Source: Falsiroseomonas oleicola
Lineage (GTDB): Bacteria > Pseudomonadota > Alphaproteobacteria > Acetobacterales > Acetobacteraceae
Assembly: GCF_019029495.1 (NCBI RefSeq)
Contig: NZ_JAERQM010000001.1
Coordinates: forward strand, 62,001 to 126,000
Reading direction: 5' to 3'
Length of the DNA: 64,000 bases
Part shown: in pieces, positions 1 through 64,000 of the stretch
Layout of the letters: each line of letters opens with the position of its first letter
How positions within the stretch are numbered: the stretch's first letter is position 1
Translations under genes and position numbers: made by a program
Notes under the pieces: generated by a model
Told to the model about the DNA's origin: nothing
What the model saw: only the letters and a program-made list of their open reading frames with translations
Databases searched by the model: none

Positions 1-2195
1 CGGCGGCGGTATGCTTCGCGCTGTATCTCGGCCTGGCCGGGGGCGCGCCCGTCTCCGCCGCCTTCTGGGCGGTGCCTTCGCTGGGCGTTTCGGGCGGGCT
101 TCGCCTGGACGGTCTCGCGGCGCTGTTCGCGCTGCTGATCACCGGCATCGGCACCCTCGTGCTGCTCTACGCCGGAAGCTACCTCAAGGGTGATCCGCGG
201 CTCACGCGCCTGGTCGTGCTGCTGCTGGTCTTCATGGTGGCGATGCTCGGTTCCGTCACCGCGAATGATGTCATCACCCTGTTCATCTTCTGGGAGCTGA
301 CGAGCCTCACCTCCTTCTTCCTCGTCGCCTATGACCACGAGAAGCTGGAGGCGCGGAAGGCCGCTCTTCAGGCCCTGCTGATCACGGGCGGCGGCGGGCT
401 GGCGCTGCTGGCCGGGCTGATCCTGGTCGCCATCGCGGCGGGCACCACCAGCCTCACCGGCATCATCGCGGCGCGGGAGGCGGTGCTGGCGCATCCGGCG
501 GCCGTGCCGGCGATGCTGCTGGTGATCCTCGGCGCCTTCACCAAGTCGGCGCAGTTCCCGTTCCACTTCTGGCTGCCGAACGCCATGGCCGCGCCGACGC
601 CGGTCAGCGCCTATCTGCACTCCGCCACGATGGTGAAGCTCGGCATCTACCTGCTGGCACGCTTCAGCCCGGTCTATGGCGACGAGGCGCTTTGGCAGGG
701 GCTGCTGACCTGGACCGGGCTGCTGACAGCGCTGGTCGCCGCGGTCCTCGCCTTCCGCGAAACCGATCTGAAGCGCGTGCTGGCCTATACGACCGTCACG
801 GCGCTGGGCACGCTGACCATGCTGCTCGGCCTCGCGCCCGAATTGTCGGCAATGGCGGCCGTGACCTTCCTGACGGTCCACGCCCTGTACAAGGCCGCGC
901 TGTTCCTCACCGCCGGCATCCTGGACCATGAGACGGGCACGCGGGACGCCTCCGCTTTGGGCGGGCTGCGCGGGGTCATGCCCTGGACGGCCGCGGCCGC
1001 GGTACTGGCGGCCCTGTCGATGGCCGGGCTGCCGCCCTTCCTCGGCTTCGTCGGCAAGGAGATCGTCTATGAGGCGGCGGTCGCGGCGGATGGCGGGGCG
1101 GGGCTGATCGTCCTGGGCGCCTTCCTGGTGAATACAGCCGGCGTGGCGATTGCCGGCCTGCTGTCCTGGCGGATCTTCTTCGGTGCGCGGCCTGCGACGC
1201 CGAAGGCGCCGCATGATCCGCCCATCGCGATGCTGGCAGGGCCGGTCGTGCTGGCGACGTTCGGCCTGCTGGCGGGGCTGGCGCCGTCGCTGCTCGGCGG
1301 CTGGCTGCTGGATGGGGCAGCCGCCTCCATCCTCGGTCATCCGCCCACCACCTATCTGGCGCTGTGGCACGGCTTCACGCCCATCCTGGCGCTGAGCGTC
1401 GTCACCGTCCTGCTCGGGGCGCTGCTGACACTGTTCTGGCCGCGTCTGATGCGTGGGCTGCAAGCCTCCCGGGCGCTGGACCGGTTCGGCCCCGGCCATG
1501 GCTATGACCGTGCGCTGGCCGGGATCGTTGCCTGCGCCGAAGCCACCACGGCGATGGTCCAGCATGGCAGCCTGCGCGGCTATATCCGGCTGCTGCTTCT
1601 GGTGGCGGCGCTGGGTCCGCTTGTCGTGCTCATTGCCTATGATGGTGCGGCATGGCCGGCGGATCCGGTGCTCGATCCGCGCGCGCTCGCCTTCGGGATG
1701 ATCGCCGCCGGCGCGGTGGCGACCGCGATCGCAAGGGGCACCCTCGCCGCGGTGATGGCGCTGGGCCTGGTGGGCTTCGGGGCGGCGATCGTCTTCCTGA
1801 CCTTCGGTGCCCCCGACGTCGCCCTGACGCAGTTCACGGTCGAGGTGCTGCTCGTCGTCATCCTGGCGACCGTGCTGCTGCGCCTGCCGGTCCATGGCCG
1901 GGACACCCGCACCACCCGCCAGCGATCCGGCGACGCGGTGGTCGCGGTGGTCATGGGCAGCTCCGTGGCGCTGCTGCTGCTCGCCGTCCTCGCCGCCCCC
2001 TTCGACCCGAGGCTCGGTGACTGGTTCGGGCAGAACAGCGTGCCGGGCGGCCATGGGCAGAACGTGGTGAACGTCATCCTGGTGGATTTCCGCGCGCTCG
2101 ACACGCTGGGTGAGATCGCCGTCCTCGCCATTGCCGCCTTCGCCGTCATCGCGCTGCTGCGCGGCGTCGCGCGCCCGCTCCGCAGGGGGAACTGA
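1..2195 (+). CDS. mrpA: Mrp antiporter subunit A (5' end outside window)
   Basis: Large subunit of the multi-subunit Na+(K+)/H+ antiporter of the inner membrane. The frame is open from base 3 to the stop at 2195 with no stop codon before the first GTG at 72, and hydrophobic Mrp-type sequence already precedes that GTG, so the gene begins upstream and about 730 residues are visible. The complex-I-NuoL-like proton channel region is recognisable (ELTSLTSFFLV, TKSAQFPFHFWLPNAM, AYLHSATMVKLGIYLL). The C-terminal part contains the MrpB-like segment (VFLTFGAPDVALTQFTVEVLLV) and the usual ending around DTLGEIAVLAIAAF. It is the first visible gene of an ordered A-B-C-D-E-F-G operon. The identification is firm; only the true start cannot be seen. 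Confidence 0.95.
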   Translation, partial: AAVCFALYLGLAGGAPVSAAFWAVPSLGVSGGLRLDGLAALFALLITGIGTLVLLYAGSYLKGDPRLTRLVVLLLVFMVAMLGSVTANDVITLFIFWELTSLTSFFLVAYDHEKLEARKAALQALLITGGGGLALLAGLILVAIAAGTTSLTGIIAAREAVLAHPAAVPAMLLVILGAFTKSAQFPFHFWLPNAMAAPTPVSAYLHSATMVKLGIYLLARFSPVYGDEALWQGLLTWTGLLTALVAAVLAFRETDLKRVLAYTTVTALGTLTMLLGLAPELSAMAAVTFLTVHALYKAALFLTAGILDHETGTRDASALGGLRGVMPWTAAAAVLAALSMAGLPPFLGFVGKEIVYEAAVAADGGAGLIVLGAFLVNTAGVAIAGLLSWRIFFGARPATPKAPHDPPIAMLAGPVVLATFGLLAGLAPSLLGGWLLDGAAASILGHPPTTYLALWHGFTPILALSVVTVLLGALLTLFWPRLMRGLQASRALDRFGPGHGYDRALAGIVACAEATTAMVQHGSLRGYIRLLLLVAALGPLVVLIAYDGAAWPADPVLDPRALAFGMIAAGAVATAIARGTLAAVMALGLVGFGAAIVFLTFGAPDVALTQFTVEVLLVVILATVLLRLPVHGRDTRTTRQRSGDAVVAVVMGSSVALLLLAVLAAPFDPRLGDWFGQNSVPGGHGQNVVNVILVDFRALDTLGEIAVLAIAAFAVIALLRGVARPLRRGN

Positions 2196-2199
2196 GCCG

Positions 2200-2616
2200 A
2201 TGCATGCCTCCCTCATCCTTCGCGTCTCGGCGCCGCTGTTGCTGTGGGTGCCTCTGGTGATCTCCTTCTACCTGCTGGTGCGCGGGCACAACGCGCCGGG
2301 CGGTGGCTTCGTCGGTGGCCTGGTGGCCGCCTCGGGCCTGGTGTTCTTCGCGATGGCGCGCGGGCAGACGGCGGCCCTCGCCGTCATGCGCCTGCCACCG
2401 GCTTCCTGGTGCGGCGTTGGCCTTTTGCTGGCGGCGGGCAGCGGATTCCTGGCCTGGCTCGATCCCTCGGCCGGCTACCTGACGCATCGCTGGTGGTTCC
2501 CGGATCTGCCGGTGAAGCTGCCGCTGAACACCGCATTCATCTTCGATGTCGGCGTCTACCTCGTGGTGATCGGCACGATCACGGCGATGGTCTTCGCTCT
2601 TGTGGCGGAGGACTGA
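2200..2616 (+). CDS. mrpB: Mrp antiporter subunit B
   Basis: 138-residue membrane subunit of the Mrp cation/proton antiporter. ATG 2200 lies 4 bp after the mrpA stop; the frame is open further upstream, but the MHASLILR start fits the family N-terminus. The family signature RGHNAPGGGFVGGLVAASGLV is present near residues 21-41, with about four hydrophobic segments along the chain. Spacing implies translational coupling to mrpA. Length is normal for the family. Confidence 0.95.
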   Translation: MHASLILRVSAPLLLWVPLVISFYLLVRGHNAPGGGFVGGLVAASGLVFFAMARGQTAALAVMRLPPASWCGVGLLLAAGSGFLAWLDPSAGYLTHRWWFPDLPVKLPLNTAFIFDVGVYLVVIGTITAMVFALVAED

Positions 2617-2620
2617 GAAC

Positions 2621-3037
2621 ATGGAGACGCCCCTCGCACTGACCATCGGCGTACTCGTTGCCGCGGCCGCCTATCTGCTGCTGGCGCGTGACCTGCCGCG
2701 GGTGCTGCTCGGCTTCGTGCTGCTCGGCAACGCCGCCAATCTCACGATCTTCGCCGCGGGCCGGATCGGCACGATGACGCCACCGCTGGTCGAATATGGC
2801 GCGCTGGCGCTCACCGCGGATGCGGCGAACCCGCTGCCGCAGGCCCTGGTGCTGACGGCGATCGTCATCGGCTTCGGACTGGCGGCCTTCGCCCTGGTCC
2901 TGGTGATGCGCGCCCATGCCGAGTTCGGCAGCGTCCATGCCGAGGACATGGACGCGGCGGAGGCGCCGGATGAGCCAGCAACGCAGGCTCCGTCCCCGCC
3001 CGAGGATTCCATCCCGGCACGGCGGGAGGCCGCGTGA
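2621..3037 (+). CDS. mrpC: Mrp antiporter subunit C (NuoK-like)
   Basis: 138-residue NuoK-like subunit. ATG 2621 is 4 bp after the mrpB stop and follows a GGCGGAGGA Shine-Dalgarno stretch. Three hydrophobic segments are visible, including RVLLGFVLLGNAANLTIFAAG, the family hallmark, and PLPQALVLTAIVIGFGLAAF. The polar C-terminal tail after about residue 100 is longer than in short homologues and rich in Ala, Pro and Glu. The stop TGA overlaps the ATG of mrpD by one base. Confidence 0.95.
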   Translation: METPLALTIGVLVAAAAYLLLARDLPRVLLGFVLLGNAANLTIFAAGRIGTMTPPLVEYGALALTADAANPLPQALVLTAIVIGFGLAAFALVLVMRAHAEFGSVHAEDMDAAEAPDEPATQAPSPPEDSIPARREAA

Positions 3038-4566
3038 TGCGCCAGATGCTTCTCGTCGCGCCGATCCTGATTCCGCTTCTGGCCAGCGCCGTCACGGCGC
3101 TGCTGTGGATGCGGCCGGGCGTGCAGCGCGCGGTCGGGCTTTTCGCCGCGGTCGCGCTGTTTGCGGCCACCCTGGCACTGCTGGCGCAGGTGATCTCCGG
3201 CGGCATGCTGGTCGGCCAGATGGGCAACTGGCCCGCGCCTTTCGGCATCTCCCTGGTGGTGGACCACCTGGCCGCCGCGATGTTGGCGATCACCGGGCTC
3301 ATGGGCCTTGTCGTCGCGGTCTATGCCATGGGCCCTGGTGCGCAGGAACGTGACCGCGCCGGCTTCCAGCCGCTGTTCCACGCGCTGCTGATGGGCGTCA
3401 CCGGCGCCTTCATGACCGGCGACCTGTTCAACCTTTATGTCTGGTTCGAGGTGATGCTGATCGCCTCCTTCGGCCTGCTCGTGCTGGATCGCACGCGGGA
3501 GCAGATCGATGGCGGCATCCGCTACGTCATGCTCAACCTGGTCGGCACCACCTTCTTCCTGCTGGCCGTTGGCCTGGTCTATGGGCTGACGGGCACGCTG
3601 AACCTGGCGGATATCGCGCGCGTGGCGCCGGATATCGAAAACCAGGGCGCGCTGGCCGCGGTGGGCGTGCTGCTGCTGGTGTCCTTCGGTGCGAAGGCCG
3701 CGGTCTTCCCGCTGTTCAACTGGCTGCCGGCGTCCTACCACACCGCGTCGATGCCGGTGGCGGCGATCTTCGCGGCCCTGCTCACGAAGGTCGGCGTCTA
3801 CGCCATCATCCGCATCTTCACGCTGGTCTTCGCGCATGACCAGGCCCTGTTCGGGCCGCTGCTCGGGATCATCGCCATGGCGACCATGGTGGTGGGCGTG
3901 CTGGGGGCCGCGATGCACTACGATGTGCGGCGGATCCTGAGTTTCCACATCATCAGCCAGATCGGCTACATGCTGGTGGGCGTGGCGCTGATGACGCCGC
4001 TCGCGATCGCCGGCAGCGTGCTCTACGTGGTCCACCACATCGTGGTGAAGGCGAACCTGTTCCTGGTCGCCGGCGCGATGCGGCAGGTGGGCGGGAGCTT
4101 CGCGCTGAAGCGCCTCGGCGGTCTTTACGCCGCGCGGCCGCTGTTGGGTCTGGCCTTCCTCATCCCGGCGCTGTCGCTGGCCGGCATCCCGCCGCTCTCG
4201 GGCTTCTGGGGCAAGCTGGTCGTCATCCGCTCCGGCCTGGAGGCGGAGGCCTATGTGCTGGCCTTCGTCGCGCTCGCGGTCGGGCTGCTGACGCTCTACT
4301 CCATGGTGAAGATCTGGAACGAGGCGTTCTGGAAGGCCAGGCCGGATGCGGCGCCCGAGCCGCCATTCGCCTGGAGCCTGGCGCAACGCGTCGCGACCTT
4401 CGCGCCGATCATCCTGCTCTGCGGCGTCACGCTGACGATCGGCCTGTGGACCGAGCCCTTCGCCGCCTTCTCCATCACGGCGGCCGAGGGCCTGCTCGAT
4501 CGCGAGGGCTACATCGCCGCGGTGCTTGGCGCCAATCCCGTCCAGCTTACGGAGGCTGTCCCATGA
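3037..4566 (+). CDS. mrpD: Mrp antiporter subunit D (NuoM/N-like)
   Basis: 509-residue NuoM/N-like polytopic subunit, proposed to form a second proton path of the antiporter. ATG 3037 overlaps the mrpC stop; a GTG at 3034 is an alternative. A GGCGGGAGG ribosome site lies about 7 bp upstream. Characteristic segments are DLFNLYVWFEVMLIASFGLL, FGAKAAVFPLFNWLPASYHT and LTKVGVYAIIRIFTL, which contain the conserved Glu and Lys residues of this superfamily. Full length for the family. Confidence 0.95.
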   Translation: MRQMLLVAPILIPLLASAVTALLWMRPGVQRAVGLFAAVALFAATLALLAQVISGGMLVGQMGNWPAPFGISLVVDHLAAAMLAITGLMGLVVAVYAMGPGAQERDRAGFQPLFHALLMGVTGAFMTGDLFNLYVWFEVMLIASFGLLVLDRTREQIDGGIRYVMLNLVGTTFFLLAVGLVYGLTGTLNLADIARVAPDIENQGALAAVGVLLLVSFGAKAAVFPLFNWLPASYHTASMPVAAIFAALLTKVGVYAIIRIFTLVFAHDQALFGPLLGIIAMATMVVGVLGAAMHYDVRRILSFHIISQIGYMLVGVALMTPLAIAGSVLYVVHHIVVKANLFLVAGAMRQVGGSFALKRLGGLYAARPLLGLAFLIPALSLAGIPPLSGFWGKLVVIRSGLEAEAYVLAFVALAVGLLTLYSMVKIWNEAFWKARPDAAPEPPFAWSLAQRVATFAPIILLCGVTLTIGLWTEPFAAFSITAAEGLLDREGYIAAVLGANPVQLTEAVP

Positions 4567-4889
4567 TGCTCACGCTGGCATGGATGCGCGTTGCATTCAC
4601 CTTCATCACGGAACTCGCCAAATCCACCGTCGCCGTGGTGCGCGCGGTTCTTGGACCAACGGCGCGGCTGCGCCCGGCGATCGTGGCCGTGCCGCTGGAT
4701 GTCCGCTCGCAGGCCGGCACGGTGCTGTTCGCCAACATGGTGACGCTGACGCCCGGCACCACGAGCCTGGACGTCTCGGCCGACGGACGAACGCTCTACG
4801 TCCATATGCTCGATGCGCCGGACCGGGAAGCCGCGGTCGCCGACATGAAGTCCAGCCTCGAATCCCGCGTGCAGGAGGTACTGCCATGA
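4563..4889 (+). CDS. mrpE: Mrp antiporter subunit E, N-terminally short
   Basis: 108-residue MrpE. ATG 4563 overlaps the mrpD stop by 4 bp. The sequence starts directly in the region that is normally the middle of MrpE (ITELAKSTVAVVRAVLGP) and continues through the conserved LFANMVTLTPGTTSLDVS block to the cytosolic C-terminus. Family members are usually about 150-160 residues with an extra N-terminal hydrophobic hairpin; that part is absent and has not been displaced into another frame, because mrpD coding sequence occupies the space. It probably remains functional, since the conserved half is intact. Confidence 0.9.
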   Translation: MMLTLAWMRVAFTFITELAKSTVAVVRAVLGPTARLRPAIVAVPLDVRSQAGTVLFANMVTLTPGTTSLDVSADGRTLYVHMLDAPDREAAVADMKSSLESRVQEVLP

Positions 4890-5200
4890 CCACGGGTATC
4901 GTTCCATGGGCGGCCGCGCTGGCGGCGGTCATCGCGGCACTGGGTGTCGTCCCCGTCGCCTGGCGCCTGCTGGCCGGCCCATCCTCGGCCGATCGTGCCA
5001 TCGCCACCGACATGCTCGGCCTGCTCGGCGCCTGTCTCGCCGCGCTCACCGCGGTGATCGCCGGCGACGCCGCTTTCCTTGCCATTGCGCTCGGCATTGC
5101 GCTCGTCGGTTTCCTGGCCGCGATTGCCTTTGCCCGGCTGCTGGAGCGCCGCGACACGAAGACGGTCGAGCGGTCTCCGATCGAAAGGACCGCCCAATGA
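4886..5200 (+). CDS. mrpF: Mrp antiporter subunit F
   Basis: 104-residue three-helix subunit of the Mrp complex. ATG 4886 overlaps the mrpE stop by 4 bp. The central motif RLLAGPSSADRAIATDMLGLLGACL matches the conserved R-x-x-x-GP-x-x-x-DR-x-x-A-x-D region of MrpF and the related bile-acid transporter-type subunit. The C-terminus is charged (RLLERRDTK). Order and overlap place it firmly in the operon. Confidence 0.94.
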   Translation: MTTGIVPWAAALAAVIAALGVVPVAWRLLAGPSSADRAIATDMLGLLGACLAALTAVIAGDAAFLAIALGIALVGFLAAIAFARLLERRDTKTVERSPIERTAQ

Positions 5201-6528
5201 CCGCCATCATCGAGATTGTCGCCGCGCTCCTGCTTCTTGCCGGCGCTTCCGTCGTCGCCTTGGCCGCGCTTGGCGTGGCACGGCTGCCCGACCCCTTCAG
5301 CCGCATGCACGCGGCCGCCAAGGCGGGCGTCGCGGGCGCCGGGCTGTTGCTGCTCGGCGCCGGCCTCACCTTCGGGACAACGGGCGCGATCCTCATCACG
5401 CTCGGGGCGGTTGTCTTCCTGGTGCTGACGGCACCGCTCGCATCGCATGCGCTGGGCCGGGCCGCCTATGTCTCCGGCGCGCCGCTTGGCGCCGCGAGCC
5501 AGGCCGATGCCCTGGCCGGCATCCTGCAGCGCCACATCTTCGACCCCGCATCCAGGCCCATCGCATCTCCCCAGCCGATGCCGCGCGCGCCATCCCCCGC
5601 CAGGCCTCGACCTCGGCAGGAGGCCACCGCGATCCCCCTCCCGCAGGCCCAACACCCGGTCGAGCCGATGCTCCATGACCGCACGGGCACCACGCTCATG
5701 CCACTCCGGCGTATCCTTCTCGGTCTTGGCGGCGGTCCGGCGCAACGCGAGGCGGCGGCCATGGCGGTGGAGTTGGCACGGCCGCATGGCGCCAAGGTGC
5801 TCGGCCTCTCGGGGGCTGGGCTGGAGCCGCGCCGCTGGCGGGGGCCGCTGCCGGTCGGGGGTGCCTATTGGGCCGAGTGGCTCGCCTCACGCAGCCGGTC
5901 CCAGATGCGGGAAGCCGCGGCCACGGCGCTGGCCGAATTCCGGGAGATCGCCGCCGCGAACCCCGAGGTCGAGACCATGGCGCGGCATGAGGAAGCCGCA
6001 TCCGAAGACCTCGTCCGGCTTCTGGCGGGGCAGGACCTGGTCATCGTGCCGGCGGGTATCGGACCGCATGGCGCGGAGAGCAGCCCGGGCCATGAAACGG
6101 CGGCGACGCTGGCCGCGGCGCACATCGTGCCTGTCCTGCGGGTCCGGCGGCGCCCCACCTCGATCCGTGGCGTGCTGCTCATCGTCGACTCATCCCCCGG
6201 ATGCGGGCGGCTGGCGGCGGGGCTGTTGCGTTCGGGGCTCTGGTCCTCGGCGCCCGTCTCCATCCTGCCGGTCGCTGACGACCGTCGCGGGGTGCGGGAG
6301 ATGGTCGAGACGCAGGCGGAGCTTCTGCGGGACCATGGGCGGCGCGTCGCGGTGATGGCGCCGATCGATCTGGATTTCGAGGCGGATGATCTGTCGGCGC
6401 GGCTTGCCTGCTTCGACGCGGCGGTGGTGTCCTGCCTCTCGACGCGTTACGGAGGGTTCTTCGACAGCATCCGCAACTGCGCCTTCGAAACCGCTGCGGA
6501 GAGCGTACCCCTCGTCCTTTTGCCCTGA
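5197..6528 (+). CDS. mrpG: Mrp subunit G fused to universal-stress-protein-like domains
   Basis: 443-residue fusion. ATG 5197 overlaps mrpF by 4 bp. Residues 1 to about 100 are a normal MrpG (VARLPDPFSRMHAAAKAG, then two hydrophobic helices). There is no stop where MrpG should end; a proline-rich linker (about residues 110-167) leads into a UspA-like alpha/beta region. The first Usp-like unit starts near residue 168 (MPLRRILLGLGGGPAQREAA) and ends near VPVLRVRR; a second, more divergent one runs to the end (VPLVLLP). MrpG orients its C-terminus to the cytosol in known models, so the Usp part would be cytosolic. An internal ATG at 5698 could also start the Usp part alone. The role of the fused part, perhaps ligand sensing or antiporter control, is inference. 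Confidence 0.85.
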   Translation: MTAIIEIVAALLLLAGASVVALAALGVARLPDPFSRMHAAAKAGVAGAGLLLLGAGLTFGTTGAILITLGAVVFLVLTAPLASHALGRAAYVSGAPLGAASQADALAGILQRHIFDPASRPIASPQPMPRAPSPARPRPRQEATAIPLPQAQHPVEPMLHDRTGTTLMPLRRILLGLGGGPAQREAAAMAVELARPHGAKVLGLSGAGLEPRRWRGPLPVGGAYWAEWLASRSRSQMREAAATALAEFREIAAANPEVETMARHEEAASEDLVRLLAGQDLVIVPAGIGPHGAESSPGHETAATLAAAHIVPVLRVRRRPTSIRGVLLIVDSSPGCGRLAAGLLRSGLWSSAPVSILPVADDRRGVREMVETQAELLRDHGRRVAVMAPIDLDFEADDLSARLACFDAAVVSCLSTRYGGFFDSIRNCAFETAAESVPLVLLP

Positions 6529-6606
6529 GGGATCAATCGGGGTTGGGCGCTGGGAAAGGCCCGCATCGCGGGGCAGGATTGGAGTGGGATTGGAACCGAC
6601 CGGGTC

Positions 6607-8082
6607 ATGACGACGGCCTCAACGCCTGACCCAGGCCCCGACCCTGGCTCTTCCGGCCCAAGGCCCGGGCACCGTCCGATCCTGCCGCCCGCATTGCGGC
6701 TGCCGGCGGCGGCGGGGCTGGTTGTCTTCGTCGTGGCTGTCGGCACCACCCAGCTCGCCCTGCAGGTCACGAACCGCCAGGCAGACCGGCAGCTTCAGGA
6801 GATCGGGCAGGTCTATCTCGACGGGCTTGTCGCAAGTGTGCGGCCAGGGCTGCAGATGCGCGACCCCGACTACATCGCATCACGCTTCACCCGCGCCTTC
6901 AGCGAGCAATACGGGGTCGCGGAGCGGGGGCTGTTCGCCTACGGCGCCGATGGCCGGCTGCTGGCGCGGCACGGCGACCCGAACCTGCCGGAGCCTCCGG
7001 CCGAGACCCTGACGGGATCCCTGTGGCGGATCGACGCCAAGGCCGGCGTTGCCTGGGTGAGCCGTCGCGTGGAGCAATCCACCGGGCCGCTCGGCTCGCT
7101 CGTCGCCGCGCTCGACGTGGCACCGATCCTGGCCGCGCGCCAGCGGCTGGCCTTGACCGTTGTCGCGGTCGACCTGCTGCTGGCCGGGGCCTTCGCCCTG
7201 CTGACCGGGCTGGTCCTTCGCCGCCTGGGTCGCCCGTTGCGCATGCTGGTGCAGGAACTGTCCGAGGGCGCACACCGCCCCCCTGCCCGGCTGCCCGAGG
7301 CGCTGGTCGCCGGCGCCGACCCACGGACGGCCCATGTGCTGCGCGCCTACAACCGCATGGCCGATGGCGTGCAGGAGCGGGAGCGACTGGCCGCGGTCCT
7401 TGCCGAGCGCGAACAGATGGCAGCCCTCGGCCAACTCGCCGCGACCGTCGCGCATGAGGTGCGCAACCCCCTCGGCGGCCTGGCCACGGCCGTATCCACC
7501 TTGCGGCGCTTCGGTGACCGGGCGGAGGTGCGCGAGGAATCGCTCGGCTTCCTCGAACGTGGCATCGCGGCACTGGAGCGGATCGTGAACAGCACGCTCG
7601 ATGCCTACCGGCCCGCCGATGACCGGCCGCTGACGCGCGCGGACTTCGACGATCTACGCCATCTGGTGCGCCCGGCGGCGGAGCGCCGCGGTGTGGCGGT
7701 CGTCTTCGAACTGGACCTGCCACAGGGCGCCATCGGCCTCGGCGCCGGCGGGGTTCGCCAGGTGCTGCTGAACCTGCTGCTGAATGCCTGCGCCGCGACG
7801 CCGCCGCAGGGGGTGGTGGGATTGCAGGCCCGGATCGTGGATGGCGAGCTGCTGTGCGAGATCATCGATGAAGGTCCAGGCCTCGATCCGGCCAAGGCGG
7901 GGCGGCTTTCGGCCGGTGTCGCCTCGGAACCAGGCGCCCGCGGCCTCGGGCTCAGCGTCGTGGTCTCGCTTCTGGGCAATCTCGATGCCCGCGCTTCGGT
8001 GACCGAGCGACCGGCGGGCGGCACCGCGATCCGGCTGGCGATTCCGCTGGTCGCCCCGCATGCCGGCGAGGTGGGCGCGTGA
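6607..8082 (+). CDS. Sensor histidine kinase
   Basis: 491-residue membrane sensor kinase. A proline-rich N-terminus precedes a first membrane helix at about 34-56, then an extracytoplasmic sensor region, a second helix at about 180-200 and a HAMP-like linker. The H box is AATVAHEVRNPLGG with phospho-acceptor His283; N box (QVLLNLLLNACAA), G1 (DEGPGLDP) and G2 (ARGLGLSVV) follow. It overlaps the next gene, a sigma-54 response regulator, by 4 bp, so the two form one system. The input signal cannot be read from sequence. Its position 78 bp after the Mrp operon makes ionic or pH stress a guess only. Confidence 0.93.
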   Translation: MTTASTPDPGPDPGSSGPRPGHRPILPPALRLPAAAGLVVFVVAVGTTQLALQVTNRQADRQLQEIGQVYLDGLVASVRPGLQMRDPDYIASRFTRAFSEQYGVAERGLFAYGADGRLLARHGDPNLPEPPAETLTGSLWRIDAKAGVAWVSRRVEQSTGPLGSLVAALDVAPILAARQRLALTVVAVDLLLAGAFALLTGLVLRRLGRPLRMLVQELSEGAHRPPARLPEALVAGADPRTAHVLRAYNRMADGVQERERLAAVLAEREQMAALGQLAATVAHEVRNPLGGLATAVSTLRRFGDRAEVREESLGFLERGIAALERIVNSTLDAYRPADDRPLTRADFDDLRHLVRPAAERRGVAVVFELDLPQGAIGLGAGGVRQVLLNLLLNACAATPPQGVVGLQARIVDGELLCEIIDEGPGLDPAKAGRLSAGVASEPGARGLGLSVVVSLLGNLDARASVTERPAGGTAIRLAIPLVAPHAGEVGA

Positions 8083-9407
8083 GTGGGCCGAAGGTGGTTC
8101 TGGTGGTGGAGGATGATCCCGTGCTGGGTCCGGCGCTGGTCCAGCGGCTGCGGCTCGAGGGCTTCCGCCCGCGCCTGGCCGCGACAGGGGCCGAGGCGCT
8201 GCGCGAGGCGGCGGCCCTGCGCCCCGATGCGGTGGTGAGCGACATCCGCCTGCCGGACATGTCGGGCGAGGCGGTCTATCTGCGCCTGGTGGCCGATCTC
8301 GGCGCGCTGCCCGCCGTCTTCATGACCGCCTTCAGCGAAGTGGCGCAGGCCGTGCGGCTGGTGCGCGCCGGGGCGCGCGACTACCTGACCAAGCCGGTCG
8401 ACGTGGACCGCCTGGTGGAGGCGCTGGGCGCCGCGATGGCGGAAAGCCCCGCCCCACAGCGGATGGAAGCGGCCGGACCTTCCCTAGGCATCTCGGTCGC
8501 CATGCGCGAGGTCGAGGCGCTGATCCGCAAGGCGGCACGGGTGGATGCGCCCATCGTGCTGTCCGGCGAGACCGGCGTCGGCAAGGAGGTCGCGGCGCGT
8601 TTCCTGCACGACGTCTCGGCACGCGCCGACGAACCCTTCGTGGCGCTGAACTGCGCCGCCATCGCGCGCGACCTTGCCGAGAGCACGCTGTTTGGCCATG
8701 AGCGTGGCGCCTTCACCGGCGCGGTATCGCGTCAGGCGGGCGTTGCGGAACGTGCCGGTGCGGGCACGCTGCTGCTGGACGAAATCGCCGAGCTTTCCCT
8801 CGATCTGCAGGCGAAGCTGCTGCGGCTGGTGCAGGAGCGACGCTTCCTGCCGCTTGGCGCCGCGGCGGAGCGGCCCTTCGCCGCGCGGCTGGTCTGCGCG
8901 ACCCATGCGGACCTTGCGGCCCAGGTGCGGGCGGGTCGCTTCCGGGAAGACCTTTTCTACCGCCTGAACGTCATTCCGGTGGAGGTGCCGCCGCTGCGGC
9001 ACCGCACCGAGGATCTGCCCTGGCTTGCGGAGCGCCTGCTGGCCGAGGCCGTGACGCGCTTCGGTCTCGGCGCGCGCCATTTCACGCCCACGGCGCTGGC
9101 CAGCCTGGCGGACCATGAATGGCCGGGCAATGTCCGGGAACTCCGCAACCGTATCGAACGCGCCGTGGCGCTGACGGATGGGGATGACATCGGACCCGCC
9201 GATCTGTTCCCGGAACGCCGCCTTGAAGGCGACAGCCCGGCCGGGTCCTCACGCCTCGGCGCCGCGATCAATGACGCGACCCGGGATGCGATTGCCGAGG
9301 CGCTCCAGCATGCCGGTGGCAATCGGGCAGAGGCGGCGCGGCGGCTCGGAATTTCGCGCACCACGCTGTGGAAACGGATGCGGGAGCTTGGCATCGTGGC
9401 GGATTGA
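8079..9407 (+). CDS. Sigma-54-dependent response regulator (NtrC family)
   Basis: 442-residue activator starting at GTG 8079 inside the end of the kinase gene. Domains in order: receiver (phospho-acceptor Asp55 in VVSDIRLPD, conserved Thr in FMTAF, Lys in LTKPVD), AAA+ domain with Walker A GETGVGKE near residue 163, the sigma-54 contact loop GAFTGA, Walker B TLLLDEIAEL, and a Fis-type helix-turn-helix at the C-terminus (NRAEAARRLGISRTTLWKRM). It should activate sigma-54 promoters after phosphorylation by the upstream kinase. Targets are not evident in the window. Confidence 0.95.
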   Translation: MSGPKVVLVVEDDPVLGPALVQRLRLEGFRPRLAATGAEALREAAALRPDAVVSDIRLPDMSGEAVYLRLVADLGALPAVFMTAFSEVAQAVRLVRAGARDYLTKPVDVDRLVEALGAAMAESPAPQRMEAAGPSLGISVAMREVEALIRKAARVDAPIVLSGETGVGKEVAARFLHDVSARADEPFVALNCAAIARDLAESTLFGHERGAFTGAVSRQAGVAERAGAGTLLLDEIAELSLDLQAKLLRLVQERRFLPLGAAAERPFAARLVCATHADLAAQVRAGRFREDLFYRLNVIPVEVPPLRHRTEDLPWLAERLLAEAVTRFGLGARHFTPTALASLADHEWPGNVRELRNRIERAVALTDGDDIGPADLFPERRLEGDSPAGSSRLGAAINDATRDAIAEALQHAGGNRAEAARRLGISRTTLWKRMRELGIVAD

Positions 9408-9475
9408 AGCGCCGCGCCTTCGACCTGATCGCGTGTTTCAGACTCTTCGGTGATTCCACCTCAAGTCATCACGCT

Positions 9476-10210
9476 CTACCCAAGCCAATCCGGTCGCGGC
9501 AGCGCCTGATAGGCCTCACGCAGGCTTTCCGACCAGCGCTGGCGCAGGAAGGCGAAGTAGGAATCATCCTCGGTGATGCGCCGGCGCAGTGAAACCGCCA
9601 GGGCATCACGGCGGATCACCGTCAGGTCGATCGGCAGGCCCACCGTCAGGTTGGACCGCAGGGTGCTGTCCATGCTGATCAGCGCCAGCGTCACGCCATC
9701 GGCCAGCGGCGTCGCCGGGCTCAGCACGCGGTCCAGGATCGGCTTGCCGTATTTGTGCTCGCCGATCTGGAGGAAGGGCGTGTCGGCCGTCGCCTCGATG
9801 AAATTGCCCGCGGCATAGACCAGGAACAGCCGCGGCGGCGCGCTGCCGATCTGCCCGCCGAGCAGGATGGAGACATCGAAGCCCACGCCCTGCGCGCGCA
9901 GCCCCGGCCCATCCGCCTCGAACACCTCCCGCACCGCGGCGCCCACCAGCTGGGCGGCGCGGAACATGCCGGGCGCCGAGGCCAGGGTCAGCACCTCCCC
10001 CTCCAACTTCACGCCTTCCTGCAGGCGGTTCCACACCGCCTGGGTCACCGCGAGGTTGCCGGCAGTGAGCAGGACCAGCGCACGCTCGCCCGGCGTCTCC
10101 TGAACAGAAGTCTTGCCGAAGACGGAGATGTTGTCGACGCCCGCATTGGTGCGGGTGTCCGACAGCATCACCAGCCCGGCATCCAGCAGAAGCCCGACGC
10201 AATAGGTCAT
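9476..10210 (-). CDS. Anbu-type proteasome-like peptidase
   Basis: 244-residue Ntn-hydrolase of the Anbu (ancestral beta subunit) family, a bacterial relative of HslV and proteasome beta subunits. ATG 10210 was chosen over the upstream in-frame start because it gives MTYCVGLLLDAGLVMLSDTR, where Thr2 becomes the N-terminal nucleophile after Met removal, followed by the conserved SDTRTNAGVDN region. It is the last gene of the minus-strand cluster, 60 bp behind the alpha-E gene. In many proteobacteria Anbu travels with alpha-E, ATP-grasp and a transglutaminase-like protease; the first two are here. Physiological substrates are unknown. Confidence 0.92.
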   Translation of the reverse strand: MTYCVGLLLDAGLVMLSDTRTNAGVDNISVFGKTSVQETPGERALVLLTAGNLAVTQAVWNRLQEGVKLEGEVLTLASAPGMFRAAQLVGAAVREVFEADGPGLRAQGVGFDVSILLGGQIGSAPPRLFLVYAAGNFIEATADTPFLQIGEHKYGKPILDRVLSPATPLADGVTLALISMDSTLRSNLTVGLPIDLTVIRRDALAVSLRRRITEDDSYFAFLRQRWSESLREAYQALPRPDWLG

Positions 10211-10270
10211 GCCGTCATCTGCCCCCAGGGCGCGCAACGCGATGTCGCCGGCATGCCGCCCTCCTTACGA

Positions 10271-11221
10271 TCAACTGGTCAGGTAGAGCCCATGGATCGC
10301 ATGGCCGAGTTCGATGTTCCGGTCGATCTGCGCCGTCAGCCAGTCATGCAGCCCGGCCGCCAGGATATCCGGCATGCGTCCCTTGGCCAGGCGGTCCTGG
10401 ATTTCCGCCGCGATGCGCTGCGGGTCGCCGCGCCGGCCGCCGGTGGCCTGGGCGATGCCTTCCAGCACGCGCTGCACCCGGCCATGGCAGGAAATCAATG
10501 AGCGCGGCAATTCCTGGCGCATCACCAGCAGCTCCGCCACCAGATCGGGCCGTAGCCTGGTGTGATACAGCCACTGGAAGGACCGCAGGGCGGAGACGGA
10601 GCGCAGCAGCGCCTGCCACTGGGCATAGGCCACCGCCCCCTCGCTGCCCGGCCCCGCCAGCGCCAGATGCTTGGAATCCAGCAGCCGCGCCGTATTGTCC
10701 GCACGTTCCAGCATCACGCCGAGATGCACGAACAGCCAGCCCTCGTCGCGCAGCATGGTATCCGCCGCCGCGCCGTTGAACAGATGGGCGCGGGCACGGA
10801 CCCAGTCGAGGAAGCCCGGCAGCCGGTCAGGCTCCGTCGCTGTGGGCGCCAGCAGGCGCATTTCGCGCCAGGTGTCGTTCAGCGCCTCCCACATATCGAC
10901 GGTCAGGGCGGTGCGCACGGCGCGGCCATTGCCACGGGCCGCCTCGATGCAATTGGCGATGGAGGAGGGGTTCTTCGGGTCCAGCGCCAGCCAGCGGATC
11001 ACCGCCTCGCCGCCCACCTCCCCATGATGTTCGCGGAATCCCGGCTCGGCGCCGGCGGCGACGAGCAGGCTCTGCCACTCATCCTCCTGCCCATCCACCG
11101 CGACCAGGCTTTCCCCCAGCCCGGCCATGCGCAGCGCCACCTGCATGCCGCGCGCGAGGTTGCCGGCGCGCTCCGTGTAGCGGCCCATCCAGTAGAGGCT
11201 TTCGGCGGTACGGGAGAGCAT
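10271..11221 (-). CDS. Alpha-E domain protein
   Basis: 316-residue, mostly alpha-helical protein of the alpha-E family, named for its conserved glutamates and long association with Anbu clusters. ATG 11221 gives the canonical MLSRTAESLYWMGRYTERAGN start; an in-frame extension upstream overlaps the preceding gene and is Ser/Pro-rich, so it was not used. It lies 4 bp behind the ATP-grasp gene. Its biochemical role is not established; comparative work links it to peptide-like ligation or tagging with its ATP-grasp partner. Confidence 0.92.
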   Translation of the reverse strand: MLSRTAESLYWMGRYTERAGNLARGMQVALRMAGLGESLVAVDGQEDEWQSLLVAAGAEPGFREHHGEVGGEAVIRWLALDPKNPSSIANCIEAARGNGRAVRTALTVDMWEALNDTWREMRLLAPTATEPDRLPGFLDWVRARAHLFNGAAADTMLRDEGWLFVHLGVMLERADNTARLLDSKHLALAGPGSEGAVAYAQWQALLRSVSALRSFQWLYHTRLRPDLVAELLVMRQELPRSLISCHGRVQRVLEGIAQATGGRRGDPQRIAAEIQDRLAKGRMPDILAAGLHDWLTAQIDRNIELGHAIHGLYLTS

Positions 11222-11225
11222 GCGA

Positions 11226-12722
11226 TCAGCCCCCCGACTGGGACTGGGACTGGCTGCCGCCGCCGGATTGGGACTGGGATTGCGATTGGCCGCGCAGGGG
11301 TCCGTCCTCCACCACCCAGGTGTCCTTGGTGCCACCGCCCTGGGAGGAATTGACCACCAGCGAACCTTCCCGCAGGGCCACGCGGGTCAGCCCGCCGGGC
11401 ACGATCCGCACCTCCTTGCCCGTCAGCACATAGGGCCGCAGGTCGACATGGCGCGGTGCCACCGCCTCCCCCGCCAGGCAGGGCACGGTGGACAGGGCCA
11501 GCGTCGGCTGGGCGATGTAGTCGGCCGGGCGTTCCAGGATGCGGCGGGTGAATTCCGCGCGCTGTTCCGCCGTGCTGTGCGGCCCGATCAGCATGCCGTA
11601 GCCACCCGAGCCCCGCGCCAGCTTCACCACCAGCTCCGCGATATGGGCCAGCACATAGGCGCGGTCCTCCTCCCGCTCACAGAGGAAGGTCGGCACGTTC
11701 TGAAGCAAGGGGGTCTCGCCGAGGTAGAAGCGGATCATCTCCGGCACGAAGGGGTAGATCGCCTTGTCGTCGGCGATACCCGCGCCCGGCGCATTGGCCA
11801 GGGTGACATTGCCGGCGCGGTAGGCGGCGAAGAGGCCGGGCACGCCGAGCATGCTGTCCGCGCGGAACACCTTCGGGTCCAGGTAGTCGTCATCGAGCCG
11901 GCGATACAGCACATCCACCCGGCGCGGCCCGGCGGTGGTGCGCATGAACACCACGTCGTCCTCGACGAACAGGTCGGCGCCCTCCACCACCTCCACACCC
12001 ATCTCATCGGCCAGGAAGCAATGCTCGTAATAGGCGCTGTTGAAATGGCCGGGGGTCAGGATGGCGACGCTGGGCTCCCCCTTGCAGTTCGGCGGCGCGG
12101 CTTCCTTCAGCGTTTCCAGCAGGTCTTCCGGGTAGTGGCCCACCGGCGCCAGGCGATGATTGGCGCAGAGCGACGGGAACAGCCGCAGCATCGCCTCCCG
12201 GTTCTCCAGCATGTAGGAGACGCCGGAGGGCGTTCGGCAATTGTCCTCCAGCACGTAGAAATCATCCGCGCCGGTGCGTACCAGGTCGATGCCGGAGATA
12301 TGGCTGTAGATGCCGCCCGGCGGCCGGAAGCCCTGCATCGGCGGGCAATAGGCCTCATTCTCCAGCACCAGCGGCTTCGGGATCAGCCCGGCGGCGAGGA
12401 TCTCCTGCTTCCCATAGACATCGGCCATGAACATGTTCAGCGCCTTCACGCGCTGCGTCAGGCCGAGCGACAGGCGGTTCCACTCGCTGCGGGCGAGGAT
12501 GCGGGGGATGACGTCGAAGGGGATCAGCCGTTCCGGGTCGCCCCCCTCGCCATAGACGGCGAAGGTGATGCCGACCCGGCGAAACAGGGCCTCCGCCTCC
12601 GTCCGCTTCGCCGCCAGGGCTTCCAGCCCATGCGCCTGGAGCCAGGCAGCTATGCCGGCATAGGCGGGGCGCACGGCGCCATCTTCATGCATCTCGTCGA
12701 ATGCGCGGCCGGTTTCAGTCAC
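11226..12722 (-). CDS. Circularly permuted ATP-grasp protein with Gln-Ser repeat tail
   Basis: About 498 residues, DUF404/DUF407 circularly permuted ATP-grasp family, predicted ATP-dependent ligase. GTG 12722 was preferred because it yields VTETGRAFDEMHEDGAVRP, close to the family N-terminus, and overlaps the preceding gene by 8 bp; an in-frame start at 12854 would add 44 unrelated residues overlapping that gene. Motifs visible: VYGKQEILAAGLIPKPLV, YVLEDNCRTPSGVSY, ILTPGHFNSAYYEH and ARGSGGYGMLIGP. The last about 20 residues are a low-complexity Gln-Ser/Gly repeat. Partner genes are alpha-E and Anbu downstream. Confidence 0.92.
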   Translation of the reverse strand: MTETGRAFDEMHEDGAVRPAYAGIAAWLQAHGLEALAAKRTEAEALFRRVGITFAVYGEGGDPERLIPFDVIPRILARSEWNRLSLGLTQRVKALNMFMADVYGKQEILAAGLIPKPLVLENEAYCPPMQGFRPPGGIYSHISGIDLVRTGADDFYVLEDNCRTPSGVSYMLENREAMLRLFPSLCANHRLAPVGHYPEDLLETLKEAAPPNCKGEPSVAILTPGHFNSAYYEHCFLADEMGVEVVEGADLFVEDDVVFMRTTAGPRRVDVLYRRLDDDYLDPKVFRADSMLGVPGLFAAYRAGNVTLANAPGAGIADDKAIYPFVPEMIRFYLGETPLLQNVPTFLCEREEDRAYVLAHIAELVVKLARGSGGYGMLIGPHSTAEQRAEFTRRILERPADYIAQPTLALSTVPCLAGEAVAPRHVDLRPYVLTGKEVRIVPGGLTRVALREGSLVVNSSQGGGTKDTWVVEDGPLRGQSQSQSQSGGGSQSQSQSGG

Positions 12723-13545
12723 CTTGAGAGTCCAGAATTCCCTGTCTTGAAGAAGACCTTGGGCGAAATGGTGCCGCCTGGGAAGGGGCGCGAGGGGCTT
12801 CCCAGGCCGGTTCGGCGCCGTTCCTGCCTGTGGCATGGGCGTGTGCTGCCCCACCCGGATGCATCGCCACCTCCCGCACCAGCTTGGCGCGCAGCGCCCT
12901 GGCGAAGTCCCGCCGGTCCTCCGCCCGCATCACGAAGGCGCCCGGGCCGCCCATGACATCCCGCTCATAGGCCGCGGACAGCCGCCCACCGGACCAGGCG
13001 GAACTGGCCTCGATCGCCAACCCGTTCACCACGATGCCCTGCGCCACGGCGAAATCGCGGGCTTCCGGCGCCGGGGTCAGGCTGCGGATGTCGGGACCGT
13101 CGCCGGAGACGTCGATGGTCCGCGCCTCCGCCCGCCAGGGGGCCGCGGCGATCAGGGCGGTGGCATGCAGGATGGCATCGCCGAGGGCGTTGTAGGACTG
13201 GCGGGAACGCGGGGCGTCGCGCAGCGCGGTGGCGGCGGCGGCCGCGCTGGCGGCATCGGCCACCCGCATCCAGTCCACCACCGTCGCCGCCCCGCCCGGC
13301 GATCCCCATTCCACCATCGCCACCCCGATCACCCCCTGCGGGCGGGACCGGATGGCGCCGAGCACGGCCGGGTGGACAATCGCCTCCGCGATCCCGTCCC
13401 GCTGCAGGGCGAATTCATCGGCGTCGATGGAGCCGGAGGCATCCACCGCCAGCACCAGCAGCAGGTCGACCACGCCGGACTGCGCGCGGGCCGGCGCCGC
13501 GATCAGCGCGGGTCCGGCCAGGAGGGTCCGGCGCGGGATCCTCAT
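12715..13545 (-). CDS. DUF1194 von Willebrand factor A protein, secreted
   Basis: 276 residues. A short signal peptide (RRTLLAGPALIAAPARAQ) is followed by a vWA domain with a MIDAS motif DASGS at residue 35 and the conserved block DVSGDGPDIRS. This matches the DUF1194 family of periplasmic vWA proteins of unknown function. The C-terminal 40 residues are Pro/Ala/Arg-rich and overlap the start of the ATP-grasp gene. The start ATG overlaps the stop of the upstream gamma-glutamyltransferase gene by 4 bp, so it is co-transcribed with the Anbu cluster, which is not the textbook composition of that cluster. Confidence 0.85.
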   Translation of the reverse strand: MRIPRRTLLAGPALIAAPARAQSGVVDLLLVLAVDASGSIDADEFALQRDGIAEAIVHPAVLGAIRSRPQGVIGVAMVEWGSPGGAATVVDWMRVADAASAAAAATALRDAPRSRQSYNALGDAILHATALIAAAPWRAEARTIDVSGDGPDIRSLTPAPEARDFAVAQGIVVNGLAIEASSAWSGGRLSAAYERDVMGGPGAFVMRAEDRRDFARALRAKLVREVAMHPGGAAHAHATGRNGAEPAWEAPRAPSQAAPFRPRSSSRQGILDSQGD

Positions 13546-15248
13546 ATGGCGATGGCATAGGCCGGGCGGCGCGGATCGGCGCCGGCGCGCTTCAGCCCGG
13601 CCTCCCGGTCGTCCAGCACCACCTCGACGCTGCCGGCCAGCCAGGTCATGTCCGGCCAGTCCTTCACCTCATGCCCCATCGCCGCCAGGGCCGCGCGGGT
13701 CTCGGCCGGGATGCGGGATTCCACCGCGAGTCGACCCGGGAAGTACTCATAGGGTGCGAAGGAGGAGGGGAAGGAATAGCTGGCGAAACGCGGCGCCTCG
13801 ATCGCCTCCTGCACCTCCATGCCGAAATGCAGGATGTTCAGCATGACCTGGAGCATGGCCTGGATCTGCACGTCGCCGCCCGGCGTGCCGAAGGGCATCA
13901 CCCCGCCCTCCCTGGTCACCACCATGGCCGGATTCGGCGTGAGGCGTGGCCGCTTGCCCGGCGCGACGCCCGCCGGGTGGCTCGGGTCCGGCCGGTTCTG
14001 CGTGCCGCGGCCCGAAATCACCAGGCCAGTGCCGGGCACCACGGGCACGTTCCAGGACCCGTCGGAGGGGGTGGCGCTGAAGGCATTGCCCCAGCGATCC
14101 ACCACCGCGACGTAGGAGGTATCGGCCTCCACCTTCGGCAGGTCTTCCGCACAGGCCTCCGGCAAGGCGTTGCCGCGGCCGAGGATGGCTTCCGGCAGGC
14201 CGGGATGCGCGCGGGCCAGATCAATCGCGGCGGCACGGGCCGCGATATGACCGGCGGACAGAAGCTGCTCCAGCGGCACGTCGACCATGGCGGGATCGCC
14301 GAAATGGTATTCACGGTCGGCGAGTGCGCCCTTCAGCGCCTCCACGATCCGGTGGATATAGTCGGCCGAATTATGCGCCAGCCCGTCCAGGCCCAGGCGC
14401 TCCACGATCAGCAACGCCTCCGCCAGCGCCGGCCCCTGGCACCAGGGGCCGCAGGTCAGCAGCGTATGGCCGCGCCAGTCCCGCGCCACCACGGGCTCGA
14501 TGCGGGACCGGTACTCGGCCATGTCCTCCGCCGCGAGGAAGCCGCCCTCCGCCTGGACGAAGCGCACCACCTCCCGCGCCAGGTCGCCCTTGTAGAAGGC
14601 GTCATGCGCGGCCTGGAGGCCGGCCTGGCGGTCGCCGCCGGCCGCTCGTTCCTGGTCCACCATATAGGTGAGGCTGCGGGCCAGGTCGGACTGGACGAAT
14701 TTCTGGCCGATCACCGGCACCTTGCCGCCCGGCAGGAAGATGGCGGCGTTCTGCGCCCAGCGGCGGTATTCTGCCTCATGCGCCGTGATGCTCTCCCGCA
14801 GCAGCGGGTACATGGCATAGCCCTCGCCAGCGAAGCGGATGGCGGCGGCGGCGACCTCGCCGAAGCTCATGGTGCCGTGGCGGGACAGCGCCTGGATCCA
14901 GGCATCCGGCGCGGCCGGCACCACCATGCGCCGCACGCCGGGCGGCATCTTGCCGCCATGTTCGCGCATGAAGACATCGGGCGGCGTGGCGCGCGGCCAA
15001 TGGCCGAGGCCGGCGATGCTCTCCACCGTCCCGTCCGCCTTGCGGATCAGGATCGGCGCGACGCCGGCCACGCTGACCAGGTCGGGCTGCAGCACCCCCA
15101 AGGCGAGCCCCGCCGCGCAGCCCGCATCCACCGCATTGCCGCCCGCTTCCAGGATGGCGAAGCCGGCGGCGGAGGCAAGGTAATGGCCGGCGCTGATGGC
15201 GTGGCGGGTGCCGCTGATGGTGGGCCGGCCGGCGGGCGGGAGGGTCAT
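13542..15248 (-). CDS. Gamma-glutamyltransferase family protein
   Basis: 568-residue Ntn-hydrolase of the gamma-glutamyltransferase/acylase superfamily. The N-terminal part has the family signature AGFAILEAGGNAVDAGCAAGLALGV; the predicted autocleavage site and catalytic Thr is Thr377 in EADTSYVAVVDRWGNAFSAT. There is no obvious signal peptide, and the GXXGG-type tail motif (PFGTPGGDVQIQ) is present. Substrate could be gamma-glutamyl compounds or another amide; the sequence does not say. First gene of the tightly overlapping unit that leads to vWA, ATP-grasp, alpha-E and Anbu. Confidence 0.9.
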   Translation of the reverse strand: MTLPPAGRPTISGTRHAISAGHYLASAAGFAILEAGGNAVDAGCAAGLALGVLQPDLVSVAGVAPILIRKADGTVESIAGLGHWPRATPPDVFMREHGGKMPPGVRRMVVPAAPDAWIQALSRHGTMSFGEVAAAAIRFAGEGYAMYPLLRESITAHEAEYRRWAQNAAIFLPGGKVPVIGQKFVQSDLARSLTYMVDQERAAGGDRQAGLQAAHDAFYKGDLAREVVRFVQAEGGFLAAEDMAEYRSRIEPVVARDWRGHTLLTCGPWCQGPALAEALLIVERLGLDGLAHNSADYIHRIVEALKGALADREYHFGDPAMVDVPLEQLLSAGHIAARAAAIDLARAHPGLPEAILGRGNALPEACAEDLPKVEADTSYVAVVDRWGNAFSATPSDGSWNVPVVPGTGLVISGRGTQNRPDPSHPAGVAPGKRPRLTPNPAMVVTREGGVMPFGTPGGDVQIQAMLQVMLNILHFGMEVQEAIEAPRFASYSFPSSFAPYEYFPGRLAVESRIPAETRAALAAMGHEVKDWPDMTWLAGSVEVVLDDREAGLKRAGADPRRPAYAIAI

Positions 15249-15299
15249 GGAGGGCTTCCTGCTATTGGGATGCAGGCTCCACGCAGGCTGGCGCCCCTG

Positions 15300-15851
15300 T
15301 CAACCGGCGAGCGCCTTCAGGCAGGCCTCGAAGCCGGTAAGGTCGCTCCAGCGCGCATCCGGCGGAACCTGGCGGCGCACCAGCAGCCCGCCGGCCGCGC
15401 GGATGCCGCCCTCGATCATCAGGTTGTCGGCCAGCCCGTGATTCTCCAGCGCCATGCCCGCATCATCCACCCAGCGGCCGGCGGCATTGCGGCGAGCCGG
15501 GGCGGCCATCAGGCCCAGGGTGCGATCGGTGAAATCCACCGCGTCATTGGTGTAGCCCATCACCTTGCGACCCAAGGCGCGCATGAAGCCCAGCTCATAG
15601 ACCGTGCCGGGATCGGCGGAGGGGCCGCGGAAGGGCGTTAGATTCGCCACCAGCGCGTCGCAGCCGCGCATATGGGCTTCGTTGCGGCGATAGATGGCAT
15701 ACCAGAGGGCACCATCGATGACCTCGTCCGGATGCGGATCGGCGGGAAACACCCCCTCCAGCCCGTAGCGGGCGCAAAGCCGCTTCTTGGCGGCCCCCAT
15801 GGCGGCGGCATCGGGCAGGAAGACATCGGGACCGGCGAGGTAGACTTTCAT
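15300..15851 (-). CDS. Nucleoside 2-deoxyribosyltransferase family protein
   Basis: 183-residue protein beginning MKVYLAGPDVFLPDA, the typical N-terminus of the nucleoside 2-deoxyribosyltransferase family (base exchange or N-glycoside hydrolysis in nucleotide salvage or sanitation). Further family features are CDALVANLTPFRGPSADPGTVYELGFMRALGR, with the conserved Asp and catalytic Glu in the D-x-GT-x-x-E motif. It is 51 bp upstream of the gamma-glutamyltransferase gene, on the same strand and possibly in the same transcript. Confidence 0.88.
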   Translation of the reverse strand: MKVYLAGPDVFLPDAAAMGAAKKRLCARYGLEGVFPADPHPDEVIDGALWYAIYRRNEAHMRGCDALVANLTPFRGPSADPGTVYELGFMRALGRKVMGYTNDAVDFTDRTLGLMAAPARRNAAGRWVDDAGMALENHGLADNLMIEGGIRAAGGLLVRRQVPPDARWSDLTGFEACLKALAG

Positions 15852-15898
15852 CGCCCCATCATGCCCGATCTGGCGCCGATTGCGGAGCCTCGGGCCTG

Positions 15899-16246
15899 TC
15901 AGGCTTCCAGCGTCAATTCAGAGAGCCGGCCCATCAGCCCCGCAGGGCAAAGCGACTGACCGTCACGGATGGCCGCGAAGGTCGTCTGCGCATCGACCGT
16001 CCCGGGCAGATCCAGCGCCTCCTGCACCGATCGCCGGATATCGTCATGGACCTGCATCACCTGCACGCGGATGACCGAGGTCAACATGAAGATCCCGCCA
16101 AGTGCCAGCGCGTCATGGCCGCCCGCCTGCACCGAAAGGTCATTCGCCCAACGCTGGGCCGCGGCGAAGCCGGTGGATTTGGTCATCTCCCGGAACACCT
16201 CCAGCGCGCAGGAATCCAGCGGGTTGCGCGGCGTTTGCAGCAGCAT
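15899..16246 (-). CDS. Hypothetical small protein
   Basis: Possible 115-residue protein starting at ATG 16246; not recognised. It has a balanced composition with a hydrophobic middle (GGHDALALGGIFMLTSVIRVQVMQV) and no signal peptide or known motif. It lies between the deoxyribosyltransferase gene and a 218-bp gap before the hydrolase gene. The ordinary amino-acid composition favours a real gene over an antisense shadow, but nothing confirms it and it could be a remnant. Confidence 0.4.
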   Translation of the reverse strand: MLLQTPRNPLDSCALEVFREMTKSTGFAAAQRWANDLSVQAGGHDALALGGIFMLTSVIRVQVMQVHDDIRRSVQEALDLPGTVDAQTTFAAIRDGQSLCPAGLMGRLSELTLEA

Positions 16247-16464
16247 CTCGACCTCCGCCAGGGCCTGCGACTCCAGGGCGGGAATTCACCGGGACCGACA
16301 ATTCCTGGCGGTGGCGATCTGAACTTCCGCTTGTCGGCCGGAAGTCCAAGGCGTGCTTCCGACCCTGAGCCGACTTCGGCGACCATCACATCACTCGACG
16401 GCCTTCGGCGCGACCTCGCTAATAGAGCGCCCCCCCTATGCGGCGGCGCAGCTAACTCGCAAGT
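16247..16464. other. Non-coding gap
   Basis: 218 bp between the hypothetical ORF and the stop of the minus-strand hydrolase. I see no convincing gene. A short inverted pair ACTTCC/GGAAGT occurs around 16323-16347. Open frames here have poor composition. Confidence 0.4.
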
Positions 16465-17358
16465 CTACGGGCGGCGTCTCGCCGTTCGGTCGATCGCCTC
16501 AACCGCCGCGCCATACAATTGAGGCGGAAGATCATGGCCCATGCCCTCCATGAGCATGAGCTCAGCGGCCGGGATCGAAGCGGCCGTATCCTCGCCACAG
16601 GCCGGGGGAAAGAGCGGATCATCGCTCCCGTGAATAACCAGCGTTGGTGCGCTCACGGTCGCGAGCCGGCTCCGGCGATCACGGCTCACGGCGATCGCCG
16701 CGATCTGGCGGCCGAAGCCATTGCGATCGTGGGCTCGGCGGGCCTCCTCGAGAATGAGACGACGCGCGGCGGCCTCGTCGAACGGGTAGCGGCTGCCGGC
16801 GATGCGGCGCGCGAAGGCGATGCTATGGGCCAGGTATCCGGCTTCGTCAGAGAAGGGGTCCGGAGCGGGGCTGGTCATCATCGCCATGGCGTCGGGCGTA
16901 GGCGGCGGAAGCGATGGATTGCCGGTGCTTGACATGATCGAGGTCAGCGACGCGACACGTTCGGGATGCTCGCACGCCATGACCTGCGCAATCATGCCGC
17001 CCATGGATCGACCGACGACATGGGCCCGGTCGATGGAAAAGGCGTCAAGCAGCCCGACCGTGTCCGCCGCCATGTCGTGAAGCGTGTATGGGACGTCCGG
17101 CGCTCGTCCGGCGATGAGCGCAGCCGCCAGCTCGCCGAAATCCGGCGCTGCGCGGTGACTGATGTGCGTCGAATAGCCGGCGTCGCGATTGTCGAAACGG
17201 ATCACATGATAGCCGCGCGCCACCAGCGCGAGGCAGAAGGGAACGGTCCATCGGATCATTTGCGTACCCAGTCCGGCGACCAGCAGGATCGCCTGATCGG
17301 AGGGCGCCCCGAACGCCTCGCAAACCAACTCGACGCCATTGCTTTCGACGCGATTCAT
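16465..17358 (-). CDS. Alpha/beta hydrolase
   Basis: 297-residue alpha/beta hydrolase. ATG 17358 follows an AGGAGAAA ribosome site; the in-frame extension to 17463 would run through an AT-rich, operator-like sequence and was rejected. Nucleophile elbow GRSMGG (Ser), acid in IHGSDDPLFPP and His in MEGMGHDLPP give a complete triad; the oxyanion loop is LLVAGLGTQMIRW. Similar to cytosolic esterase/lactonase-like hydrolases; the substrate is unknown. A strong palindrome at 17409-17426 lies about 50 bp upstream of the start, suggesting regulated expression. Confidence 0.88.
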   Translation of the reverse strand: MNRVESNGVELVCEAFGAPSDQAILLVAGLGTQMIRWTVPFCLALVARGYHVIRFDNRDAGYSTHISHRAAPDFGELAAALIAGRAPDVPYTLHDMAADTVGLLDAFSIDRAHVVGRSMGGMIAQVMACEHPERVASLTSIMSSTGNPSLPPPTPDAMAMMTSPAPDPFSDEAGYLAHSIAFARRIAGSRYPFDEAAARRLILEEARRAHDRNGFGRQIAAIAVSRDRRSRLATVSAPTLVIHGSDDPLFPPACGEDTAASIPAAELMLMEGMGHDLPPQLYGAAVEAIDRTARRRP

Positions 17359-17675
17359 CGCCGGCTTTCTCCTGAGTTCCCGCAAACCATGAGGGATGGT
17401 TCGGAGAATTTTTACCCGGATAAAAAATGCCGTCAATATTGCCCGGATGAAATTGGAAAACATTTAAGCGCCACGCCTGCTCGCCGTGCGCCCTACGGCA
17501 CAACTGAAGTGCGCTGGGCTTGGGCGCGAGGCGTGTCGCCCGGCAAGTTCCCGATCGTCGGTGCCTGTCCCTCAAGCAGGCGATCGCGAAGGCCTGCTTC
17601 CCCACCCTCAACAAACCTTCTGCATGTCTGCTCTCGCCGCCGGCGACCGATCTTTGCAAGTGTCGGTGCATCCCC
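17359..17675. other. Intergenic region with AT-rich operator segment
   Basis: 317 bp between the hydrolase start and the pseudogene end. The first 110 bp are unusually AT-rich and contain the palindrome described separately and a related half-copy (GCCCGGATGAAATT at 17441-17454). The rest holds no convincing gene. Confidence 0.6.
17409..17426. promoter_or_regulatory. Palindromic operator candidate upstream of hydrolase
   Basis: TTTTTACCCGGATAAAAA is an 18-bp palindrome with a single mismatched pair, centred on CCGG, about 50 bp before ATG 17358. A size and position suited to a dimeric repressor of the TetR, MarR or ArsR type; no such regulator is adjacent. Confidence 0.5.
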
Positions 17676-18111
17676 TCACTTCAGGGTCTGTATCGCCTGG
17701 GCCGAGCCGCTGACCTCGGTGAAGCCGGTCTGGCTCGCGGTGGTGGTGGCGGAGGTCAGGACGACACCGCCCGCCATGGCCGCACCGGCTCCGGCCCCGG
17801 TTCCAGCCGCGGCCCCGGTTCCGGGCAGGGCCGGCGCTGCCGTCCCCGCCGCAGCCGCCGATGTCCCCGCCGCGGCGGTCGTGACGCCGGTCACCGCCCC
17901 CGCGGCGGCGGAGCCGGCCAGTTGCGCGCCCCCCGACCAAGACGGAGCCGCCCGCGCTGACAACGCTGCCGGCAAGGGCGACCGCCGTCTGGGTTATTGT
18001 GAGCACCCCGCTGGCGGCCGTGCCCACCGCGGTTGCGCCCATGGAGCCGGGGCCGCATCCGGCCAGTCCCAGCGCCACCTCCGCCACGTCGACACCCCAT
18101 CCCCACCTCAT
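17676..18111 (-). pseudogene. Frameshifted lipoprotein-like gene
   Basis: Two overlapping minus-strand frames make one continuous protein if a single base is removed. The first (from ATG 18111) begins with a lipobox-like LGLAGC and reads SMGATAVGTAASGVLTITQTAVALAGS, then turns into Arg/Gly nonsense. The second (stop 17676) continues in the same style (AQLAGSAAAGAVTGVTTAAAGTS) to QAIQTLK. The switch falls in a run of six C on the plus strand at 17929-17934; with five C the reading is VLVGGAQLAGS. Ala/Gly/Thr-rich surface lipoprotein of unknown role. This is either a genuine disruption, phase variation, or a sequencing error. Confidence 0.6.
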
Positions 18112-18128
18112 CGCCGCCCCCGCAATTT

Positions 18129-18144
18129 GATACTATATCGTATC
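18129..18144. promoter_or_regulatory. Inverted repeat upstream of formamidase-like gene
   Basis: GATAC (18129-18133), six spacer bases TATATC, GTATC (18140-18144), in an AT-rich patch about 70 bp before the next start. It could be an operator overlapping a -10 element (TATATC-like). No protein is assigned. Confidence 0.35.
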
Positions 18145-18215
18145 GAATTATCCCTGCAAAAGTGAAACTCGATCCGGGCTTGCGATGCCGGGCAGGTCGG
18201 CGTGCAATGCCCTTG

Positions 18216-19028
18216 ATGAGCACCGACCTCGAAGCCGAATACAACAACCGCGCCCGCGTGCCGGACCACCCGGCGCATGTCGCCGCCTGGACCCGGGATT
18301 CCGCCGCCTGGCGCGCGGAATGCACCCGCGCCGAGTTGGGCCTGACCTATGGGGCCAGGGAGCGCGAGAAGCTCGATCTGTTCTGGCCGGAGGCCGGCAG
18401 CCAGGACGCGCCGATGGCGATGTTCATCCACGGCGGCTACTGGCAGGCGCTGGGGCGTGATTCCGCCTCGATCTGCGCGCGCGGGCTGAATGGCCGGGGG
18501 GTCGCGGTGGCGGTGCCCTCCTACGACCTCTGCCCGCACGTGACCCTGGCCACGATCGTCGACCAGATGCGCGCGGCGGCGGCGATGCTGTATCGCCGGC
18601 ACGGGCGGCGCATCCTGGCCTGCGGCCATTCCGCCGGCGGGCATCTGGCGGCGATGCTGCTGGCCACCGACTGGCGCGCCCTGGACCCGGCCCTGCCGGC
18701 GGACCTCGTCCACGCCGCCCTGCCGATCTCCGGTGTGTTCGAACTGGAGCCATTGCGCCACACCAGCATCGGCACCGCGCTGGCGCTCGACGCGGCGGAG
18801 GCGCAGCGCCTGTCGCCGCGCTACCTGCCGCGCCGGCCCGGCGCGCTGCATGTCGTGGTGGGTGGCGCCGAGAGCGGCGAATTCATCCGCCAGAGCCGCG
18901 ACATGGCCGCGAGTTGGGGCGGCGGCTTCGCTTTGGAGGCGGAGGCCGACCACTTCACCGTGCTCGAACCCCTCGCCGAGCCGAACAGCCTGCTCGTGCG
19001 GCGCGCAAAATCGCTTGCATCCATGTGA
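18216..19028 (+). CDS. Alpha/beta hydrolase, arylformamidase (KynB/AFMID)-like
   Basis: About 270 residues from ATG 18216 (ATG 18207 is an alternative). It has the HGGYW oxyanion motif (MFIHGGYWQALGR), nucleophile elbow GHSAGG and a C-terminal His in EADHFTVLEPL, the pattern of kynurenine formamidase-like and related esterase families. Such enzymes release formate from N-formylkynurenine or similar N-formyl aryl amines. The adjacent region encodes uptake and CoA-dependent breakdown of an aminobenzoate-type compound, and kynurenine or N-formylanthranilate breakdown yields 2-aminobenzoate, so a feeder role is plausible but inferred. A generic esterase role remains possible. Confidence 0.82.
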   Translation: MSTDLEAEYNNRARVPDHPAHVAAWTRDSAAWRAECTRAELGLTYGAREREKLDLFWPEAGSQDAPMAMFIHGGYWQALGRDSASICARGLNGRGVAVAVPSYDLCPHVTLATIVDQMRAAAAMLYRRHGRRILACGHSAGGHLAAMLLATDWRALDPALPADLVHAALPISGVFELEPLRHTSIGTALALDAAEAQRLSPRYLPRRPGALHVVVGGAESGEFIRQSRDMAASWGGGFALEAEADHFTVLEPLAEPNSLLVRRAKSLASM

Positions 19029-19045
19029 TGCTTGAAGCCTAAAAT
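19028..19045. promoter_or_regulatory. MarR-type operator candidate, importer copy
   Basis: ATGCTTGAAGCCTAAAAT. The 12-bp core TTGAAGCCTAAA (19032-19043) is the exact reverse complement of the core at 28035-28046 and 28091-28102. It lies directly after the formamidase-like gene and 25 bp before the binding-protein start, so it would control the importer operon. Confidence 0.65.
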
Positions 19046-19069
19046 ATCTCGGGAGACGGAGGGACCATC

Positions 19070-20269
19070 ATGAGCATCCAATTCGGCCGGCGCCAGGCGC
19101 TGGGTCTTGCGGCTGGCCTCGCGACCAGCGGGCTTGCCGCACCCTTGGTGGCGCGCGCACAGGCAGCGCCCGTGAAGATCGGGCTGGTGGCACTCGCCTC
19201 CGGCCCCGCCGCCTCGCTCGGCAACCATCTGCGCGACGGTTTCCAACTCGGCATGCGGCATCTGGAAAACAAGCTGGGCGGCCGCGCGGCGGAGGTGCTG
19301 CTGATCGACGACGAGCTGCGCCCGGATGCGGCGGTCACCAAGGTCCGCGCCGCGCTGGAACGCGACAAGGTGGATGCGGTGGTCGGCGTGGTCTTCTCCA
19401 ACATCCTGGCCGCGATCATGCGCCCGGTGACGGAATCGCAGACCTTCCTGATCTCGACCAATGCCGGCCCCTCCCCCTTCGCGGGCCGGGGCTGCAACCC
19501 GTATTTCTTCGCCACCTCCTATGTGAACGACCAGAACCACGCGGTGATGGGCAAGGCGGCGCAGGATGCGGGCTATGGCCGCGTCATGCTGCTGGTGCCG
19601 AACTACCAGGCGGGGCGTGACTCGGTGGCCGGCTTCAAGTCGGAATACAAGGGCACCATCGTCGACGAGATGTACACGCCGCTGACCCAGATGGATTTCT
19701 CCGCGGAGCTGGCGCGCATTGCCGCGGCGCGCCCCGATGCGGTCTTCACCTTCATGCCCGGCGGGCTCGGCGTGAATCTGGTGCGGCAGTATCGCCAGGC
19801 CGGCCTCGCCAATATCCCCTTCCTGTCGGCCTTCACGGTGGACGAAGCCTCCCTGCCCGCGCAGGGCGAGGCGGCGATCGGCTTCCAGACCGGCACGACC
19901 TGGACCCCGACCCTGCCCAACGAGCAGAACGCCCGCTTCGTCCGCGACTTCGAGGCGCAGTTCAACTACGTGCCGGCCAGCTACGCCGCCCATGCCTATG
20001 ACGCGGCGATGCTGCTGCACAGCGCCATCGGCAAGACTGGCGGCAACCTGGCCGACAAGGCGGCGCTGCGCGCTGCGATCAAGGCGGCGGATTTCCGCTC
20101 CGTCCGCGGGCGCTTCGCCTTCGGCGCGAATCATTTCCCGGTGCAGGATTTCTGGCTGGCCAAGGTGGCGCAGCGGCCGGATGGCAAGTTCCAGACCGAG
20201 CATGTCAGCAAGGTCTATGACAACGTCACCGACCCCTTCGCGGCGCAGTGCCGCATGCCGGCGGGCTGA
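19070..20269 (+). CDS. ABC importer periplasmic substrate-binding protein (branched-chain/aromatic-acid type)
   Basis: 399 residues; ATG 19070 is preceded by GGGAGACGGAGG. The N-terminus has paired arginines and a hydrophobic stretch (FGRRQALGLAAGLATSGLAAP) ending at ARAQA, a signal peptide that may use the Tat route. The mature part begins VKIGLVALASGPAASLGNHLRDGFQLG, typical of periplasmic-binding fold type I (LivJ-like, Peripla_BP_6). Homologues bind branched-chain amino acids, amides or aromatic acids. The shared operator and neighbouring genes favour an aryl acid such as 2-aminobenzoate. First of five importer genes. Confidence 0.92.
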   Translation: MSIQFGRRQALGLAAGLATSGLAAPLVARAQAAPVKIGLVALASGPAASLGNHLRDGFQLGMRHLENKLGGRAAEVLLIDDELRPDAAVTKVRAALERDKVDAVVGVVFSNILAAIMRPVTESQTFLISTNAGPSPFAGRGCNPYFFATSYVNDQNHAVMGKAAQDAGYGRVMLLVPNYQAGRDSVAGFKSEYKGTIVDEMYTPLTQMDFSAELARIAAARPDAVFTFMPGGLGVNLVRQYRQAGLANIPFLSAFTVDEASLPAQGEAAIGFQTGTTWTPTLPNEQNARFVRDFEAQFNYVPASYAAHAYDAAMLLHSAIGKTGGNLADKAALRAAIKAADFRSVRGRFAFGANHFPVQDFWLAKVAQRPDGKFQTEHVSKVYDNVTDPFAAQCRMPAG

Positions 20270-20282
20270 GGACCAAGGCGGG

Positions 20283-21206
20283 ATGTCGCTGACACTGCTG
20301 CTCGTCCAGGGCCTGAACGGGCTGCAACTCGGCATCCTGCTGTTCCTCATCGCGGCGGGGCTGACGCTGGTCTTCGGGGTGATGGATTTCATCAACCTCG
20401 CCCATGGCGTGCAGTACATGCTCGGCGCCTATTTCGCCGCGCATTTCGCCGCCGCCACCGACAGCTTCTGGCTGGCCCTGCTGCTGGCCCTGCCGGCGAC
20501 GCTGCTGGTCGGGCTGGTGCTGGAATTCCTGGTCTTCCGGCACCTGTATGACCGCGACCACATGGCGCAGGTGCTGGCCACCTTCGGCGTCATCCTGATC
20601 CTGAATGACGGCGTGCGCTGGGTCTTCGGCTCGGCGCCGCTGCAGGTGCCGATGCCGGAGGCGCTGACCGGCGGCTTCCCGATCATGGATGGGCTGCTCT
20701 ATCCGCATTATCGCCTGGCCATCATCGCCGGCGGCCTGGCCACAGCGGGGCTGCTGTGGTGGCTGGTGGAACGCACCAAGGTCGGCATGCTGATCCGCGC
20801 GGGCGCCACCAATGCGCCGATGGTCGCGGCGCTGGGCGTCGATATCCGCCGGCTGTTCATGGTGGTCTTCGGCTTCGGCGCCATGCTGGCGGGCTTCGCC
20901 GGGGTGATGGCGGCGCCGATCCTCTCGGTCGAGCCGGGCATGGGCGACAACCTGCTGATCCTCGCCTTCGTCGTCATCGTCATCGGCGGCATCGGTTCCG
21001 TGCGCGGCGCCTTCCTGGCGGCGCTGCTGGTCGGGCTGGTGGAGACGCTGGGGCGGTCGCTGATGCCGGATGTGATGCGGCTGTTCCTGGATCCGAGTTC
21101 GGCGCGGCAGGTGGGCGCGGCGCTCGCCTCTATGCTGGTCTATATCGCCATGGCGGCGATCCTCGCCTTGCGGCCCGCGGGCCTGTTCCCGGTGCGGACC
21201 GCCTGA
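20283..21206 (+). CDS. ABC importer permease, LivH type
   Basis: 307-residue inner-membrane permease. ATG 20283 lies 13 bp after the binding-protein stop, with weak GGCGGGA upstream. Family motif GLTLVFGVMDFINLAHG near residues 22-38; the EAA-like coupling segment is LGVDIRRLFMVVFGFGAMLAGFAGV. About eight membrane spans. Its stop overlaps the ATG of the second permease by one base. Confidence 0.93.
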   Translation: MSLTLLLVQGLNGLQLGILLFLIAAGLTLVFGVMDFINLAHGVQYMLGAYFAAHFAAATDSFWLALLLALPATLLVGLVLEFLVFRHLYDRDHMAQVLATFGVILILNDGVRWVFGSAPLQVPMPEALTGGFPIMDGLLYPHYRLAIIAGGLATAGLLWWLVERTKVGMLIRAGATNAPMVAALGVDIRRLFMVVFGFGAMLAGFAGVMAAPILSVEPGMGDNLLILAFVVIVIGGIGSVRGAFLAALLVGLVETLGRSLMPDVMRLFLDPSSARQVGAALASMLVYIAMAAILALRPAGLFPVRTA

Positions 21207-22145
21207 TGCAGCGCTGGAAGCAGGAAGTGCCGGCCGTGCTGCTGCTGGCCGGCCTGGGTCTCGCCCCCTTCATCGGTTTCGGCGAGGGCTATGTGCTGAC
21301 GCTGCTGGCGCGCGCCATGATCCTCGCCATGGCCGCCGTGTCGCTGTCCTTCATCGTCGGTGGCGCCGGGCTGGTCTCGCTCGGCCATGCGGCGATGCTG
21401 GGTTTCGGCGCCTATGCGGTGGTGATCCTCGATGATCTGCAGATCGTCGAGGCGATGGTCGTGCTGCCCGTGGCGATGCTGGCCGCCGCCGGCTTCGCGC
21501 TGGTGACGGGGGCCATCGCCATCCGCACCAGCGGCGTCCACTTCATCATGATAACCCTGGCCTTCGGCCAGATGGCCTATTTCACCGCCACGTCCCTCTC
21601 CGGCTATGGCGGCGACGATGGCTACACGCTCTATGCGCGCAGCGAGGTGAATGGCGCGCGCATCCTGTCGGACCGGCTGGGCTTCCACTTCATCTGCCTG
21701 GGCGCGCTGACGCTGACCTGGCTGTTCTGCCGCATGCTTCTGGCATCCCGCTTCGGCCGCGTGCTGCGCGCGGTGCGCGGCAATCCGATGCGGGCGCGGG
21801 CGCTGGGCTTCTCGCCCTATCCCTACCGGCTGGTGGCCTATGTCATCGCCGGCGCCATCGGCGGCGCGGCGGGGTTCCTCTTCGCCAATGCCACGGAATT
21901 CGTGGCACCTGCCTATATCTCCTGGCAACGCTCCGGCGAGTTGCTGTTCATGGTGATCCTCGGCGGCATTTCCGGCCTGCATGGCGCGCTGCTCGGCGCG
22001 CTGGGCTTCGTGCTGCTGGAGGAGTGGCTGTCCCATCAATGGGAGCATTGGCGCATCGCCTTCGGCGTGCTGCTGATCCTGGCCGTGCTGTTCCTGCCGA
22101 ACGGCCTCGCCGGTATCCCCAACCAGGTGGCGCGGATGTTCCGCC

Positions 22146-22153
<8 letters not shown>
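21206..22153 (+). CDS. ABC importer permease, LivM type
   Basis: 315-residue second permease of the importer. Motifs GGAGLVSLGHAAMLGFGAYA near the N-terminus and the coupling region RAVRGNPMRARALGFSPYPYRLVAYVIAGAIGGAAG are those of LivM. Start ATG 21206 is coupled to the livH-type stop; the C-terminus overlaps the ATPase gene by 8 bp. Confidence 0.93.
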
Positions 22154-22912
<759 letters not shown>

Positions 22913-22919
<7 letters not shown>

Positions 22920-23629
22920 GGCTGGAACAGCTCACCGCCGGCTATGGCGGCAGCCAGGTGCTGTTCGGCATGGAACTCGCCATCGGCCCGGGCGAGGTGG
23001 TGGCGCTGCTCGGCCGCAACGGCATGGGCAAGACCACCACGATCCGCGCCCTGATGGGCCTGCTGCCCAGCACAGGCGGCCGCATCTGGGGTGGGCAGGT
23101 GGTGCTGGATGGGCGCGATGTGGCCGGCCTGCCGGCGCATCGCGTGGCGCGCCAGGGCCTCGGCCTGGTGCCGGAAGGCCGCCAGGTGTTTCCGACACTG
23201 ACCGTGGAGGAAAACCTGCTCGCCACCGCCGCCAACCGCGCCGGCGGCGCGCCGCGCTGGACGCTCGATGCCGTCTACGCCTTCTTCCCCCGCCTGCGCG
23301 AACGCCGCCGCAACCCAGGGGCCAAGCTGTCCGGCGGCGAGCAGCAGATGGTCGCGATCGGCCGCGCGCTGATGACCAACCCCCGCCTGCTCATATTGGA
23401 TGAGGCGACGGAGGGCCTGGCGCCGCTGATCCGCGCCGAGATCTGGTCCGTGCTGGCGCAGTTGAAGGCGGAGGGCCAGGCGATCCTGCTGATCGACAAG
23501 AACCTCGCCGCCGTCTCCCGCCTCGCCGACCGGCATGTGGTGATAGAGAAGGGCCGCACGGTCTGGACCGGGACGAGCGCGGAATTGGCGGCCTCGCCTG
23601 AGGTGCGGGACAGCTACCTTCAGGTCTGA
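22913..23629 (+). CDS. ABC importer ATPase, LivF type
   Basis: 238-residue second ATPase. Walker A GRNGMGKTTT near residue 35, signature LSGGEQQMVAIGRAL, Walker B LLILDEATEGLAP and the LivF-type segment VPEGRQVFPTLTVEENLLA. It starts inside the end of the LivG-type gene. The last codons overlap the 3' end of the oppositely oriented vapC-like gene by 10 bp, so transcription of the importer runs against the toxin gene. Confidence 0.93.
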
Positions 23630-24015
23630 ACCAGCCGGATGCCCTCGCCGTAGCGCGCCACCAGCGGATCGGCGGTGACCAGCACGGCGCCTTCCGTCTG
23701 TGCCTGGGCGACCAGCATGCGGTCGAAGGGGTCCTTGTGGAGGGGCGGCAGGCGCGTCAGGGCAGCGGCATGTTCACTGGTGACGGCGATCTCGCGATAG
23801 CCGGCATCCAGCAGGCCGCGGCGCAACCGGCGTGGGTCGACCACGAAATCCGCCCGGCCGAGGCCAGCCTTGATCGCCACCTCCCACACCGAGGCCGCGC
23901 TGAAGGCGAGCAGGTTGCGGGGGTCCTCGATCAGGGCGCGGGCGCCGTCGGGAAGCCGTTCCGGCAGCCCCGCGGCCCAGAGCAGGATATGCGTGTCGAG
24001 CAGGTACAAGGTCAC
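23620..24015 (-). CDS. PIN-domain toxin (VapC-like)
   Basis: 131-residue PIN-domain ribonuclease. GTG 24015 gives VTLYLLDTHILLWAAG with the first catalytic Asp; later acidic residues are in SAASVWEVAIKAGLGR, KDPFDRMLVAQAQ and VLVTADPLVARYG. It overlaps the antitoxin gene by 4 bp, the usual antitoxin-then-toxin arrangement, so it is translationally coupled. The open frame continues upstream to 24393 only as a shadow across the antitoxin gene. Predicted to cleave RNA when free of antitoxin. Confidence 0.92.
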   Translation of the reverse strand: MTLYLLDTHILLWAAGLPERLPDGARALIEDPRNLLAFSAASVWEVAIKAGLGRADFVVDPRRLRRGLLDAGYREIAVTSEHAAALTRLPPLHKDPFDRMLVAQAQTEGAVLVTADPLVARYGEGIRLVQT

Positions 24016-24257
24016 CGCCCTGCCTCGAACAGCGTCGCGATCTCCTCCCCGCCCAGGCGGTCGAAATCCTCCGGCACCGAGATTTCCCCGACCAGGAAGC
24101 CGAGGCGATTCCGGCCCGCGCGGGCCGCGTGATCGAGCGGCATGACCTGCACCAGCGGCCGCCCGGCCTTCGCGATGACGAAACCTTCGCCCTGCGCGGC
24201 CTGATCGACGAGTTGGGAGAGATGCGTCTTGGCTTCGTGAATATTGACCTGGCGCAT
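24012..24257 (-). CDS. Phd/YefM-type antitoxin
   Basis: 81-residue antitoxin. N-terminal Phd/YefM fold MRQVNIHEAKTHLSQLVDQAAQGEGFVIAKAGRP binds DNA; the C-terminal region (EDFDRLGGEEIATLFEAG) should wrap the PIN toxin. Two 11-bp palindromes sit directly upstream and are the likely autoregulatory operator. The unit looks intact. Confidence 0.92.
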   Translation of the reverse strand: MRQVNIHEAKTHLSQLVDQAAQGEGFVIAKAGRPLVQVMPLDHAARAGRNRLGFLVGEISVPEDFDRLGGEEIATLFEAGR

Positions 24258-24268
24258 GAGTTTCTTCC

Positions 24269-24293
24269 GGACTTAGTCCAACAGACTTAGTCT
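24269..24293. promoter_or_regulatory. Tandem palindromic operator of toxin-antitoxin unit
   Basis: GGACTTAGTCC (24269-24279) and AGACTTAGTCT (24283-24293), each a palindrome around a central T, with centres 14 bp apart. They begin 12 bp upstream of the antitoxin start, where Phd-type antitoxins bind to repress their own promoter. Confidence 0.65.
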
Positions 24294-24307
24294 GATTCCA
24301 CGCAGAT

Positions 24308-25207
24308 TCAACGCCCACCAAACTCCGCGGGCAGCACCGCCGCCAGATGGTCGAAGACGGCGCGGAAGCGGCGGCCTTGCCGCACATCGGCATGCGCTAC
24401 CAGCCAGATGGGTTGCTTCGGCGCGAACTCGGCCGTCAGCAGCCGCCGCAGCCCCTGGGCGGGCGCATCGCGATGCGCATGCATCACGCCGATGCCAAGC
24501 CCCGCCCTGACCGCGGTGTGCTGGCCGATCATGCTGTCGGAGCGGTAGACGGCTCGCCAAGTCTCCACCGGCAGCGCCAGCCGCTCCGCCGCACGGCGCG
24601 CGAAGGGGTCGCGGTCGAAGCCGACCATGCGGTGGTTCCGCAATTCGGCCAGCGTCTCCGGCACGCCATACCGCGTGAGATAGCTCTCAGCGGCGAAGAA
24701 GCCGAGCTCCATGGTGCCCACCTGGCGCGCCACGAGGTCCGGCTGCTCCGGGCGGGCGAAGCGGATGGCGATGTCGGCATCCCGACGCAGCAGGTTCTCC
24801 ACCTGGGTGCTGGCCAGCATCTCGATGGTGATGCCCGGATTCGCCTCCATGAAGGGCTGCAAAAGGCCCGGCAGGCGCTCCACGCCGAAGGACTCGCTGG
24901 TGGTGATGCGGACCGTGCCGGTCGGCGAATCCAGCTTGCCGCCCATGGCCGTGCCCAGCGCCTGCGCCGCCTGTTCCAGCGCCGCGGCATGGTCGAACAG
25001 CGCCGTGGCGCGATCCGTCGGGCGCAGGCCCTGCGGCGTGCGGTCGAACAGGGCCTCCCCCACCGCCTCCTCCAGCGCGCGGATCTGGCGGCCGACAGTG
25101 GGCTGGGTGAGCCTCAGCTTCAGCGCAGCGGCGGAGAGGCTGCCATCGCGCATCACCGCAACGAAGGCCTGCAACAGGCTCCAGTCCAGATGGCCGGGGG
25201 TGGTCAT
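24308..25207 (-). CDS. LysR-family transcriptional regulator
   Basis: 299 residues from ATG 25207 (another ATG at 25219). N-terminal winged helix: LLQAFVAVMRDGSLSAAALKLRLTQPTVGRQIRALEE; the effector-binding domain follows from about residue 90 (GTVRITTSESFGVERLPGLL). Divergent from a small secreted-protein gene, 129 bp away. LysR proteins usually control the divergent neighbour, so that gene is the first candidate target. The effector is unknown. Confidence 0.92.
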   Translation of the reverse strand: MTTPGHLDWSLLQAFVAVMRDGSLSAAALKLRLTQPTVGRQIRALEEAVGEALFDRTPQGLRPTDRATALFDHAAALEQAAQALGTAMGGKLDSPTGTVRITTSESFGVERLPGLLQPFMEANPGITIEMLASTQVENLLRRDADIAIRFARPEQPDLVARQVGTMELGFFAAESYLTRYGVPETLAELRNHRMVGFDRDPFARRAAERLALPVETWRAVYRSDSMIGQHTAVRAGLGIGVMHAHRDAPAQGLRRLLTAEFAPKQPIWLVAHADVRQGRRFRAVFDHLAAVLPAEFGGR

Positions 25208-25336
25208 GCCCCCATGCATCCGCGCATGCCCGGCGAACGACAATGGGCAATCCCGCGCGGCGCGGCGCGGCGGCATCTTCCCGTCACCGGCAGCGACATC
25301 GGGTCGACTGCCTCACAGACTGGAAAGATCGCAGAG

Positions 25337-25660
25337 ATGACCACCACCATGCGCAGCCTCCTCGCCGCCACCGCCCTGCTGGCGGGCCTGTCGACCCAGG
25401 GCGCCTTCGCCCAGGATATGTATCCGCGCACCATCGGTTCGGGCGAGAGCGCGGAGATCGTCTATGGCCCCGGCCCGCAGGGCAATATCCTCGGTGGCGG
25501 CGCCGTCGCCCTGCGGCAGGTGACGGGCGATGAGGCCATCGTGACCTATCTGGACGACAGCGTCGTGCAGACCCCGCCCGCCGGCCGCGTGCCCATGGTG
25601 TTCAGCCGCGGGGAGAACAGCCTGCGCGTCGAGCTGCCGGCCCCTGCCCCGCGTGGCTGA
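25337..25660 (+). CDS. Small secreted protein, unknown
   Basis: 107 residues from ATG 25337. A clear signal peptide (MRSLLAATALLAGLSTQGAFAQ) precedes a mature part of about 80 residues (MYPRTIGSGESAEIVYGPG, then VALRQVTGDEAIVTYLDDSV). No family recognised. It is divergent from the LysR gene and convergent with the monooxygenase/reductase gene, from which it is separated by a strong inverted repeat. Confidence 0.75.
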   Translation: MTTTMRSLLAATALLAGLSTQGAFAQDMYPRTIGSGESAEIVYGPGPQGNILGGGAVALRQVTGDEAIVTYLDDSVVQTPPAGRVPMVFSRGENSLRVELPAPAPRG

Positions 25661-25668
25661 GGCCGGAC

Positions 25669-25705
25669 CTGAAGCGGGCGGCCGCTACTCCGCCGCCCGC
25701 TTCAG
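25669..25705. terminator. Bidirectional terminator-like hairpin
   Basis: Perfect 14-bp inverted repeat CTGAAGCGGGCGGC / GCCGCCCGCTTCAG with a 9-base loop, at the junction of two convergent genes. The stop codon of the minus-strand gene (25685-25687) lies in the loop. No T-run follows, so termination is inferred from the stem and position. Confidence 0.6.
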
Positions 25706-27994
25706 CGGTGCATGGCTTTTCGGCCGCGACTTCAGCTTCATCTCCCGCAGCTCCGCCTGATCCTTCGCCGCATTGCGCAGGGCTGCATCCTGGCCCCAGC
25801 GATATTGCGGCGGGCAGGCGACATCACGCACGCCATATTGCGCGGCGGCATGCAGGGTGAAGAAGGGGTCCGTCAGATGCGGCCGCCCGAGCGCCACGAG
25901 GTCGGCGCGCCCGGCTGCCACGATGGTGTTCACCTGGTCGGCGGTGGTGATATTGCCCACGCACATCACGGCAACCCCCGCCTCGTTCCGGATCATATCC
26001 GCCCAGGGCAGCTGGAACATGCGGCCATAGACCGGGCTGGCATCGGCCACCGTCTGGCCGGTGGAGACATCCACCAGGTCGACGCCGGCGGCCGCGAAGG
26101 CGCGCGCGATCTCCAGGCTGTCCGCATCGGTGAGTCCACCTTCCGCCCAATCGGTGGCGGAGATTCGCACCGACATGGGCTTCTCCGCCGGCCAGACCGC
26201 GCGCAGCGCCGCGAAGACTTCCAGCGGATAGCGCAGGCGGTTCTCCAGGCTGCCGCCATAGTCATCGCTGCGCTGGTTGGTCAGCGGCGAGAGAAAACTC
26301 GCCAGCAGATAGCCATGGGCGCAGTGCAGCTCCAGCATGTCGAAGCCGCAGTCGAGGCCGCGCTGGGCGGCGGCGACGAATTCCGCCGTCACCGCCTCCA
26401 TCTCCGCCCGCGTCATTTCCCGCGGCACCTGGCTGTGGCGGTAATAGGGGATGGCGCTGGCGGAGATGATGGGCCAGGCACCGGCTTCCAGCGGCTGGTC
26501 CATGCCTTCCCACATCAGCTTGGTCGCACCCTTTCGCCCGGCATGGCCGAGTTGCAGGCAGACCTTGGCGGACGAGGTCGCGTGCACCAGGTCGACGATG
26601 CGCGTCCAGGCCTCCTGCTGCGCGTCGTTCCAGAGGCCGGCGCAGCCGGGCGTGATTCGCGATTCGGCGGAGATGCAGGTCATCTCGGTGAAGACCAGCC
26701 CGGCACCGCCCATGGCGCGGGCGCCGTAATGGGCGAGATGGAAGTCACCAGGCACGCCATTCACCGCCGAATACATGCACATGGGCGAGACGACGACGCG
26801 GTTCGCCACGGCCAGGTCGCGCAGCCGGAAGGGCTGGAACATCGGCGGCTTTTTCGGGTCGCCGCCCACCTCCTCCGCCACCGCGCGCTGCGTCTCGGCC
26901 ACGAAACTGGGCGCGCGCAGCGCCAGATTGTCCCAGGTGATCGCCTTGCTGCGCGTCATCACGCCGAAGGCGAAGCGCGTCGGCGAGAAATCCCAGAAGC
27001 GCTTCACATGCTCGAACCAGACGAGCGAGACATTGGCGGCATGCTGGGTCTTCTCCACATCCTCCCGCCGCCCCGTCTCGAAGGCATGCAAGGCGGAGGC
27101 GACGTCGCCATGGGCGAGGAAAGCCTGGTGCAGGGCGATGGAATCCTCCATGGCCAGCTTGGTGCCGGAACCGATGGAGAAATGCGCGCTGGCCTTGGCA
27201 TCGCCGAGCAGCACGAGGTTGCCGCGCACCCAGCGGGCGCATTTGATGGTCGGGAAGCGGCGCCACTGGCTGCGATTGGTGACCAGGCGGTGGCCCTGCA
27301 ATTCCTCGGCGAAGACGGTTTCGAGGAAGGCGGCGCTCTCCGCCTCATCCATGCTGTCCAGCCCGGCCTTGGAAAAAGTCTCGGGGTCCGTCTCCAGCAC
27401 CCAGGTGCTGGCGCCTGGCTCGTACTGGTAGCAATGGGCGATGAAGATGCCCTGCGGCGTTTCCTTGAAGAAGAAGGTGAAGGCGTCGAAGGGTCGCGTG
27501 CTGCCCATCCAGGCGAAGCGGTTCGGGCGGAGGTCGACCTCCGGCTGGAAATGTTCGGCGAAGCGTTCGCGGATGGGGGAGTTGATGCCGTCGGCGGCGA
27601 CGATCAGGTCGGCATCCGGGAAGTCCTCCGGCGTCGCCTCCCGCCGGAATTCCAGCTCCACACCCAGGGCGCGGGCGCGTTCGGCGAGCAGCATCAGCAG
27701 GGTGCGGCGCGAACAGCCGCAGAAGCCGTTGCCGCCGACGCGGTGTTCCTGGCCCTTGGCGACAATCGCGATGTCGTCCCAATAGGCGAAGCTTTCGGTG
27801 ATGGCGCGGTAGCTGGGTTCGTCCGCCTGCTGGAAGGCATCCAGCGTCGCGTCGCTGAACACCACGCCGAAGCCGAAGGTGTCCTCGGCCTGGTTCCGTT
27901 CCACCACGGTGATGCGCGATTGCGGGAAATCCCGCTTCATCAGGATCGCGAAATACAGGCCCGCCGGGCCTCCACCGATCACCGCGATGCGCAT
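25685..27994 (-). CDS. 2-aminobenzoyl-CoA monooxygenase/reductase-type bifunctional flavoenzyme
   Basis: 769 residues. N-terminal flavin monooxygenase part: [20 protein letters not shown], with FAD/substrate segment [24 protein letters not shown]. From about residue 390 an Old Yellow Enzyme barrel begins ([21 protein letters not shown]), with [21 protein letters not shown] and a C-terminal FMN region ([13 protein letters not shown]). This two-domain layout is that of 2-aminobenzoyl-CoA monooxygenase/reductase, often labelled bifunctional salicylyl-CoA 5-hydroxylase/oxidoreductase. It would hydroxylate and dearomatise the CoA-activated ring. Divergent from the catabolic operon, with two MarR-type sites between. 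Confidence 0.9.
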
Positions 27995-28030
27995 CTGCGT
28001 CCCCCTGGGCCTCCCGGCCGCTTGCGCGAT

Positions 28031-28050
28031 ATAGTTTAGGCTTCAACTAT
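28031..28050. promoter_or_regulatory. MarR-type operator candidate, monooxygenase side
   Basis: ATAGTTTAGGCTTCAACTAT: six-base arms ATAGTT/AACTAT flank the core TTTAGGCTTCAA (28035-28046). It lies 37 bp upstream of the monooxygenase/reductase start and contains the same core as the importer copy and the SDR-operon copy. A partial copy, GGGGCTTCAACC, follows at 28052-28063. Confidence 0.7.
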
Positions 28051-28089
28051 TGGGGCTTCAACCGGATGTTGCACCCGGCCGCTGGAATG

Positions 28090-28106
28090 TTTTAGGCTTC
28101 AAGCAT
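28090..28106. promoter_or_regulatory. MarR-type operator candidate, SDR-operon side
   Basis: TTTTAGGCTTCAAGCAT, with the core at 28091-28102, ends 10 bp before the SDR start and abuts its Shine-Dalgarno (CGGAGGC). The 17 bases are the reverse complement of 19028-19044, the strongest repeat match of the set. Confidence 0.7.
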
Positions 28107-28116
28107 CGGAGGCGTG

Positions 28117-28851
28117 ATGCAGGCAGGGTCACTCCAGGGCAGGACGGCACTCGTCACCGGCGGCGGCAGCGGCATCGGGGCCGCCTGCGCCGCGGCGCTG
28201 ACGGCGGCCGGCGCAAGGGTGACGGTGCTGGGGCGGCGCGAGGCACCGTTGCGGGCGCAGGTCATGGCCGGCACGGCGGCGGATGCGATCGTGGCCGACA
28301 TCAACGCCTTGCCCACCCTGCCCCATTTCGACCTGCTGGTGCATGCCGCCGGCGTGGCGGAAAGCGCGCCCTTCCTGAAATCCGATGTCGCGTTGTTCGA
28401 GCGGTTATGGCGCGTCAATGTGCTGGGCGCGGTCGCGGTGACGCAGGCGGTGCTGCCGGGCATGCTTTCCCAGGGCTTCGGGCGGGTGGTGATGATCGCC
28501 TCCACCGCCGCGCTGAAGGGCTACCCCTATGTCACGGCCTATGCGGCCTCCAAGCACGGGATGCTCGGCCTGGTGCGGTCCCTGGCGCAGGAGGTGGCGG
28601 CCAAGGGCCTCACCGTGAACGCGATCTGCCCCGGCTTCACCGAGACCGATATCGTCGCGGACAGCATCGCCCGCATCATGGACAAGACCGGCCGCGATGA
28701 GGCTGCCGCCCGCACCGAACTCGCCAGGCACAATCCGCAGCGCCGCCTTGTGCAGCCAAGCGAGGTCGCGGCCGCCGTGCTGGCATTGTGCGGGCCGGCG
28801 AGCGGCGCCATCAACGGCCAGGCCATCGCGGTGGATGGGGGCGAGACATGA
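28117..28851 (+). CDS. Short-chain dehydrogenase/reductase
   Basis: 244-residue SDR. ATG 28117, following GGAGGC and just downstream of an operator copy. Cofactor motif ALVTGGGSGIG near residue 11; catalytic Tyr and Lys in YAASKHG with the Ser in MIASTAA; NAICPGFTETDIV is the usual C-terminal motif. Likely a 3-hydroxyacyl-CoA-type dehydrogenase step after ring hydroxylation, by context. First gene of a seven-gene operon; its stop overlaps the MarR start. Confidence 0.9.
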   Translation: MQAGSLQGRTALVTGGGSGIGAACAAALTAAGARVTVLGRREAPLRAQVMAGTAADAIVADINALPTLPHFDLLVHAAGVAESAPFLKSDVALFERLWRVNVLGAVAVTQAVLPGMLSQGFGRVVMIASTAALKGYPYVTAYAASKHGMLGLVRSLAQEVAAKGLTVNAICPGFTETDIVADSIARIMDKTGRDEAAARTELARHNPQRRLVQPSEVAAAVLALCGPASGAINGQAIAVDGGET

Positions 28852-29345
28852 CGGTGGATGCCGAAACCGCCCTCGCCCACGCGCCCCCCGGCCACAAGGA
28901 CGAACTGCGCCTCTGGCTGCGGCTGCTGACCTGCACCACCTTGATCGAAGGCGAAATCCGCAGCCGGCTGCGGCGCGATTTCGACACCACCTTGCCCCGC
29001 TTCGACCTGCTGGCGGCGCTGGACCGCGCACCCGAAGGGCTGACACTCGGCGATGTGTCGCGCCGGATGATGGTCAGCAACGGCAATGTCACCGGCCTCG
29101 CCGCGCGGCTGGAGGTGGAGGGGCTGGTGGAACGCCGCGCCCGCCCCGGCGATCGCCGCGCGCAATTGCTGCGCCTGACAGCAAAGGGCCGCCGCGAATT
29201 CGCCCGCCAATCCGCCGCCCATGAGGGCTGGATCGCGGAACTTCTCGCGGGCGTGACCGCGGTGGAGCGCGGCGCGCTGTTCCGCCTGCTCGGCCACACC
29301 AAAATCTCGGTCCGCAACGCCCTGCCGCCGGAGCCCAGCGCATGA
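28848..29345 (+). CDS. MarR-family transcriptional regulator
   Basis: 165 residues from ATG 28848, overlapping the SDR stop by 4 bp. Winged-helix core: [50 protein letters not shown]. MarR members inside aromatic-acid CoA gene clusters usually repress the cluster and are released by a CoA thioester. The repeated TTTAGGCTTCAA sites around 28.03-28.11 kb and 19.03 kb are the obvious candidate binding sites. It overlaps the enoyl-CoA hydratase start. Confidence 0.92.
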
Positions 29346-30169
29346 TCCACGCCATTTCCGGCCCCCTCGCCGCCTACACCGCGCAGCATGTGAAGCTGGA
29401 GGTGGCGGGCCATGTCGCGACACTCACGCTGAACCGGCCGGAGCGCAAGAACCCGCTGACCTTCGACAGCTATGCGGAGCTGACGGCGATCTTTCGCGCC
29501 GCCGTGCATGACGATGCGGTGCGCGCCTTCGTCGTCACCGGTGCGGGCGGCAATTTCTGCTCGGGCGGCGATGTGCACGAGATCATCGGTCCGTTGCTGG
29601 ACCGCGACACCAAGGGGCTGATGGCCTTCACGGCAATGACCGGCGACCTGGTGAAGGCGATGCGCGCCTGCCCGCAGCCGATCGTCGCGGCGGTGGACGG
29701 CATCTGCGCCGGCGCCGGCGCCATCATCGCCATGGCGTCGGACCTCCGGCTTGGCACCACGCGGACCAAGGTTGCCTTCCTGTTCAACCGCGTCGGCCTC
29801 GCCGGCTGCGACATGGGCGCCTGCGCCATCCTGCCGCGCATCATCGGCCAGGGGCGCGCGAGCGAGCTGCTGTATCTCGGCCGCTCGCTCGGCGGGGATG
29901 AAGGACTGGCCTGGGGATTCTTCAATGCGCTGCATGCGCCGGACGGCGTGCTGGATGCGGCGGCGGAGATGGCGCGCGGCATCGCGGAAGGTCCGGCCTT
30001 CGCCCATGCCATGACGAAGCGCATGCTCGCCATGGAATGGGCCATGTCCATCGAACAGGCGATCGAGGCCGAGGCGGTGGCCCAGGCGCTGTGCATGACC
30101 ACGCAGGATTTCCGGCGCGCCTTCGATGCCTTCGTGGCGAAGCAGCGCCCGGTGTTCAAGGGCGACTGA
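29342..30169 (+). CDS. Enoyl-CoA hydratase/isomerase family protein
   Basis: 275-residue crotonase. Oxyanion-hole segments [15 protein letters not shown] and [18 protein letters not shown] are present. The C-terminal part ([24 protein letters not shown]) is the style seen in catabolic crotonases. In this cluster it would hydrate or open the dearomatised ring CoA intermediate. It overlaps MarR by 4 bp and the acyl-CoA dehydrogenase start by one base. Confidence 0.92.
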
Positions 30170-31356
30170 TGGCCGACCAATCCTTCCTCGACTGGCCCTT
30201 CTTCGAACCGCGCCACCGCGACTGGGCGGCGGAGGTGGAGGCCTGGGCGGCGCAGCATGCCGAGGCGCTGTCGGATGAGCACGACGCCGATGCAAGCGTC
30301 ATCCGACTGGCGCGCGGCATGGGCGATGCCGGGTTGTTGCGCGTGCCCTGCCCCGCCGATGGCGTGCTGGATGTGCGGTCGCTGTGCATCGCACGCGACA
30401 TCCTGGCGCGGCACAGCGGCCTCGCGGATTTCGCCTTCGCCATGCAGGGCCTGGGCACCGGCCCTGTCACGCTGTTCGGCAATGCGGCGCAGCGGGAGCG
30501 CGTGCTGCCCGACGCCCGTGCCGGCACCGCGCTCGCCGCCTTCGCTTTGAGCGAACCGGAAGCTGGCAGCGACGTCTCGGCCTTGGCGCTGACCGCGACG
30601 CCGGATGGAAACGGCCATTACCGGCTGAACGGGGAAAAGACCTGGATCAGCAATGGCGGGATTGCGGCCACCTACATTGTCTTCGCCCGCACCGGCGAGG
30701 CGCCCGGCGCCAAGGGGCTTTCCGCCTTTCTCGTGCCGGCCGACGCGCCCGGTCTGACCGTCGCGGAACGTATCGAGGTGACGGCGCCGCACCCCCTCGC
30801 CCGCCTGTATTTCGCCGATGTCCGCGTGTCCGCCGAGGACCTCCTGGGAAAACCCGGCGAAGGCTTCAAGGTGGCGATGTCCACCCTCGACGTCTTCCGC
30901 GCCACCGTCGGCGCCGCGGCTCTCGGCTTCGCCCGCCGCGCGCTCGACATGACGGTGGAGCACGCGGCGTCCCGAAGAATCTTTGGCGGCACGCTGTTCG
31001 ACCAGCAGATGTCGCAGGCCGCCATCGCGGACAGCGCGACGGATGTCGAGGCCTCCGCCTTGCTGGTCTATCGTGCCGCCTGGCTGAAGGATTCCGGCAC
31101 ACCGCGCGTGACCCGCGAAGCCTCCATGGCCAAGCTGCACGCCACCGAAGCCGCGCAGCGCTGCGCCGACCGCAATGTGCAGATCCATGGCGGGCTCGGC
31201 GTCACCAAGGGCCACAAGGCCGAAGAACTGTACCGGGAGGTCCGGGCGCTGCGCGTTTATGAGGGCGCCTCCGAGATTCAGCGCGTGGTCATTGCGCGTA
31301 TGGAGCGGGAGCGACTGGACAAAAAGCCACGCCAGCTTCGCACGTCACTCGGATAG
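30169..31356 (+). CDS. Acyl-CoA dehydrogenase
   Basis: 395-residue FAD acyl-CoA dehydrogenase. ATG 30169 overlaps the hydratase stop. Motifs [16 protein letters not shown] and TWISNGGIA bind FAD and substrate; the C-terminus [37 protein letters not shown] holds the catalytic-Glu region YEGASEIQ. Role: beta-oxidation-like desaturation of the ring-derived acyl-CoA, inferred from context. Confidence 0.93.
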
Positions 31357-31372
31357 AACGAGGATGGACGAA

Positions 31373-32968
31373 ATGCTCGACAGCTTCTGCCGCGACCGGC
31401 TTCCACCGCCGGACCAGTGGCCGGAATTCCTGCTGGACCGGCCGGAGTTCCAATATCCGCCACGCTTCAACTGCGCCGTGGAGCTGCTGGACCGCAATAT
31501 CGAACGCGGGCGTGGCGACCATCCGGCCCTAATCACGCCGGCCGAGACGCTGACCTACGCGCAGCTCGCCGATCGCGTTGATCGCATCGCCCGCGTGCTG
31601 GTCGAGCGTCTCGGCATGGTGCCCGGCAACCGCGTGCTGCTGCGCAGTTCCAACAATGCCTGGATGGTCGCCGCCTACTTCGCCGTGCTGAAGGCGGGCG
31701 GCGTGGTGGTCGCCTCCATGCCACTGCTGCGCGCCAAGGAACTCGGGCAGATGCTGCGCAAGGCGCGCATCACGCATGCGCTCTGCGATACGCGGCTGGC
31801 CGAGGAACTGCGCAAGGCGGATGGCCCGGACCTCGTCCACCTCGTCACCTGGGGCGATGGCATGCTGGAGGCGATGGTCGCGGAAGCCGCGCCCGGCTTC
31901 CCCGCTTATGACACCGCCGCCGAGGACATCTGCCTCATCGGCTTCACCAGCGGCTCCACCGGGGAACCGAAGGGCACGCTGCATTTCCACCGCGACATGC
32001 TGGCGATCTGCGATGGCTACGCCATGCAGGTGTTGCGGCCGGAGCCGAGCGACATCTTCATCGGCTCCCCGCCTCTGGCCTTCACCTTCGGTCTCGGCGG
32101 GCTGGTGCTGTTCCCCTTCCGCGTCGGCGCCACCGCCGTGCTGCTGGAACGCGCACCGCCGGAGGATCTGCCCGCCGCCATCGCGCACCATCGCGCCACC
32201 GTCTGCTTCACCGCCCCCACCGCCTGGCGCGTCATGGCCGGCCTGGCCCCGCAGCATGACCTTTCCAGCCTGCGCAAATGCGTCTCGGCCGGCGAGACCT
32301 TGCCGAAGCCGGTCTTCGACGCCTGGCTAGCGGCGACAGGCCGCAAGCTGATGGACGGCATCGGCGCCACCGAGATGCTGCATATTTTCATCAGCGCGAC
32401 GGAAGACCAAATCGTCCCCGGCGCCACCGGCCTGCCCGTGCCCGGATACATCGCGAAGGTGGTAGACGACCAGGGCGCGGAAGTCCCGCGCGGCGCGCCC
32501 GGGCGCCTCGCCGTGAAGGGGCCGACCGGCTGCCGCTATCTCGACGATCCGCGCCAGGCGCAGTACGTGCAGAACGGCTGGAACATCACCGGTGACACCT
32601 ACATCCAGGATGCGGATGGCTATTTCTGGTATCAGGCACGGAACGACGACATGATCGTCTCCGCCGGCTACAATATCGCGGGGCCGGAGGTGGAGGCGGC
32701 GCTGCTCGCGCATCCCGCCGTCGCCGAATGCGGCGTGGTCGCCGCGCCGGATGCCGAACGTGGCATGGTGGTGCGCGCCTATGTCGTGCCGAAGCCGGGC
32801 ATCGCCGCCGATGCCGCGCTCACCAAGGCGTTGCAGGACCATGTGAAGGCCGAGATCGCGCCCTACAAATATCCGCGCAGCGTGGTCTTCGTCGAGAACC
32901 TGCCGCGCACCGAAACCGGCAAGCTGCAACGCTTTGCCCTGCGCCAACAAGCGGAGTCCGGCGGATGA
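31373..32968 (+). CDS. Benzoate-CoA ligase family protein, likely 2-aminobenzoate-CoA ligase
   Basis: 531-residue ANL-family ligase. ATG 31373 has an AGG 9 bp upstream; ATG 31364 directly abuts that AGG and is less likely. AMP-binding loop GFTSGSTGEPKGTLHFHRD, then DGIGATEML, the hinge region GYFWYQARNDDMIVSAGYNIAGPEVE and the catalytic Lys in PRTETGKLQRF. The first 60 residues match the aryl-CoA ligase style. It activates the aryl acid with ATP and CoA, the entry step. Aminobenzoate specificity is inferred from the co-clustered monooxygenase/reductase. Confidence 0.9.
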   Translation: MLDSFCRDRLPPPDQWPEFLLDRPEFQYPPRFNCAVELLDRNIERGRGDHPALITPAETLTYAQLADRVDRIARVLVERLGMVPGNRVLLRSSNNAWMVAAYFAVLKAGGVVVASMPLLRAKELGQMLRKARITHALCDTRLAEELRKADGPDLVHLVTWGDGMLEAMVAEAAPGFPAYDTAAEDICLIGFTSGSTGEPKGTLHFHRDMLAICDGYAMQVLRPEPSDIFIGSPPLAFTFGLGGLVLFPFRVGATAVLLERAPPEDLPAAIAHHRATVCFTAPTAWRVMAGLAPQHDLSSLRKCVSAGETLPKPVFDAWLAATGRKLMDGIGATEMLHIFISATEDQIVPGATGLPVPGYIAKVVDDQGAEVPRGAPGRLAVKGPTGCRYLDDPRQAQYVQNGWNITGDTYIQDADGYFWYQARNDDMIVSAGYNIAGPEVEAALLAHPAVAECGVVAAPDAERGMVVRAYVVPKPGIAADAALTKALQDHVKAEIAPYKYPRSVVFVENLPRTETGKLQRFALRQQAESGG

Positions 32969-33423
32969 GCCGTCCCACCCCCCTGCCCTTCTCCGCCCTG
33001 CCCGCCGCGGCCTTCCACGCCACCCAGCGCGTGCGCTTCGGCGATTGCGACCCGGCCGGCATCGTCTTCTTCCCGACCTGGTTCGCCATGGCCAATGGCG
33101 CCATCGAGGACTTCTTCGAGTCCGAACTCGTCATCGACTTCCACGCGCTGCACGCCACCCGCCGCATCGGCACCGGCTTCGCCCATGCGGAAGCCGATTT
33201 CTTCGCCCCCGGCCTGATGGGCGACCGCGTGACGCTGACGCCGCTGCTGGCGCGCATCGGCGGCGCCTCCTACAGCATCACCATGCATGTGCATCGCGGG
33301 GAGGAGGAGTTGCTGCGCATGCACCTCGTCACCGCGACCACCGATCTCGATGCCCGCCGCGCCGTGCCGATCCCCGGCGACCTGCGCGCAGCGCTGGCCG
33401 CCTATCAGGGGCGCTGCGCATGA
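32965..33423 (+). CDS. Hotdog-fold acyl-CoA thioesterase (4-hydroxybenzoyl-CoA thioesterase-like)
   Basis: 152 residues; ATG 32965 overlaps the ligase stop by 4 bp. The signature RFGDCDPAGIVFFPTWFAMANGAIEDFFE contains the catalytic Asp and helix of the 4HBT family. In aromatic CoA pathways such enzymes release CoA from dead-end thioesters. It overlaps the RidA-like gene by 4 bp. Confidence 0.9.
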   Translation: MSRPTPLPFSALPAAAFHATQRVRFGDCDPAGIVFFPTWFAMANGAIEDFFESELVIDFHALHATRRIGTGFAHAEADFFAPGLMGDRVTLTPLLARIGGASYSITMHVHRGEEELLRMHLVTATTDLDARRAVPIPGDLRAALAAYQGRCA

Positions 33424-33824
33424 GCCAGTCGCAGCTGACCGCCCTGCAGCCGCCCGGCTGGCCCGCCCCGCGCGGCTATTCCAACGGCATGATGGGGCGC
33501 GGCCGCATCGTGCTCGTGGGCGGGCAGATCGGCTGGGATGCCCAGGGCGTCTTCGCCGAGGGCTTCGTCGGCCAGGTGCGGCAGGCGCTGGCCAATATCC
33601 TCGCCGTGTTGAAGGAAGCCGGCGCCGGGCCGGAGCATATCGGGCGGCTCACCTGGTATGTGGTGGACATCGCCGAATACCGCGCCAGCCTCGCAGCCCT
33701 CGGCCCCGCCTATCGCGCCGTGATGGGCCGCAACTTCCCGGCCATGGCGCTGGTGCAAGTGGTGGCGCTGGTCGAGGCCGAGGCGCGCGTCGAGATCGAG
33801 GCCACCGCCATCCTGCCGGAATGA
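33420..33824 (+). CDS. RidA family protein
   Basis: 134-residue YjgF/YER057c/UK114 (RidA) protein, with IVLVGGQIGWDAQG and the C-terminal FPAMALVQVVALVEAEARVEIEATAIL, including the Arg before VEIEA. RidA enzymes hydrolyse reactive enamine/imine intermediates to ketones and ammonia. This fits a pathway in which an amino group must leave a non-aromatic CoA intermediate, and supports the aminobenzoate assignment. Last gene of the operon. Confidence 0.9.
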   Translation: MSQSQLTALQPPGWPAPRGYSNGMMGRGRIVLVGGQIGWDAQGVFAEGFVGQVRQALANILAVLKEAGAGPEHIGRLTWYVVDIAEYRASLAALGPAYRAVMGRNFPAMALVQVVALVEAEARVEIEATAILPE

Positions 33825-33825
33825 C

Positions 33826-34443
33826 TCAGTAGAGGTTCGCCGCCAGCCGCGCCGGCCCCTGCGCATCATAGCTATCGCCATCGAAGGCGCCGGCGGTGGC
33901 GGATTTCAGGAACTGGCCAGCGGTCGGCACCCCGGCCGGGCGCGGCGTGGCGCCCCAGAGGCCGGAGCGCATCAAGGCGCGGGCGCATTGGAAATACACC
34001 TCCTCGACGCGGATGCGCAGCACCGTCGCCGGTTCCTTGCCCTGCTCCGCCAGCGCGGCGCGCAAGACGGGGTCGGTGGTGATGCTGGCCCGGCCGGCGA
34101 CGCGCAGGGTCTCCCCCACGCCGGGGATCAGGAACAGCAGCGCCACCTGCGGATCGGCGATGATGTCGCGCAGCGCGTCCAGCCGGTTGTTGCCGCGCCG
34201 GTCGGGCAGCGCGACCTCCGTGCCCGACAGCACGCGGACGAAGCCCGGCGCGTCGCCGCGCGGTGTGCCGTGCACGGCGCCATCGGCGCCGCGGGTGGAC
34301 AGGATGCAGAAGGGGCTGCGCGCGATGAAGTCGCGGCTCGGCACGTCGATGTCGCGCCGCACCTTCAGCACGGAATTGGTGTTCACCTCGCCATACAGCG
34401 CTTCCAGCGCCGTAAGGCTCGTCACCGCATGCGGGTCCTGCAT
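33826..34443 (-). CDS. Pyridoxamine-5'-phosphate-oxidase-like FMN flavoprotein
   Basis: 205 residues from ATG 34443; the in-frame extension to 34530 overlaps the neighbouring gene and was dropped. Split-barrel FMN fold: SRDFIARSPFCILSTRGADGAVHGTPRGDAPGFVRV and a conserved RRGNNRLDALRDIIADPQVALLFLIPG block, typical of the large PPOX-type group related to MSMEG_1061. Substrate unknown. It lies 13 bp behind the TPP enzyme gene and may share its transcript; it ends 2 bp from the RidA stop, convergent. Confidence 0.88.
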   Translation of the reverse strand: MQDPHAVTSLTALEALYGEVNTNSVLKVRRDIDVPSRDFIARSPFCILSTRGADGAVHGTPRGDAPGFVRVLSGTEVALPDRRGNNRLDALRDIIADPQVALLFLIPGVGETLRVAGRASITTDPVLRAALAEQGKEPATVLRIRVEEVYFQCARALMRSGLWGATPRPAGVPTAGQFLKSATAGAFDGDSYDAQGPARLAANLY

Positions 34444-34456
34444 CGCCCTCAGTCTC

Positions 34457-36073
34457 CTATGCGCGGCGCAGCGTCGGCGCCGGCTGGCCATCCAGCACCA
34501 CATTGACCACGGCCGGGCGGCCACTGGCAAAGGCGCGCGACAGCGCCGGCGCCAGCTCGGCGGCCTGGGTCACAGTCTCCCCATGCCCGCCCAGCGCCGT
34601 GGCGATCAGGTCGTAGCGCGTGCCGGGGGCGAGTTCGCAGCCATGGGCGCGGTTGGCGCCATAGTCACGGATCTGGATCTGGTGCTCGGCATTCCAACGG
34701 CTGTCATTGCCGACCACGGCGACGAAGGGCAGGCCGTGGCGGGCGGCGGTGTCCAGCTCCGCCATGTGGAAGCCGAAGCTGCCATCGCCCATCAGCGCGA
34801 GCGTGGGCCGCGCCAGGGCGGCGCGGGCGCCGATGGCGAAGGGAATGCCGACGCCGATCGCCCCGGCCACGCCGTTCACGATGCGCGTTTCCGCCCGCAC
34901 CATGGCCATGCCCCATTGGCCGATCTCGCCGCCGTCGCAGACGAAAGTGGCGCCATGTTCCGCCACCGCCGCATTCACCGCATGACCCAACGTGGCGGAG
35001 CGGATCGGCCCCGCCGGCGCGCCGGCCAGCGCGGCCCAGTCCGCCGGGCGCCAGTCCACCGCCTGCCGCACCCGGTCCGCCCAGCCGGTCTGCGCCGCGA
35101 CGGGCCGCATGACCCCGGCCAGCGCCGCGACCGAGTCCATCGCGTCTGCCACGGCCGCGAAGACCAGCCGGTCGCAGACCAGCCGCTGCGCCCGGGCGAC
35201 GATATCGCCCTCCGGCTCCAGCACGATCCAGCGGCAGGTGGCCGGCGCGGCGCGGCCGAATTTCAGGGTGAAGTCGAGCGGCTTGCCGAGCAGCACGATC
35301 AGATCGGCCTCCGCCAGCACCTCCGGGAAGGCACCCAGCGAGGGGTCCGCCAGGCCACGCGGGGATTGCATCGGCACCACCGGCAGCCCGCTCGCCGCCG
35401 CCAGGGCGGCCTGCGCCACGAAGCCGGAGGGCGTGCAGAGGGCGGGCGGCGCGATCAGCAGCGGCCGCGCCGCCGCCGCCACCGCCTGGGCCACCAGCAG
35501 CGTGGAACCAGCGCCGAGCGGCATCGGGCGGCGGGCGAAGGCCGCGGTCACCGGGACATCGGCGGCCTCGACCTCCGCCTCCAGCACATCGGTGGGCAGG
35601 CTGACATGCACCGGGCCGGGACGGCCGCCGAGCGCGGTGGCGAAGGCGCGCGCCATGTCGCCAGCCAGGCCCTGGGCCGTCTGCGCGGTCCAGGACGCCT
35701 TGCTGATCGGTGCGGCGAGCGCCGCCTGCGGCACTTCCTGGAAGGCGCCATTGCCGAGGTCGGCCAGCGGCGCATGGCCCGAGAGCAGCAGCACCGGCAC
35801 CTCCCCCGCCAGGGCGGAACACAGCGCGGCGGTGGCATTGGCATGGCCCTGCCCGCCGGTCACCAGCGCGACGCCGACCTGGCCGGTCAGCCGGGCATAG
35901 GCATCGGCCATATGCACCGCCGCGGCTTCCTGGCGGGTATGGACGATCTCGATGCCGGAGCCGACCAGGGCGTCGAACACCTCCATGATATGGTTGCCGG
36001 ACAGGGTGAAGATCCGCGTCACCCCGGCGGCCTTGAGCCCCCGCACCAGAACATCCGCACCGCGCAACGCCAT
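34457..36073 (-). CDS. Thiamine-pyrophosphate enzyme, acetolactate-synthase-like
   Basis: 538 residues from ATG 36073. Pyrimidine-binding domain with the activating Glu49 in HTRQEAAAVHMADAYARLTG; a central DHS-like domain; the pyrophosphate domain carries GDGSFGFHMAELDTAARHG and a following Asn in VVGNDSRWN. This is the acetolactate synthase/benzoylformate decarboxylase/oxalyl-CoA decarboxylase superfamily, without a nearby small regulatory subunit, so a catabolic decarboxylase or lyase is more likely than branched-chain biosynthesis. Exact substrate unknown. Confidence 0.88.
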   Translation of the reverse strand: MALRGADVLVRGLKAAGVTRIFTLSGNHIMEVFDALVGSGIEIVHTRQEAAAVHMADAYARLTGQVGVALVTGGQGHANATAALCSALAGEVPVLLLSGHAPLADLGNGAFQEVPQAALAAPISKASWTAQTAQGLAGDMARAFATALGGRPGPVHVSLPTDVLEAEVEAADVPVTAAFARRPMPLGAGSTLLVAQAVAAAARPLLIAPPALCTPSGFVAQAALAAASGLPVVPMQSPRGLADPSLGAFPEVLAEADLIVLLGKPLDFTLKFGRAAPATCRWIVLEPEGDIVARAQRLVCDRLVFAAVADAMDSVAALAGVMRPVAAQTGWADRVRQAVDWRPADWAALAGAPAGPIRSATLGHAVNAAVAEHGATFVCDGGEIGQWGMAMVRAETRIVNGVAGAIGVGIPFAIGARAALARPTLALMGDGSFGFHMAELDTAARHGLPFVAVVGNDSRWNAEHQIQIRDYGANRAHGCELAPGTRYDLIATALGGHGETVTQAAELAPALSRAFASGRPAVVNVVLDGQPAPTLRRA

Positions 36074-36195
36074 CGTTTCCAGTCCCCTGATCTTGCGGCG
36101 AAAGGACCATGCGCGCCGCGGTTGCACAAGGCGGGGGCTGGCGCACGGGGCCGGAGTGCGGTTGTTTCGCGGAACGCCTGTGATCCGGAGCTTCC

Positions 36196-36927
36196 ATGCC
36201 CACCGAATACCTCATCCTGCTCGGCGGCTGCTTCGTCGCCGCTTTCGCCTCGGGCCTGGCGGGGTTCGCCTTCAACCTGGTAGCGGCCGGCATCCTGTTC
36301 CACTGGCTGTCGCCGCAGGAAACCGCCCCGGTGCTGGTGGTGGGGTCGCTGCTGATCCAGCTCGGCACGCTGGGCGCCATCTGGCCCTCGGTGCGCTGGC
36401 AGGTGCTGAAGCCCTATGTGATCGGGGGGGTGCTGGGCACGCCGCTCGGCGTGCTGGTGCTGGCGCATGTGGATGCGGGGGCGATCACGGCCGGGGTCGG
36501 GCTGCTGCTGGTGGCCTATGCCGGCTGGGCGCTGTTGGGCCTGTTCCGCAAGCGCCAGGCGGAGGCGCTGCGTGCCGGCGTCGGGGCCGATGCGGCAGTG
36601 GGCTTCGCCAGCGGAATCCTGGGTGGCATCGGCGGGTTCTCCGGCGCGCTGCCGGCGATGTGGGGCGACCTGAAGGGGCTGCGCAAGGATGAGGCGCGGG
36701 CGATCTTCCAGCCCTTCATCGTGGTGATGCAGATGGTGGCCGCCATCGGCCTGCTGGCCGGGGGCTTCTTCGGGCGCGAATCGGCGCGCATGCTGCTGAT
36801 CGCCCTGCCGGCGCTGCTGCTCGGCGCCTGGCTCGGTGTGCTGGCCTATCGCCGCATTCCGGCGGAGGGATTCCGACTGGTGCTGCTGGGGTTGCTGCTG
36901 GCCTCGGGCCTGTCGCTGGTGCTGTGA
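36196..36927 (+). CDS. TauE/SafE family membrane permease
   Basis: 243-residue membrane protein with about seven or eight helices. The two-fold repeat pattern is visible: FASGLAGFAFNLVAAG in the first half, FASGILGGIGGFSGALPAMW in the second. The family exports or takes up sulfite, sulfonate or organic anions. Divergent from the TPP enzyme gene; a GGAG lies upstream of the ATG. Followed 15 bp later by a tiny secreted-peptide gene. Confidence 0.9.
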   Translation: MPTEYLILLGGCFVAAFASGLAGFAFNLVAAGILFHWLSPQETAPVLVVGSLLIQLGTLGAIWPSVRWQVLKPYVIGGVLGTPLGVLVLAHVDAGAITAGVGLLLVAYAGWALLGLFRKRQAEALRAGVGADAAVGFASGILGGIGGFSGALPAMWGDLKGLRKDEARAIFQPFIVVMQMVAAIGLLAGGFFGRESARMLLIALPALLLGAWLGVLAYRRIPAEGFRLVLLGLLLASGLSLVL

Positions 36928-36941
36928 GGAGGCTGCCGCCC

Positions 36942-37076
36942 ATGCTCCGTCGAATCGCGCTGCTGGCGCTGCTGTTTCTGGCCACCGCCCTGCCCACCTT
37001 GGCCCAGCCGACCCAGACGCCACCCGCCGAGGATTGCGGCTGCGGCGTGCCATCCTCCCCACGCGGGCCGCGCTGA
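36942..37076 (+). CDS. 44-residue secreted peptide with Cys-Gly-Cys
   Basis: A short frame from ATG 36942 to TGA 37076, behind a good GAGGAGG ribosome site and only 15 bp after the TauE/SafE stop. Residues 1-21 are a strong signal peptide (MLRRIALLALLFLATALPTL, cleavage near AQ); the mature part is about 22 residues, Pro/Thr-rich with EDCGCG. No family recognised. Signal peptide plus ribosome site make a real gene likely. Confidence 0.6.
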   Translation: MLRRIALLALLFLATALPTLAQPTQTPPAEDCGCGVPSSPRGPR

Positions 37077-37167
37077 CCCAGATCTCGTCATCCAGGGCAG
37101 CCTTTCCGGCAGCGGCGGAGGATGCCAGACAGGGCATTCCCGACCCGCCGGCGCGAGGATCTGCCCC

Positions 37168-38499
37168 ATGGACCATCCCACACCCGCCGCCTTTCCCAGC
37201 TTCCGGGAGGCGCTGAAGGTCTGGTGGCGGATCGGCCTGCTGTCCTTCGGCGGCCCCGCCGCCCAGATCGCGGTCATGCACCGGGAGGTGGTGGAACAGC
37301 GCGCCTGGATTTCCGATGCGCGTTTCCTGCATGCGCTGAACTTCTGCATGCTGCTGCCGGGGCCGGAGGCACAGCAGCTTGCCACCTATCTCGGTTGGCT
37401 GTTGCACGGGGTACGGGGCGGGCTGGCGGCGGGGCTGCTGTTCATCCTGCCCGGTGCGGCGGTGATGCTGGCGCTGTCCATCCTCTACGTCACGCTCGGC
37501 ACCGTGCCGCTGGTGGCGGCGCTGTTCTTCGGGCTGAAATGCGCGGTGCTGGTGGTGGTGGTGGAGGCGCTGCTACGGGTTGCCAAGCGCGCCCTGAAAG
37601 GTGCCCTGCCCTGGCTTCTGGCGGGGCTCGCCTTCCTGGCCCTGTTCGCGCTCGACCTGCCCTTTCCCGTGGTGGTGCTGAGCGCGGCGCTGGTGGGCTT
37701 CCTGCTGCCGGATGCCTTCGCCGGGGGCGGCCATGGCGCGGCGCAGTCGGGGCCGCCGGCGATGCTGGATGCGGCGATCCTGGCCGATCCAGGCCGCATC
37801 CCCCGCATGGCGCGGCAGGCGCGGACCGCCGGGCTGATCGCCCTGGCGCTCTGGGTCTGGCCCGTCGCCCTGCTGTTCGGCGGCACGCCCTGGGGGGATA
37901 TCGCCTGGTTCTTCTCCAAGCTCGCGGTGGTCACCTTCGGCGGCGCCTATGCCGTGCTGGCCTATGTGGCGCAGGAGGCGGTGGAGGGCTACGGCTGGCT
38001 GACCGCCGCCGACATGCTGGCCGGCCTCGGCCTGGCGGAGACCACGCCGGGGCCGCTGATCCTGGTGCTGCAATTCGTGGGCTTCCTCGGCGGCCATGCC
38101 GCGCAGGGGATATGGGGCGGCGTGCTGGCCTCGCTGCTCGCGCTCTGGGTCACCTTCGCGCCCTGCTTCGCCTGGATCTTCCTGGGCGCGCCCTTCGTCG
38201 AGCGGCTGCATGCCGAGCCGCGCCTGAAGGCGGCGCTGGCCGGGGTGACGGCGGCGGTGGTCGGCGTGATCGCCAACCTGGCGCTGTGGTTCGGGCTGCG
38301 GGTGCTGTTCGCCCGGGTCGAGAGCGTTGCGGCGGGGCCGATCCGCATCGGCGTGCCGGTGCTGGACAGCCTGAACACCGATGCGCTGCTGCTGAGCGCC
38401 CTGGCCGCCGCCTGCCTGTTCGGTCTGCGGCTCGGCCTGCTGCGCACGCTGGGGATCACCGCGGCGGCGGGGTTCCTGATGCGGGCGATGATCGGGTGA
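37168..38499 (+). CDS. chrA: Chromate transporter ChrA family
   Basis: 443-residue long-chain CHR protein with two homologous halves: first FGGPAAQIAVMHREVVEQRAWI and MLLPGPEAQQLATYLGW, second KLAVVTFGGAYAVLAYVAQEAVE and GLGLAETTPGPLILVLQFVGF. The paired FGG and PGP motifs are diagnostic. It exports chromate in known members. The 3' end overlaps the convergent histidine phosphatase gene by 44 bp. Confidence 0.93.
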   Translation: MDHPTPAAFPSFREALKVWWRIGLLSFGGPAAQIAVMHREVVEQRAWISDARFLHALNFCMLLPGPEAQQLATYLGWLLHGVRGGLAAGLLFILPGAAVMLALSILYVTLGTVPLVAALFFGLKCAVLVVVVEALLRVAKRALKGALPWLLAGLAFLALFALDLPFPVVVLSAALVGFLLPDAFAGGGHGAAQSGPPAMLDAAILADPGRIPRMARQARTAGLIALALWVWPVALLFGGTPWGDIAWFFSKLAVVTFGGAYAVLAYVAQEAVEGYGWLTAADMLAGLGLAETTPGPLILVLQFVGFLGGHAAQGIWGGVLASLLALWVTFAPCFAWIFLGAPFVERLHAEPRLKAALAGVTAAVVGVIANLALWFGLRVLFARVESVAAGPIRIGVPVLDSLNTDALLLSALAAACLFGLRLGLLRTLGITAAAGFLMRAMIG

Positions 38500-39097
38500 T
38501 GTCCGCCAGGGTCTCCGCCGCGAGGATGCCCAGCAGCGCGCCGCCCGGGGCGAAGACCGCCAGCGCCCCTTCCGGGTACTCGGCCTGGGACAGCCCCCGG
38601 CCGAGCATCATGCCGAGCGGCACGATATGCCCCACCAGCACATCCACCGCATCCGGCGCGGAGGGCTGGCGCACACGGTCGCGCAGCCAGGCGATGTTGC
38701 GGACCAGCAGCGCCGGATCCGGCGTGTAGTCATCCGCCGTCAGCCGCGGCTCCACCACCGCGCGCGCGCCGAAGGCCAGTTCCGCCGTGTCGCGGGCGCG
38801 GAAGACCGGGCTGGTCAGCACCTCCCCCAGCCGCAGCCCGAGCGCCGCGAAAGACTGGCCGAGGCGCCGCGCCTGGGCGCGCCCGGCCTCCGACAGGTTG
38901 CGCTGTCCGGCGCGGTCACCGAGACGGCCGGTATCGGCCTGGCGGCGGTCGGTGATGCCGTGCCGCAGCACGACGACGACACCGCCGGCCCGCAGCGCGG
39001 CCAGCAGCGCCGCCGCCGCCGGCCCTTGGGCGGTCGCGGCGAAGGCGGTCGGCGCCAGCAACCATGCCGGCGCGGCCAGAAGGGTGCGCCGCCGCAT
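38456..39097 (-). CDS. Histidine phosphatase family protein, exported
   Basis: 213 residues. Signal peptide RRRTLLAAPAWLLAPTAFAA; catalytic VVLRHGITD with the RHG motif near residue 45, and the second His in DVLVGHIVP. Phosphoglycerate-mutase-like fold, periplasmic. The start ATG overlaps the stop of the kelch gene upstream by one base, so the two are one unit. Substrate unknown. Confidence 0.9.
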   Translation of the reverse strand: MRRRTLLAAPAWLLAPTAFAATAQGPAAAALLAALRAGGVVVVLRHGITDRRQADTGRLGDRAGQRNLSEAGRAQARRLGQSFAALGLRLGEVLTSPVFRARDTAELAFGARAVVEPRLTADDYTPDPALLVRNIAWLRDRVRQPSAPDAVDVLVGHIVPLGMMLGRGLSQAEYPEGALAVFAPGGALLGILAAETLADITRSSPASGTPPPR

Positions 39098-40215
39098 CAG
39101 CCGAGGGTGAAGGCCTCATGCACGGCGGTCTTGATGCCGCCGCCCACCACCGGCCCGCCGCCGGCCACATAGATGAAGTCGCCGATGGTGACCGCGCCCA
39201 TGCCATGGCGCGGAGTGGGCATCGGCGCATGGTGTTGCCAGGTGTCAGTCGCCGGATCGTAGCTTTCCATCTGGCCATGCACCTTGCCGGTCAGCACGCG
39301 GTTCTCGAACCAGCCGCTCTCGCCGCCCATGGCGAAGAAGCGGCCGCGATACAGCACCAGGCCGTGGCCGGAACGCGGCGTCGGCAGCGGCGCACGCTCC
39401 ACCCAGGTGTCCTGGGCCGGCAGGTACACGTGATGCAGGCCGGTATTGTATTCGAAGGTGTTGAAGCGACCGCCGATGATGTGGATGGCGCCATCATGCG
39501 CGAGCACCCCGGCATGGTCCCGCGCGCCGGGCAGCGCCTTGCGCATCTCCCACTTGTCGGCCTGCGGGTCATAGACCTCGTGCCAGCCGACCGAGGCGCG
39601 TTCGCGCTCGGGCTCGGAGGCGCCGCCGATATGGTGGATCTTGCCATCCAGCACCGCCAGCGCCCCGGCGCCGCGCGGGCGGGGCATGGGCGCGATGGTA
39701 TCCCAGCGATCCGCCGCCACGTCATAGGCGAAGGCCAGGGTATCGGCGCCGCGATTCTGGTTGCTGAAGCCGCCGAAGGCATAGACCCGGCCGGCATGGG
39801 CGACGACGCCCACATGATTGGCGCCGCGCGGCAGGCGGGCCGCTTCCTTCCAGCTATCCGCCGCCGGATCGTAGATATGGTGCCACGTGTTGTTCACCTG
39901 CTGCTCGGCATAGCCGCCGACGACATGCAGCTTGCCATCCCATTCCGCCGCCCAGGCCATCTCCGTGCGCGGCAGCGGGAGCGGCGCCCGCTGCACCCAG
40001 CGGCCGGGCGCACCCGCCGGGGCGGGGCTGTCGACGAAGCGCTGGGCATATTGCGCCGGGGTCAGCGTGACAGGCCCCTGGCCGCGCAGCGGCGCCATCC
40101 GGTCGGGCGGGATCGCCAGCCCATGATGCGGCGCCGGCGCCGCCTGCTGGGCCGCGGCCAGCTTCGCGCCACCCAGCAGCGCCATGGCGCCACCAAGAAC
40201 CAGTCGTCGCTCCAT
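39097..40215 (-). CDS. Kelch-repeat secreted protein
   Basis: 372 residues from ATG 40215; upstream in-frame starts exist but the MERRLVLGGAMALLGGAKLAAAQ signal peptide marks this one. About six kelch repeats give a beta propeller: examples KLHVVGGYAEQQ, RVYAFGGFSNQ, KIHHIGGASEP, AIHIIGGRFN, RFFAMGGESG and FIYVAGGG. Periplasmic; ligand unknown. Coupled to the phosphatase gene downstream. Confidence 0.9.
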   Translation of the reverse strand: MERRLVLGGAMALLGGAKLAAAQQAAPAPHHGLAIPPDRMAPLRGQGPVTLTPAQYAQRFVDSPAPAGAPGRWVQRAPLPLPRTEMAWAAEWDGKLHVVGGYAEQQVNNTWHHIYDPAADSWKEAARLPRGANHVGVVAHAGRVYAFGGFSNQNRGADTLAFAYDVAADRWDTIAPMPRPRGAGALAVLDGKIHHIGGASEPERERASVGWHEVYDPQADKWEMRKALPGARDHAGVLAHDGAIHIIGGRFNTFEYNTGLHHVYLPAQDTWVERAPLPTPRSGHGLVLYRGRFFAMGGESGWFENRVLTGKVHGQMESYDPATDTWQHHAPMPTPRHGMGAVTIGDFIYVAGGGPVVGGGIKTAVHEAFTLG

Positions 40216-40396
40216 CGACCCCTCCATCCCCGACGGAATCCCACATGGGAGGACGCCGCCATGGCGGGAAGGTATCGGCAGAATGAACCCGCTGTCACGT
40301 CCCTGCGTGGCGCCTTGCGCGAACCCGGGCGCTGTCACCACGTTGATGCTGTCCGAGGCCCGGTTCCGTCCGCCTCATGACGTCAGGAGACTTTCG

Positions 40397-40741
40397 ATGC
40401 GCCCACCCCGTCTTGCCCTGCTGGCCGCGCCCCTGGTGCTGCTGGCCGCCTGTTCCGATCCCAACGACCGAAACCAGCGCGCGCTAGCTGGTGGCGCAAT
40501 GGGTGCCGGCGCGGGCGCCCTGATCGGCTCCGTCACCGGCAGCGCCGGGCGTGGCGCCCTGATCGGTGGTGCGCTGGGCGCCGTGGGTGGCGCGCTGACC
40601 CCGGCGCCGGAGCCGGACCGCATCCCGCCCGATCCCTATGTCGCCCAGCAGCGGGACCCGCGCTATGGCGGCTGGTACGACCAGTATGGCAACTGGCACC
40701 AGGGCGCGCCGCCGGCCGGCTACCAGCCGAATTATCGCTAG
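40397..40741 (+). CDS. Glycine-zipper lipoprotein
   Basis: 114 residues from ATG 40397 behind CAGGAGA. Lipoprotein signal with lipobox LLAAC (Cys20 region), then a glycine-zipper segment (GGAMGAGAGALIGSVTGSAG and GALIGGALGAVGGAL) and a Tyr/Gly/Pro-rich tail ending QPNYR. Resembles small outer-membrane lipoproteins of the YMGG/17-kDa type. Divergent from the kelch gene; its stop overlaps the deacetylase 3' end by 4 bp. Confidence 0.85.
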   Translation: MRPPRLALLAAPLVLLAACSDPNDRNQRALAGGAMGAGAGALIGSVTGSAGRGALIGGALGAVGGALTPAPEPDRIPPDPYVAQQRDPRYGGWYDQYGNWHQGAPPAGYQPNYR

Positions 40742-41493
40742 ACCCCGGAAGCTGGCAGCGGGGCGAAGCACAGGCCGCGTGCCAGCAGCCCGGTGATGAG
40801 CGGCTCCAGGATGCCCGCAAAAGGTTCGCGGCGGCTGCGGACGCCCCAATGCATCACCAGCACTTCGCCGGGCCGGATATTCGCCAGGTTGCGGCGCAGC
40901 AGGGCGGCATTGGGATGGGCGGCGCTGTCCAACTCGTCGCCCAGGAAGCCATTGCGGCTCCAGCCCTGGTGCCGCAGCCCGCAAGCGGCGGCCAGCGCGA
41001 CCGCGTTGCGGGTGACGATGCCGCCCGGGGCGCGCCACAGCGGCAGCACCCGCGCTTCCGGCGCAAAGCGGCGCAGGGCCTCGATCGGCCGGGCCAGTTC
41101 CGCGCACATCGCCGTCTGGTCCAGCACCACCTGGCCCTGCCCGCGCCGCGACCGGAAGGTGGTGCGCCCCGGCCCGGGGTCACCGGCAAAATACCAGTGA
41201 CGCCAGGTGTGGCTGGCGAAGGCATGGCCCTCCGCCACCCGGGCGCGCCAGAAGGGCGCCCAGGAGTCCGACAGGCTGGTATCGCCGCGAAAGGTCGGTT
41301 CGTCGGCGATGAACAGAGTCGTTGTCACGGCGTGGCGGCGCAGGATGGCGGCGATCGCCTCCGCCTCCCGGCTCCAGCCGGTGTCGATGGTCAGGTAGAT
41401 TTCGCCGCGGCAGCCGGGGGGTGCCACCTGGGCCAGGGCCGGCGCCGCCAGAAATCCCGCCGCGCCCGCCAGAAGTCCTCGGCGCCGCATCAT
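40738..41493 (-). CDS. Polysaccharide-deacetylase-like secreted hydrolase
   Basis: 251 residues from the double ATG at 41493. Tat/Sec-like signal MMRRRGLLAGAAGFLAAPALAQ; NodB-fold motifs: LTIDTGW (a variant of TFDDG), metal-binding HTWRH in FASHTWRHW, and the motif region LPLWRAPGGI (variant of RPPYG), ending EVLVMHWG. Zn-dependent carbohydrate esterase 4 family by motif, though with a divergent first motif. It overlaps the beta-propeller gene upstream by 4 bp. Confidence 0.85.
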   Translation of the reverse strand: MMRRRGLLAGAAGFLAAPALAQVAPPGCRGEIYLTIDTGWSREAEAIAAILRRHAVTTTLFIADEPTFRGDTSLSDSWAPFWRARVAEGHAFASHTWRHWYFAGDPGPGRTTFRSRRGQGQVVLDQTAMCAELARPIEALRRFAPEARVLPLWRAPGGIVTRNAVALAAACGLRHQGWSRNGFLGDELDSAAHPNAALLRRNLANIRPGEVLVMHWGVRSRREPFAGILEPLITGLLARGLCFAPLPASGV

Positions 41494-42578
41494 GGCGCCC
41501 GACGCAGTGCCGCCGGCAGCAGCGGAATGCTGCCAGGCACGATCGCCACCGGCGGCGGCGGTGCCAGCCCCGGCCGGCCCGGCAAAGGCGCGGCCATCGG
41601 GCGGGTGCCGGAGACGGCACCCGGCTGCGCCAGGGCGAAATCCGCGCCCAGGCCGAGCGGCTTGTAGAAGATGCCGTGCGGGGAGCGGCCGACGCGCATC
41701 GTCTCCACCGTATCGGCCTCCGGATCCAGCACGGCGACCCGGCCCGACCAGCGCAGGGTCATCCAGACGCGGCCCTGGGGATCGAAGGCCAGGCAGTCCG
41801 GCCCACCCGGAATCGGCCACCAGCGCCGCACCGTCAGCGTCTCCGGATCAACCTCCGCCACGCGGCTGTCCACCCGGCTCGTGGCGAACAGCGCCTGGCC
41901 ATCGGGGGCGGGATAGATGGTATGGGCACCGCGGCCGAGGGTGAAGGCCTCCGCCACCTCCCGCGTCCCGGGGTCCAGGGTGACGAAATGCGTGCTGCCC
42001 ATGATGCCCAGCACCAGCTTGCCGCGATGCCAGATGATGCCGGCGGGCTCCGGCCCCACCGGCTGGATCCAGGCCTGGGTCAGGGTGGTCAGGTCGAAGG
42101 CCGCCACGGCGCCGTCGCCCTGGATCGTCACATAGACCATGCGGCTGTCCGGGCTGAAGGCGACATGGCTGGGCTTGTCACCGGGCCGGAAGCGGGCGCG
42201 CAGTTCCAATGTACGCGCATCCAGAACGTCCACCTGGCCACGGCGCAGGCTCGCGATCACCAGGAACCGCCCATCCGGGCTGAATTCCAGGTGGTAGGGG
42301 TTGGAAACCGGCGCCCGCCGCAGGACCTCGCCCGTGGTGGGGTTCAGGTAGAACACCTCATTCCCCCCGGAATCCGCGACAAGCAGGGAGGCGCCATCCG
42401 GCGTCACCACCATGTGGTGCGGTTCCCGCAGCACCGGAATCCGGTTGCGCTCCTGCCGCGTCGTCGCGTCCAGAACCGAAATGGTGGCATCGGCCGAGTT
42501 CAGCACATAGACGAGATCGGCGCGCGCCACGCCCGGCAGGATCAGCGCGAGAAGCAGGGCAATGGGGCGCCAAGCCAA
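41490..42578 (-). CDS. YncE-like beta-propeller protein, exported
   Basis: 362 residues. The best start is TTG 42578 (an AGAAAG lies upstream), giving a signal peptide RPIALLLALILPGVARA. Seven YVTN/YncE-type repeats follow: VYVLNSADATISVLDA, LLVADSGGNEVFYLN, HLEFSPDGRFLVIAS, HVAFSPDSRMVYVTI and others. The C-terminal 50 residues are Pro-rich. Periplasmic; often a binding scaffold. Translationally coupled to the deacetylase gene downstream. Confidence 0.85.
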   Translation of the reverse strand: MAWRPIALLLALILPGVARADLVYVLNSADATISVLDATTRQERNRIPVLREPHHMVVTPDGASLLVADSGGNEVFYLNPTTGEVLRRAPVSNPYHLEFSPDGRFLVIASLRRGQVDVLDARTLELRARFRPGDKPSHVAFSPDSRMVYVTIQGDGAVAAFDLTTLTQAWIQPVGPEPAGIIWHRGKLVLGIMGSTHFVTLDPGTREVAEAFTLGRGAHTIYPAPDGQALFATSRVDSRVAEVDPETLTVRRWWPIPGGPDCLAFDPQGRVWMTLRWSGRVAVLDPEADTVETMRVGRSPHGIFYKPLGLGADFALAQPGAVSGTRPMAAPLPGRPGLAPPPPVAIVPGSIPLLPAALRRAP

Positions 42579-42683
42579 GGGAGCGGACTTTCTGGTTTCG
42601 CAGCGGGCAGGCAGCGGGCTTCTGCCGGCCGAGAATCGGGCGCCGCCGGGCGCCTGTCCAGCACCCGGCGGTGGTGCCGGCGC

Positions 42684-43109
42684 TTATTCCGCCGGCTGGA
42701 ACACCATCGCAACACCATTCATGCAGTAACGTTCCCCGGTGGGCGCCGGCCCGTCCGGAAAGACATGGCCGAGATGGCCGCCGCAGCGGGCGCAATGCAC
42801 TTCCGTCCGCGTCATGAAGAAGCTGCGGTCGGTGGTGGTGGCGATGCCGCCCTCCAGCGGCCGGAAGAAGCTGGGCCAGCCGGTGCCGCTCTCGAACTTC
42901 GTCGCATTGTCGAACAGCTCATGCCCGCAGCCGGCGCAGGCAAAGACGCCGGGCCGCTTTTCCGAGAGCAGCTTGCTGGTACCCGGACGTTCCGTGGCGT
43001 GCTGGCGCAGCACCCGAAAGGCTTCGGGCGGCAGTTCGGCGCGCCATTCGGCCTCCGACTTCTCCACCGGGAAGGTCTCGGCCGGCTTGTCCTTGGTGAA
43101 CAGACCCAT
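42684..43109 (-). CDS. msrB: Peptide-methionine (R)-S-oxide reductase
   Basis: 141-residue MsrB repairing methionine R-sulfoxide. Zinc Cys pairs are in FACAGCGHE and VHCARCGGH; the catalytic Cys129 is in RYCMNGVAM. SGTGWPSFF is the family core. It lies 12 bp behind msrA on the same strand, an oxidative-repair pair. Cytosolic (no signal). Confidence 0.95.
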   Translation of the reverse strand: MGLFTKDKPAETFPVEKSEAEWRAELPPEAFRVLRQHATERPGTSKLLSEKRPGVFACAGCGHELFDNATKFESGTGWPSFFRPLEGGIATTTDRSFFMTRTEVHCARCGGHLGHVFPDGPAPTGERYCMNGVAMVFQPAE

Positions 43110-43121
43110 CGCTTCTTCTCC

Positions 43122-43667
43122 TCAGGCCGCCGCGGCTTTCAGGCGGCTGGCGAATGTCTTGCGGAACTTGGCCACCTTCGGCGCCACCACCACCCGGCAA
43201 TAGCCCGACCAGGGGTTGCGGGCGAAGTAGTCCTGGTGCTCGGCCTCGCCGGGCCAGTACTCCGTGGCCGGCTCCAACTCCGTCACAAGTGGGGCGCCCC
43301 AGATGCCGGCGGCCTCGATCTCCGCCATCACCGCCTTCGCCGTCTCCGCCTGTTCCGGCGAATGGGTCTGGATGATGCTGCGATATTGCGGGCCGACGTC
43401 GTTGCCCTGGCGGTCCTTGGTGGTGGGGTCGTGCAGAGTGAAGAACATGCGCAGCAGGTCGGCATAGCTCAGCACCGCCGGGTCGAAATCGACGCGCACC
43501 ACCTCCGCATGGCCGGTCTGCTTGCCGCAGACCTGCTCATAGGTCGGGTTGGGCACATGTCCGCCGGCATAGCCGCTTTCCACGCGCGTCACGCCATTCA
43601 CATGGCGCAGCGCGCCCTCGATGCACCAGAAGCAGCCGCCACCGAGCGTGGCGGTTTCGGTCGTCAT
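43122..43667 (-). CDS. msrA: Peptide-methionine (S)-S-oxide reductase
   Basis: 181-residue MsrA. Active site GGGCFWCIEGA with catalytic Cys12; other family blocks are SGYAGGHVPNPTYEQVC, HAEVVRVDFDP and QYRSIIQTHS. The early Cys12 and Cys15 are both present. Pairs with MsrB downstream. Confidence 0.95.
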   Translation of the reverse strand: MTTETATLGGGCFWCIEGALRHVNGVTRVESGYAGGHVPNPTYEQVCGKQTGHAEVVRVDFDPAVLSYADLLRMFFTLHDPTTKDRQGNDVGPQYRSIIQTHSPEQAETAKAVMAEIEAAGIWGAPLVTELEPATEYWPGEAEHQDYFARNPWSGYCRVVVAPKVAKFRKTFASRLKAAAA

Positions 43668-43762
43668 GGTCGGGGATCTCCTCGGTTGATCCGTTATATG
43701 GGCACTTCGCCGCGGGGGTGCAGGGGGTTCCGTTCCTGGCCGCGCTTCGGCACCCTGCCGGC

Positions 43763-44806
43763 ATGACCCAGCCCGATCCGCGCCTCACCGAGGCCGCCGC
43801 CTTCGCCGCCGCCCATGAATCCCCCTTCCCGCGCGACCTTCTGGCGCATCTGGAATCCGGGCATTTCGAGCCGCCCCCCTACAATGCCGTGCTCGGCCCG
43901 GTCTTTCCGCGCGGTGCGCCGAATGGCCTCGTGCAGCAGCGCGGCCAGCGCCTGGCCGCCTGGGGCGATCCGCGCCAGGCCGACATGACATTCAGCGCCG
44001 CCAAGTCCTACCTCTCCCTGCTCGCCGGCATTGCCCAGGCCGATGGGCTGCTGCCGGATATCGACGAGCCGGTGCGCGCCCGCATCCAGGATGGCGGCTT
44101 CGAGTCGGCCCAGAATGCCGGCATCACCTGGCGCCACCTGCTGACCAATACCAGCGAGTGGGAGGGCGAGCTTTTCGGCAAGTCCGACCGCATCGACCGG
44201 GGGCGGGAGCTGGCGCGGGAGGGTGGCGCGCAGAAGCGCATGGACCGCCCGCTGCACGCGCCGGGCACCTATTGGGAATACAATGACGTGCGGGTGAACC
44301 GTCTGTCGCTGTCCCTGCTGCACCTGTTCCGCCGCCCTCTGCCGGAGGTCTTCGCCGAGCGCATCCTGGACCCGATCGGCGGCAGCCGCGACTGGACCTG
44401 GTACCCCTACGACAATGCCTGGGTCGAGATCGACGGCCAGCGGCTGCCCTCCGTCCCCGGCGGCACCCATTGGGGCGCCGGCATGCGCATCCATGCCGAG
44501 GACCAGGCGCGGATCGGCCAGCTCGTCCTGCAGAAGGGCGAGTGGAACGGCCGGCAGGTGGTGCCGGCGGGCTGGATCGCCCAGTCCCTCGCCCCCTGCC
44601 CGCTCAACCCCGCCTATGGCTTCCTCTGGTGGCTGAACGGCGCCGGCCGCTGGCCGGAGGCGCCGCGCGATTCGGTCTTCGCCATGGGCGCGGGCGGCAA
44701 TGTCACCTGGATCTGGCCGCAAGGCGAGGTGGTGGCCGTGCTGCGCTGGGTGCATCCGGATGCGGTCGGGCCGTTCTGCGCCAAGGTGGCGGCGGCACTG
44801 GGCTGA
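43763..44806 (+). CDS. Serine hydrolase, beta-lactamase (class C-like) family
   Basis: 347 residues from ATG 43763. Nucleophile motif SAAK in DMTFSAAKSYLSLLAG; Tyr motif YNDVRVN in WEYNDVRVN; the C-terminal third-motif region is FAMGAGGNVTWIW. It lacks a clear signal peptide, so it is probably cytosolic. Esterase/amidase function in the broad family; the substrate is unknown. Divergent from msrA with a 95-bp gap. Confidence 0.87.
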   Translation: MTQPDPRLTEAAAFAAAHESPFPRDLLAHLESGHFEPPPYNAVLGPVFPRGAPNGLVQQRGQRLAAWGDPRQADMTFSAAKSYLSLLAGIAQADGLLPDIDEPVRARIQDGGFESAQNAGITWRHLLTNTSEWEGELFGKSDRIDRGRELAREGGAQKRMDRPLHAPGTYWEYNDVRVNRLSLSLLHLFRRPLPEVFAERILDPIGGSRDWTWYPYDNAWVEIDGQRLPSVPGGTHWGAGMRIHAEDQARIGQLVLQKGEWNGRQVVPAGWIAQSLAPCPLNPAYGFLWWLNGAGRWPEAPRDSVFAMGAGGNVTWIWPQGEVVAVLRWVHPDAVGPFCAKVAAALG

Positions 44807-44817
44807 AGCGGCAGGCA

Positions 44818-44839
44818 GAGGGGGCAAAGGAGCCCCCTC
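44818..44839. terminator. Terminator-like hairpin after serine hydrolase
   Basis: Perfect 8-bp stem GAGGGGGC / GCCCCCTC with a 6-base loop, 12 bp after the serine hydrolase stop. No T-tract follows, so rho-independent activity would be imperfect. Confidence 0.5.
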
Positions 44840-45089
44840 GCCTCGCGGCATCACGGACGCGGCATTCCCGTGAAAATACATGAGCAGTCGAATTAAATAG
44901 TTAGGCGATTGTCGCGCGGCGGCGTATCTACTTGCATACGAACTGCCTGACGCCCTGGAAGGGCGTCACCAGTCCCAGCCCCCGATCGGGCGGCCGGCCC
45001 CCGAACGCTCCCGTATTCACAACATGATCCCTGCGGCGGCAGCACAAGCTGCTGTTCCGCGCGGCTGTTCGGCGCCGCCCTGCGGTGAC

Positions 45090-45120
45090 CTTGCCATGGC
45101 GATCCCATCGCCATGGCAAG
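45090..45120. promoter_or_regulatory. Strong inverted repeat in RTX leader
   Basis: CTTGCCATGGCGAT / ATCGCCATGGCAAG, a perfect 14-bp inverted repeat with a 3-base loop, ending 50 bp before the RTX start ATG. Could be a dyad operator or an RNA hairpin in the leader; it contains two CCATGG sites. Confidence 0.5.
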
Positions 45121-45169
45121 TCTCCGGACAAGGCTCGGAAGACGTGCCCACGGCAAGAAAGAGAATAAA

Positions 45170-46906
45170 ATGGCAACCGTCTTCGTGAACCTCGGCAATA
45201 CCGACAACACCATCACCTTCGGCGACGACGACCACATCGTCACCGGCGAGAACGGCAACAACACGCTGACCTTCGGTGGCGGCCAGGATTCCCTGACGCT
45301 GGGCAACGGCAACAACACGCTGACGCTGGCCGGCGGCGCCGATCGCATCTCGGCCGGAGGTGGCAACAACACCATCACCGTCTCGGGCCTCAGCGACAGC
45401 CGCATCGTCCTCCAGGGCGGCAACAACACGGTCTCGGTCGCCGATGGCGCGACCATCATCCAGGCCGGAAACGGCTTGAACACCCTGACCGCCGGCGACG
45501 GCATCAACCGCATCGTGGTGGGCAACGGCGTCAACGCCATCACCAGCGGCGACGGCGACAGCCGGATCCTGGTCGGTGACGGCGACGCCAATACCATCAC
45601 GGTCGGCACCGGCGCCAACCGCATCCTCCTCGGCGACGGCACCGCCAATACGCTGAGCGCCGGCGGCGGCGGCAACATCGTCGCCGTCTCCGCCGCGGCC
45701 CTCGGCACGGATTCGATCCGCGGCGGGCTGGAGACCGGCGATGGCAGCGGCAACGCCATCAATGTGACCACGGCGGGCCTGGTCGGCGTCGCGGGCGTCA
45801 GCGGCTTCGAATTCTTCCGCCTGTCGCAGGACGGGGCGAACAGCATGACCCTGACCGATGCCAATTTCGCCCGCCTGCCCGGCGGCGAGATCACCGTCTT
45901 CGGCGGCGCCATGGGCAATACCGTGGATGCGTCGGCGCTCGCGGCCGCCAATGGCGTGCTGGTCCGCGGTGGGATCGGCCTCGATGTCTTCCTCGGCGGC
46001 GCCGGGGTGGACACGCTGAGCTACACGGCCAGCAGCGACGCCATCTCGATCAACCTCGCCACGGGGCTTGCCTCCGGCGGTGATGCGGCCGGCGATGTCT
46101 TCAGCGGCTTCGAGAATCTGCAGGGCAGCGCCCATGCGGACCGCCTGGTCGGCAATGCGCAGGCCAATCTGATCGAAGGCGGCAACGGCAACGACCTGAT
46201 CAACGGCGGGGCCGGGGACGACACGCTGCTGGGCGGCGCCGGCGAGGATACCATCAATGGCGGCCTCGGCGCCGACCGCATGGAAGGCGGCAGCGGCAAT
46301 GACCGCTATGTGGTGGACAATGCCGGCGACGAGGTGATCGAGGAAGCGGGCGGCGGCACGGCCGACCTGGTGCTGTCCAGCATCAGTTGGACGCTGACGG
46401 CCGAGGTCGAGAACCTGAACCTCCTGGGCACCGCCGTCAGGGGCACCGGCAACGACCAGGCCAACCGGATCATGGGCCAGGATGCCGACAACCAGATTTT
46501 CGGCGGTGGCGGCGACGACACGCTGCTGGGCGGCGCGGGTAACGACACGCTGGTGGGTGGGCTGGGCGCGGACCAGTTGACGGGCGGCGCGGATGCCGAC
46601 TCCTTCGCCTTCATCAGCGCGCTCGGGGTCGGCGAGGTCGACACCATCACGGACTTCACCGTGGGGTCCGACATGATCCTGCTCCTCGACAACGTCTTCC
46701 GGACGCTGCCGGGCGGGCCGCTGGATGCCGATGCCTTCTTCCTGGGCGCGGCGGCGGCGGATGCCGATCATCGCATCCTCTATGACGCGGCGACCGGTAT
46801 CCTCGCCTTCGACGTGGATGGCACCGGTGCGAGCGAGGCCGTGACCTTCGCCATCCTGTCGACCGGATTGGCGATGTCGGCGTCCGACATCCTGGTCTTC
46901 GGCTGA
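45170..46906 (+). CDS. RTX calcium-binding repeat protein, predicted type I secreted
   Basis: 578 residues from ATG 45170 behind AGAAAGAG. No N-terminal signal. Residues about 10-190 are an array of Asn/Thr/Gly repeats (GNGNNTLTLAGG, GGGNNTITVSG style). Residues about 335-390 and 450-490 hold classic RTX nonapeptides (GGNGNDLING, GGAGDDTLLGG, GGAGEDTINGG; GGGGDDTLLGG, GGAGNDTLVGG). The C-terminus (TITDFTVGSDMILLLDNVF to SASDILVF) matches the end region of many type I secreted RTX proteins. No enzyme domain seen: probably an adhesin, matrix or S-layer-like protein. No ABC/MFP export genes are adjacent. Confidence 0.88.
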   Translation: MATVFVNLGNTDNTITFGDDDHIVTGENGNNTLTFGGGQDSLTLGNGNNTLTLAGGADRISAGGGNNTITVSGLSDSRIVLQGGNNTVSVADGATIIQAGNGLNTLTAGDGINRIVVGNGVNAITSGDGDSRILVGDGDANTITVGTGANRILLGDGTANTLSAGGGGNIVAVSAAALGTDSIRGGLETGDGSGNAINVTTAGLVGVAGVSGFEFFRLSQDGANSMTLTDANFARLPGGEITVFGGAMGNTVDASALAAANGVLVRGGIGLDVFLGGAGVDTLSYTASSDAISINLATGLASGGDAAGDVFSGFENLQGSAHADRLVGNAQANLIEGGNGNDLINGGAGDDTLLGGAGEDTINGGLGADRMEGGSGNDRYVVDNAGDEVIEEAGGGTADLVLSSISWTLTAEVENLNLLGTAVRGTGNDQANRIMGQDADNQIFGGGGDDTLLGGAGNDTLVGGLGADQLTGGADADSFAFISALGVGEVDTITDFTVGSDMILLLDNVFRTLPGGPLDADAFFLGAAAADADHRILYDAATGILAFDVDGTGASEAVTFAILSTGLAMSASDILVFG

Positions 46907-47039
46907 CCCTGCCCCGGGGGGGGGTAAGGGGGCGGGCTGGCGGCGTGACGCGCGCGCCCCGCGATGCCCCCGCCTACCCTCTGGCGCGCGGCGCCGCCTG
47001 CCGTCATTCTCCCGTCAGAAATCCCACGGAGGAAGACAA

Positions 47040-48014
47040 ATGCAGCGCCGCCATCTGCTGGGCGCTCTCGCCGCGCCCGCGTTCCTGCCCGGCCTCGCCC
47101 GGGCGCAGGAGGCCTGGCCCAGCCGGCCGATCACCCTGCTGGTGCCCTGGGCGCCGGGCGGGTCCAACGACGTCGTCGCGCGCCTTGTCGCGCCAATCCT
47201 GTCGGAACGGCTCGGCCAGTCCGTGGTGGTGGAAAACCGCGCCGGCGGCGGCGGCTCCATCGGCATGGGGATGGTGGTACGGGCACGGCCGGATGGCTAC
47301 ACGCTGCTGGTTTCCTCCGCCTCCAACCACGTCTTCCACGCGCTGGTCTCGCCCGACCTCGGCTATGACGTGCGGGAGGTCCTGGCCCCGGTCGCCATGA
47401 TGGTCGATGTGCCGAATGTGCTGGCGGTGCATCCCGGCCTCGGCGTGACCAATGTGCAGGAGCTTCTCGTCAAGATCCGGGAGACGCAAGGCGGCATGTC
47501 CTTCGGCTCCTCCGGCACCGCCTCCTCCAACCACCTGGCGGGGGAGCTGTTCCGGATGATGTCGAATACCGAGATGGTGCATGTGCCCTATCGCGGCGGC
47601 GGGCCGGTGGCGACGGACCTGATGGCCGGCACCATCCCGATGGCCTTCATGAACCTGCCGACCGTGGTCGGCCCCGCCCAGTCCGGCCGCATCCGCATCA
47701 TCGGAGTCGGCACGGCGGAGCGGGTGCGCATCCGGCCGGATATCCCGACCATCGCGGAACAGGGCCTGCCGGATTATTCGGTGCGAAGCTGGACCGGCCT
47801 TTTCGCCCCCCGCGGCACGCCGGAGCCGGTGGTGGCGCGGCTGGCGGAGGAGATGCGGCGCGCCCTCGATTCCGATGTGGTAAAGTCGCGGCTGACGGCC
47901 CTGGCCAGCGAGCCGATCTGGATGAATCCCGCGGAGACCGGCGCCTTCGTGCGCAGGGAGTTCGAGCGCTGGGGTCCCGTGGTGCGGGCGGCGAATATCA
48001 GCACGGGCGGCTGA
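47040..48014 (+). CDS. Bug-family tripartite tricarboxylate-type binding protein
   Basis: 324 residues. Signal MQRRHLLGALAAPAFLPGLARA, then WPSRPITLLVPWAPGGSNDVVARLVAPILSERLGQSVVVENRAGGGG, the TctC/Bug signature, and VPYRGGGPVATDLMAGTIPMAF. A periplasmic solute receptor, with GGAGGAA upstream of the ATG. TctA/TctB membrane partners are absent nearby, which is common for expanded Bug families. Ligand unknown. Confidence 0.92.
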   Translation: MQRRHLLGALAAPAFLPGLARAQEAWPSRPITLLVPWAPGGSNDVVARLVAPILSERLGQSVVVENRAGGGGSIGMGMVVRARPDGYTLLVSSASNHVFHALVSPDLGYDVREVLAPVAMMVDVPNVLAVHPGLGVTNVQELLVKIRETQGGMSFGSSGTASSNHLAGELFRMMSNTEMVHVPYRGGGPVATDLMAGTIPMAFMNLPTVVGPAQSGRIRIIGVGTAERVRIRPDIPTIAEQGLPDYSVRSWTGLFAPRGTPEPVVARLAEEMRRALDSDVVKSRLTALASEPIWMNPAETGAFVRREFERWGPVVRAANISTGG

Positions 48015-48048
48015 CCTTCCAGGCGCGGCGGCGGGGCAGTGAAACGGT

Positions 48049-49299
48049 TCACCCCGCCTCCCGCCGCGCCAGTTGCCGGTGCAGCAGCATCACCAGCAGC
48101 GGCGCCAGCCAGGCCAAGGCGATGCTGGCGCCGACCATCCAGCCGATATGGTCCACCCCGCCATCCGGCCTTTCCCGCAGCACCAGGGTGGAGGCGGCGG
48201 CGCCCAGCCCCTGGCCGAGGCTGGTGGTGGCGGCGACCAGGCATTGATAGGTCATGCGTTCCGCCGGCAGGGCCACCCGCGTCGCGCTGCCCTGCGCCAC
48301 CGTGCTGCGGGCCAGTTGCACCGCCAGCACCGTTCCCAGCAGCACCGTGACCAGCCAGAGCGGCCCCGGCAGGGCGAAAGCCGCGACCAGCACCGCCGTC
48401 AGCACGCAGCCCACCGTCAGCGAGGCCGGCAGCACGCCGACCCGGTCCATCAGCGTGCCGGTGGCGCGCGTGGTCACCACGGCCAGCGCCCCGCCGATCA
48501 CATAGATCAGCCGCAGCCCTTCCTCGCTGATGCCCACATTGCCCAGCGCATAGGCGGCGATATGCGGGGAGACCAGCAGCGTGGCGAAGGAAGCCGCGCC
48601 GATCAGCGCCAGCCCCGTGATGCTCTCCCCCCGCCCCAGCAGCCGCAGCAGGCCGGAGACGGTGACCTTGGGGCGTGGCGGCGGCGGCGGTTCGCCCGGC
48701 CGTTGCCCAAGCAGATGCCAGACCGGCCAGAGCAGCAGCAGGTACAGAACGCCCACCGCCAGGATCGGCGTGCGCCAGCCGCCGGCCGAGGCGCTGAGCA
48801 CCAAGGCCAGCGGCAGCCCCACCACCAGCGCCAGCCCATAGGCGCCGGTCACGCTGCTGACCGCACGGTTGCGCCGCTCCTCCGGCACCGCCTCCGCGAT
48901 GCTGGTCACCACGGCCGCCATCAGCGGCCCGGCAAAGGCGCCGGCGCAGACCCGGGCCAGCAGCAGCAGCGGAAAATTCGGCGCCAGCCCGGTCGCCAGC
49001 GCAAAGACGCCGAGGCCGCAGAGCGAGCCCAGCACGGCGACCCGCCGGCTGACCCCGCCCAGCAGCAGCGCGCCCACCAGCCCGCCAATCCCCGCGGCGA
49101 TGGTGTAGCTGGTGGTGGTCAGCGCCGTATCCTCGACCGGAACGCCGAGGTCGCGGGCCAGGAAGGGTCCGAGCGGGAAGAACATCACCGCGCCCAGCGC
49201 ATTGGCGAAGGCGATGGAGGCCAGCAGCGGCACGGTGATGGCGGCGCGGCGGCGGGCGGCGGATTCGGACGTGGGAGGTCTCCGCTTCCAGGATGCCAT
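48049..49299 (-). CDS. MFS transporter
   Basis: 416-residue major facilitator with 12 predicted helices. The loop 2-3 region is GGVSRRVAVLGSLCGLG and a second-half equivalent is TLMDRVGVLPASLTVGCVL. N-terminus polar (SWKRRPPTSESAARRRAAI). AraJ/drug-efflux-like pattern; substrate unknown. Convergent with the Bug gene. Confidence 0.9.
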   Translation of the reverse strand: MASWKRRPPTSESAARRRAAITVPLLASIAFANALGAVMFFPLGPFLARDLGVPVEDTALTTTSYTIAAGIGGLVGALLLGGVSRRVAVLGSLCGLGVFALATGLAPNFPLLLLARVCAGAFAGPLMAAVVTSIAEAVPEERRNRAVSSVTGAYGLALVVGLPLALVLSASAGGWRTPILAVGVLYLLLLWPVWHLLGQRPGEPPPPPRPKVTVSGLLRLLGRGESITGLALIGAASFATLLVSPHIAAYALGNVGISEEGLRLIYVIGGALAVVTTRATGTLMDRVGVLPASLTVGCVLTAVLVAAFALPGPLWLVTVLLGTVLAVQLARSTVAQGSATRVALPAERMTYQCLVAATTSLGQGLGAAASTLVLRERPDGGVDHIGWMVGASIALAWLAPLLVMLLHRQLARREAG

Positions 49300-49424
49300 C
49301 TGCCATGAACCGGTTCCTGAATCGGCGTCAACCCGGCCAAGGACCCTGGTGGCGCATGTGGCGGGCCAGGAAGGGTGCGCCGCGCGCCGGGTCGCGGCAC
49401 CAGTCGCGTCACGCGCATTTTCAA

Positions 49425-49441
49425 TTGCGATTGACTCGCAA
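49425..49441. promoter_or_regulatory. Fur-like inverted repeat upstream of TonB receptor
   Basis: TTGCGA - 5 bases - TCGCAA, perfect 6-bp arms, about 100 bp upstream of the receptor start in an otherwise GC-rich leader. The layout resembles iron-regulator operators of alphaproteobacteria; assignment to Fur is inference. Confidence 0.5.
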
Positions 49442-49539
49442 CTGCGGCGGGATCACAAGGGCGGCGGGGACGCGCTCCGCGACCCTGAACCGGCTCCTCC
49501 CGCATAACCCGGGTGGCCGCCACAGGACCATTTCCAACC

Positions 49540-51753
49540 ATGGAGACCACCCACCGTCGTGGCGCTGCGCGCTCGCGCCGCGCACGCCTGTTGCTGTCCG
49601 CCCTGCCCTGGCTGCTGCCCGCCGCCGCGCTCGGCCAGAATGCCTCCGAACAAGACCCGCTGCGTCTGCCCCGCATCACCGCGGAGGCCGATCGCGCCGC
49701 GCCGGAAGCAGCCCGCCTCGCCGACGAGGTCCCCTCCGTCCGCATCCCGCGCGCGGTCTTCGACACGCTGCCCAGCGAACGCGCCGGCGACATCCTGCCC
49801 CGCCTGCCCGGCGTCGTGACCTCCGGCCCGCCCGGCGAGGCGAAGTCCTTTGGCCTGCGCGGCCTGACGCCGGACTATACCCGCGTGCAGGTGGATGGGC
49901 TGCAACTGCCGTCCGGCGCGCAGGGCCGGGCGCTGGAGCTGATGAACCTGCCCGGCTTCCTGCTGGAGGAGGTCGGCATCCTGCGCAATCCGGATGCCAG
50001 CACCGATTCGGATGGCATTGGCGGCCGCGTCTCGCTGCGCCTGCGCGCCCTGCCGCAGCAGGATGTGACGGAGGTACGGCTGGCCGCCGGCGGCCGCGAT
50101 TCGCTGTTCGACGGCCGCCACTTCACCACCAGCGCGCTGATGGCCCGCCGCTTCGGCGAAGGCTTTGGCGTGATGGGCGCGGTCACGCTCGACCGGCGCC
50201 AGATCATCAAGGTGAAGGATTTTTCCGAACGCACCTTCCAGGGCGGCCCCGGCGGCGCCGGCCAGTTGATCGACGAAGCCGAGCCCAAGGACTCGCGAAA
50301 TCTCGACGCCTTCCTCAATCTCGGCTGGCAGTGGGATGGCGGGCAGCTCACCGTCCGTCCCTTCCTGTTCGATGAGACGATCGACAACGGCAAGCAGCGC
50401 GACGCCTATCGCCGCCTGACCGGCCAGCTCATCAGCCGAAGCCGTGGCGAGGGCGATGAGCGGCTGACGCTCGGCGGCACCGCCATCAGCCTGCGCCAGG
50501 CCCTGGGTGCCCAGGTGACCATGGAGATGGACGCGGCCTTCTCCCTCGCCGATTTCGCCAGCGAGAACACCAGCCGCGTCACCGGCGCCACCGGCGCCTT
50601 CTCCGAGGCGTCCCGCGAGCGCAGCCGGATCGACGACCAGCAATATGACTTCGGCCTGCGCTTCGCCTGGCGGCCGCCGGCCTTGCCGGGGCATGAGCTG
50701 CGGACGGGTGTCCAGGTCCGGCATCTGTCGCGCGACAGCGACGCCGATCTGTACACGCTGGACGCCCAGGACCGCGTGACCCAGACTGCGGCCAACCTCG
50801 CCCGGTCGCGCGACGCCGACTACACAGCCAGCGAGACCTACCTCGCCGGCTTCGTGCAGGATCGATGGACGATCAGGCGGCTGACCATCTCGCCCGGCCT
50901 GCGCGTGGAACAGGTTTCGTTGGACCTCTCCGGATCGCGGGGCAGTTCGACGCCGGGCTACACCGATGTGCTGCCCTCGCTGCCCGCGGTGTTCCGCCTG
51001 ACCGACACGCTGTCGTTGCGTGGCGCCGTCAGCCGCCAGGTGAACCGCCCGACATTGCAGGAAATGGCGCCCGGCTTCACCGTGCGCGGCAATCGCAGCT
51101 ATTACGGCAATCCGGATCTGGAGCCCGCGCGGTCCTGGTCCTGGGATGCGGGCATCGAATACGCGACGCGGGATGTCTTCCTCTCGGCCGGCGTCTTCCT
51201 GCGGCAGATCACCGATGTGGTGGAAGCCGCCGAGACCGCGACCAACACCTACAACTATTCCAATGTCGGCAATGGCCGGGTGAAGGGGCTGGAATTCGAG
51301 CAGCGGCTCGGCGCCGCTTTGCTCGGCATGCCCGCTTTGGCACCGCTGACCCTGCGGCTGAACCAGACCTTCCTGGACAGCCGGGTGAACGACCCCGCCA
51401 CCGGCCCGCGCCGCTTCAGCGAGGTGCCGCGCTTCGTCGGCAATGCCGGGCTGGAATGGAACGACCGGCAGACCGGCACGGTGCTGGCGGCCAATGTCAC
51501 CTACACCTCCACCCGGCTGATCCGCAGCTACCAGGGCAACGGGTCGCAGCTCTACAAGGAGATCAACCCGACCACCTTCCTCGACCTGTCCGCGCAGCAG
51601 CGGGTGGCGCCGGGCGTGGTGGTCTTCGGCACGGCACAGAACCTGCTGAACCAGAACCGCGACGAATTCGAGATGACGGATGACATCCTGTCGCGCCGCG
51701 CCACGATCGACAGCGGGCGGACCTTCTTCGTCGGCGTTCGGATCAGTTTGTAG
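49540..51753 (+). CDS. TonB-dependent outer-membrane receptor
   Basis: 737 residues from ATG 49540. Signal peptide RRARLLLSALPWLLPAAALG; plug domain with PRAVFDTLPSERAGDILPRLPGVVTS and SFGLRGLTPDYTRVQVDGLQLPSG; barrel ending GRTFFVGVRISL. This is the group of TonB receptors with long plugs that includes siderophore, heme and glycan receptors. Ligand not evident, but Fur-like repeats at 49425 and 51772 suggest iron. Head of a three-gene module. Confidence 0.92.
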   Translation: METTHRRGAARSRRARLLLSALPWLLPAAALGQNASEQDPLRLPRITAEADRAAPEAARLADEVPSVRIPRAVFDTLPSERAGDILPRLPGVVTSGPPGEAKSFGLRGLTPDYTRVQVDGLQLPSGAQGRALELMNLPGFLLEEVGILRNPDASTDSDGIGGRVSLRLRALPQQDVTEVRLAAGGRDSLFDGRHFTTSALMARRFGEGFGVMGAVTLDRRQIIKVKDFSERTFQGGPGGAGQLIDEAEPKDSRNLDAFLNLGWQWDGGQLTVRPFLFDETIDNGKQRDAYRRLTGQLISRSRGEGDERLTLGGTAISLRQALGAQVTMEMDAAFSLADFASENTSRVTGATGAFSEASRERSRIDDQQYDFGLRFAWRPPALPGHELRTGVQVRHLSRDSDADLYTLDAQDRVTQTAANLARSRDADYTASETYLAGFVQDRWTIRRLTISPGLRVEQVSLDLSGSRGSSTPGYTDVLPSLPAVFRLTDTLSLRGAVSRQVNRPTLQEMAPGFTVRGNRSYYGNPDLEPARSWSWDAGIEYATRDVFLSAGVFLRQITDVVEAAETATNTYNYSNVGNGRVKGLEFEQRLGAALLGMPALAPLTLRLNQTFLDSRVNDPATGPRRFSEVPRFVGNAGLEWNDRQTGTVLAANVTYTSTRLIRSYQGNGSQLYKEINPTTFLDLSAQQRVAPGVVVFGTAQNLLNQNRDEFEMTDDILSRRATIDSGRTFFVGVRISL

Positions 51754-51771
51754 CGCTTGACCCAAAGCCAA

Positions 51772-51790
51772 TTGCGAGGCATTCTCATTC
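51772..51790. promoter_or_regulatory. Second Fur-like site before propeller gene
   Basis: TTGCGAGGCATTCTCATTC. Shares TTGCGA with the receptor site and includes ATTCTCATT, similar to the ATTCTCAT half-site common in Fur boxes. It lies 102 bp before the propeller start. Confidence 0.4.
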
Positions 51791-51891
51791 GTGGGGATGC
51801 CTTCCGCAACCCTGAACAGGCGACCGTCAGCGACCCCTGCGGGGGCGCCCCGGCCACAGGGCCGGGCCGGTCGCCGAATTTGGAACACCCC

Positions 51892-53604
51892 ATGGATATT
51901 CATATGACGGCCGCCATCGGCGTGCTGCCGCGCGATCCCTCCGCGATCGAGGCGGCCGCGCGCGCCGAGGTGAAGGCGACGCTGCGCCTCGATGACGCGA
52001 TCCTGGTCGCGACCCAGGCCGGCCTGCTGCGCTACGAATCCGGCCAGAAGCTGGCCCCCCTGCCCGGCCTGCCGGCGGAGGAAGTCCGCGGCCTCGGCCC
52101 GGCACCGGGCGGCTTCGTCGCGGTGATCGGCCGCCGCGTTCTGCAGGCCGATGGCACCGGCCGCGTCCTGCGCTGGATCGAGGGGCCGGAGGGCGAGAAG
52201 CTCGGCCCGGTCACCGCCGCCTCCGGCCGCATCCTGGCCGGCAGCAAGACCGGCGTCTTCGCCTTCGGTGAGGCGGGCTGGACCCGCCTGCTGGGCGAAA
52301 CCGGCTTCGAGGTGATCCGAATCTGGGAACAGCCCGGCCGCATCCTGGTGGCGGTGAAGAAGCAGGGCATGCAGCGCCTGCCGGCCCTGGCCGAGAGCCT
52401 GGACGGCGGCGTGACCTGGACCCTCACGGAGATGGGCGATTACGGCGACATCGTCGTCGCAGCCGATGCCACGCGCATCGTCACCAAGTGGCGCGGTGCC
52501 CGCCCGCGCACGGCGATGCCGGGCGGCTACAAGAAGCATCCGATCACCGCCGCCGAATTGCGCGCCGATGGCGGCGTGCTGGTGCTGGACGGCGACAAGG
52601 CGGAGATCGCCGGCCCGGGGCGCCGCAAGGCCGAGATCTTCCACCCGGCGTTGGCCGATGCGGAACATGTGCATCTGCTGCCCGACGGCATCCTGTTCGG
52701 CGGCGTGCAGGGCCTGTTCCTGTTCGACCCGCTGCGCCATCGCGTCAGCGACCTCTCGGCCGGCCTGTTCACGGACCGCACCCTCGGCAAGCGCAAGCGG
52801 CTGTTCGCGCTGGATGGCGTCAATGTCCTCGCCACCTGCTCCTTCGGCAGCTTCCACTCCGTCGATGGCGGCGCGAGCTGGCAGAAGGCGGATGCGGAAT
52901 GGGACGTGCTGGATGCCGAGCGCATGGCCCGCGCCGAGGACGGCCGCTGGTTCCTGCTGACGCAGCGCGGGCTTTTCGTCACCCGCGACAATGGCGCGCG
53001 GATCGACTACCTGAAGCCGAAGCTGGCCAATGGCGTCCGCCATTTCGGCGAGTTGCGCAGCCTGGCGGTCGGTGCCGGCAGGCTGTGGCTCGGCACCAAG
53101 CAGGGCCTGTTCAGCGCCGCGCTGGACAATCCCGAGCATCTCGGCCCGGTCGATGCGGTGCCGGCGGCCTCCATCGAGGGCCTGGCCTTCAGCAAGGACG
53201 GGCTGCTGATGGCCGTCGATGACCATGGCCTGCTGCGCCTGGACGCGGCCGGCACCGTCGCGCCCTTCGCCGATGTGGCGCTGCATGAGGCGAGCTTCGT
53301 CACCGATGGCGCGACCCTGCTGGCCACCGCCGAGGACGGGCTGGTGGCGATCGCCGCCGATGGCACGACCACCGACGCGACGCCGGACGACGCCAAGGGT
53401 GGCGAATTCAGCCTGACGGCACGGGAGGGTCGCATCCTCGCCTGGAACCGCCAGGCCGCCTGGCAGAAGCGCGAAGGCAGCGCCTGGCAGGCCGTGCCGG
53501 GCTTCCCCGCCGGCGTGCGCTCCGTCGCGCTGCTGCCGGATGGCACGGCGCTGCTGACCGACCGCGCCCGGGTCTCCGGCTTCAGCCTGCCCGATGCCGG
53601 GTGA
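51892..53604 (+). CDS. Asp-box (BNR-like) beta-propeller protein, unknown
   Basis: 570 residues from ATG 51892; the ribosome site is weak. No signal peptide. Repeated blades with Asp-box motifs S-x-D-G-G-x-x-W: SLDGGVTW, SVDGGASW, and a weaker TRDNG. Blades read ILAGSKTGVFAFGEAGW, ILFGGVQGLFLFDPL, LWLGTKQGLFSAAL, LLATAEDGLVAIA, making a seven- or eight-bladed propeller likely. Sialidase-like folds use such boxes, but no sialidase catalytic set is apparent. Lies between the TonB receptor and an ABC-type membrane protein, overlapping the latter by 11 bp. Confidence 0.8.
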   Translation: MDIHMTAAIGVLPRDPSAIEAAARAEVKATLRLDDAILVATQAGLLRYESGQKLAPLPGLPAEEVRGLGPAPGGFVAVIGRRVLQADGTGRVLRWIEGPEGEKLGPVTAASGRILAGSKTGVFAFGEAGWTRLLGETGFEVIRIWEQPGRILVAVKKQGMQRLPALAESLDGGVTWTLTEMGDYGDIVVAADATRIVTKWRGARPRTAMPGGYKKHPITAAELRADGGVLVLDGDKAEIAGPGRRKAEIFHPALADAEHVHLLPDGILFGGVQGLFLFDPLRHRVSDLSAGLFTDRTLGKRKRLFALDGVNVLATCSFGSFHSVDGGASWQKADAEWDVLDAERMARAEDGRWFLLTQRGLFVTRDNGARIDYLKPKLANGVRHFGELRSLAVGAGRLWLGTKQGLFSAALDNPEHLGPVDAVPAASIEGLAFSKDGLLMAVDDHGLLRLDAAGTVAPFADVALHEASFVTDGATLLATAEDGLVAIAADGTTTDATPDDAKGGEFSLTAREGRILAWNRQAAWQKREGSAWQAVPGFPAGVRSVALLPDGTALLTDRARVSGFSLPDAG

Positions 53605-54535
53605 GATGGTGATGGGGGCGGCGCGCGCCGTCCCCGCGCATCTTGCGGCGGAGATGGCGGCGACGCTCTGGCGGCTGCGCTGGTTCGTCGCGGCGCTGAC
53701 GGCGGCGCTGGCCGCCAAGGCGGCCGCCATGCCCGCCTATGCCTGGCTGGCGCGCGATGCGGTCGCGGCGCTGCGCCTGCCGGAAGCGACGCTGGGCGGG
53801 CTGGTGGCGGACCTCGCCCCGGTCGCCGCCGCCGTGCTGCTGGCCGTCGCCTGCTGCGAATTCGCGGAGAAGATCGCCTCCAAGGCCATGGAGGCGCGCA
53901 TCCTGGTCAACCTCCAGCGCACCTACCTGGAACGCCGCCTGGCGGAGGATGCGCCGCGCGATGTCAGCCAGGTGCTGTTCGGCTGCGAGGTGGCGCGCAA
54001 AGGCTTCGAGGCCGTCTACAAGGATGGCTGGCGCATCCCGGCGGAGATCACCGGCGTGCTCGCCTGGCAATTGACCCTTGGCGCCGAATGGGTGCCGCTG
54101 ATGCTGGCCGCCGTGCTTCCGGCGCTGGCCTGCGTCTGGCTGCTGGGCCATCGGCTGGAAGCGATCAGCGGCCAGATTCTCGGCTGGCAGCGGCACATCG
54201 CCGCGACCACGGGACGCGGGCAGGAGGGCGATTTCGCCGCGACGCAGGAACGCATCTTCCGCGGCACGCTGCGCTTCGAGGTGCTGAAATGGCTCACCGA
54301 GCGCGGGCTGGACGCGATGCTCTGGAGCTTCGTCGGCGCCTCCGCTTTGCTCGCCTGGTACCTGGCGCCCGCCTTGTTGCCGGGCGGCGGGGAGATTGCC
54401 GGCGCGGCGGCCTTCCTGGTGAACCTGCGGCTGCTGATGAAGCCGCTGTCGGATATCGGCAAGATCTATGTGAAGTGGCGCGAGGCCTCGCCGGCCATCG
54501 CCGCGGTCTATGGCCGACCCGGGCGCGCCAGATAA
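53594..54535 (+). CDS. ABC-exporter-type transmembrane domain without ATPase
   Basis: About 313 residues (ATG 53594; ATG 53606 follows GGGTGAG and is an equally good start). Helices near 25-45, 75-95, 155-180, 240-265 and 275-295, with an ABC type-1 fold look: ARILVNLQRTYLERRLAEDAPRDVSQVLFGCEVARKGFEAVYKDGW (coupling-helix style), EAISGQILGWQRH, FLVNLRLLMKPLSDIGKIYVKWREASPAIAAV. The chain ends where a nucleotide-binding domain should begin; no Walker motifs and no ATPase gene follow. It resembles the NBD-less SbmA/BacA or the stripped half-exporters, but the motifs do not settle that. Starts inside the propeller gene, so co-translated. Confidence 0.72.
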   Translation: MPGEMVMGAARAVPAHLAAEMAATLWRLRWFVAALTAALAAKAAAMPAYAWLARDAVAALRLPEATLGGLVADLAPVAAAVLLAVACCEFAEKIASKAMEARILVNLQRTYLERRLAEDAPRDVSQVLFGCEVARKGFEAVYKDGWRIPAEITGVLAWQLTLGAEWVPLMLAAVLPALACVWLLGHRLEAISGQILGWQRHIAATTGRGQEGDFAATQERIFRGTLRFEVLKWLTERGLDAMLWSFVGASALLAWYLAPALLPGGGEIAGAAAFLVNLRLLMKPLSDIGKIYVKWREASPAIAAVYGRPGRAR

Positions 54536-54550
54536 CGCAACAACCTTGCG

Positions 54551-54591
54551 CCCTGGCCAATCCTCCCCACAGACTGTCGGATTGGCCAGGG
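54551..54591. promoter_or_regulatory. Leader hairpin before asparaginase gene
   Basis: Perfect 13-bp inverted repeat CCCTGGCCAATCC / GGATTGGCCAGGG, 15-base loop. The 3' arm ends 10 bases before ATG 54601 and its last bases lie in the Shine-Dalgarno region (CCAGGGAGGG), so the fold could hide the ribosome site. It could also terminate the upstream unit or be an operator. Confidence 0.55.
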
Positions 54592-54600
54592 AGGGCTTTG

Positions 54601-55677
54601 ATGACGGACGGCACCGACTATGTCGAACTCGCGCGGATCTGGCGCGGGCCGGTGGTGGAAAGCGTGCATCGCGGCACGGTGGTGGTGACGAATTTTGAGG
54701 GCAAGCTGCTCGGCAGCTGGGGCGATGCGGGTCTGATGACCTTCCCGCGCTCCGCCCTCAAGCCCTTCCAGGCGATGGGGCTGGTGGAAAGCGGCGCGGC
54801 GGAGGCCTTCAACCTCAGCGACGAATACATCGCCATGGCCTGCGCCTCGCATGATGCGGAGCCCTTCCAGGTCGGGCTGGTCGGCGACTGGCTGGGCCGG
54901 CTCGGCCTGACCGAGGAGGCACTGGTCTGCGGCCCGGCTTTGCCGCGGCGGGAGGCCGATCAGGCGACGGCTTTCGCCAATGGCGGGGCGCGGCGCATCT
55001 ACCACAACTGCTCCGGCAAGCATTGCGGCTTCCTGACCGTGGCGAAGCATCTCGGCGCCGGGCTGGACTATGCCGATCCGGCGCATCCGGCGCAGAAGCT
55101 GTATCTGTCGATCCTCTCCGACTATCTCGGCCGGGATGCGACGAAGCTGCCGGTCGGGCGCGATGGCTGCGGCCTGCCGGCGCTGGCCATGCCGATGCGC
55201 GACCTGGCCAAGGCGGTGGCGCGGCTCGGCCTCGGCTATTCCCCCAACGCCGCCCGTCGCGCGGCGGCGAAGCGGGTGCTGGGCGCCATGGCGGCCTTTC
55301 CGGACCACCTCTCCGGCCTCGATTCACCGACCTCCCGCATCGTGCGGGCGACCGGCGGGCGCGTGGTGGTGAAGGGCGGGGCGGAGGGCTTCCTGCTGGC
55401 CGCCGTGCCGGACAGCGGCCTCGGCATCGCCATCAAGACGGCGGATGGCGCGGCGCGGGTGAAATATGGCGTGCTGGCCCGCACCCTCGGCCATTTCGGC
55501 GTGCTGCCGCTGGCGGAGGCGGAGGCGCTGATCGATGCGGTGAACCCGCAGATCACCGACAGCACGGGCGCGCTGGTCGGTGGCACGGAGATCGTCTTCG
55601 AGAAGCCGGTGCCGACCAGCGAGACCAAGGCGACGCTGGGCTTCTGGCTCGGCGGGGTGAAGGAAGCCTTCTTCTGA
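54601..55677 (+). CDS. L-asparaginase, Rhizobium etli type (class 3)
   Basis: 358 residues from ATG 54601 behind GGGAGGG. It converts asparagine to aspartate and ammonia in the cytosol (no signal peptide). Catalytic pattern matches the R. etli ReAIV/ReAV family: Ser51 and Lys54 in FPRSALKPF, and the metal-site set Cys137, Lys140 and Cys190 in YHNCSGKHCGF and GRDGCGLPAL. The spacing is nearly identical to ReAV. The gene sits after a strong leader hairpin and before a terminator-like stem, so it is probably a single-gene unit. Confidence 0.9.
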   Translation: MTDGTDYVELARIWRGPVVESVHRGTVVVTNFEGKLLGSWGDAGLMTFPRSALKPFQAMGLVESGAAEAFNLSDEYIAMACASHDAEPFQVGLVGDWLGRLGLTEEALVCGPALPRREADQATAFANGGARRIYHNCSGKHCGFLTVAKHLGAGLDYADPAHPAQKLYLSILSDYLGRDATKLPVGRDGCGLPALAMPMRDLAKAVARLGLGYSPNAARRAAAKRVLGAMAAFPDHLSGLDSPTSRIVRATGGRVVVKGGAEGFLLAAVPDSGLGIAIKTADGAARVKYGVLARTLGHFGVLPLAEAEALIDAVNPQITDSTGALVGGTEIVFEKPVPTSETKATLGFWLGGVKEAFF

Positions 55678-55685
55678 TATCCGGC

Positions 55686-55714
55686 GGACGGCACCTCACC
55701 AGGGCGTGCCGTCC
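55686..55714. terminator. Terminator-like hairpin after asparaginase
   Basis: Perfect 9-bp stem GGACGGCAC / GTGCCGTCC, 11-base loop, starting 8 bp after the stop. Followed by CTTCCGG, not a real T-tract. Position favours termination. Confidence 0.5.
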
Positions 55715-55809
55715 TTCCGGGTGAAGCGGCGCATTCCCTCCGCGCCGGGCTCAGTCTGGTTGGTGGCATGGCCCAGGGCGAGACCCGGCGGTTCGGGCGG
55801 GTTCGGGCC
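55696..55809 (-). pseudogene. Possible C-terminal gene remnant
   Basis: 37 codons open on the minus strand between in-frame stops, reading at its end EGMRRFTRKDGTPW. No start codon and ribosome site suggest a complete gene. It looks like the tail of a cytosolic enzyme that has lost its front, but the family was not identified, and chance coding is possible. Confidence 0.25.
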
Positions 55810-55871
55810 TCACCGAAGCATCCCCGCCCGTCCATCGGGCAGGATGCGCCAGCGCCGGGAAGGACCATGCC

Positions 55872-56219
55872 ATGATCGCCGTCATCTTCGAGGTCTGGCC
55901 CGCCGAGGGCGAGCGCCAGCACTACCTCGACCTCGCCGCCGCGCTGCGGGCGGAGTTGCGGGAGGTGGATGGCTTCCTCTCCATCGAGCGCTTCGAATCG
56001 CTCAGCGAGCCCGGCAAGCTGCTGTCGCTCTCCTTCTGGCGGGATGAGGCGGCGGTGGCCGACTGGCGCAGCCGCGGCGCGCATCGCGCCACCCAGGCGG
56101 AAGGCCGGGCCGGGGTTTTCTCCAACTACCGTCTGCGGGTGGCGGGCGTGCTGCGCGACTATGGGATGCGGGAGAGGGCGGAGGCGCCGGCCGATAGCCG
56201 CGCGGCGCATGGGGGGTAG
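55872..56219 (+). CDS. Antibiotic biosynthesis monooxygenase (ABM) domain protein
   Basis: 115-residue ferredoxin-like-fold protein of the ABM superfamily: MIAVIFEVWPAEGERQHYLDLAAAL, DGFLSIERFESLSEPGKLLSLSFWRDEAAVADWR, and SNYRLRVAGVLRDYG. Members oxygenate small aromatic compounds or degrade heme; many have no known substrate. AAGGACC lies upstream of the ATG. Standalone gene. Confidence 0.85.
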   Translation: MIAVIFEVWPAEGERQHYLDLAAALRAELREVDGFLSIERFESLSEPGKLLSLSFWRDEAAVADWRSRGAHRATQAEGRAGVFSNYRLRVAGVLRDYGMRERAEAPADSRAAHGG

Positions 56220-56230
56220 GCCGCACCAGA

Positions 56231-57040
56231 TCAGGACGAGGTGTCCTCGACCCCGTCATCCTCGGCCGCCTCGACCTCCGCAAGCGCCGCCTTGCCTTCG
56301 TGGAATGTGACGATGCTGTCGGGCAGCCCAATCAGGACCAGCGGACATGGATTGCCGACGCCACGGCGAATGCGGTCCTCCAGCTTCCGCCAATGCGTCG
56401 TCGCCTCCCCGAATTTGTCCGCCACGAATTTCTCGGTGAAGGCTTCGCGGAAAGCGAGGGGGTTCTTGGCGCGGGTCGTCCGTCTGGTGATGTCCGCGAG
56501 CTGCCGGGCGGTTGGATGATAGCCCCACCCCTTCAGCTCCTCCAACGATCCGAGTTCGCGCTCTTCCAGGAAACGCCGCACCAGGTCCCGCATATTCGCG
56601 TGCAGGGACTTCCCCCTGGTGACGATGATGCCAACCGAAATGGCGCCATCGGCATGGAGCCGCTTAAAATTCTCCAGATCCCGGTCGTAGAAGGGGTCCT
56701 TGTTGTTCCATTCGATCTCGAGCGCAAGGCGGGAGCCGTCCTCATAGCTGCGCACGTGGTCGACCTCATGGGATTGGCTTTCCCTTGGGACGCCGTTGAT
56801 TCGCTTCTCAACCACAAAGGTTGTCTTGAGCCAGCCCTTGGCGGCCAGAGCCCGGCGTAGGCGCTGTGTCCCCTTCGACTCACCGCCGCCACCCGCCATG
56901 ATTTCTTCAATCGGGATGGTCGTCGTCGCGAGGGCGCTTTCCAACTCCTCGGCCGCCTGGGGGAAGTCGACTCCCAGGATGGCCTTCGCGTGCGACAGGA
57001 ACTCGACCTGAAAGCCTTTTTGAACCAGCGATTCGAACAT
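56231..57040 (-). CDS. BglII/BstYI-family type II restriction endonuclease
   Basis: 269 residues. Family blocks LVQKGFQVEFLSHAKAILG, then TFVVEKRINGVPRESQSHEVDHVRSYEDG and the catalytic ALEIEWNNKDPFYDRDLENFKRLHADGAISVGIIVTRG, where the Glu/Asn/Lys cluster fits the PD-(D/E)XK-like active site of the BglII/BstYI family. Recognition sequence cannot be read; relatives cut AGATCT or RGATCY. It follows its methylase gene by 55 bp, a gap holding a hairpin, and its start ATG has no Shine-Dalgarno. Lower GC than neighbours suggests acquisition. Confidence 0.9.
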   Translation of the reverse strand: MFESLVQKGFQVEFLSHAKAILGVDFPQAAEELESALATTTIPIEEIMAGGGGESKGTQRLRRALAAKGWLKTTFVVEKRINGVPRESQSHEVDHVRSYEDGSRLALEIEWNNKDPFYDRDLENFKRLHADGAISVGIIVTRGKSLHANMRDLVRRFLEERELGSLEELKGWGYHPTARQLADITRRTTRAKNPLAFREAFTEKFVADKFGEATTHWRKLEDRIRRGVGNPCPLVLIGLPDSIVTFHEGKAALAEVEAAEDDGVEDTSS

Positions 57041-57051
57041 GCAAGGAGGCT

Positions 57052-57078
57052 ATCTGGGCAGGAAGACGCTGCCCAGAT
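57052..57078. terminator. Hairpin between methylase and endonuclease genes
   Basis: Perfect 10-bp stem ATCTGGGCAG / CTGCCCAGAT, 7-base loop, within the 55-bp gap of the restriction-modification operon and 12 bp before the endonuclease start on the minus strand. A partial terminator or a translation brake for the endonuclease is plausible. Confidence 0.5.
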
Positions 57079-57095
57079 CGAAAGTTCAGACCTGC

Positions 57096-57755
57096 CTATT
57101 CAAGCGCCAATTGGCGCTGCTCTGCCGCCGAATTATGGGCGTAGGTCTTCCAGGTCGGCTCATAATCCTCGGACTGGTTGCCCCAGACAGCCCAGCCGGG
57201 ACGCGGTCCGCGCGCGAACATCTCGAGCCGAGGGCCGGGGCTGCATCCCTCGATGAGGGCATATTGTTCGTCGGGCTTGCGGCTGTGCTCCCGCTTCCGG
57301 GTGCCGATGTAATTCACCTGCGTGCGCCCAGGCTGCAAGGTCCGTGCGTTCTTTCCGCGCGTGCCGAAAAGCAGGATCTCGGTGACATTGCGAAAATAGA
57401 ACCCAACGCCCCGGCCATCGGAACCACCATCCTTCCGAAGCTTGTGCCAGACAATATTGGATTTGTACTGGAATCCCCAGGCCTTCATGACGTGAAGACC
57501 CTCGGGCAAAAGCGCGTTGGGCACCCAGAGATACAGATGGGCCGTCGGCAGAAGGCAGATATCCACCGGAAGCGCGCTGATCTCCTGAAGCGTCATGGTG
57601 CTGTAGCGGGACAGGCGCTTGTGCTCCGGGGCCATCTTCCCGGTGCGATTCACGAACTGCCAGGGCGGGTCGGCCAGGATCGTCGCGAACTTCTGGGCAC
57701 CAACCGCCTTCCGGAAATCCGCGGAGGCGTCCGGTTCAGGCTGTGTGGGGGTCAT
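57096..57755 (-). CDS. MT-A70-type DNA adenine methyltransferase
   Basis: 219 residues from ATG 57755; the upstream in-frame extension overlaps the small gene before it. Catalytic DPPW at residues 29-32 (KFATILADPPWQF) and the SAM/target blocks YLWVPNALLPEGLHVMKAWGFQYKSNIVWHKLRKDG and EILLFGTRG. N6-adenine methylation of the same site protects against the BglII/BstYI-like endonuclease next to it. Last block: PGWAVWGNQSED. Confidence 0.9.
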   Translation of the reverse strand: MTPTQPEPDASADFRKAVGAQKFATILADPPWQFVNRTGKMAPEHKRLSRYSTMTLQEISALPVDICLLPTAHLYLWVPNALLPEGLHVMKAWGFQYKSNIVWHKLRKDGGSDGRGVGFYFRNVTEILLFGTRGKNARTLQPGRTQVNYIGTRKREHSRKPDEQYALIEGCSPGPRLEMFARGPRPGWAVWGNQSEDYEPTWKTYAHNSAAEQRQLALE

Positions 57756-57759
57756 GGTC

Positions 57760-57984
57760 CTAAGTCTCGGTCTGGGTTGGGTCGGCCTTGAAGGTGGCCT
57801 CGTAATGCTCCCAGATCTCGATGAAGAGCTGGCTCGGTTCGAGCCCGCGCATCGCGGCATGGGCCTTGAACCGGCGCTTGACGGCGGTGGGAATCCTGAC
57901 CTGAAGCGGCTCCTTGGCGATCGTGCCGCCAGAAGCCGAAGCGCGACGGTCGTCGCCATCGGCGTGGGATGCGATGACTGTCAT
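57760..57984 (-). CDS. Small ribbon-helix-helix-like protein, possible controller
   Basis: 74 residues from ATG 57984; a longer in-frame start at 58020 exists but would run through the palindrome. C-terminal part EPLQVRIPTAVKRRFKAHAAMRGLEPSQLFIEIWEHYEA has the beta-strand, helix, helix pattern of ribbon-helix-helix repressors. It lies 4 bp before the methylase start. An 18-bp palindrome 5 bp upstream suggests it represses its own operon, acting as a restriction-modification controller. Assignment by pattern only. Confidence 0.6.
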   Translation of the reverse strand: MTVIASHADGDDRRASASGGTIAKEPLQVRIPTAVKRRFKAHAAMRGLEPSQLFIEIWEHYEATFKADPTQTET

Positions 57985-57988
57985 GCCT

Positions 57989-58006
57989 GCATGCATCCAT
58001 GCATGC
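57989..58006. promoter_or_regulatory. 18-bp palindrome upstream of restriction-modification operon
   Basis: GCATGCAT CC ATGCATGC, perfect 8-bp arms, 5 bp before the start of the ribbon-helix-helix gene. A third CATGC follows at 57982-57986. Fits an autoregulatory operator for the small protein; coincidental SphI/NsiI-like sites are part of it. Confidence 0.6.
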
Positions 58007-58039
58007 CTTCGATTCGTCAACCCGTGGAGAGACGGGCGC

Positions 58040-59695
58040 CTACCCCATCGCCGGCATTGCGCGCCCCGCCACCAGCCGCAGGATGCGCGTCGGGCGTTCC
58101 ACGCCGATCAGGCGGTGGACGATCAGGATCACCGTGCGTCCCGCCGTCGCCTCGCCCAGGGTTTCCAGGAAGGCGCGCTCCGTCTCCGGGTCCAGCCCGG
58201 CCGCGGGCTCGTCCAGGATCAGCACCGGGGCCTCCGAGAGTAGGGCGCGGGCCAGCACCAGGCGGCGGGCCTGGCCGCCGGAGAAGCGGGCGCCGGCCTC
58301 GCCGCAACGCGTGGCGAGGCCCTCCGGCAGGCCGCGCACCACCTCCCCGATCCCGGCGCGGTCCAGCGCCTGCCACAGCGCCACCTCCTGCGCCTCCGGC
58401 CGGGCAAGGCGCAGATTGGCCTCGATGCTGTCGTCGAACAGGCGGGCATCCTGGGTCAGGCAGGCGATGCGGCCACGCACCGCATCGGCGGCGAGCGTCG
58501 CGATATCCACCCCGCCCAGCGTCATGCTGCCCGATTGCGGCGCGGCCAGCTTCAGGAGCAGCGAGGTCAAGGTGGACTTGCCGATGCCGGAAGGCCCGAG
58601 CAGCGCGATCCGCGCGCCTTCCGGCACATCCAGGTCCAGCCCGTTGAAGACCGGCGGGCGGTCCGGTGCCCAGCCGAAGTGCAGGTCGCGGATGCGGATG
58701 GCATGGCCCTTGGGCAGGGCGGCCGGTGCCTCCGGCTCCGCCACCGGGGGCGCCTGGTCGGCGGCCTCGAACAGCCGGCGGGCGGCGGCGGCGGCGGCGG
58801 CCAGCGCGGCGCCAGCACGCGGCATCATCCCCAGCGCTTCGGCCGCCGCCAGGGCCAGGAACAGGCCGAGCACGGCAGCGGCCACCCCCGCCTGCCCCAT
58901 CGCCAGCCCATAGGCCAGGGCGCCGAGCATCGCCGCCTGGGTCAGAAGCGCACCCGCCGCGCCGCCCCAGGCACCGCGCCGGGCAAGGCCGCGCTGGGCG
59001 GCGGACAACGCCGCGCCCTCCCGCGCCACGCGATCGGCGGCGCGGGCTTCGGCGCCGGCGGCCAGGGTGTCCTCGATGCCGGTCAGCGGATCGACCACAG
59101 CGGCGCGCAGCGCGCCCTGCTGTTCCGCCACGCGCTGCCCGGCGGCGGCGGCGCCCGGCGCCAGCAGGGGCGGCAGCAGCAGGGCCAGCGCCAGCGGCAC
59201 CGCCACCAGCGCGGCCAGAAGTGGGTCGATGGCGCCGAGCAGCAGGGCGATGGCCAGCACCGCCGTCGCCCCTGCCGCGCCGGGCACCACGGCGCCGAGA
59301 TAGACCCGGTCCAGCGCATCGATGTCGGAGACCTGCCGGCCCAGCAGATCGCCCGCGCGGCGCATGCCGAGGCCAGCCGGCAGCCGCGCCGCCAGCCGGC
59401 GGAAGAACCAGATGCGGGTATCGGCCAGGGCCCGGAAGGTGGCGGCATGGGTCACCAGCCGTTCCAGGTAGCGCAGGATGGGCCGCAGCACGATCACCGG
59501 CCGCAGCCAGATCAGCGCCACCGCGCCGCCGGCGAAGATGGCCGATTGCGTCACCCCCTCCGCCACCCCGCGCCCGGCGAGACCCAGCAGCGCCAGCCCC
59601 GCCAGCACCGCGGCGCAGGATGTGACGATGCCGGCGATCAGCCAGCCCGCCTGGCCGCGCCAGAGGCTCAGGATGCGCAGAAGGTCCGCGGTCAT
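58040..59695 (-). CDS. cydC: Heterodimeric ABC exporter CydC (glutathione/cysteine)
   Basis: 551 residues from ATG 59695, overlapping the cydD stop by 4 bp. Six-helix exporter domain, then ATPase: Walker A GPSGIGKST near residue 370, signature SGGQARRLVLARAL, Walker B VLILDEPAAGLD. CydDC exports cysteine and glutathione to the periplasm and is needed for cytochrome bd assembly. The open frame extends through the cydD gene antisensibly in another register and was cut at the ATG. No cydAB is in the window. Confidence 0.9.
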   Translation of the reverse strand: MTADLLRILSLWRGQAGWLIAGIVTSCAAVLAGLALLGLAGRGVAEGVTQSAIFAGGAVALIWLRPVIVLRPILRYLERLVTHAATFRALADTRIWFFRRLAARLPAGLGMRRAGDLLGRQVSDIDALDRVYLGAVVPGAAGATAVLAIALLLGAIDPLLAALVAVPLALALLLPPLLAPGAAAAGQRVAEQQGALRAAVVDPLTGIEDTLAAGAEARAADRVAREGAALSAAQRGLARRGAWGGAAGALLTQAAMLGALAYGLAMGQAGVAAAVLGLFLALAAAEALGMMPRAGAALAAAAAAARRLFEAADQAPPVAEPEAPAALPKGHAIRIRDLHFGWAPDRPPVFNGLDLDVPEGARIALLGPSGIGKSTLTSLLLKLAAPQSGSMTLGGVDIATLAADAVRGRIACLTQDARLFDDSIEANLRLARPEAQEVALWQALDRAGIGEVVRGLPEGLATRCGEAGARFSGGQARRLVLARALLSEAPVLILDEPAAGLDPETERAFLETLGEATAGRTVILIVHRLIGVERPTRILRLVAGRAMPAMG

Positions 59696-61377
59696 TCGCC
59701 GGCCATCCTCGGCCCCGCCACGCGCCCGGCGGCAATTTCCAGCACCCGTCCCAGGCGCTGCGCGGCGCGGGAATGGCTGGCGACGATGGCGGTACGGCCG
59801 GTGCAGAGGCGGCGCAGGCTGTCCAGCACCTCGGCCTCCGTCCCCGGGTCCAGATGCGCCGTCGGCTCGTCCAGCAGCACCAGCGGCGTGTCGCGCAGGA
59901 AGGCCCGGGCGATGGCCACCCGCTGCGCCTGGCCGCCGGACAGGCCGAAGCCACCCTCCCCCACCAGCGTCTCCAGCCCCTCCGGCAGCGCCTTGGCAAA
60001 ATCGGTCACGCGGGCGGCGGTGGCCGCGGACTCCACCTCGGCGGGCGTCGCATCGGGCCGGGCCAGGGCGATGTTTTCCCGGATCGTCGCACGGAACAGA
60101 TGGGCGCGCTGGCCGACATAGGAGGACAGGCGCCGCAGCTCGGCCGGCGTCAGCTGCGTGGCGTCCTGGCCATTGAGCGAAATGCGGCCCGAATCCGGCC
60201 TGCGGAAGCCCATCAGCAGCCGCAGGATGGAGGACTTGCCGGCGCCCGAGGCTCCTGCCAGCACCACCGTCTCCCCCGGCACGGCCCGGAAGCTCACCCC
60301 GTCCAGCGCCGGCGGGCGGGTGGGGTCGTAGGTCAGGCGGACGTCCTGGAAGCTGACCACCAGCTTGCGCGGCATCTCCTCCAGCACCAGCCCGCCCGGC
60401 GGCTCCGTCGCCAGCAGCGGGGCCAGTTCGGCGGCGGCGCCATTGGCGGCGCTGCGCTCGTGATAGGCCTGGGAGAAGGCGCGCAGCGGCGTGAACAGCG
60501 CCGGCACCAGCAGCAGGCAGAAGATGGCGCCGGCCGGGTCGGGATGGTTCTGGCCCAGCACCGCGCCGTGACGGATGGCGAGGCAGGCGATGGCGCCGGC
60601 GGCCAGCGCCTCCATGGAGGCCGAGGACAGGAAGGCGACGCGCAGCACCCGCATGGTGCGCTGGCGCAGATCCTCCGCCGCCACGCCCAGCGCCTGGGCC
60701 TCCGCCTCCTGCCGCCGGAACAGCACCAGAGTGGGCAGGCCACGCATGCGGTCGAGGAAGCGGCCGGAGAGCATGTCGAGCGCGGCGAATTGCCGCTTGC
60801 TGGCCTGGGCGGCGCCGATGCCGGTGACGGCCATGGCCACGGGCACCAGCAGCGCCGCGACCAGCAGGATGGCGCCGCTGGTGGCATCCACCGTGAAGGC
60901 GGCACCCGCGACCAGCACTGGCGCGGCCATGGCCAGGGCGGCGGCCGGCAGCCAGCGCGTCAGAAAACCTTCCAGCGCCTCGATCCGGTCGACCACCAGC
61001 GCGGCGCGCTCGCCGACGCCGCGATTGTCCTCGGCGCCCTGGGCCAGCAGGCGTTCGAAGGCGGCGGCGCGCAGGCGGGCCTTCGCCGCCTCCCCGGTCG
61101 CCATCAGCGCGCGTTCCTGCGCCACGCCGAGCCCGGCCGAGACCAGCGCCAGCGCGGCGACGGCGCCGAGCGCCGGCCAACCCGCCGCGCCATACCCAAG
61201 GAGCTTCGCGATGAGGCCGGCGATCAGCCAGGCCTGGGCAATGCCGAGGATGACCTGCGCCAGGCCCAGGCCCAGCGGCAGCCCCAGACGCCCGCGTGCC
61301 GCGCGCGCCTCGCGCCGCAGCAGCGCGGACGCCGCATCCCCCCTCTGTCGGACCTCTGCCATATCGGCACGGACCAT
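59692..61377 (-). CDS. cydD: Heterodimeric ABC exporter CydD
   Basis: About 561 residues; ATG 61377 or ATG 61362 are the candidate starts (the latter gives MAEVRQRGDA), and further upstream ones collide with the divergent gene. Membrane domain with ALEGFLTRWLPAAALAMAAPVLV and the ATPase with Walker A GASGAGKSS, signature LSGGQAQRVAIARAFL and Walker B LVLLDEPTAHLDPG. Pairs with CydC. Confidence 0.9.
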   Translation of the reverse strand: MVRADMAEVRQRGDAASALLRREARAARGRLGLPLGLGLAQVILGIAQAWLIAGLIAKLLGYGAAGWPALGAVAALALVSAGLGVAQERALMATGEAAKARLRAAAFERLLAQGAEDNRGVGERAALVVDRIEALEGFLTRWLPAAALAMAAPVLVAGAAFTVDATSGAILLVAALLVPVAMAVTGIGAAQASKRQFAALDMLSGRFLDRMRGLPTLVLFRRQEAEAQALGVAAEDLRQRTMRVLRVAFLSSASMEALAAGAIACLAIRHGAVLGQNHPDPAGAIFCLLLVPALFTPLRAFSQAYHERSAANGAAAELAPLLATEPPGGLVLEEMPRKLVVSFQDVRLTYDPTRPPALDGVSFRAVPGETVVLAGASGAGKSSILRLLMGFRRPDSGRISLNGQDATQLTPAELRRLSSYVGQRAHLFRATIRENIALARPDATPAEVESAATAARVTDFAKALPEGLETLVGEGGFGLSGGQAQRVAIARAFLRDTPLVLLDEPTAHLDPGTEAEVLDSLRRLCTGRTAIVASHSRAAQRLGRVLEIAAGRVAGPRMAGE

Positions 61378-61477
61378 AGGCCAGCCGCGCGCCCCGGTCA
61401 TCCCACCCCGGGCGCCGAAGCCTTGCCGAAAGGCGTGAAATCCCCAAGCTGCGGAGCGATCAATCCCGGAGGCCCCG

Positions 61478-62383
61478 ATGCTGCCCACCCACGGACGCTA
61501 CGACTATGCCCCCTGGCAAGGTCGCACGCCCTATGCCTGGCCGGGCGGCGCGGCGCTGGCCGTCTATCTCGGGGTGAACCTGGAGCATTTCGCCTTTGGC
61601 GAGGGACTCGGGGCGGAGCTGGCGCCGGGCGGGCCGCAGCCGGATGTGCTGAACTTCGCCTGGCGCGACTATGGCAACCGCGTCGGCGCCTGGCGCCTGC
61701 TGGCGCTGCTGGATGAGCTGCGCCTGCCCGCCACGGTGCTGGTGAACAGCGCCATGTACGACTACGCACCGCAGCTTCTGGCCGCGCATCGCGCCCGGGG
61801 CGACGAGATCGCCGGCCATGGCCGCACCAATTCCGAACGCCAGTCGATCCTGCCGGAGGCCGAGGAGGCCGCGCTGATCGCCGAGTCGAGCGCCGCGATC
61901 CGGAAGCATGAGGGCATCGCCCCCGCCGGCTGGCTCAGCCCCTGGATCGCCGAAAGCCGGGTGACGCCGGACCTGCTGGCGGAGGCCGGCTACCGCTACA
62001 GCATGAACTGGTGCGCCGATGACGCGCCGGTCTGGATGACGACGCGGGCCGGCAAGCTGCTCGCCATGCCCTATCCGCAGGAGGTGAACGACATCCCCTC
62101 TGTGGTCGGCCGCAAGGATGGTGCCGCGGATTTCGCCGACATGATCCTGGACGATTTCCATGAAAGGCTGGCGCAGGTGGCGGATGGGCTGCCGCAGGTG
62201 ATGGGCATCGCCCTGCACCCCTATATCATCGGCCAGCCGCATCGCATGCGGCACCTGCGCCGGGCGCTCACCGAGATCGCCGCGCATCGCGACCAGGTCT
62301 GGATCACCACGGCCGGAGGCATCTTCGAGCATGTCGCCGCGTTGCCCCCAGGTGTTGTTCCTGGATCGGAGTGGGCGACGTGA
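61478..62383 (+). CDS. Polysaccharide deacetylase/allantoinase-like (PuuE family)
   Basis: 301 residues; GGAGGCCCC before ATG 61478. NodB-fold protein of the PuuE/cyclic-imidase-like group: ALAVYLGVNLEHFAFGEG, RLPATVLVNSAMYDYAPQLL, DEIAGHGRTN, and CADDAPVWMTTRAGKLLAMPYPQEVNDIPS, with LHPYIIGQPHRM near the end. Such proteins hydrolyse N-acetyl sugars or cyclic ureides such as allantoin; no purine genes are nearby. Divergent from cydDC. Confidence 0.85.
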   Translation: MLPTHGRYDYAPWQGRTPYAWPGGAALAVYLGVNLEHFAFGEGLGAELAPGGPQPDVLNFAWRDYGNRVGAWRLLALLDELRLPATVLVNSAMYDYAPQLLAAHRARGDEIAGHGRTNSERQSILPEAEEAALIAESSAAIRKHEGIAPAGWLSPWIAESRVTPDLLAEAGYRYSMNWCADDAPVWMTTRAGKLLAMPYPQEVNDIPSVVGRKDGAADFADMILDDFHERLAQVADGLPQVMGIALHPYIIGQPHRMRHLRRALTEIAAHRDQVWITTAGGIFEHVAALPPGVVPGSEWAT

Positions 62384-62904
62384 AAAAAGCCATTGTCGGG
62401 CTGATGCTGCTGCTGGGCGCCTGCGCCACCACCCCTGCCCGACCGCCGGTCGCCACGGTGCCGCAGGTGGATCTGGCCCGCTATGCGGGGACCTGGTTCG
62501 AGATCGCCCGCCTGCCGAACAGCTTCCAGGATGGCGGCGACCGCGGCTGCACCGCGACCACGGCCACCTATACGCCGCAGCCGGATGGCAAGGTCGGGGT
62601 GGTCAATCGCTGCCTCGCCCATGACGGCACGCCCCGGATCGCGGAGGGCAGCGCCTATGCGGTGGAGGGCAGCGGCAATGCCCGGCTGCGGGTCAGCTTC
62701 TTCTGGCCCTTCTATGGCGACTACTGGGTGATCGGGCTGGACCCGGCCTATCGCTGGGCCGTGGTGGGCGCGCCCGGGCGGGATTACCTGTGGATCCTGG
62801 CGCGCAGGCCGAGCCTGGCGCCGGGTGACTATTCGGAAGCCGTGGGCATCGCGGCGCAGCAGGGGTTCGAGGTGACAAGGCTGCAGACGACGCCGCAGCC
62901 CTGA
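62380..62904 (+). CDS. Outer-membrane lipocalin (Blc-like)
   Basis: 174 residues from GTG 62380 (GGAG 9 bp upstream, overlapping the deacetylase stop by 4 bp; the earlier GTG 62371 has poorer spacing). Lipoprotein signal KKAIVGLMLLLGAC with lipobox LLGAC, then the lipocalin signature LARYAGTWFEIARLPNSFQ, GVVNRC, and YWVIGLDPAYRWAVVGAPGRDYLWILAR. Binds lipids or small hydrophobic molecules at the cell envelope. Confidence 0.93.
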   Translation: MKKAIVGLMLLLGACATTPARPPVATVPQVDLARYAGTWFEIARLPNSFQDGGDRGCTATTATYTPQPDGKVGVVNRCLAHDGTPRIAEGSAYAVEGSGNARLRVSFFWPFYGDYWVIGLDPAYRWAVVGAPGRDYLWILARRPSLAPGDYSEAVGIAAQQGFEVTRLQTTPQP

Positions 62905-62916
62905 GGGCAGACATTA

Positions 62917-62930
62917 AACCTTTTGGTTGA
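62917..62930. promoter_or_regulatory. Operator copy 1 upstream of reductase-family gene
   Basis: AACC - TTTT - GGTTGA, first of two similarly built dyads. Centre lies 40 bp from the second copy, about four helical turns. Confidence 0.5.
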
Positions 62931-62954
62931 CTCTTTGGCGACCCATCCTCATTC

Positions 62955-62970
62955 TCAACCATAGGGTTGA
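62955..62970. promoter_or_regulatory. Operator copy 2 upstream of reductase-family gene
   Basis: TCAACC - ATAG - GGTTGA, perfect 6-bp arms. It ends 18 bp before the ATG of the reductase gene and just before its AAGGAG, a position for blocking expression. Confidence 0.55.
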
Positions 62971-62988
62971 ACATAAGGAGAGAGCGCC

Positions 62989-63564
62989 ATGCGCCAGCTG
63001 ATCGCCGGGATGAAGATTTCACTCGATGGCAGGACCGAAGGGCCGGACCGCCTCGCCGACTGGGTCGAGGCCTGGTCCGAGGATTACGGCCTGACGCCAA
63101 GGATCGACGCCTGCATCCTCGGCGGCGGCATGTATCCTGGCTATGTCGCCTATTGGACGAGCATCCAGGTCGATCCCTCGCAGCCCACCCTGGCGACAGG
63201 CCGGCCGCCTTCGCCGGGCGAGCTGGCCTGGGCCAAGGCCATCGGTGGCCTGCCGCACCACGTGCTGACCCGCGAATTGCCGGAGGAACGCCTGCCCGGC
63301 ACCCAGCGCCTGGATGGGCTGGCGGCCGTGGCGGCACTGAAACGGCAGGCGGGGCGCGATATCTATCTGGTCGGCGGCGGCCGGACCACGGCGAGCCTGA
63401 TCCAGGCGGGGCTGGTCGATGAACTCCGGCTGCTGGTCTATCCGCTGATCGCCGGCCCCGGCACACCGCTATTCGACGACACCACCCAGCGCCGCGGCCT
63501 GACGCTGCGCCAGGCCGAGCCCCGGCCGGATGGGCGGGTGTTGCTGGTCTATGGCGCCGGCTGA
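62989..63564 (+). CDS. Dihydrofolate-reductase-fold family protein
   Basis: 191 residues behind AAGGAGAGAG. RibD-C/DHFR-like fold: MRQLIAGMKISLDGRTEGP, IDACILGGGMYPGY, GRDIYLVGGGRTTASLIQAGLVDELRLLVYPLIAGPGTPLFDD. This is the stand-alone family common in bacterial genomes with unknown substrate, not classical FolA. Two matched inverted repeats lie upstream and imply a repressor, often of ArsR type for this kind of gene; none is adjacent. Confidence 0.88.
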   Translation: MRQLIAGMKISLDGRTEGPDRLADWVEAWSEDYGLTPRIDACILGGGMYPGYVAYWTSIQVDPSQPTLATGRPPSPGELAWAKAIGGLPHHVLTRELPEERLPGTQRLDGLAAVAALKRQAGRDIYLVGGGRTTASLIQAGLVDELRLLVYPLIAGPGTPLFDDTTQRRGLTLRQAEPRPDGRVLLVYGAG

Positions 63565-64000
63565 TCAGCCCAACTCGAAACTCATCACCCCGAACAGCCG
63601 CTCCGCCCGGATCGCGGGCGCGGGGCCGGTGTACATCCGCGCCGTCTCGAAACCGGGCGTCAGGCCGAGGGATTCGGCCAGCGCCACGGCGGCGCGGTGC
63701 GGTTCGGGCACGTCGAGGTAGACCGGGCCCTCCGGCACACGGGCGATCAGCGCGGCAGCCAGCGCCTGCGCCACCTGCGCATTCTCGGCGACGAGCGGGC
63801 CGAACTTGTGGCCCTCCCGCGCCGGGCGGATCACGCCGAAGCCGGTGACCGCGCCATCGGCCACGGCCGCCAGGGCGACATGGCCGGGCTGGGCGATCCA
63901 GGCGCGGAGATAGGCTTCCCGATCTGCCGGGAAGACGCTGCGGTCCAGCGCGGCCAGGGCGGTGAAAGGCACATCGCCCGCCGGGACGATGCCGGAGGTC
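63565..64000 (-). CDS. GNAT-family N-acetyltransferase (5' end outside window)
   Basis: At least 145 residues visible; reading continues upstream past the window edge (TSGIVPAGDVPFTAL before the GTG at 63972), so the gene is truncated by the edge. GNAT-like sequence: DRSVFPADREAYLRAWIAQPGHVALAAV, GVIRPAREGHKFGPLVAENA, PHRAAVALAESLGLTPGFETARMYTGPAP. This matches the C-terminal GNAT subfamily with the YitH-like tail. Acetyl acceptor unknown. Confidence 0.85.
   Translation of the reverse strand, partial: TSGIVPAGDVPFTALAALDRSVFPADREAYLRAWIAQPGHVALAAVADGAVTGFGVIRPAREGHKFGPLVAENAQVAQALAAALIARVPEGPVYLDVPEPHRAAVALAESLGLTPGFETARMYTGPAPAIRAERLFGVMSFELG

Follow-up and report, generated by a model that had tools for sequence, protein, structure and literature searches.

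An ATPase-less ABC-fold membrane protein encoded with a TonB receptor and an Asp-box propeller: a candidate ferric-ligand uptake cassette in Falsiroseomonas oleicola

Introduction

Several systems have been described in which an ABC-type membrane fold, or a set of inner-membrane proteins outside the ABC class, serves import. The SbmA/BacA (SLiPT) proteins are presented, in the available part of the source, as proton-driven peptide importers of the Gram-negative inner membrane that have a type IV ABC fold and no ATPase (PMC13316013). In IrtAB and YbtPQ, an exporter-type ABC fold imports siderophores, according to the accessible text of two reports (PMC10246721, PMC10967856). HiuABC of Caulobacter crescentus, a system for ferric siderophores, is described in the accessible text as a Fur-regulated receptor gene with non-ABC inner-membrane genes behind it; HiuB contains a PepSY domain and is compared there with a reductase, and HiuC is a small membrane protein (PMC13001220). 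For many TonB receptors, the route by which their ferric ligands pass the inner membrane in the absence of an ABC importer is an open question.

Here, a three-gene set encoding a TonB receptor, an Asp-box propeller and an ATPase-less membrane protein is compared with these systems. The set lies in the window, i.e., the whole 64,000-nucleotide stretch of Falsiroseomonas oleicola DNA that was analysed. An earlier note on this DNA had proposed that the three genes act as a single module whose ligand might carry iron. The reading preferred here, to which a probability of roughly 0.52 is given, is that the two transcription units make up a cassette for uptake of a ferric ligand under control of Fur, in which the inner membrane is crossed without ATP in the manner of SbmA and a cytoplasmic propeller processes the ligand. 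Searches of open-access literature, judged by titles and abstract openings, brought up no description of the three-gene set.

The receptor and propeller genes

The three neighbouring genes share the + strand, with an 11-base overlap between the second and the third; the coordinates confirm this arrangement, which the earlier note had reported. The first gene (49540..51753, + strand; possible earlier GTG start at 49513) encodes a TonB-dependent outer-membrane receptor with plug and barrel (Pfam barrel 5e-45, Plug 1e-11). Its top NCBIfam profile, TIGR01782, remained below its cut-off and was counted against an iron-uptake reading; the TIGR01782 group includes many non-iron receptors. None of the three genes matched any NCBIfam family above cut-off (0/3).

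The second gene (51892..53604, + strand; alternative start 51907) encodes a tandem Asp-box beta-propeller, predicted with high confidence (pLDDT 91). The BNR profile matched it at 1e-4, below the curated cut-off, and the Asp-box repeats were confirmed in the 11 members compared, all of which matched BNR at E<=1 (best 9e-6). The NCBIfam F510_1955 glycosylhydrolase profile likewise gave weak matches in 11/11 members (best 2e-12), the window propeller scoring 27.5 bits and so not reaching the cut-off of 175. Inspection by eye and crude hydropathy revealed no evident signal peptide, in line with what had been noted before. Hydropathy alone cannot settle this point, because the first propeller of one relative (L027) scores 1.72, close to the 1.79 of the window receptor. 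Processing of a ligand by the propeller in the cytoplasm is a tentative proposal, judged somewhat less likely than not.

The membrane protein

The third gene (53594..54535, + strand; alternative start 53606) encodes a protein of 313 aa that is predicted from sequence and model to take the type IV ABC-exporter membrane fold without an ATPase domain. The earlier note had described an exporter-type membrane domain that stops before the nucleotide-binding domain, and this description holds: an ABC nucleotide-binding domain is lacking in the window protein and in 15/15 aligned members, so that, as was also anticipated there, the protein would have to draw on a different source of energy or share an ATPase. 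The 15 members end at a similar position, with short tails in two and an ATPase domain in none. Because these relatives end alike, a truncated or frameshifted ABC gene is ruled out.

No member reached a Pfam or NCBIfam family (0/15). ABC_membrane (PF00664) matched two of the 15, with a best E of 0.052, and membership was not assigned; for ABC_membrane_3 (PF13748), the sole match in the genome was weak and located elsewhere. Membership in the SbmA family was rejected by sequence, since PF05992 matched 0/15 members at E<=1; two other genes of the genome match this profile. A PepSY domain was not detected either.

Structure prediction against ABC folds, which the earlier note had suggested as a check, pointed to an exporter-type membrane fold from a model of moderate quality (pLDDT 75). 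In Foldseek, all 50 matches listed were exporter-type ABC transporters by name, the best TM-score among them being 0.49, and the majority of the structural alignments span only residues 121-313. SbmA structures were absent among the matches listed in both fold searches, which does not speak against a likeness to SbmA. Profile comparison linked the protein to MsbA and Sav1866 at E 0.002. SbmA/BacA proteins are marked by flanking helices TM0a and TM0b, lost coupling helices and proton-coupled import by way of a ladder of glutamates. Besides six long helices, the model of the window protein has a short one at the N-terminus (residues 15-27), and the protein presumably acts as a homodimer. Five positions, D123, D144, E219, E236 and E297, are acidic in 13-15 of the 15 members. 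Import across the inner membrane without ATP by this protein is given about an even chance.

Distribution and organisation of the gene set

The 5.6-Mb genome of the window was searched entire for patterns and paralogs, and 150 family genomes each were searched with the membrane protein and with the propeller profile. Full-length relatives of the membrane protein were found in two of the family genomes only, the source genome, which holds the protein and a paralog at 39%, and G097, which holds copies at 70% and 30%. The genome G102, with a match of 63 residues (E 7e-4), was excluded from the counts. Full-length propeller matches were confined to the same two genomes, and the matches in the other 14 of the 16 matched genomes were short and weak. 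Wider searches with the membrane-protein profile gave strong matches in G000 and G210 among 385 class genomes, and in G000 among 398 phylum genomes, with six weak partial matches in each case; these searches scored at most five candidates per genome, so that misses are possible, and weak matches were left out of the counts. Neither the propeller, the membrane protein nor the cyanobacterial relative of the latter was matched among PLSDB plasmids.

In addition, a scan of GTDB contigs, which relied on two short peptide patterns and is bound to miss relatives, yielded ten loci. Three are cyanobacterial MAGs and two are Elioraea contigs; the others are two from Nitrincola, one from Halomonas and one MAG each of Acidovorax and of an Acetobacteraceae member. 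By translated comparison, the order receptor, propeller(s), membrane protein is found in the window, in the Acetobacteraceae MAG (L019, the closest relative), in Elioraea (L007) and in four beta- or gammaproteobacterial loci (L020, L021, L022 and L027). The number of propeller copies is one in the window, L019 and L007, two in L020 and L027, and three in L021 and L022; in L021, the contig end cuts the receptor and the first propeller is broken. The set thus spans alpha-, beta- and gammaproteobacteria, and this neighbourhood search bears out the proposal of a single module.

The receptor shares the gene block of the membrane protein at 11 of the 12 readable loci (the window, L006, L007, L019, L020, L021, L022, L025, L026, L027 and, divergently oriented, L029), the exception being the second Elioraea locus, L008. 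Three loci stand outside this count: L024 starts at the gene; L023 and L028 duplicate L007 and L008. A receptor and membrane protein without a propeller occur in the cyanobacterial loci L025 (receptor split) and L026, in L006 and in L029, another alphaproteobacterium. Since such propeller-less versions exist, the propeller is dispensable for transport as such.

The locus L006 (6166-9269) is a paralogous pair in the source genome; its membrane protein is 39% identical, the start touches the receptor stop, and the pair has its own Fur-type box and lacks the propeller and the hairpin element described below. In Elioraea, the paralog at L008 (4382-6269) has a PepSY-like gene and the genes of a two-component system beside it, with no receptor on the 6.5-kb contig.

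In a tree of 15 membrane proteins, the three Acetobacteraceae three-gene copies join with support of 100/99, and the cyanobacterial copies together with L029 are split from the others at 98/99; support is weak at several forks, and the tree has three long branches.

The cyanobacterial loci (L025, 7052-10182; L026, 7905-11658; L024, 15-3775) carry two tandem ATPase-less membrane-protein genes followed by an apparent full ABC exporter gene, which is cut short in L025. This arrangement is what would be expected if the membrane protein were a half-transporter that borrows an ATPase in trans and imports a ferric ligand in the manner of IrtAB and YbtPQ, whose exporter-type fold, in the accessible accounts, likewise serves siderophore import; ABC ATPase genes of other types also lie a few kb off in L007 and L020. 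However, no ATPase gene was noticed by eye within the alpha-, beta- and gammaproteobacterial cassettes, and the loops that join helices 2-3 (119-123) and 4-5 (209-211) of the model form no separate coupling helix, at low confidence in these parts. The alignment with Sav1866 falls 11 residues short near the second coupling helix, and another profile alignment places the gaps elsewhere. A borrowed ATPase is considered unlikely.

Fur-type boxes and iron-related neighbours

The earlier note had pointed to Fur-like repeats on both sides of the receptor gene, and two candidate boxes stand there. The first, TTGCGATTGACTCGCAA (49425..49441, + strand), has zero mismatches to the pattern and overlaps a putative -35 element, TTGACT (49431-49436); the second, TTGCGAGGCATTCTCAT (51772..51788, + strand), is degenerate, with two mismatches. 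Next to the latter, TTGACC (51757..51762, + strand) is a putative -35 element of a second promoter that would serve the propeller and membrane-protein genes, inferred from an equal spacing in 6/6 leaders. In Elioraea, TTGCGATTGACTCGCAA is present in the leader corresponding to the propeller leader. Genome-wide, the pattern TTGCGAWTNANTMKCAW with at most one mismatch gave 18 strand matches at 14 places, and the reversed control gave none. By eye, six of the 14 places lie upstream of TonB-receptor-like frames, namely both receptors linked to a membrane protein and four others; one of the remaining eight precedes an apparent heme-degrading monooxygenase, and seven have no evident iron link. As far as sequence can tell, the TonB receptor of the window lies under a Fur-type box.

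Further iron-related genes recur in the relatives. FecR is found at L020 and L027, a FecI-type sigma factor at L020, and STN-type receptors at L020 and L022. Upstream of the tandem membrane-protein genes in L025 and L026, a receptor is accompanied by an FTR1 permease (E 2e-57 in L026; the L025 copy is 91% identical to it). At each of the four beta/gamma loci, the membrane-protein gene ends in an ATGA where a Bfd-like gene starts (L020 from 8861; L021, 8076-8282; L022, 8903-9109; L027 from 8903); the L022 copy matches Fer2_BFD at E 5e-5, slightly below cut-off, and the other three resemble it at E<=1e-13. FecI/FecR, Bfd and FTR1 occur in relatives and do not adjoin the window genes, which was counted against an iron cassette. 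With Fur-type boxes and these genes recurring, the suggestion of an iron-bearing ligand fits the data, and an iron role of the cassette is likely.

In L021, L022 and L027, a gene for a protein of about 146 residues separates the receptor gene from the propeller genes, and in L020 it lies downstream of the cassette; the L022 copy, which was scanned, has no Pfam match. A CitMHS-type transporter gene lies downstream in L021, L022 and L027 (L022 copy scanned).

Iron could also be won outside the cytoplasm. The ligand would then be reduced in the periplasm or membrane and stay out of the cytoplasm, and the membrane protein would be a scaffold or a mover of Fe(II). Such a route is proposed for HiuABC, itself a Fur-regulated receptor with a non-ABC inner-membrane set, in the accessible part of that report (PMC13001220), and the cyanobacterial FTR1 beside the receptor and the PepSY-like gene beside the L008 paralog (E 0.002, below cut-off) would suit it. 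It is nevertheless judged quite unlikely: the membrane protein itself has no PepSY domain, and a conserved cytoplasmic propeller would be left without a substrate. The exporter-type fold would also accommodate the opposite direction, with membrane protein and propeller serving to secrete an iron carrier, to recycle it or to expel a toxic one, and with the receptor for re-uptake. Yet no siderophore biosynthesis genes were noticed in the neighbourhoods viewed, and the constant pairing with a receptor and the Bfd-like gene suit import better, which makes export very improbable.

A hairpin in both leaders

Beyond the claims of the earlier note, a hairpin of 23-25 nt, (C/U)GGGG-A-YGC loop GCR-A-CCCUG, was found behind each putative promoter, in the receptor leader (49465..49487, + strand, its GGGGA 35 bases after TTGAC) and in the propeller leader (51792..51814, + strand). 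The pair recurs in two relatives, L019 (3802-3824 and 6128-6150) and L007 (14630-14654 and 12251-12274, - strand). The pattern GGGGAYGC-N2-8-CGCRACCCTG has two matches in the genome, before the receptor and before the propeller, with none in the reversed control, and a covariance model returned only those two hairpins in the genome at E<=0.01. TTGAC precedes GGGGA by 35-37 bases in 6/6 leaders, so the hairpin probably begins near the transcription start.

The minimum-energy folds of 6/6 leaders contain the hairpin, with the outermost pair present or absent. Over only six sequences, the Y-R pair reads C-G in two and U-A in four, a suggestive change. In the alignment, 48/48 cells are paired and a single pair changes on both sides; shuffling reached the pairing and covariation values in 29/500 cases and the number of both-side-changing pairs in 294/500, so the covariation is thin. 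Leader folding energies are ordinary (z -0.3 to -1.3), with the exception of the window propeller leader (z -2.1), in whose centroid structure the outer stem pairs elsewhere.

In Rfam, the hairpin came nowhere near a gathering score (best E 2.8 and 0.54). It was not found in the beta/gamma loci, in the cyanobacterial loci or upstream of the paralogous receptor. Across 200 family genomes, 15 had a match to the model at E<=0.01, with 47.5 and 42.3 bits in G000, 43.9 and 39.9 in G097, and a best of 30.3 elsewhere. Of the 13 places outside these two genomes, 12 overlap a mechanical open frame and were taken as chance. The exception, outside the listed open frames, is a hairpin-like match of 29.1 bits in another family genome (L044, 1501-1534).

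The element may equally be a DNA operator or an RNA structure; the loop of 5 to 7 bases mildly favours RNA.

The genomic site

A second observation beyond the earlier note is that the block (approx. 49300..54590) is absent at this site in the congener G933, where the flanking MFS transporter and asparaginase genes lie some 180 bases apart. These flanks are 84% and 87% identical to those of the window, respectively, and the gap between the aligned stretches measures 182 bases in G933 and 5308 in the window. Genome-wide, the membrane protein is absent from 3/3 congeners, G933 included. The junctions of the block are not sharp, its G+C is 0.704 against 0.702 for the window, and by eye the flanking genes in L019 and L007 differ from those of the window.

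Other features were seen nearby. On the - strand of the window (56231-57959), two adjacent frames resemble what we take to be a BglII-type endonuclease and an MT-A70 adenine methyltransferase, and an open frame at 45113-46906 contains numerous glycine- and aspartate-rich repeats, RTX-like by eye. In Elioraea, apparent Cas1 and Cas9 genes (L007, 1-4436, - strand) lie about 5 kb from the cassette, again by eye.

Proposed mechanism and comparison with known systems

The ferric-ligand uptake cassette could work as follows. Under iron shortage, Fur would leave both promoters, as the boxes suggest. The TonB receptor would then, as expected from its family, admit to the periplasm a ferric complex whose ligand is probably a siderophore that other organisms produce. 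The membrane protein, as a presumed homodimer, would next pass the complex through the inner membrane; like SbmA with its peptides, it would work by alternating access and draw its energy from the proton gradient. The fold in this step is predicted, and we infer its direction, energy and ligand. In the cytoplasm, the tandem propeller might bind, open or hold the ligand so that iron is freed, and in the beta/gamma versions the Bfd-like ferredoxin encoded directly behind the transporter may supply an electron. Finally, the hairpin, which would sit close to the 5' end of each transcript or at the end itself, might place the two units under joint control.

A bolder version of this proposal would see here a second ABC-membrane-derived family of secondary transporters apart from SbmA, performing ATP-free import of ferric siderophores with a dedicated cytoplasmic tandem-propeller enzyme and an undescribed 5' mRNA hairpin linking the units; this is rather doubtful at present. 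The compact cassette itself, in which unrelated bacteria combine a receptor with an ABC-fold protein that lacks the ATPase, makes the question of inner-membrane crossing directly testable. It would also suggest that the ATPase was lost more than once, and it hints at cytoplasmic Asp-box propellers acting as enzymes or carriers.

Among known proteins, GH74, Ycf48-type propellers and virginiamycin B lyase have the Asp-box repeats and propeller fold in common with the window propeller, which differs in having no evident signal peptide and is 8-14% identical to them. IrtAB and YbtPQ share the exporter-type fold with the membrane protein but, in the accessible reports, carry ATPase domains that it lacks. 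SbmA/BacA, as far as their available description goes, resemble it in the type IV ABC membrane fold, predicted here, and in the lack of an ATPase domain; unlike them, the window protein has 313 aa and six long model helices, and it is encoded in a block with a receptor and a propeller. HiuABC resembles the window set in its receptor under Fur-type control and its non-ABC inner-membrane genes, whereas the available part of its description mentions neither a propeller nor an ABC-type membrane fold. Judged on these portions of the sources, HiuABC is the closest functional parallel to the cassette and SbmA the closest mechanical one.
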